DNA from: Candidatus Schekmanbacteria bacterium
GTDB lineage: Bacteria; CSSED10-310; JACPHN01
Length of the DNA: 15,855 nt
NCBI GenBank assembly: GCA_016188575.1
Contig: JACPHN010000049.1
Coordinates: forward strand, 1 to 15,855
Direction of reading: 5' to 3'
Shown piece after piece: positions 1 through 15,855 of this stretch. The notes beneath the pieces were generated by a model. It was not told where the DNA came from. It did not search any database and worked only from the letters and a program-made list of their open reading frames with translations. A program made the translations under genes and the position numbers. How positions within the stretch are numbered: position 1 is the stretch's first letter; every line of letters begins with the position of its first letter.

Positions 1-261
1 CCAGAAGCGGACGCTTCCGGATGCGAGCAGCTCGAGCTCGACCTCCAGCACCGCCGCGCTCCCGTCCGCGAGCGGCGCCGAACGCGCCGCGTAGGTGCCG
101 TCGGCCGCGTCACCGGCGATTACCTGCCACGACCCCGCGGGACTCGCTTGCCACGGCATCGCGGAGAAATCACCGGCCTCGAAGGACTCGATCGCGGCGC
201 TCGCCGCCACTCCAAGGCAAGACCCCAGAGCGAAAGAGAGAGACATGACGCGCCGCGGCAT
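1..261 (-). CDS. Secreted protein, N-terminal part only (runs off left edge)
   Basis: This minus-strand reading frame is open from ATG 261 to the window edge (87 codons), so only the N-terminus is visible. It begins MPRRVMSLSFALGSCLGVAA, a basic start followed by a hydrophobic stretch, which is a typical Sec signal peptide with likely cleavage near ASAA. The mature part starts IESFEAGDFSAMPWQ and continues with GSWQV, DGTYAARS and VELELLASGSVRFW. From memory this pattern opens concanavalin-A/MAM-like beta-sandwich modules in extracellular and cell-surface proteins of bacteria. ATG 261 is preferred over an in-frame ATG at 279 because GGGAG lies six bases before it. A further in-frame ATG is at 246. 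The gene diverges from the acyltransferase gene across a 390-base spacer. The full length and catalytic partner, if any, cannot be seen. Confidence 0.72.
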   Translation of the reverse strand, partial: MPRRVMSLSFALGSCLGVAASAAIESFEAGDFSAMPWQASPAGSWQVIAGDAADGTYAARSAPLADGSAAVLEVELELLASGSVRFW

Positions 262-651
262 TCGAAACTCCCAGGACATCGAGGACGATCGCCCACTACG
301 ATTGTGCGGCGAAGCGGCGCGCGGCGCAAGGGGCTTCAGGGGCCTGATTCCACCGCCGACTCGACGCCAATGCGATAGCTCCCCGCCGTCCACTTCCACG
401 GGTAGGTGCTTGATCTGGGCACTGGCCGTAGCCTCCGCCCTCGGTGTAGGCGTGGGCGACCGCGATGCCGGGATCTCGTGTAATGCTCATCTTTGTGAGC
501 ATGGAAACCGGCCTGGGCAGCAGTGCTCTGCCTTCGCCGTACCGCTCCCGCGCAACCGTTCCGACGATAGTGGGCGTCGCCGCCCGGTTGCGCATCCTCT
601 CCTGATCATCTACAACAAGACTTCCCTTCCCTCTCACGGGGACGAACCATC
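262..651. other. 390-base spacer between divergent genes
   Basis: This stretch lies between the divergent starts of the secreted-protein gene and the acyltransferase gene and should hold both promoters. Frames across it are open on both strands, but none has a recognisable protein. No convincing -35/-10 pair was found. The only clear structure is a 7-base inverted repeat at 483-502. A short minus-strand stretch around 340-480 reads protein-like in pieces (for example YPWKWTAGSYRIG) but is broken by frame changes and stops, so a decayed gene is possible but not supported. Confidence 0.5.
483..502. repeat. 7-base inverted repeat, possible operator
   Basis: ATGCTCA at 483-489 is the exact reverse complement of TGAGCAT at 496-502, separated by six bases. 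It sits about 150 bases before the acyltransferase start and 220 before the divergent secreted-protein start. The size and symmetry fit a binding site for a dimeric regulator. There is no T-run after it on either strand, so it is unlikely to be a terminator. A chance occurrence cannot be excluded. Confidence 0.3.
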
Positions 652-1614
652 ATGTCGGCGATGAGCTCCGCGGAGACGAATAAAACGGGTGAGGACCGCA
701 ATCCGAGGCGGCGCAGAAAGCGCTGGCTCGATTTCTGGATCTATTTGTGGCGCGTGCAGTCGCGCTTCTGCCCGCGCTGGTACGCACAGCTCTGGGCGCG
801 CGCCATCGGCCTGTTGACCTTCATCGTGTGCCGCCGATATCGGCGCAACGTGTGGAGAAGCTACCGCATCGTCGCAGGTCCCGAGCTGCCCTGGTGGAAG
901 CTCTGTCTGCGGACGTGGCGCGCCTTTGACAACCTGTGCCGCGGACAGTGCGATTTCTTTCTCTACGCCTTCGGGGGCGGACGCGATCCCGCCGCGGTGC
1001 TCGGGTCGGTGAAAGGCGTGCAGCACCTGGAGCCGGCGCTCGCGGCGAACAAGGGCCTGCTGCTGATTACCGCGCACGTTGGCGCCTGGGAGCTGGGGGC
1101 AGTGCTGATGCGGCCATACTTGCCGCCCGACCGGGAAATTGTGGTCGTGTACTACAAGGACGTGGTCGCCAGTTACGAATCCGCCCGCTCGGAGGCCCGG
1201 GGGCTTGGCGGCATCAAGCAGGTGTCCGTGGGCAGCTCGATGTTCGCGGCGCTCCCGGTGCTGCGCGCGCTGCGCCAGGGGAGCATCGCCGCGGTTCAGG
1301 GCGACCGAGACTACACGGGATCGTCCCTGGAGGTCCCCTTCTTTGGCAGGCCTGCGCTGTTCTCAAGTGGGCCGGTGCGGCTCGCCACGGCCGCAGACGT
1401 GCCGATTTTTCCGGTGTTTGTGCTCAGGGGAGCCGATGGCAAGTATCATGCGGAGGTCCGCCCGCAGCTCGATCTGGTGCGGCTACCCGATCGCGAGGCG
1501 GAGACCCAAGAGAACGTCAGGCGCTGGACGGCAGTACTCGAAGAGGTGATCCGGCGCTATCCGGACCAGTGGTACTGCTTTTCGCCGGTGTGGGACTTCT
1601 CCGGCGACCGGTAG
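652..1614 (+). CDS. LpxL/HtrB-family lysophospholipid acyltransferase
   Basis: This 320-aa protein belongs to the LpxL/HtrB/MsbB family. Those inner-membrane enzymes transfer an acyl chain from acyl-ACP to lipid A precursors or related glycolipids. Residues 135-147 read GLLLITAHVGAWE, which gives the family HxxxxE catalytic motif (H142, E147). GDRD at 217-220, the VPFFGRPA stretch and a final YPDQWYCF near 303-310 match the conserved order in the family. A hydrophobic segment near residues 46-62 follows a very basic N-terminus, as usual for membrane attachment. Length is close to the family norm of about 300 residues. GGGGA precedes ATG 652 by nine bases; a second ATG nine bases downstream is possible. 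The actual acceptor (lipid A or another lipid) cannot be told from sequence. The gene converges on the radical-SAM operon with only 19 bases between stops. Confidence 0.88.
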   Translation: MSAMSSAETNKTGEDRNPRRRRKRWLDFWIYLWRVQSRFCPRWYAQLWARAIGLLTFIVCRRYRRNVWRSYRIVAGPELPWWKLCLRTWRAFDNLCRGQCDFFLYAFGGGRDPAAVLGSVKGVQHLEPALAANKGLLLITAHVGAWELGAVLMRPYLPPDREIVVVYYKDVVASYESARSEARGLGGIKQVSVGSSMFAALPVLRALRQGSIAAVQGDRDYTGSSLEVPFFGRPALFSSGPVRLATAADVPIFPVFVLRGADGKYHAEVRPQLDLVRLPDREAETQENVRRWTAVLEEVIRRYPDQWYCFSPVWDFSGDR

Positions 1615-1616
1615 CG

Positions 1617-1637
1617 TTGGCGCCCGAAGGGCGTCAA
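1617..1637 (+). terminator. Hairpin between convergent genes, weak terminator candidate
   Basis: TTGGCGCCC (1617-1625) pairs with GGGCGTCAA (1629-1637) across a GAA loop, nine pairs including one G-T wobble. It starts three bases after the acyltransferase stop and covers the stop codon of the opposing radical-SAM gene (1634-1636). On the plus strand a short TTTT follows about ten bases later; no T-run follows on the minus strand. It could end transcription of the acyltransferase gene, but it is not a textbook terminator. Confidence 0.4.
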
Positions 1638-3094
1638 GACGGCGATTTTGCGTTCTGCTCGGTCCACGTCGGGATCACGCCGTAGCGGCTGACTCCCGGC
1701 AGCGAGCGCACGAGCCGCCAGACGCTCGAGGGGCTATCCCACCCCATCTTGACGAAGTTGAGCGCAATCTCGGGCCGGCGGTAGAAGGAACGAAGCAAGT
1801 AGCCATAGGCGTCGTCCAACTCCTCCGCGGTCCAACCCGAAGCGACGAACACGGGGCGAATCCCGTTCATCTTCTCGAAATCCTCGTCGAAGCTGCCCAG
1901 CTCGCGGGCGATCGGGTAGATTTCGCAGCCGGGATACGGGGTGAAGATCGTCAAGTTCATCTCGTCGAGGGGCACGCGGCGCACGAAGCTCGCGGTCTCC
2001 GCGACGGTCTCCTTCGTTTCGCCGGGGAAGCCGAGAATGAACAGTCCCTTGGAGCGGATGCCGGCGGCCTTGGTCAAGTGCACCACCTTCTCCACCTTTT
2101 GCGGGGTCGTTTGTTTCTTCATGGCGTCGAGAATCCGCTGCGAGCCGCTTTCAATGCCGTAGTTGATCAACCAGCACCCGGCCTCCTTCATCCGCGCGAG
2201 ACTTTCCTCATCGACCGTGTCCACCCGAGCGTCGATGTTCCAGCCGATCTTGATGCCGTGGCGGAGGAACTCGTCACAGACCTGATAAAGGCGGCGGCGA
2301 TTGAGATTGAACAAGTCGTCGTAGAAGATCACGTGGCGAACACCGAAGCGCGCGATGAGATGCTGAGCTTGCTCGCGAACCCACTCGGCGCTCTGCTGGC
2401 GGTATTTCTTGCCGAGCGCCGCGCCGTCACAAAACGCGCACGGGTAGGGACAACCGCGCGAAGTAAGCATGGTGCCTACGGGCTGGGCGCGGTAACCGAA
2501 GAGCGGCGCCCGATAGCGCTCGAAACCACCGGGGAGGAGGTCCCAGGCGGGCATGGGCAGGTCGTCGAGATCTTTCAACAGGGGCGCCGTGCCACCGAAG
2601 AGCACTTCCTCGCCGTCGCGTAGGATCACCCCAGGCTGCGGCGGTGACGCCAGCCGACCTTCGGCCTCCAGCTCGCGCAACATATCGATGAGCACTTCTT
2701 CGCCTTCGCCGGCGCCGCCGTAGTCGAAGTAGGGAAAGTCCCGCAGCGTCCGCGTGGGCAGCGCCGTCACATGCGGGCCACCGACCAGCACCTTACAGGT
2801 GGGTCGCGCGGCCTTGACCTGTGCCGCGACGCGATTGGCGGCCACGACTGTCGACGTGAACGCGCAGATGACGAGATAGTCGGGCTCGGTGGCCAGAACC
2901 GCACGCGCCGATTGGTCGACGCCCCACTGATCGGGAACCGCGTCGAGCAGCGCGGGCAGATGGCCCGCCGCGCGCACGCAAGCGGTAAGCTGAAGCAGGC
3001 CGAGCGGCGGTGTAGCGGTCTGCAGGTAGCGAAACTTGCGATCCGCGGTATCCCATAGCGAGAAGGGGGGGTTGAGCAGAGTGACTCTTGCCAT
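1634..3094 (-). CDS. Radical SAM protein with B12-binding-type N-terminal domain
   Basis: This 486-aa protein has the two-part layout of cobalamin-dependent-type (class B-like) radical SAM enzymes. Residues 1-150 form a Rossmann-like B12-binding region (VTLLNPP at the start, LVICAFTST near 74-82, KVLVGGPH at 101-108, GAGEGEE at 127-133). The radical SAM core follows, with TSRGCPYPCAFC at 211-222 supplying the three iron-sulfur cysteines C215, C219 and C222. IFYDD near 256-260, GIESGSQ at 313-319 and LFILGFPGET at 351-360 are usual core motifs. The classical DxHxxG cobalamin ligand motif is not visible; its place reads DAVPDQW, as in many relatives. Substrate is unknown; relatives include methyltransferases and cyclases of lipids and pigments. 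It is last in an operon, three bases after the GMC gene, with AGGA seven bases before the ATG. Confidence 0.9.
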   Translation of the reverse strand: MARVTLLNPPFSLWDTADRKFRYLQTATPPLGLLQLTACVRAAGHLPALLDAVPDQWGVDQSARAVLATEPDYLVICAFTSTVVAANRVAAQVKAARPTCKVLVGGPHVTALPTRTLRDFPYFDYGGAGEGEEVLIDMLRELEAEGRLASPPQPGVILRDGEEVLFGGTAPLLKDLDDLPMPAWDLLPGGFERYRAPLFGYRAQPVGTMLTSRGCPYPCAFCDGAALGKKYRQQSAEWVREQAQHLIARFGVRHVIFYDDLFNLNRRRLYQVCDEFLRHGIKIGWNIDARVDTVDEESLARMKEAGCWLINYGIESGSQRILDAMKKQTTPQKVEKVVHLTKAAGIRSKGLFILGFPGETKETVAETASFVRRVPLDEMNLTIFTPYPGCEIYPIARELGSFDEDFEKMNGIRPVFVASGWTAEELDDAYGYLLRSFYRRPEIALNFVKMGWDSPSSVWRLVRSLPGVSRYGVIPTWTEQNAKSPS

Positions 3095-3097
3095 GTT

Positions 3098-5083
3098 CTA
3101 TTCCTGCGCTGCCTCCGCGGCACGCGGCGGGCGACAAAAATCCGCACGCGGGCCGAGCCGCTCGGCAAGGCGCCTGGCGATTCGGGACGCGACGGCCATG
3201 ATCGTAATCTGCGGGTTGACACCGAGCGACGTGGGAAAAAGGCTGCCGTCGGCCACGTACAGGTCGTCCGCGCCGAACACTCGACCCTCGCCGTCCACCG
3301 CGCCGCGCGATGGCCCCGCGGCCATGCGGCACGTTCCAAGCGGGTGAAACGCGCTCAGCTCGATGTCGCCGGCGGCGATGGGCGCGGTTCGCAGGCGGCT
3401 GGTTTCGTCTACGGTGTGAAAAGTCCCCAGCGGCTCGATCGGTGGAATCACCTCACAGGCGCCGGCGGCAAAAAAAATCTTGCACAGGATCTCGAGACCT
3501 TCGAGCAACATGCGCTGTTCGCGGCGCTTCAGGCGATAGTACAGGAATGGTTCGCCGCGGACGCTGAGCACGCGGCCGTTTGGCTGATCCGACACCAGGA
3601 AGCCGAAGATCGCCGTGCGCTCGAAGGCATCCATGCGGGCCGCGAGGTCGGAGCCGAGGTCGGTGAACCCGATGGCGCCGACTTCAGGCGGAACGGAAGC
3701 GCCCTCGAACATCATGCCGTCGTTCTTGAACTGATCCACGCAGTATCCCTGTGGGATCGCTTCCCAGCCGCGCACGGGCTCATCCATGACCGCCAGGACC
3801 TTCACGGCGGGATGGATCGTCAGGTTGCGCCCGACGTGGCGCGAGAGCTTGAGGGCGCGGCGATGTTGCCGTAAGAGCCGGGGTGTCGCCAGCGATCCGA
3901 GCGCGAGCACCAAGGCGCGCGCGCGAACCGTCACCGCCGCGCCACCGGCCGCAGCGGCAATGACACCCGTGGCCTGGCGCCCGGACAGCATGAGCTGCGT
4001 AACCCGGCAACGCGTCAGCAGCCTGGCGCCGGCATCGAGCGCGCGGGGGACATACGTCAGATCCATGCTCAGCTTGGCGCCCTCGGGACAGCCGAACGCA
4101 CAAACGCCACTGCCCACGCACTGGGGCGCGTTGCGCGACAGGGGACCATGGGAATACCCCAGGGCCTCAGCGCCGCGACCAATGATCTCTCCGACCCGGC
4201 CGCACAGCGCCACGGACGCTGGCGCCACGCCGAGAAACTGTTCCACTTCGTCAAAGAAAGGCGCGAGCTCGGCCTCGGTCAGCTCATGCAAACCGTACTC
4301 CTGGCGCCAGCGTTCCAGGACGGCATCCGGAGTACGAAAGCAGGTGCCCGAGTTGACGGTTGTCGTCCCTCCGACCCCCTGGCCATAGGGCACCATCACG
4401 GGAACGTTACCCAGCGTAAAGGATGCGCCTCCGTCCTTGTAGAGCCGATTCATCATTTCGACCGGACGGCGTGTGAAAAAGCGGCGGTCGGGATAGGCAC
4501 CGGCCTCCAGCATGACCACTTCGAGCCCGGCTCTCGCGAGCTCTGCGGCGGCAACAGCGCCGCCGGCGCCCGTACCGACGACGACCACGTCGCAAACCAG
4601 GCGCTGGTCACGGGTAAGCTCGCCGCCGTCGGTAACACCGCGAGCAGGTCGCGGGTCGGGAGCAGCGTCACCGGGAGGGGCGGGCGGGTCGAAGCCGAGT
4701 TGGCGGGAAATGTCGGGCAGACTGAAGTACGCGAGCTTGGCAATCGTCATCAGCAACCGCAGCAGGTGCCGCTGCGTGCGCAAGGAGCTTCTCTGCTTGC
4801 GGTGCAAGTGTGCCATTGCCGCTTCGGGAGAAACCGCGGCGAGGGTCGAAAACCGCTTGCCCGCGCTGGGGAGCGACGAGAGCTCCAACCCCCAGAGCAC
4901 GCCGAGCACGGCGCGACGCTGCAGCGGGGGCAGCAAGGCGACCATGCGCTCCGCGTTCTCCAGCGCCGCCTCGTAGTCACCCGCGAACCCGTAGCGAGTG
5001 CCGCGCGGAATCGCGGTGCGCATGAGACTGTGGAAGACCCTCCGGGTGGAATCACCAAAGGCGCGCTGCGCAACTGCTTCCAT
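3098..5083 (-). CDS. GMC-family FAD oxidoreductase, long-chain alcohol oxidase/dehydrogenase type
   Basis: With the start at ATG 5083 this is a 661-aa flavoprotein. ATG 5083 follows AGGAGAGG by five bases, whereas an upstream in-frame ATG at 5125 lacks such a site. An N-terminal helical region (about 1-150) resembles that of long-chain fatty alcohol oxidases. The FAD fold begins at DVVVVGTGAGGAVAAAEL (GTGAGG at 170-175), with the acidic residue in VVMLEAG near 193. YGQGVGGTTTVNSG near 233-246 is the GMC signature. CVGSGVCAFGCPEGAK at 322-337 is a three-cysteine segment common in this subgroup. AFHPLGTCRM near 578-587 supplies the active-site His and NPQ near 623-625 the second catalytic position. 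It probably oxidises a long-chain or polycyclic alcohol; the substrate is unknown. It sits between the YjfB-like gene and the radical-SAM gene in one operon. Confidence 0.9.
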   Translation of the reverse strand: MEAVAQRAFGDSTRRVFHSLMRTAIPRGTRYGFAGDYEAALENAERMVALLPPLQRRAVLGVLWGLELSSLPSAGKRFSTLAAVSPEAAMAHLHRKQRSSLRTQRHLLRLLMTIAKLAYFSLPDISRQLGFDPPAPPGDAAPDPRPARGVTDGGELTRDQRLVCDVVVVGTGAGGAVAAAELARAGLEVVMLEAGAYPDRRFFTRRPVEMMNRLYKDGGASFTLGNVPVMVPYGQGVGGTTTVNSGTCFRTPDAVLERWRQEYGLHELTEAELAPFFDEVEQFLGVAPASVALCGRVGEIIGRGAEALGYSHGPLSRNAPQCVGSGVCAFGCPEGAKLSMDLTYVPRALDAGARLLTRCRVTQLMLSGRQATGVIAAAAGGAAVTVRARALVLALGSLATPRLLRQHRRALKLSRHVGRNLTIHPAVKVLAVMDEPVRGWEAIPQGYCVDQFKNDGMMFEGASVPPEVGAIGFTDLGSDLAARMDAFERTAIFGFLVSDQPNGRVLSVRGEPFLYYRLKRREQRMLLEGLEILCKIFFAAGACEVIPPIEPLGTFHTVDETSRLRTAPIAAGDIELSAFHPLGTCRMAAGPSRGAVDGEGRVFGADDLYVADGSLFPTSLGVNPQITIMAVASRIARRLAERLGPRADFCRPPRAAEAAQE

Positions 5084-5124
5084 GAGTGCCTCTCCTGAGA
5101 GCGTGAGCGGAGGAACGGCAAGCA

Positions 5125-5150
5125 CCGGCCGAGGAGAGCCTCGTCGCCGG
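5125..5150 (-). other. Intergenic hairpin before the GMC gene
   Basis: CCGGC/CGAGG at 5125-5134 pairs with CCTCG/GCCGG at 5139-5150 around a four-base AGAG loop, giving ten pairs with a two-base bulge. It lies between the stop of the YjfB-like gene and the ribosome-binding site of the GMC gene. No T-run follows on the minus strand, so it is more likely to affect mRNA stability or partial read-through than to act as a full terminator. Confidence 0.35.
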
Positions 5151-5155
5151 CGGGG

Positions 5156-5359
5156 CTACGCCGAAATGTTGATGATCGCACCCTTGCCGTCGCCGGACGG
5201 CGCAACCGCTGCCATGCTTTGCAGGAGAGCAGCCACCGTTTCCGCCTCAAGCTTCTGGGCCGAGTTCGTCACGGATATGGTAATGGACTGCTGAAGCTGC
5301 TGCTGGCGCAGCGCCGATGCCGAGGCGAGCATGGACGCAGGAACTCCGGCGATGTCCAC
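5156..5359 (-). CDS. YjfB-like putative motility protein (67 aa)
   Basis: This short protein starts MDIAGVPASMLASASALRQQ and continues with QLQQSITISVTNSAQKLEAE, then TVAALLQSMAAVAP. The MDI start, the Gln-rich helix and the 'S..V...A...E...ALLQ' helix match, from memory, the YjfB family (putative motility protein), which is usually about 60 residues and often found near flagellar genes. Its function is unknown. The start codon is GTG at 5359; no ATG is available and the family N-terminus fits this position exactly. There is no clear Shine-Dalgarno (GAAGAA directly precedes the GTG), but a strong promoter lies about 40 bases upstream. It is first in the operon with the GMC oxidoreductase, which begins 72 bases downstream. 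No flagellar gene is in the window. Confidence 0.75.
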   Translation of the reverse strand: MDIAGVPASMLASASALRQQQLQQSITISVTNSAQKLEAETVAALLQSMAAVAPSGDGKGAIINISA

Positions 5360-5395
5360 TTCTTCAGTCCGGGGACGGGGTTGGTTACGGAGAAT

Positions 5396-5424
5396 ATCAT
5401 AGTGCCGAGGCCGGGGCGTGCCAA
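5396..5424 (-). promoter_or_regulatory. Sigma70-like promoter of the yjfB-GMC-radical SAM operon
   Basis: On the minus strand TTGGCA (5424-5419) is followed after exactly 17 bases by TATGAT (5401-5396). These match the consensus at five of six positions each. A transcript would start near 5389, about 30 bases before the GTG of the YjfB-like gene. This placement supports both the GTG start and a transcription unit separate from trpS. An alternative sigma54 reading (TGGCACG) fails because the -12 element is missing at the correct distance. Confidence 0.6.
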
Positions 5425-5470
5425 GAGCGCTCCACCGTTCGCCGCCCGCGCGGCTTCCGTGCTGCCGCTT

Positions 5471-6475
5471 TCACACGGACAGCAGCCCGATGCGGTCCCG
5501 AACTTCGCGCAGCGTTTCCGTCGCGATCTGTCTGGCGCGCGCATTACCGGCGGCGAGGATCGCCTCGACCCGCCCGGGCACCGCCGCAAGCTCCTCTCGG
5601 CGCTCGCGATACGGCCGCAGGAACGTCATCAGCCGGTCGGCGACTTCCGCCTTGAGGTCCTTGTACATCAACTTGCCAGCCGCATACGCCGCCTCGAACT
5701 GGGTAACAGCCTCGTGAGCCCCGACCATCTTCAAGATCACGAAAAGATTCTGAACGCCCGGGCTCTTCTGCGCCGAACCCTTGACCTCGTCGAGCCCGAT
5801 ATCGGTCACTGCCGAGCGGATCTTCATACGAATCGACTTCTCGTCCTCAAACACGCCGATCACGTGCCGTTCTCCGAGGCTCTTGCTCATCTTCTGGGTC
5901 GGATCGGCGAGGGACAGGATGCGCGTCGCTTCCGACAGGATCGGCTCCACCTCGGGAAAGAGCTCGCCGTACGTGTAATTGAACGACCTCGCAATGCGCC
6001 GTGTCAGCTCGAGATGCTGCAACTGGTCCTCTCCGACCGGAACTTTTGCCGCCTTGTACAGGAGGATATCGGCGGCCTGCAGCACAGGGTACGCAAAGAG
6101 CGCGGCGGTCACGGGCAGTCCCTGTTCCGCTTTGGCCTTGAACTGCGTCATCCGCGAGAGGTCGCCGAAGCCGGTCAGGGTGCAGAAGATCCACAGCAGC
6201 TCGGTGTGCTCGGGGACACTGGACTGAATGAACAGCGTGGCTCGTTCCGGATCGACGCCGCAGGCGAGAATGTCCAGCGCCATGCTGCGCGACATGTCCC
6301 GAAGCTTTTGCGAGTCGGTAACCGACGTCAGCGCGTGCAGATCGACGATGCAGTAGAGGCAGTCGCACTCGTGCTGGAGGCGCGCCCAGTTGACGAAGGC
6401 ACCGAAGAAGTTGCCCAGGTGAGCGTAGCCGCTGGGTTGAATGCCGGAAAGAACGCGCGCTTTCGTCTTGTCCAT
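5471..6475 (-). CDS. trpS: Tryptophan--tRNA ligase
   Basis: This 334-aa cytoplasmic enzyme charges tRNA-Trp with tryptophan using ATP. It is a class I synthetase. The sequence VLSGIQPSGYAHLGNFFGA (residues 8-26) holds the HIGH-type motif as HLGN (19-22) after the family's G(I/L)QPSG. The KMSKS loop is at 195-199, within DPTQKMSKSLGE. Other conserved stretches are FIQSSVPEHTEL near 82-93, AYPVLQAADILLY at 128-140 and VPVGEDQLQHLELTR at 145-159. Length matches bacterial TrpS proteins (about 330-340). Translation starts at ATG 6475 with only a weak GGA upstream. The gene is probably monocistronic: the next gene downstream has its own promoter, and a candidate promoter lies about 85 bases upstream. 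Confidence 0.97.
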   Translation of the reverse strand: MDKTKARVLSGIQPSGYAHLGNFFGAFVNWARLQHECDCLYCIVDLHALTSVTDSQKLRDMSRSMALDILACGVDPERATLFIQSSVPEHTELLWIFCTLTGFGDLSRMTQFKAKAEQGLPVTAALFAYPVLQAADILLYKAAKVPVGEDQLQHLELTRRIARSFNYTYGELFPEVEPILSEATRILSLADPTQKMSKSLGERHVIGVFEDEKSIRMKIRSAVTDIGLDEVKGSAQKSPGVQNLFVILKMVGAHEAVTQFEAAYAAGKLMYKDLKAEVADRLMTFLRPYRERREELAAVPGRVEAILAAGNARARQIATETLREVRDRIGLLSV

Positions 6476-6557
6476 GGTCCGAGTCCGTTCCCGGCGGCGG
6501 GCCCTTGCCGGCGGCGCCGTGGATCGCAGATGTTGCTGGTGAGCGAGAGATTAGGTG

Positions 6558-6587
6558 TTCTTACGGCGCGGGTCAGGCGGCTGTCAA
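6558..6587 (-). promoter_or_regulatory. Candidate trpS promoter
   Basis: On the minus strand a perfect TTGACA (6587-6582) is followed after 18 bases by TAAGAA (6563-6558), a weaker -10. Transcription would begin near 6550, giving a leader of about 75 bases before trpS. No leader peptide with tandem Trp codons or T-box-like element was seen in that leader. Confidence 0.4.
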
Positions 6588-6884
6588 GGGGCGCCCGCAG
6601 CCCAATCTCACCACACCACTTGCGGAGCTGCCGGGGTGCAGGCGTGCGACCGCGCGGTCACTACGCCGGAACCTTCGCGTGTGACCGCTATCGCCAGGCC
6701 ACCGCTGCCGCCAACGACGCGGAGAAGTCGTCTGGCAATGGATGTATCAACGGCCACGTTACCGCCATGGGAAGCTCGGAGTCATGCCGCACGTACGTGG
6801 CGGGGCCACGAAACCAAAAGGCGCGCTGGTCCATTCGTCTTCCGGTCCGCAACCCCGCCCTTCAGCGCGGAGCCCAAACGCAAA

Positions 6885-6950
6885 GTAGGCCCGGTGGATT
6901 GCTCCACCAGGCCCCTCACCAGCTCCGGACAAGGAGATTTGCACCATCAG
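6885..6950 (-). ncRNA. Probable remnant of group II intron domains V-VI
   Basis: On the minus strand GGCCTGGTGGA (6913-6903) pairs with TCCACCGGGCC (6898-6888) around a GCAA loop. That is eleven pairs with one U-G wobble and a GNRA tetraloop. The wobble becomes a C-A mismatch if read on the plus strand, so the RNA is minus-strand. Just before it, AAATCTCCTTGTCCGG resembles the 3' half of domain V, and CCTAC after the hairpin resembles the branch and end region of domain VI. The 5' half of domain V is not clearly matched and no intron reverse transcriptase is present, so this would be a dead 3' end. The identification rests on remembered consensus and needs a covariance-model search. Confidence 0.4.
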
Positions 6951-7017
6951 GTTCTGCCGCTGGCATGTCTCGCAGAGTTGTTCTGCTACCTTCCAAGGTT
7001 CCAGTGGTGTCCCATGT

Positions 7018-7230
7018 TGGCTTCAGGCACTGAATCGGGTAGGTCGCCCACTCGGCAATGGTCCAGGGGTGATCGGCCAGGCCGGCGGACATGGCCGGTG
7101 TACACGGCCCCGATCTGTCTTTTCTGCGCCGAAGCGTGCGCACGGGCCAGCAGACGTTGCATCTATAGGCCACGAAATAGGTGACGGCGTCGTGAACATG
7201 GGGTTGCTTCGAGAAACTGTAGGTCTTGCG
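7018..7230 (-). pseudogene. C-terminal remnant of an IS1-like DDE transposase
   Basis: One minus-strand frame reads KTYSFSKQPHVHDAVTYFVA (from 7227), then YRCNVCWPVRTLR, then CTPAMSAGLADHPWTIAEW, ending near 7018. This follows the C-terminal pattern RKTYSFSK...F..Y.YNFC.PVRTLR......TPAMAAGL.DHVWS..EW of a widespread IS1-like transposase group, with several substitutions (for example YRCNVCW for YxYNFCW). The catalytic DDE core upstream is missing, and no family stop codon follows; the frame runs on into unrelated sequence until 6916. It is a decayed fragment, not a working transposase. Confidence 0.72.
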
Positions 7231-7393
7231 CCGCCTTCGCGCGTTTTGGTGGCGGTCGGTGCCATTGTCCCGCTTAACGAGATCGGTGTCGATCGTGCGG
7301 CTTGCACTCGAGCGCTGAAGATCGGTGCCGAGGACGGCAAGGACGCCGCAGACCAGTGTCGTCACGATATCGATGACTCGGCATAGGACACCA

Positions 7394-7507
7394 CCGCGGA
7401 TTGTGACCCCCGAGCGGATGCGGTTTGCGCGGCGGCAGAAATGGCTCTATCTTCTCCCAAAGCTCGTCCGAGATACGCCAGCCATCATCTTGAGTAATCA
7501 TGCCCAT
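7394..7507 (-). pseudogene. N-terminal fragment of an IS5-family transposase
   Basis: From ATG 7507 the minus strand reads MGMITQDDGWRISDELWEKI, then EPFLPPRKPHPLGGHNPR. This is the standard opening (SDELW..IEP.LPP...HPLG.HNPR) of IS5-type transposases with the DUF4096-like N-terminal domain. A strong ribosome-binding site (AGGAGG, six bases before the ATG) is still present. After about residue 38 the family resemblance stops, so the catalytic part has been lost. Its probable outer end lies at 7580-7591. Along with the IS1-like fragment just downstream it marks a site of repeated insertion and decay. Confidence 0.78.
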
Positions 7508-7574
7508 GGCGATCCTCCTGATAGTCAGATACGTCTCCGTACCATATGGGCTCTGGTCGAGCTCGATTCCGTTA

Positions 7575-7591
7575 CTATTGGGATAGGTTCT
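7575..7591 (-). mobile_element. Candidate terminal repeat of the IS5-type remnant
   Basis: Read on the minus strand, AGAACCTATCCCAATAG begins at 7591, about 84 bases before the transposase ATG. CCTATCCCAATAG-type ends are, from memory, usual for IS5-family elements, and the distance to the start codon fits. No inverted copy was found elsewhere in the window, consistent with loss of the other end. Confidence 0.4.
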
Positions 7592-7703
7592 AAAGGAAAA
7601 AGCAGCACGGACTCGTCACGCGGCACGCTTCCTCAAGCCGACGTGACAGTCGACGACGTTCGACGGTGCGCCCAGGATGTGAACCCGGAGCCCCACTGTG
7701 GCA

Positions 7704-7732
7704 TTGATGGCACAACGCACGCGCACTATCCT
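7704..7732 (+). promoter_or_regulatory. Candidate promoter of the coiled-coil/TPR/secreted-protein operon
   Basis: TTGATG (7704-7709) is followed after exactly 17 bases by TATCCT (7727-7732), four of six matches in each box. Transcription would start near 7740, giving a leader of about 60 bases before ATG 7803. It is the best sigma70-like pair in the spacer but is not strong. Confidence 0.35.
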
Positions 7733-7802
7733 TTTTACCATCCTTCCGCACCGCCATCGATTGTTACCTGGCGATGGCGAGGCGGTTGCATAACGGAAGC
7801 GA

Positions 7803-8120
7803 ATGCAACAAAACGGACGACATCTCGAACAGCTCATGGCCCAGCTCGCGGCCTCGCAGATCGCTCTCAGCGAACACCAGGCCGCTACGGATGCCCGCAT
7901 CGCGGACATCGACGCGCGCTTCGCCGAACGCATGACCGCCAGCGATCAGCGTTGGTTTGATCTCAAGCAGCAGCAGCAGGACCTCGACGCCACCATGAAG
8001 AAGGTCATCCTCGTCCTCAACGAGCACACCAAGACGCTGGACGAGCACACGCGCATGCTCAAGGCCCTCCCAGACGCCATTCGGGACAAGATCGGCTTCG
8101 GCCGCGGAGACAAGCCGTGA
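7803..8120 (+). CDS. Small coiled-coil protein of unknown function (105 aa)
   Basis: I do not recognise a family. The protein is almost entirely helical and hydrophilic: residues 5-90 carry heptad-like spacing (LEQLMAQLAASQIALSEHQA, then DARIADIDARFAERM and DLKQQQQDLDATMKKVILVL), so a coiled coil is very likely. A short internal repeat EHTKTLDEHTRML lies near 74-86, and the C-terminus is basic. No signal peptide or membrane segment is seen, so it is probably cytoplasmic. ATG 7803 has GGAA seven bases upstream. Its stop codon overlaps the GTG start of the next gene in GTGA, which indicates translational coupling and probably a shared task with the membrane-anchored protein that follows. Confidence 0.8.
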   Translation: MQQNGRHLEQLMAQLAASQIALSEHQAATDARIADIDARFAERMTASDQRWFDLKQQQQDLDATMKKVILVLNEHTKTLDEHTRMLKALPDAIRDKIGFGRGDKP

Positions 8121-8854
8121 GCCGCGCGCGCCTCGCCTGGGCCATCCCGATCGCCATCCTCGCGGGCGCCGGGTTCTGGCTCCTCGGGCACGGCCCCGAC
8201 GAAGGCACCTTCGCCAGCACGCAGCCAAACGGCCGTAGGAACGCGTTCACCCAGGGGACATCAAACCCCGGTCCTTCCAGGCCAGCCACGGTCCGTACAG
8301 CGCGTCCTGTGGCCACACCTGAAAAGGTGCCGCCCCTGCCTTCCCCAAGCCCCTTCTCGCAAGCCGAGTGGGATCTGTTCGAGCAGACCAAGCTCGCCGC
8401 CGAATCCCTCCAGATGGAGACCCGTCGGACGCTCGATGCGCTCGCCCAGGAAGGCGCCACGCTCAGCCCGAGCGCGGCCCGCGCCATCGAGGATCGGCTC
8501 GCGTCCGCGCCGGACAACCCGCACGCCCGCGTCCGCCTGCTCGGATACTACGCCTCGCATCCGGACGAACCCGGCGCCTGGGACCGCCGCGACGAGCACC
8601 TGCTCTGGCTCACCGAGCACCATCCCGAGCTGCCCTTCAGCGGCTCCGCGTGGGGCAACCTCGTCCACGGCGACGACCCCGTCGCCTACGAGCAGGCCGA
8701 GCGCCTCTGGATCATCCATACCAACGCCGCCCCGGACGATCCCGCGATCGCCCTGAACGCGGCGCTGTTTTTCGCGGGGAGCGATCCCCGCTACGCCGGC
8801 GAGCTGCTCGCCAAGGTTTCGTCCACGCTGGAACAATCGAGGAGAGGATCATGA
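8117..8854 (+). CDS. Membrane-anchored TPR-like repeat protein
   Basis: This 245-aa protein begins at GTG 8117, inside the previous gene's stop. Residues 6-24 (LAWAIPIAILAGAGFWLLG) form one membrane helix, probably with the C-terminal part outside the cytoplasm. A Pro/Thr-rich tether follows to about residue 75. The C-terminal 130 residues are helical with TPR-like features: DNPHARVRLLGYYASHPDE, then HLLWLTEHHPELPFS, YEQAERLWIIHTNAAPDDP, and ALNAALFFAGSDPRYAGELL. From memory similar 'LLGYY...LW.I..HPE...NAA.FF' modules occur in Acidobacteriota and relatives as uncharacterised TPR proteins that bind partners. The stop overlaps the next ATG in ATGA. Its exact function is unknown. Confidence 0.8.
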   Translation: MSRARLAWAIPIAILAGAGFWLLGHGPDEGTFASTQPNGRRNAFTQGTSNPGPSRPATVRTARPVATPEKVPPLPSPSPFSQAEWDLFEQTKLAAESLQMETRRTLDALAQEGATLSPSAARAIEDRLASAPDNPHARVRLLGYYASHPDEPGAWDRRDEHLLWLTEHHPELPFSGSAWGNLVHGDDPVAYEQAERLWIIHTNAAPDDPAIALNAALFFAGSDPRYAGELLAKVSSTLEQSRRGS

Positions 8855-9906
8855 AGGCACGGGGCGTTGTTGTGCTCGGCGCAGTTGTTTGTCTTTCGCT
8901 GGTTGGAGGAATGGCCGTCGCCGGCCCACCACCCGTCCGCGACAACGTCTTCCTGCGGGGCGGACCCGCCGAGCCGGAGTGGGCCGCGAAGCTCAACGGC
9001 GGCACCAGCAGCCTGCGCTCGGGCGACGGCGCCACCGACCTCGCCGCGAGCTCCACGGTCTTTCAGGTCCGCGTCTTGCGTTTGTATAACGGCGGCTGGG
9101 CCGCGTGCAGCGGCTGTGTCGTGCTGGTGTACAGCGGCACCGCTTGGCTGGGCACCTATACCACGGATTCGGCGGGTTATCGCAATATCACCGGCGCACA
9201 ATACCGCGCGGGCACGCCCTACCTGCTCGTCGCCGGGTGGGCCGCAGCCGATAATTCATGCAACAATCCGGACTGGAACAACACCTGGTCCGGGCAGATC
9301 AACGCCGGGGTGCGAAAAGCCAACGTCTCCAGCGTTACCGTTTACGTTAGCGAGATCAAAGGGATCTCAAATACGCGATGGAACAAAATGACGCCGAGAT
9401 ACGACAACCCATTTGCAGACAATATCTATGGAACAACAGAGCATCCTGTTCCTGGTCCGTTCGGATTCGAAAACATGTTAGGCCATGCAGGGAATACCTT
9501 GGGAATCTATCTTACTGGACCATACGATAAACCGCGAGCGATTGGACGACAGCTTGCAGCCGATTACCACGTATATCCTATGCAAGAGGAATTGCGCGAT
9601 AAGGTTCTCAATTTCATTACCATAACCTGGGATATCGATGGCAGCATAGCTGGTGGTTGGAGTGTTAAGACATGTAACTCAGACCCCGTTAAGGCTACCT
9701 GCATAAAGAAAACGGAGTCTTGCGATATCCCGGCAATAGGATATTTACCAAAGATATCATGTCTAGACGACGAACGACTTTGCTATAACGACGGTTATCC
9801 AGAAGATCCGTTGATAAATAATGTGGACATTTTGAATCCAGGTGCAAGATTTATTGAAAGAGAAACGGGAACAATAAATAGCGAAATTTCCCGTTGGAGA
9901 CGCTAG
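8851..9906 (+). CDS. Secreted protein with beta-sandwich-like domain and AT-rich, Cys-containing C-terminal half
   Basis: The start ATG 8851 (351 aa) is chosen because it overlaps the previous stop in ATGA, has GGAGAGG three bases upstream and opens a clear signal peptide (MKARGVVVLGAVVCLSLVGG, cleavage near MAVA-G). The same frame extends upstream but that part is a shadow of the TPR gene. Residues 68-168 (FQVRVLRLYNGGW, VVLVYSGTAWLGTYTTDSAGY, YLLVAGWAA) suggest an Ig-like or carboxypeptidase-regulatory-like beta sandwich. The C-terminal half has cysteines at 275, 284, 291, 304 and 311 and no family I know. From about 9343 the DNA becomes clearly AT-richer than the first half, which hints at a separate origin for the distal part. 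The stop TAG shares its CTAG with the stop of the opposing subtilase-like gene. Confidence 0.8.
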   Translation: MKARGVVVLGAVVCLSLVGGMAVAGPPPVRDNVFLRGGPAEPEWAAKLNGGTSSLRSGDGATDLAASSTVFQVRVLRLYNGGWAACSGCVVLVYSGTAWLGTYTTDSAGYRNITGAQYRAGTPYLLVAGWAAADNSCNNPDWNNTWSGQINAGVRKANVSSVTVYVSEIKGISNTRWNKMTPRYDNPFADNIYGTTEHPVPGPFGFENMLGHAGNTLGIYLTGPYDKPRAIGRQLAADYHVYPMQEELRDKVLNFITITWDIDGSIAGGWSVKTCNSDPVKATCIKKTESCDIPAIGYLPKISCLDDERLCYNDGYPEDPLINNVDILNPGARFIERETGTINSEISRWRR

Positions 9907-11285
9907 CGCCTGCGCTTGCAAATAATACACGTTATCGCCAGCAGAAGGACCAGCGCACTCGTAGGCACTTTTGGTAGGGCAAGTGCGGCCGCGGGATCGA
10001 CCTGGCCGTAGCCGCTCACGCCATCGAAGCCGGGTTCTTCGAGATCGGCCGCGGTGCCGGTCAGCAGCGCCTTGATATCCGCCGTGCGCACGAAACCCTG
10101 CTTTTCCTGCACGAGCGCCGCGATCCCCGTCACCACCGCGGCGCTGATCGAGGTGCCGCACTGCGATAAAGTGTACGGCGTTCCCTCGTAGGGGATAACG
10201 TACCGGCTCTGGCAATCCGGCGCCATGAGATCCGGTTTTGGCCGCACTTCGGTCGTTGGGATGGTGATCTCCGCCGGGCCACGCCCGCTGTAGGGCCGCA
10301 CCGCGTACCGCCCGGGCGCGACCTCGGTCGTCTGATCCAGCGCCCCCACCGTCAGCACCTCGGGTAACGCCGCCACTCCCACGATCGAGCCTTCGTCCAC
10401 TCGAAGTCCTGGCTCGATCGTTGCCGAGATGCCACCCACAGGGCCAGGGAAGTAACAATCGAAACGGATATCGAAAAGCAGCGCAGGTGCTTCCGGCGCT
10501 TTCCATACGGAAATCCATTCCTGGCGATCATAGGAAGTTGGTTCCAGGAATCCGGTCGCCATGGGTTTCACGCCATCGGAATAAAGCTGACCGAGTGGAT
10601 TATGAGCTTGATCATAGAAGCGAATCCGATAGTCGGAAAAATCACTGGCTTGTGGCTCGCTCCACGCAATGGTCGGAAGTGCTTCACAGTCGGCAGGAAC
10701 GTTCACCGTCATGACCGTATTCCCACCGCCAAAGTCATGCTCGCCATTACCAGAATCGACAAACTCTCCGCGATAGTGGGCAGATCCGTAGTCATCGGCT
10801 GGCGAGATGATGAGAGTACCGGATTGAGACGCAGTTATGGCATCGGTTAACCATTTTTCCTCAAATACAAGACCACCGAACATCTGATCATCCATGAAAA
10901 AAATGATGTTCGCGCCAAGGTTCATGAGCTCTTGTGCAGATTGATCTGGAGGACCTCCACCGTATTTGTTAAACAGTAGCTTTGCCCCGGGCGCAACGTC
11001 GTGGATAACTTGCAAATGGCCGAGGCTCAGGCCGCTGCCTTCGTCACCCTCAACGAACTGAATATCACTCGGCAAATCACCGCTGGCGACATAGTTTCTC
11101 CAATCATGCGCCCCTTCACCCACAATGCCGATGGTAACGCCCGCGCCGGTGAGCCCGGTCTGTTGCCGTAGCGCGGCCAGACCGAGCGTCTGATCGACCT
11201 CGGCGGTGACGGCACCCACCGCCCAGGATAGTGCTGGCAGACGCAAGACCAAGGTCAGAATGAGACAGCCGCGAATCAGGCGCAT
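9903..11285 (-). CDS. Subtilase-like secreted protein with C-terminal membrane/sorting segment, catalytic triad not canonical
   Basis: ATG 11285 (460 aa) is preferred to the longer frame because GGAG lies six bases upstream and a signal peptide follows at once (MRLIRGCLILTLVLRLPALS). The fold is that of a divergent S8 subtilase: GLTGAGVTIGIVGEG at 44-58, HDVAPGAKLLF at 95-105, YSGRGP near 332-337, KPDLMAPDC at 350-358 and QCGTSISAAVVTGIAALV at 375-392, with S379 as the nucleophile candidate. The Asp of the usual 'VID/ISDG' motif reads GEG, the HGTH motif is absent, and the oxyanion Asn position appears as SPADDYG. It may be inactive or use other residues. Residues 440-460 (VPTSALVLLLAITCIICKRRR region) form a hydrophobic segment with a basic tail, like CTERM-type anchors. 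The first ten bases overlap the end of the kinase gene, so the two are co-translated. Confidence 0.82.
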   Translation of the reverse strand: MRLIRGCLILTLVLRLPALSWAVGAVTAEVDQTLGLAALRQQTGLTGAGVTIGIVGEGAHDWRNYVASGDLPSDIQFVEGDEGSGLSLGHLQVIHDVAPGAKLLFNKYGGGPPDQSAQELMNLGANIIFFMDDQMFGGLVFEEKWLTDAITASQSGTLIISPADDYGSAHYRGEFVDSGNGEHDFGGGNTVMTVNVPADCEALPTIAWSEPQASDFSDYRIRFYDQAHNPLGQLYSDGVKPMATGFLEPTSYDRQEWISVWKAPEAPALLFDIRFDCYFPGPVGGISATIEPGLRVDEGSIVGVAALPEVLTVGALDQTTEVAPGRYAVRPYSGRGPAEITIPTTEVRPKPDLMAPDCQSRYVIPYEGTPYTLSQCGTSISAAVVTGIAALVQEKQGFVRTADIKALLTGTAADLEEPGFDGVSGYGQVDPAAALALPKVPTSALVLLLAITCIICKRRR

Positions 11286-14200
11286 ATCGTTCTCCAGGAG
11301 GCGAGGAAAACTTGTTTGTGCTCGGGATCGAGATCGGTAGCGATGGCGTCCGCAAGGCGCTTGCACCGCCGCTCGTGCTCGATGCCGGCAAAGCGCTCCG
11401 CGAGCGCGACCGCGGCTTCCAGGGCGAAAGGCAACATGCCGGACTCGAGCCCAAACCTCAGCGCCTGTTGCAGCAACGCCTCGGCGATCGCCGGGTCGCT
11501 TTCCAGGCGCGCGAGCAGCACCCGCCGCACTGAGTACCAGCGGCCCGCGTCCGAGATCTCGGCGAGCCAGCTCAGCGCCCGCGCTCGCTTCTGGGGATCA
11601 CCATCGCGCTGCCACAACGCGACCGCGACGCGCGCCGCGACCGTGAGCGCGTTGTAGCGCAAGTCCTCCGTTGCCTCGATCGGCACGTCGAGCGCCGTAT
11701 CGGCCGCCTGCCGCGCTTCTTGGAGGCGGCCCTGCCGCAGCAGGATACGCCCGAGCGTGAACCAGGCCAGACAGCGCACCTGCGGCGTGCCATGATCGAG
11801 ATGAGGCACGGCATCGCTGGCAATGCCAAGGTCACAACCGATGACGAAGTGCTTGAGCTCGGCAAACGCTTTTGATTGTACACCCAGGTGCGTGGCTTGT
11901 TTCAAGCAAAGTATCGCCAGCATGTATCGCCCTCGCAATCTCTCATATTCTGCGAAAACGCTATGTATATTTGACGCCCGTTGCGGTTGTTTGCAAAATA
12001 CCAAGCTCATAGCTCGCGCGTACCTGCATGCAGGGATTACGTGCCCCGCCAGGACGGCACTGGTCTTGGCGGAATTGAACAGCATATTCCATGTCCACGG
12101 TTGCGCGGAACGGTGCAACCGCCTCGCAATTGCGGCGAGCTTTGTGTACGCGAGGTCGTACCGTCCATCCGCGGTATTGAGCTCCGCTTCGATGGCGGCC
12201 AGCCCGTTCTGCGCCCTCGTGGCCCACGCCGGGACCTGGGCGAGCGCCCGGACGAGAAACAGCCGGGCGGCCGCCACCTGCTCGGTGGTGGTGAGAAACG
12301 TGACAACATAGCTCAGCGCGCAGACGAAGAGCCGCAGCGGCACCCTGGCGAGGTCGAAAGTCGCGAGCGCGGCCATAAACCGCCGCCACGCGTCGGGCAT
12401 CAGCGTATGGTGCCAAAGCGCGAAGACGCGACCAAACTCGCCCTCGAAGCGCAGGTTCTCGTCGCCGGCGCGGACGAGCACGTCCACCATCGCGTCCACC
12501 TCCGCGAGGTCGCGCGGCTCGGGCAGTGGCGTCGCTGCCATGCGCACGAGCGCCGCGCGGGCCACGGCGAGGGGATCGCCCAGCTCCCGCGCGATGACTT
12601 CGAGCTTGCCGAGCGCGTCGTGCAGCCCGGGCGCGCTCGCGTCTCGAAACTCGAAGTACGTCCACGCCCTGGCGTGCTGGCCGATGAATCGGTCGGCGGC
12701 GCTGAGCCAGAGAGCGTCCTGCTCGCAGCGATCCGCGATCTCGATCACCCGGTAGGCCGGCAGCTCGCGCTCGTGGCTGTCGGCCAGCAACGAGGCGCCC
12801 AGCCGGCCGGCCTCGCGCCGCGCGCTGAGGGAGCCATCCACGGCGCACAGCTCGAAGGCCCGCTGGGGGTTTCGCGTTTCGACGATGGCGGCAATCGCGG
12901 CTCGGTCCAGTCCGTCCGGTGGCCGGGCGCGCAGCGACGCGGCCAAGAACGCTTCGCCAAGCTCGGCGGTGCTGTCTCCAAGCACGACCCCCGGCAGGTC
13001 CCAATCCGGTTCCGCCACGCCCAACGCCCGCGCGAGCCTGTCCCGGTCCACCGGCCCCGCGGCCAGGGCGAGCGCCCCGAGTAACCGACGCGCGTCCGTC
13101 CCGAGCCCTGCCACCAGCGTCTCGCGCCGCGCGAGGATCTCCGCGTCCGCGAGCGCCGCCTGGTCGATCTCCACCCAATCGAGGTACCACGCCAGCGTCT
13201 CGGTGCGCCTGGCGGTACCGGTGGACACCATCGCCCGCAAGAGCCGCACCGCGAGCCCGGTCTTGCCATTGGCCGCGAGCACCAACTTCGCCGCGCGGTC
13301 CTCCGCCTCCGCGACCTCGCCGAACGCGGCCCCGAGCAGCTCGCGCGCGCCCTCCACCGTCAGCGCCGGGATCTCCACCCCCTGCGCCGCTCCGTCGGCA
13401 TCGCCGATCGCTACCCGCGACTCGGCATCGGGCACGCCCTCGATCGCCGCCAGGCTCGCGATGGTCGCGAGCAGCCGCGACCGGCCGCTCTCCGCCGGCC
13501 CGCGCAGCCAGATAAGCGCGCGGGGTTCATGGCGCAGGATCTCGATCGCCGCGTTGGCGACCGCCCGCGCCGCGCTTGTGAGCGCGGGCGCCCGCAGGTG
13601 ACTCGCGACGATCGCCGGCCAATCCGTGGCGTCATCCCCAAGAGCCTCGTCCCAGGTCGCGAGGATTTCCATCGCCGAGCGCGGGCGCTTCTCGGGATGC
13701 GGATTGAGGCACCGAAACAACACCGGTTGTACGTCCCGCGGCGCGCCGATCGCGTCCTCGATGTCCGGCATCCAACTGAACCGCGCCTCGAGGTCGCCGT
13801 CCGCGAACGGCACCCGGCCCGCATAGATGCGCAGGGCGATGAGCCCGAAGGCGTAGTAATCGCTGCGCGGCGACGGCATCATGGCGGCGAAGTCCGGGTG
13901 GCTGTCGCGGCAGGCAGGCACCAGGCGAGCCAACATCTCGGGCGCGGCCCAGGCGAGCGTGCCGCCAGCCCCACCGCCGGCCGCCGCGACCTGCCGCGCC
14001 AGGCCGAAGTCCGCGATCTTCGGCACCGGCGCGCCGTCGGTTCCCCGCTCGATGAGGATGTTCGCCGGCTTGAGGTCCAGGTGCAGGATGCCGCTGGTTT
14101 CCAGATAGACCAGGGCCGCCAGCGTATCGCGCAAGAACCGCGTGGCGGCCTGTCCGCGCAAGGCCGCGCTTCGCTCCGGGTCGTCCAGCCATTCCTGCAG

Positions 14201-15855
14201 CGAGCCCGGCAGGTATTCCATGACGAGTCCGACGGCGGCGAGCTCGGGGTCGTGGACGACATCGAGCATGCGGACGATGTTGGGGTGCGCGAAGGCGCTG
14301 AGCGTGCGCATTTCGTCGCGGAAGCGTGCCGCGGCGCGCGCGTCGGCCATGCGCGTCACCTTCACGGCGACCTGTCGGCCGTCCAGCTCCCCGCGAAACA
14401 CCATCCCCATCCCGCCCTGGCCGAGGAAGGACAGCAGTCGACAGGAGCCGATGTGGCCGCGGGCGAGAAGCTCGTCGGGGAAGAGGGAATTTCGCGTTGC
14501 GCGTCGCGGGTTTGGAGCTTCGGGTTGCGCGTTCAGCTCCGGGCCTTCCCGGGCTCGCGGGGGGAGGTGAAAAGGGGGGCCGCCAGGCGGTGGGCTCAGG
14601 GTTTCCTGGGTCACCTCGGAACCGGAAGCCGGGAGATCGGCGCACGGGGCCGACGACCGGCGGCCGGAGTCTTCGCGCGCGAAGCTCGAAACCCCAAACA
14701 CGGAACCGACCTCCCACGTCCCGTCGTACCCGCGCCGCAGCCGCCCCGCCGCGACCTGCTCCCCCAGCCAGTCGATCAGCGTCCCCGGCAAGCGCGGTGC
14801 CGCCGACATGAGCTCCGCCGCGTCCGCCGCGAGCGGCCCGCCGAGCACGGCCCGGCTCAGCTCCGCCGCCGGCCCCGCTGCCAGCGCTTCGAGCCGTCGC
14901 ACCCGCGCGCCCAGGCCCACCAGCGCGTCTTCCGATTCCGCGGTCACCAGGGCCACGCCCGCGAGGCGCGCCAACAACGCCTCGACGAATGCGCGGGTGG
15001 CCTCCGACGCCGCGTCGAGCCGTTCGAGAATCAGCGCCGACGCGCTCTCCCAGGTCGGCGCCAACGCCCGCGCCACCGTCTCGGCCGCCCCGGCGTCGAG
15101 CGCCCCGATCCCCGCGGCCGCGAGCTCCGCGCCGGGATGCACCCGCCGCACCCGCGCCACCAGCTCCTCGGCAACCGCGCCTGCCGCGACCCGGTCGAAA
15201 CGCAGCCGCACCACCAGGAGCGACGCGCGCTCCCACGCCACGCGAGCCTCCGTCGCCAGGCGGTGCTTGCCACTGCCCGCCGGGCCGACCAGGCACAGGC
15301 GCGGCCCCGCGTTCCCCGACCGGCAAACCGCCCAGGCGGCCTTCGCAATCTCGGCCAACTCATCCTCCCGCCCGACGAGCCGCGTCGCGGGCAAGTCCAG
15401 GTAGCTGATCGCCGCGGGCGGGAGCAAGCGATCCCGCTCCGCGCCCAGCTCCGCCCACGCCGCGAGCCGCGCGCCCAGCACCCCTGGAAACGGCCGCGCC
15501 TCTGGCGCCAGCGCGAAGCACTCCCGCAGCACCGCTTCGAGCTCCACGGGAAACGGCGCCACGATCTCGCCGGGCCAGCGCGCCGGCTGGGCCTGCTCGG
15601 CGCGGCCGGCGGCGTCGAACGTGCGCACCGGAAACGCCGCCCGACCGCACCACAGCTCGTACAACACGCAACCGAGTGAAAAGATGTCGCTCCGCGGCAC
15701 GGCGTCGATCGCCCGGCGCGACTGCTCGACCGGCATCGCCCCCGGCGTCCCGAACATCTCGCTCTTGCCGGTCTGCCGCATCGAGCTCCAAAGATGCGAC
15801 GCCGGCAGCTCCGCGACGATGCCGAGATCCATCAGCGTCGCGTGACACCCTGCGC
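11276..15855 (-). CDS. Giant double kinase-ATPase signalling protein with helical repeats (5' end outside window)
   Basis: The frame stays open past ATG 15832 to the right edge, so at least 1526 residues are present and the N-terminus is missing. Numbering is from that ATG. Module 1: a Ser/Thr kinase C-lobe (MDLG at 1-4 in place of DFG, FGTPGAMPVEQ at 27-37, SDIFSLGCVLYEL at 48-60), then an AAA/NACHT-like ATPase with Walker A GPAGSGKH (183-190) and Walker B ALILERLD (266-273). A Pro-rich linker spans about 380-455. Module 2: a complete kinase (GQGGMGMVFRG at 471-481, K491 in VAVK, HLDLKPAN at 584-591, DFG at 608-610, APEM near 630), then a shortened ATPase remnant with GPAESGRS (778-785) lacking the Lys. 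About 600 residues of TPR-like helices complete the protein. Kinase-AAA-TPR proteins of the PknK type are known signalling regulators; the doubled form is unusual. It is the first gene of an operon with the subtilase-like protein. Confidence 0.9.
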   Translation of the reverse strand, partial: AGCHATLMDLGIVAELPASHLWSSMRQTGKSEMFGTPGAMPVEQSRRAIDAVPRSDIFSLGCVLYELWCGRAAFPVRTFDAAGRAEQAQPARWPGEIVAPFPVELEAVLRECFALAPEARPFPGVLGARLAAWAELGAERDRLLPPAAISYLDLPATRLVGREDELAEIAKAAWAVCRSGNAGPRLCLVGPAGSGKHRLATEARVAWERASLLVVRLRFDRVAAGAVAEELVARVRRVHPGAELAAAGIGALDAGAAETVARALAPTWESASALILERLDAASEATRAFVEALLARLAGVALVTAESEDALVGLGARVRRLEALAAGPAAELSRAVLGGPLAADAAELMSAAPRLPGTLIDWLGEQVAAGRLRRGYDGTWEVGSVFGVSSFAREDSGRRSSAPCADLPASGSEVTQETLSPPPGGPPFHLPPRAREGPELNAQPEAPNPRRATRNSLFPDELLARGHIGSCRLLSFLGQGGMGMVFRGELDGRQVAVKVTRMADARAAARFRDEMRTLSAFAHPNIVRMLDVVHDPELAAVGLVMEYLPGSLQEWLDDPERSAALRGQAATRFLRDTLAALVYLETSGILHLDLKPANILIERGTDGAPVPKIADFGLARQVAAAGGGAGGTLAWAAPEMLARLVPACRDSHPDFAAMMPSPRSDYYAFGLIALRIYAGRVPFADGDLEARFSWMPDIEDAIGAPRDVQPVLFRCLNPHPEKRPRSAMEILATWDEALGDDATDWPAIVASHLRAPALTSAARAVANAAIEILRHEPRALIWLRGPAESGRSRLLATIASLAAIEGVPDAESRVAIGDADGAAQGVEIPALTVEGARELLGAAFGEVAEAEDRAAKLVLAANGKTGLAVRLLRAMVSTGTARRTETLAWYLDWVEIDQAALADAEILARRETLVAGLGTDARRLLGALALAAGPVDRDRLARALGVAEPDWDLPGVVLGDSTAELGEAFLAASLRARPPDGLDRAAIAAIVETRNPQRAFELCAVDGSLSARREAGRLGASLLADSHERELPAYRVIEIADRCEQDALWLSAADRFIGQHARAWTYFEFRDASAPGLHDALGKLEVIARELGDPLAVARAALVRMAATPLPEPRDLAEVDAMVDVLVRAGDENLRFEGEFGRVFALWHHTLMPDAWRRFMAALATFDLARVPLRLFVCALSYVVTFLTTTEQVAAARLFLVRALAQVPAWATRAQNGLAAIEAELNTADGRYDLAYTKLAAIARRLHRSAQPWTWNMLFNSAKTSAVLAGHVIPACRYARAMSLVFCKQPQRASNIHSVFAEYERLRGRYMLAILCLKQATHLGVQSKAFAELKHFVIGCDLGIASDAVPHLDHGTPQVRCLAWFTLGRILLRQGRLQEARQAADTALDVPIEATEDLRYNALTVAARVAVALWQRDGDPQKRARALSWLAEISDAGRWYSVRRVLLARLESDPAIAEALLQQALRFGLESGMLPFALEAAVALAERFAGIEHERRCKRLADAIATDLDPEHKQVFLASWRTICA
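14508..14694. repeat. Inverted repeat bounding the linker between the two kinase-ATPase modules
   Basis: GGGTTTGGAGCTTCG at 14508-14522 matches the reverse complement of 14680-14694 (GGGTTTCGAGCTTCG) at 14 of 15 positions, enclosing 157 bases. On the minus strand, next to the first arm, CGCGCAACCCGAAGCTCC is repeated about ten bases later as CGCGCAACGCGAAATTCC (15 of 18 identical). This 'AACCCGAAGCTCCAAACCCGCG' style of text is, from memory, typical of degenerate intergenic repeats in some GC-rich genomes. Here it is translated and coincides with the Pro-rich, low-complexity linker (about residues 380-442) of the double kinase. Confidence 0.55.

Follow-up and report, generated by a model that had tools for sequence, protein, structure and literature searches.

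Two dispersed repeat families, translated in frame, make up the linker between two kinase-ATPase modules of a bacterial protein

Translated palindromic repeats have precedents in MITEs, among them the Rickettsia palindromic elements (RPE; PMC10969869, PMC2229807). These elements (Ogata et al. 2000, reviewed in the two papers just cited) are short palindromes that occur between genes and are also translated in unrelated proteins, and the peptide that they encode is reported as conserved (PMC10969869). REPs, which are GTAG/CGTC-tagged, include intragenic REPs in several species, and CGTC repeats have been described with a CGTC tag, a stem of 8–9 bp that starts with A-T pairs, and a loop of 4–5 bases (PMC3733652). 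Heptameric simple repeats are described in Xanthomonas and Nostoc (PMC4692102), and TAACTGA repeats in Beggiatoaceae (PMC4679880). Searching the literature, we found no report of intergenic repeats that are translated as interdomain linkers.

Here we analyse a window of 15,855 nucleotides that spans the full length of contig C153, in a 9.2-Mb assembly of 275 contigs. The analysis rests on sequence alone, that of a single draft assembly with no close relatives. The linker that joins two kinase-ATPase modules in this window is very probably a decayed composite of two repeat families (families H and G), translated in frame, that would serve as a sequence-independent flexible spacer and most likely came from a gene fusion through a repeat-filled spacer. 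The closest precedent is RPE, in that short palindromic repeats lie both between genes and in frame inside unrelated proteins. The likeness is one of description, with no sequence relation or membership claimed; in contrast to RPE, the arms are built of degenerate 7-base units, the element is a two-family composite at a domain joint, and paralogues translate different frames rather than a conserved peptide. Family G resembles REPs in being a dispersed hairpin whose copies lie outside genes for the most part and inside them in some cases, and its canonical copies read CCGTCCCTTCCCCCGC..., with CGTC ahead of the stem. Unlike in CGTC REPs, the stem is longer than 8–9 bp and lacks leading A-T pairs, and no dedicated transposase is linked here. 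The heptamers of Xanthomonas, Nostoc and Beggiatoaceae are likewise dispersed, mainly intergenic 7-base units, but here the unit is different and degenerate, and forms inverted arms rather than one-way arrays. This linker is set apart from all these systems by its two-family make-up, by its position where two domains meet, and by a reading frame that differs between paralogues.

The gene and domain layout of the window is as follows.
11276–15853, minus strand: open reading frame (ORF) encoding the rest of kinase 1, AAA_16 ATPase 1, the repeat linker, kinase 2, ATPase 2 and TPR, with its 5′ end cut by the contig end
14963–15382, minus strand: ATPase 1 (AAA_16), residues 158–297 of the ORF, by domain match
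14480–14695, minus strand: translated repeat linker, with five further genome copies at 84–88% identity and a Ka/Ks of 0.94
13661–14434, minus strand: kinase 2 (Pkinase), residues 474–731 of the ORF, by domain match
9903–11366, minus strand: subtilase (Peptidase_S8) gene downstream of the kinase-ATPase-TPR ORF, with a similar gene after the C207, C253, C110, C224 and C217 paralogues

Another contig, C16 (L066:3-785), carries the N-terminus of kinase 1. The borders of the AAA_16 and Pkinase domains place the linker at approximately residues 387–458. The original prediction described this segment as low-complexity and Pro-rich, unlike the folded domains on each side, and its composition agrees: proline accounts for 18% and serine for 12%, while hydrophobic residues (ILVFMWYC) make up 15%, compared with 30–34% in the flanking domains. 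PADLOC matched the kinase only as a generic kinase, and the NCBIfam matches fall below curated cut-offs; both were set aside. In most family members the kinase-ATPase-TPR gene is followed by the subtilase gene, a recurring two-gene unit. Proteins of the kinase-ATPase-TPR type are very numerous in one genome (G000), in which the kinase 1-ATPase 1 segment finds 96 matches.

Within the linker, two repeat arms enclose a hairpin core.
14508–14522, plus strand: one arm of the reported 15-nt inverted repeat, from a reading of the sequence
14680–14694, plus strand: the other arm of that inverted repeat, from the same kind of reading
14671–14705, minus strand: 5′ heptamer arm (GTTTGGGGTTTCGAGCTTCG...); on C224 and C207 it matches the C91/C66 heptamer elements
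14487–14534, minus strand: 3′ heptamer arm (GCGCAAC CCGAAGC TCCAAAC CCGCGAC GCGCAAC GCGAAAT); array length differs by 21 or 28 nt among paralogues
14534–14593, minus strand: core, a degenerate copy of the family G hairpin CACCTCCCCCCGCNNGCGGGGGGAGG; best part 14537–14570, similar to intergenic copies

The 15-base inverted repeat was recovered with its single mismatch, and an inverted repeat of this quality arose in only 1 of 300 dinucleotide shuffles of 14480–14710. The imperfect direct repeat was also recovered, as 19 nt at 84% identity (14486–14504 and 14514–14532); its offset is 28, or four times seven, since both copies belong to a degenerate heptamer array. The inverted-repeat arms and the direct repeat are thus degenerate 7-base units. 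The whole linker is predicted to fold as a single nested palindrome (−105.5 kcal/mol, z −3.3, matched by 0 of 200 shuffles). The core is 81–85% identical over 34–42 nt to intergenic copies on C90, C220 and C161, and 76% identical over 62 nt to the C209 copy. A second forward frame is, as had been noted, open through the window's linker alongside the coding frame, although an open frame by itself is weak evidence in GC-rich DNA.

Pattern searches of the genome and of selected sequence stretches place both components in dispersed families. The linker arms (CGAAACTC) belong to family H, which occurs at about ten other sites, and the core hairpin (CTCCCCCCGCNNGCGGGG) to family G, which occurs at more than 60, in both cases mostly between genes. 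Specifically, the family H pattern MAACNCGMAACNCGMAACNC matches 19 times in the genome, with no match for the reversed control and none in seven relatives from the phylum. Outside the linkers, family H copies lie mostly between genes in a codon-usage scan, and many are palindromes with heptamer arms; the C91 copy folds at z −9.3, and a 79-nt subfamily has five copies that are 91–100% identical and have differing flanks. The family G pattern CYCCCCCCGCNNGCGGGG has 118 strict strand matches, a count in which one palindromic site may score on both strands, and none in the control. In the same scan, 52 of the 60 family G sites examined are intergenic, though 72–78% of those loci are coding, as called by a home-made codon-usage score trained on this genome's long ORFs rather than by a published gene finder. 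The many weak matches of the linker across the genome were considered as heptamers, a reading that was rejected, as they are the core hairpin. An Rfam search at E ≤ 1 gave no match. In sum, the elements are short dispersed palindromes, mostly intergenic, and the outcome that would have counted against the original prediction, arms with no further copies in the genome, is contradicted: they recur, for the most part between genes.

Two observations bear on mobility. The copy on C165 (L104:193-271), a 79-nt heptamer palindrome, lies out of frame inside a primase-type-looking gene, and, among the family copies, it alone is flanked by the 9-base direct repeat TGACCCTGG, a possible target-site duplication. 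The genome also has eight Y1 transposases; one of them, of IS200 type (C154:572-925), sits roughly 0.2 kb away from a family G hairpin (C154:1147-1168) and may be a source of mobility.

Copies of both families also stand in frame inside unrelated protein genes. Family H is translated in the C91 subtilase, ahead of the peptidase domain, and in a TnpB-like protein on C223 (L101:1093-2208), between the HTH_OrfB and TNB domains, where the heptamer palindrome presumably replaces a segment usual in TnpB proteins at that place. Family G is translated in ATPase 2 of C207 and in two PKS stretches between domains. A single ORF (L146:513-2672) joins an RmlD reductase domain (residues 33–316) to a DegT aminotransferase domain (residues 374–711), with a family G repeat at residue 332, the joint. 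Further in-frame family G cases include one inside a glycosyltransferase, so domain joints are not the sole place of translated copies.

The linker evolves as neutral sequence within a retained frame. Its Ka/Ks over five copies is 0.94 (bootstrap 0.59–1.6), compared with 0.28 (0.19–0.40) for kinase 1-ATPase 1 and 0.24 for the kinase 2 N-lobe in five copies, while dS is equal in the linker (0.156) and kinase 1-ATPase 1 (0.155). The linker of C253 has a 32-nt deletion at its start, is shorter at its end by 28 nt (four heptamers), and has gained 3 nt; as a result its DNA is read in another frame, with the predicted peptide RARRLGRPVVGSARRSPGFRFR..., before kinase 2 comes back in frame. The linkers of C224 and C252 are both longer by 21 nt, with a further 6 nt in C224 and 3 nt in C252. 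Every net length change keeps the frame in all six copies, from which, given the indel events, we infer that openness of the linker matters. The encoded peptide, by contrast with that of RPE, is not conserved among paralogues. Together with the mostly intergenic location of the dispersed copies, this neutrality strongly supports the original prediction that the linker is intergenic-type repeat DNA under translation.

The five further linker copies, on C252, C207, C253, C110 and C224, are all in the same type of ORF, each near a contig end. These ends coincide with an N-terminal module common to the paralogues, presumably one that collapsed in the assembly. The copies have in common kinase 1, ATPase 1, the linker and the kinase 2 N-lobe, and past the kinase hinge (VMEYLP) identity collapses between different C-terminal types. 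The linker as a later recombination point was rejected, as it is at the kinase 2 hinge, and not at the linker, that identity falls off. C98 and C217 have a different N-terminal kinase, with neither ATPase 1 nor the repeat, on related C-halves; in particular, C252 and C98 are 71–81% identical in their C-halves and unrelated before kinase 2. This combination, together with the break at the hinge, marks the family as a mosaic. Downstream of the linker, the frame is broken in two of the six paralogues, C252 (L009, approximately 1700–1840) and C110 (L012, in the kinase 2 activation segment). They may be pseudogenes or assembly errors, with constraint perhaps relaxed, and pairs that include either of them are still constrained in kinase 1-ATPase 1. 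The Gly-loop region of kinase 2 in C110 (L012, approximately 10440–10500 plus flanks) carries a further in-frame insertion of 38 residues, with GAATGATG-type heptamer arms in inverted orientation; by pattern it is the sole such site in the genome, and GAATG heptamers occur only in C110.

Concerning origin, it had been proposed that two adjacent kinase genes fused through their intergenic repeat or that a small mobile repeat inserted in frame. The translated repeat that both versions share is borne out, and, judging from the arrangement of domains and paralogues, the balance leans towards fusion through a spacer rather than insertion at a joint already present. First, the first module (module A) stops before the TPR part of this genome's ordinary kinase-ATPase-TPR proteins, as a truncated gene would. 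Second, N-terminal modules have been swapped among paralogues. Third, the RmlD-DegT fusion runs through one of the same repeats. The fusion step itself was not observed and no ancestor is seen in the data: neither an unfused orthologue nor a linker-less module A was found in the data searched, and module A has no orthologue in 60 relatives or in the genome contigs searched. Insertion of a palindromic repeat, in the manner of RPE, into a protein that already had kinase 1, ATPase 1 and kinase 2 would share the repeat-tether part of this explanation and differ in origin only, and we consider it possible but the less probable course. The same repeats are in frame inside single-gene proteins (the C91 subtilase and the C223 TnpB), the out-of-frame C165 repeat indicates that insertion into genes does occur, and C98 and C217 are dual-kinase paralogues whose joint has no repeat. 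However, these two are not empty sites, because their N-terminal module is unrelated and has no ATPase 1; moreover, the linker is a two-family composite, as a spacer would be, and every known copy of module A carries the repeat.

Three other readings fare worse. The linker DNA or RNA could be functional in place, as an internal terminator, processing hairpin or promoter between the halves, and both its strong predicted fold (z −3.3) and the proposal that REP-type repeats act in RNA (PMC3733652) would fit. The linker hairpins, however, are degenerate compared with the intergenic copies, C253 retains no 12-nt inverted match at one mismatch or fewer, and Rfam offers no family, which makes such a function improbable. 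It is still harder to maintain that this is an ordinary low-complexity linker selected as protein, with repeats due to chance or to convergence in GC-rich sequence. Linkers rich in Pro and Ser commonly separate domains, and slippage could yield degenerate heptamers, but the neutral Ka/Ks, the frame switch of C253, the nested inverted repeats, and intergenic family members with zero control matches largely refute it. Least credible is a contingency (phase-variation) switch in which one heptamer gained or lost would put kinase 2 out of frame: the arrays do differ by three and four units among paralogues, and 7 is not divisible by 3, yet degenerate units lower slippage, no copy is out of frame at the linker, and such arrays are mostly intergenic.

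We return to fusion through a repeat-filled spacer as the most likely origin. A truncated kinase-ATPase gene would have been joined through such a spacer to a kinase-ATPase-TPR gene, leaving a composite of heptamer-armed inverted repeats around a GC-rich hairpin to be translated between ATPase 1 and kinase 2. Selection would then act on the linker to stay open and to keep a length that is a multiple of three, with the amino acids free. Once joined, the N-terminal module, comprising kinase 1, ATPase 1, the linker and the kinase 2 N-lobe, would have been copied onto different C-terminal halves, probably spreading by recombination at the kinase hinge with the repeat as a passenger.

In the linker, non-coding repeat DNA has been recruited as protein. 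It is a clear natural example, backed by comparisons among paralogues, in which the sequence is neutral and constraint falls on the frame only, and the same repeat DNA is translated in two frames in different gene copies. More tentatively, spacer repeats might in this lineage be a recurrent route to multidomain proteins, with stop-free palindromes joining neighbouring genes as frame-tolerant linkers, as perhaps in the kinase-ATPase, RmlD-DegT, PKS and AAA proteins. Annotated Pro/Gly-rich stretches in such genomes, for example LPPLAGGG, are translated repeats and not domains. If the domain-joint pattern is general, gene fusion in bacteria without a linker evolving first becomes testable.
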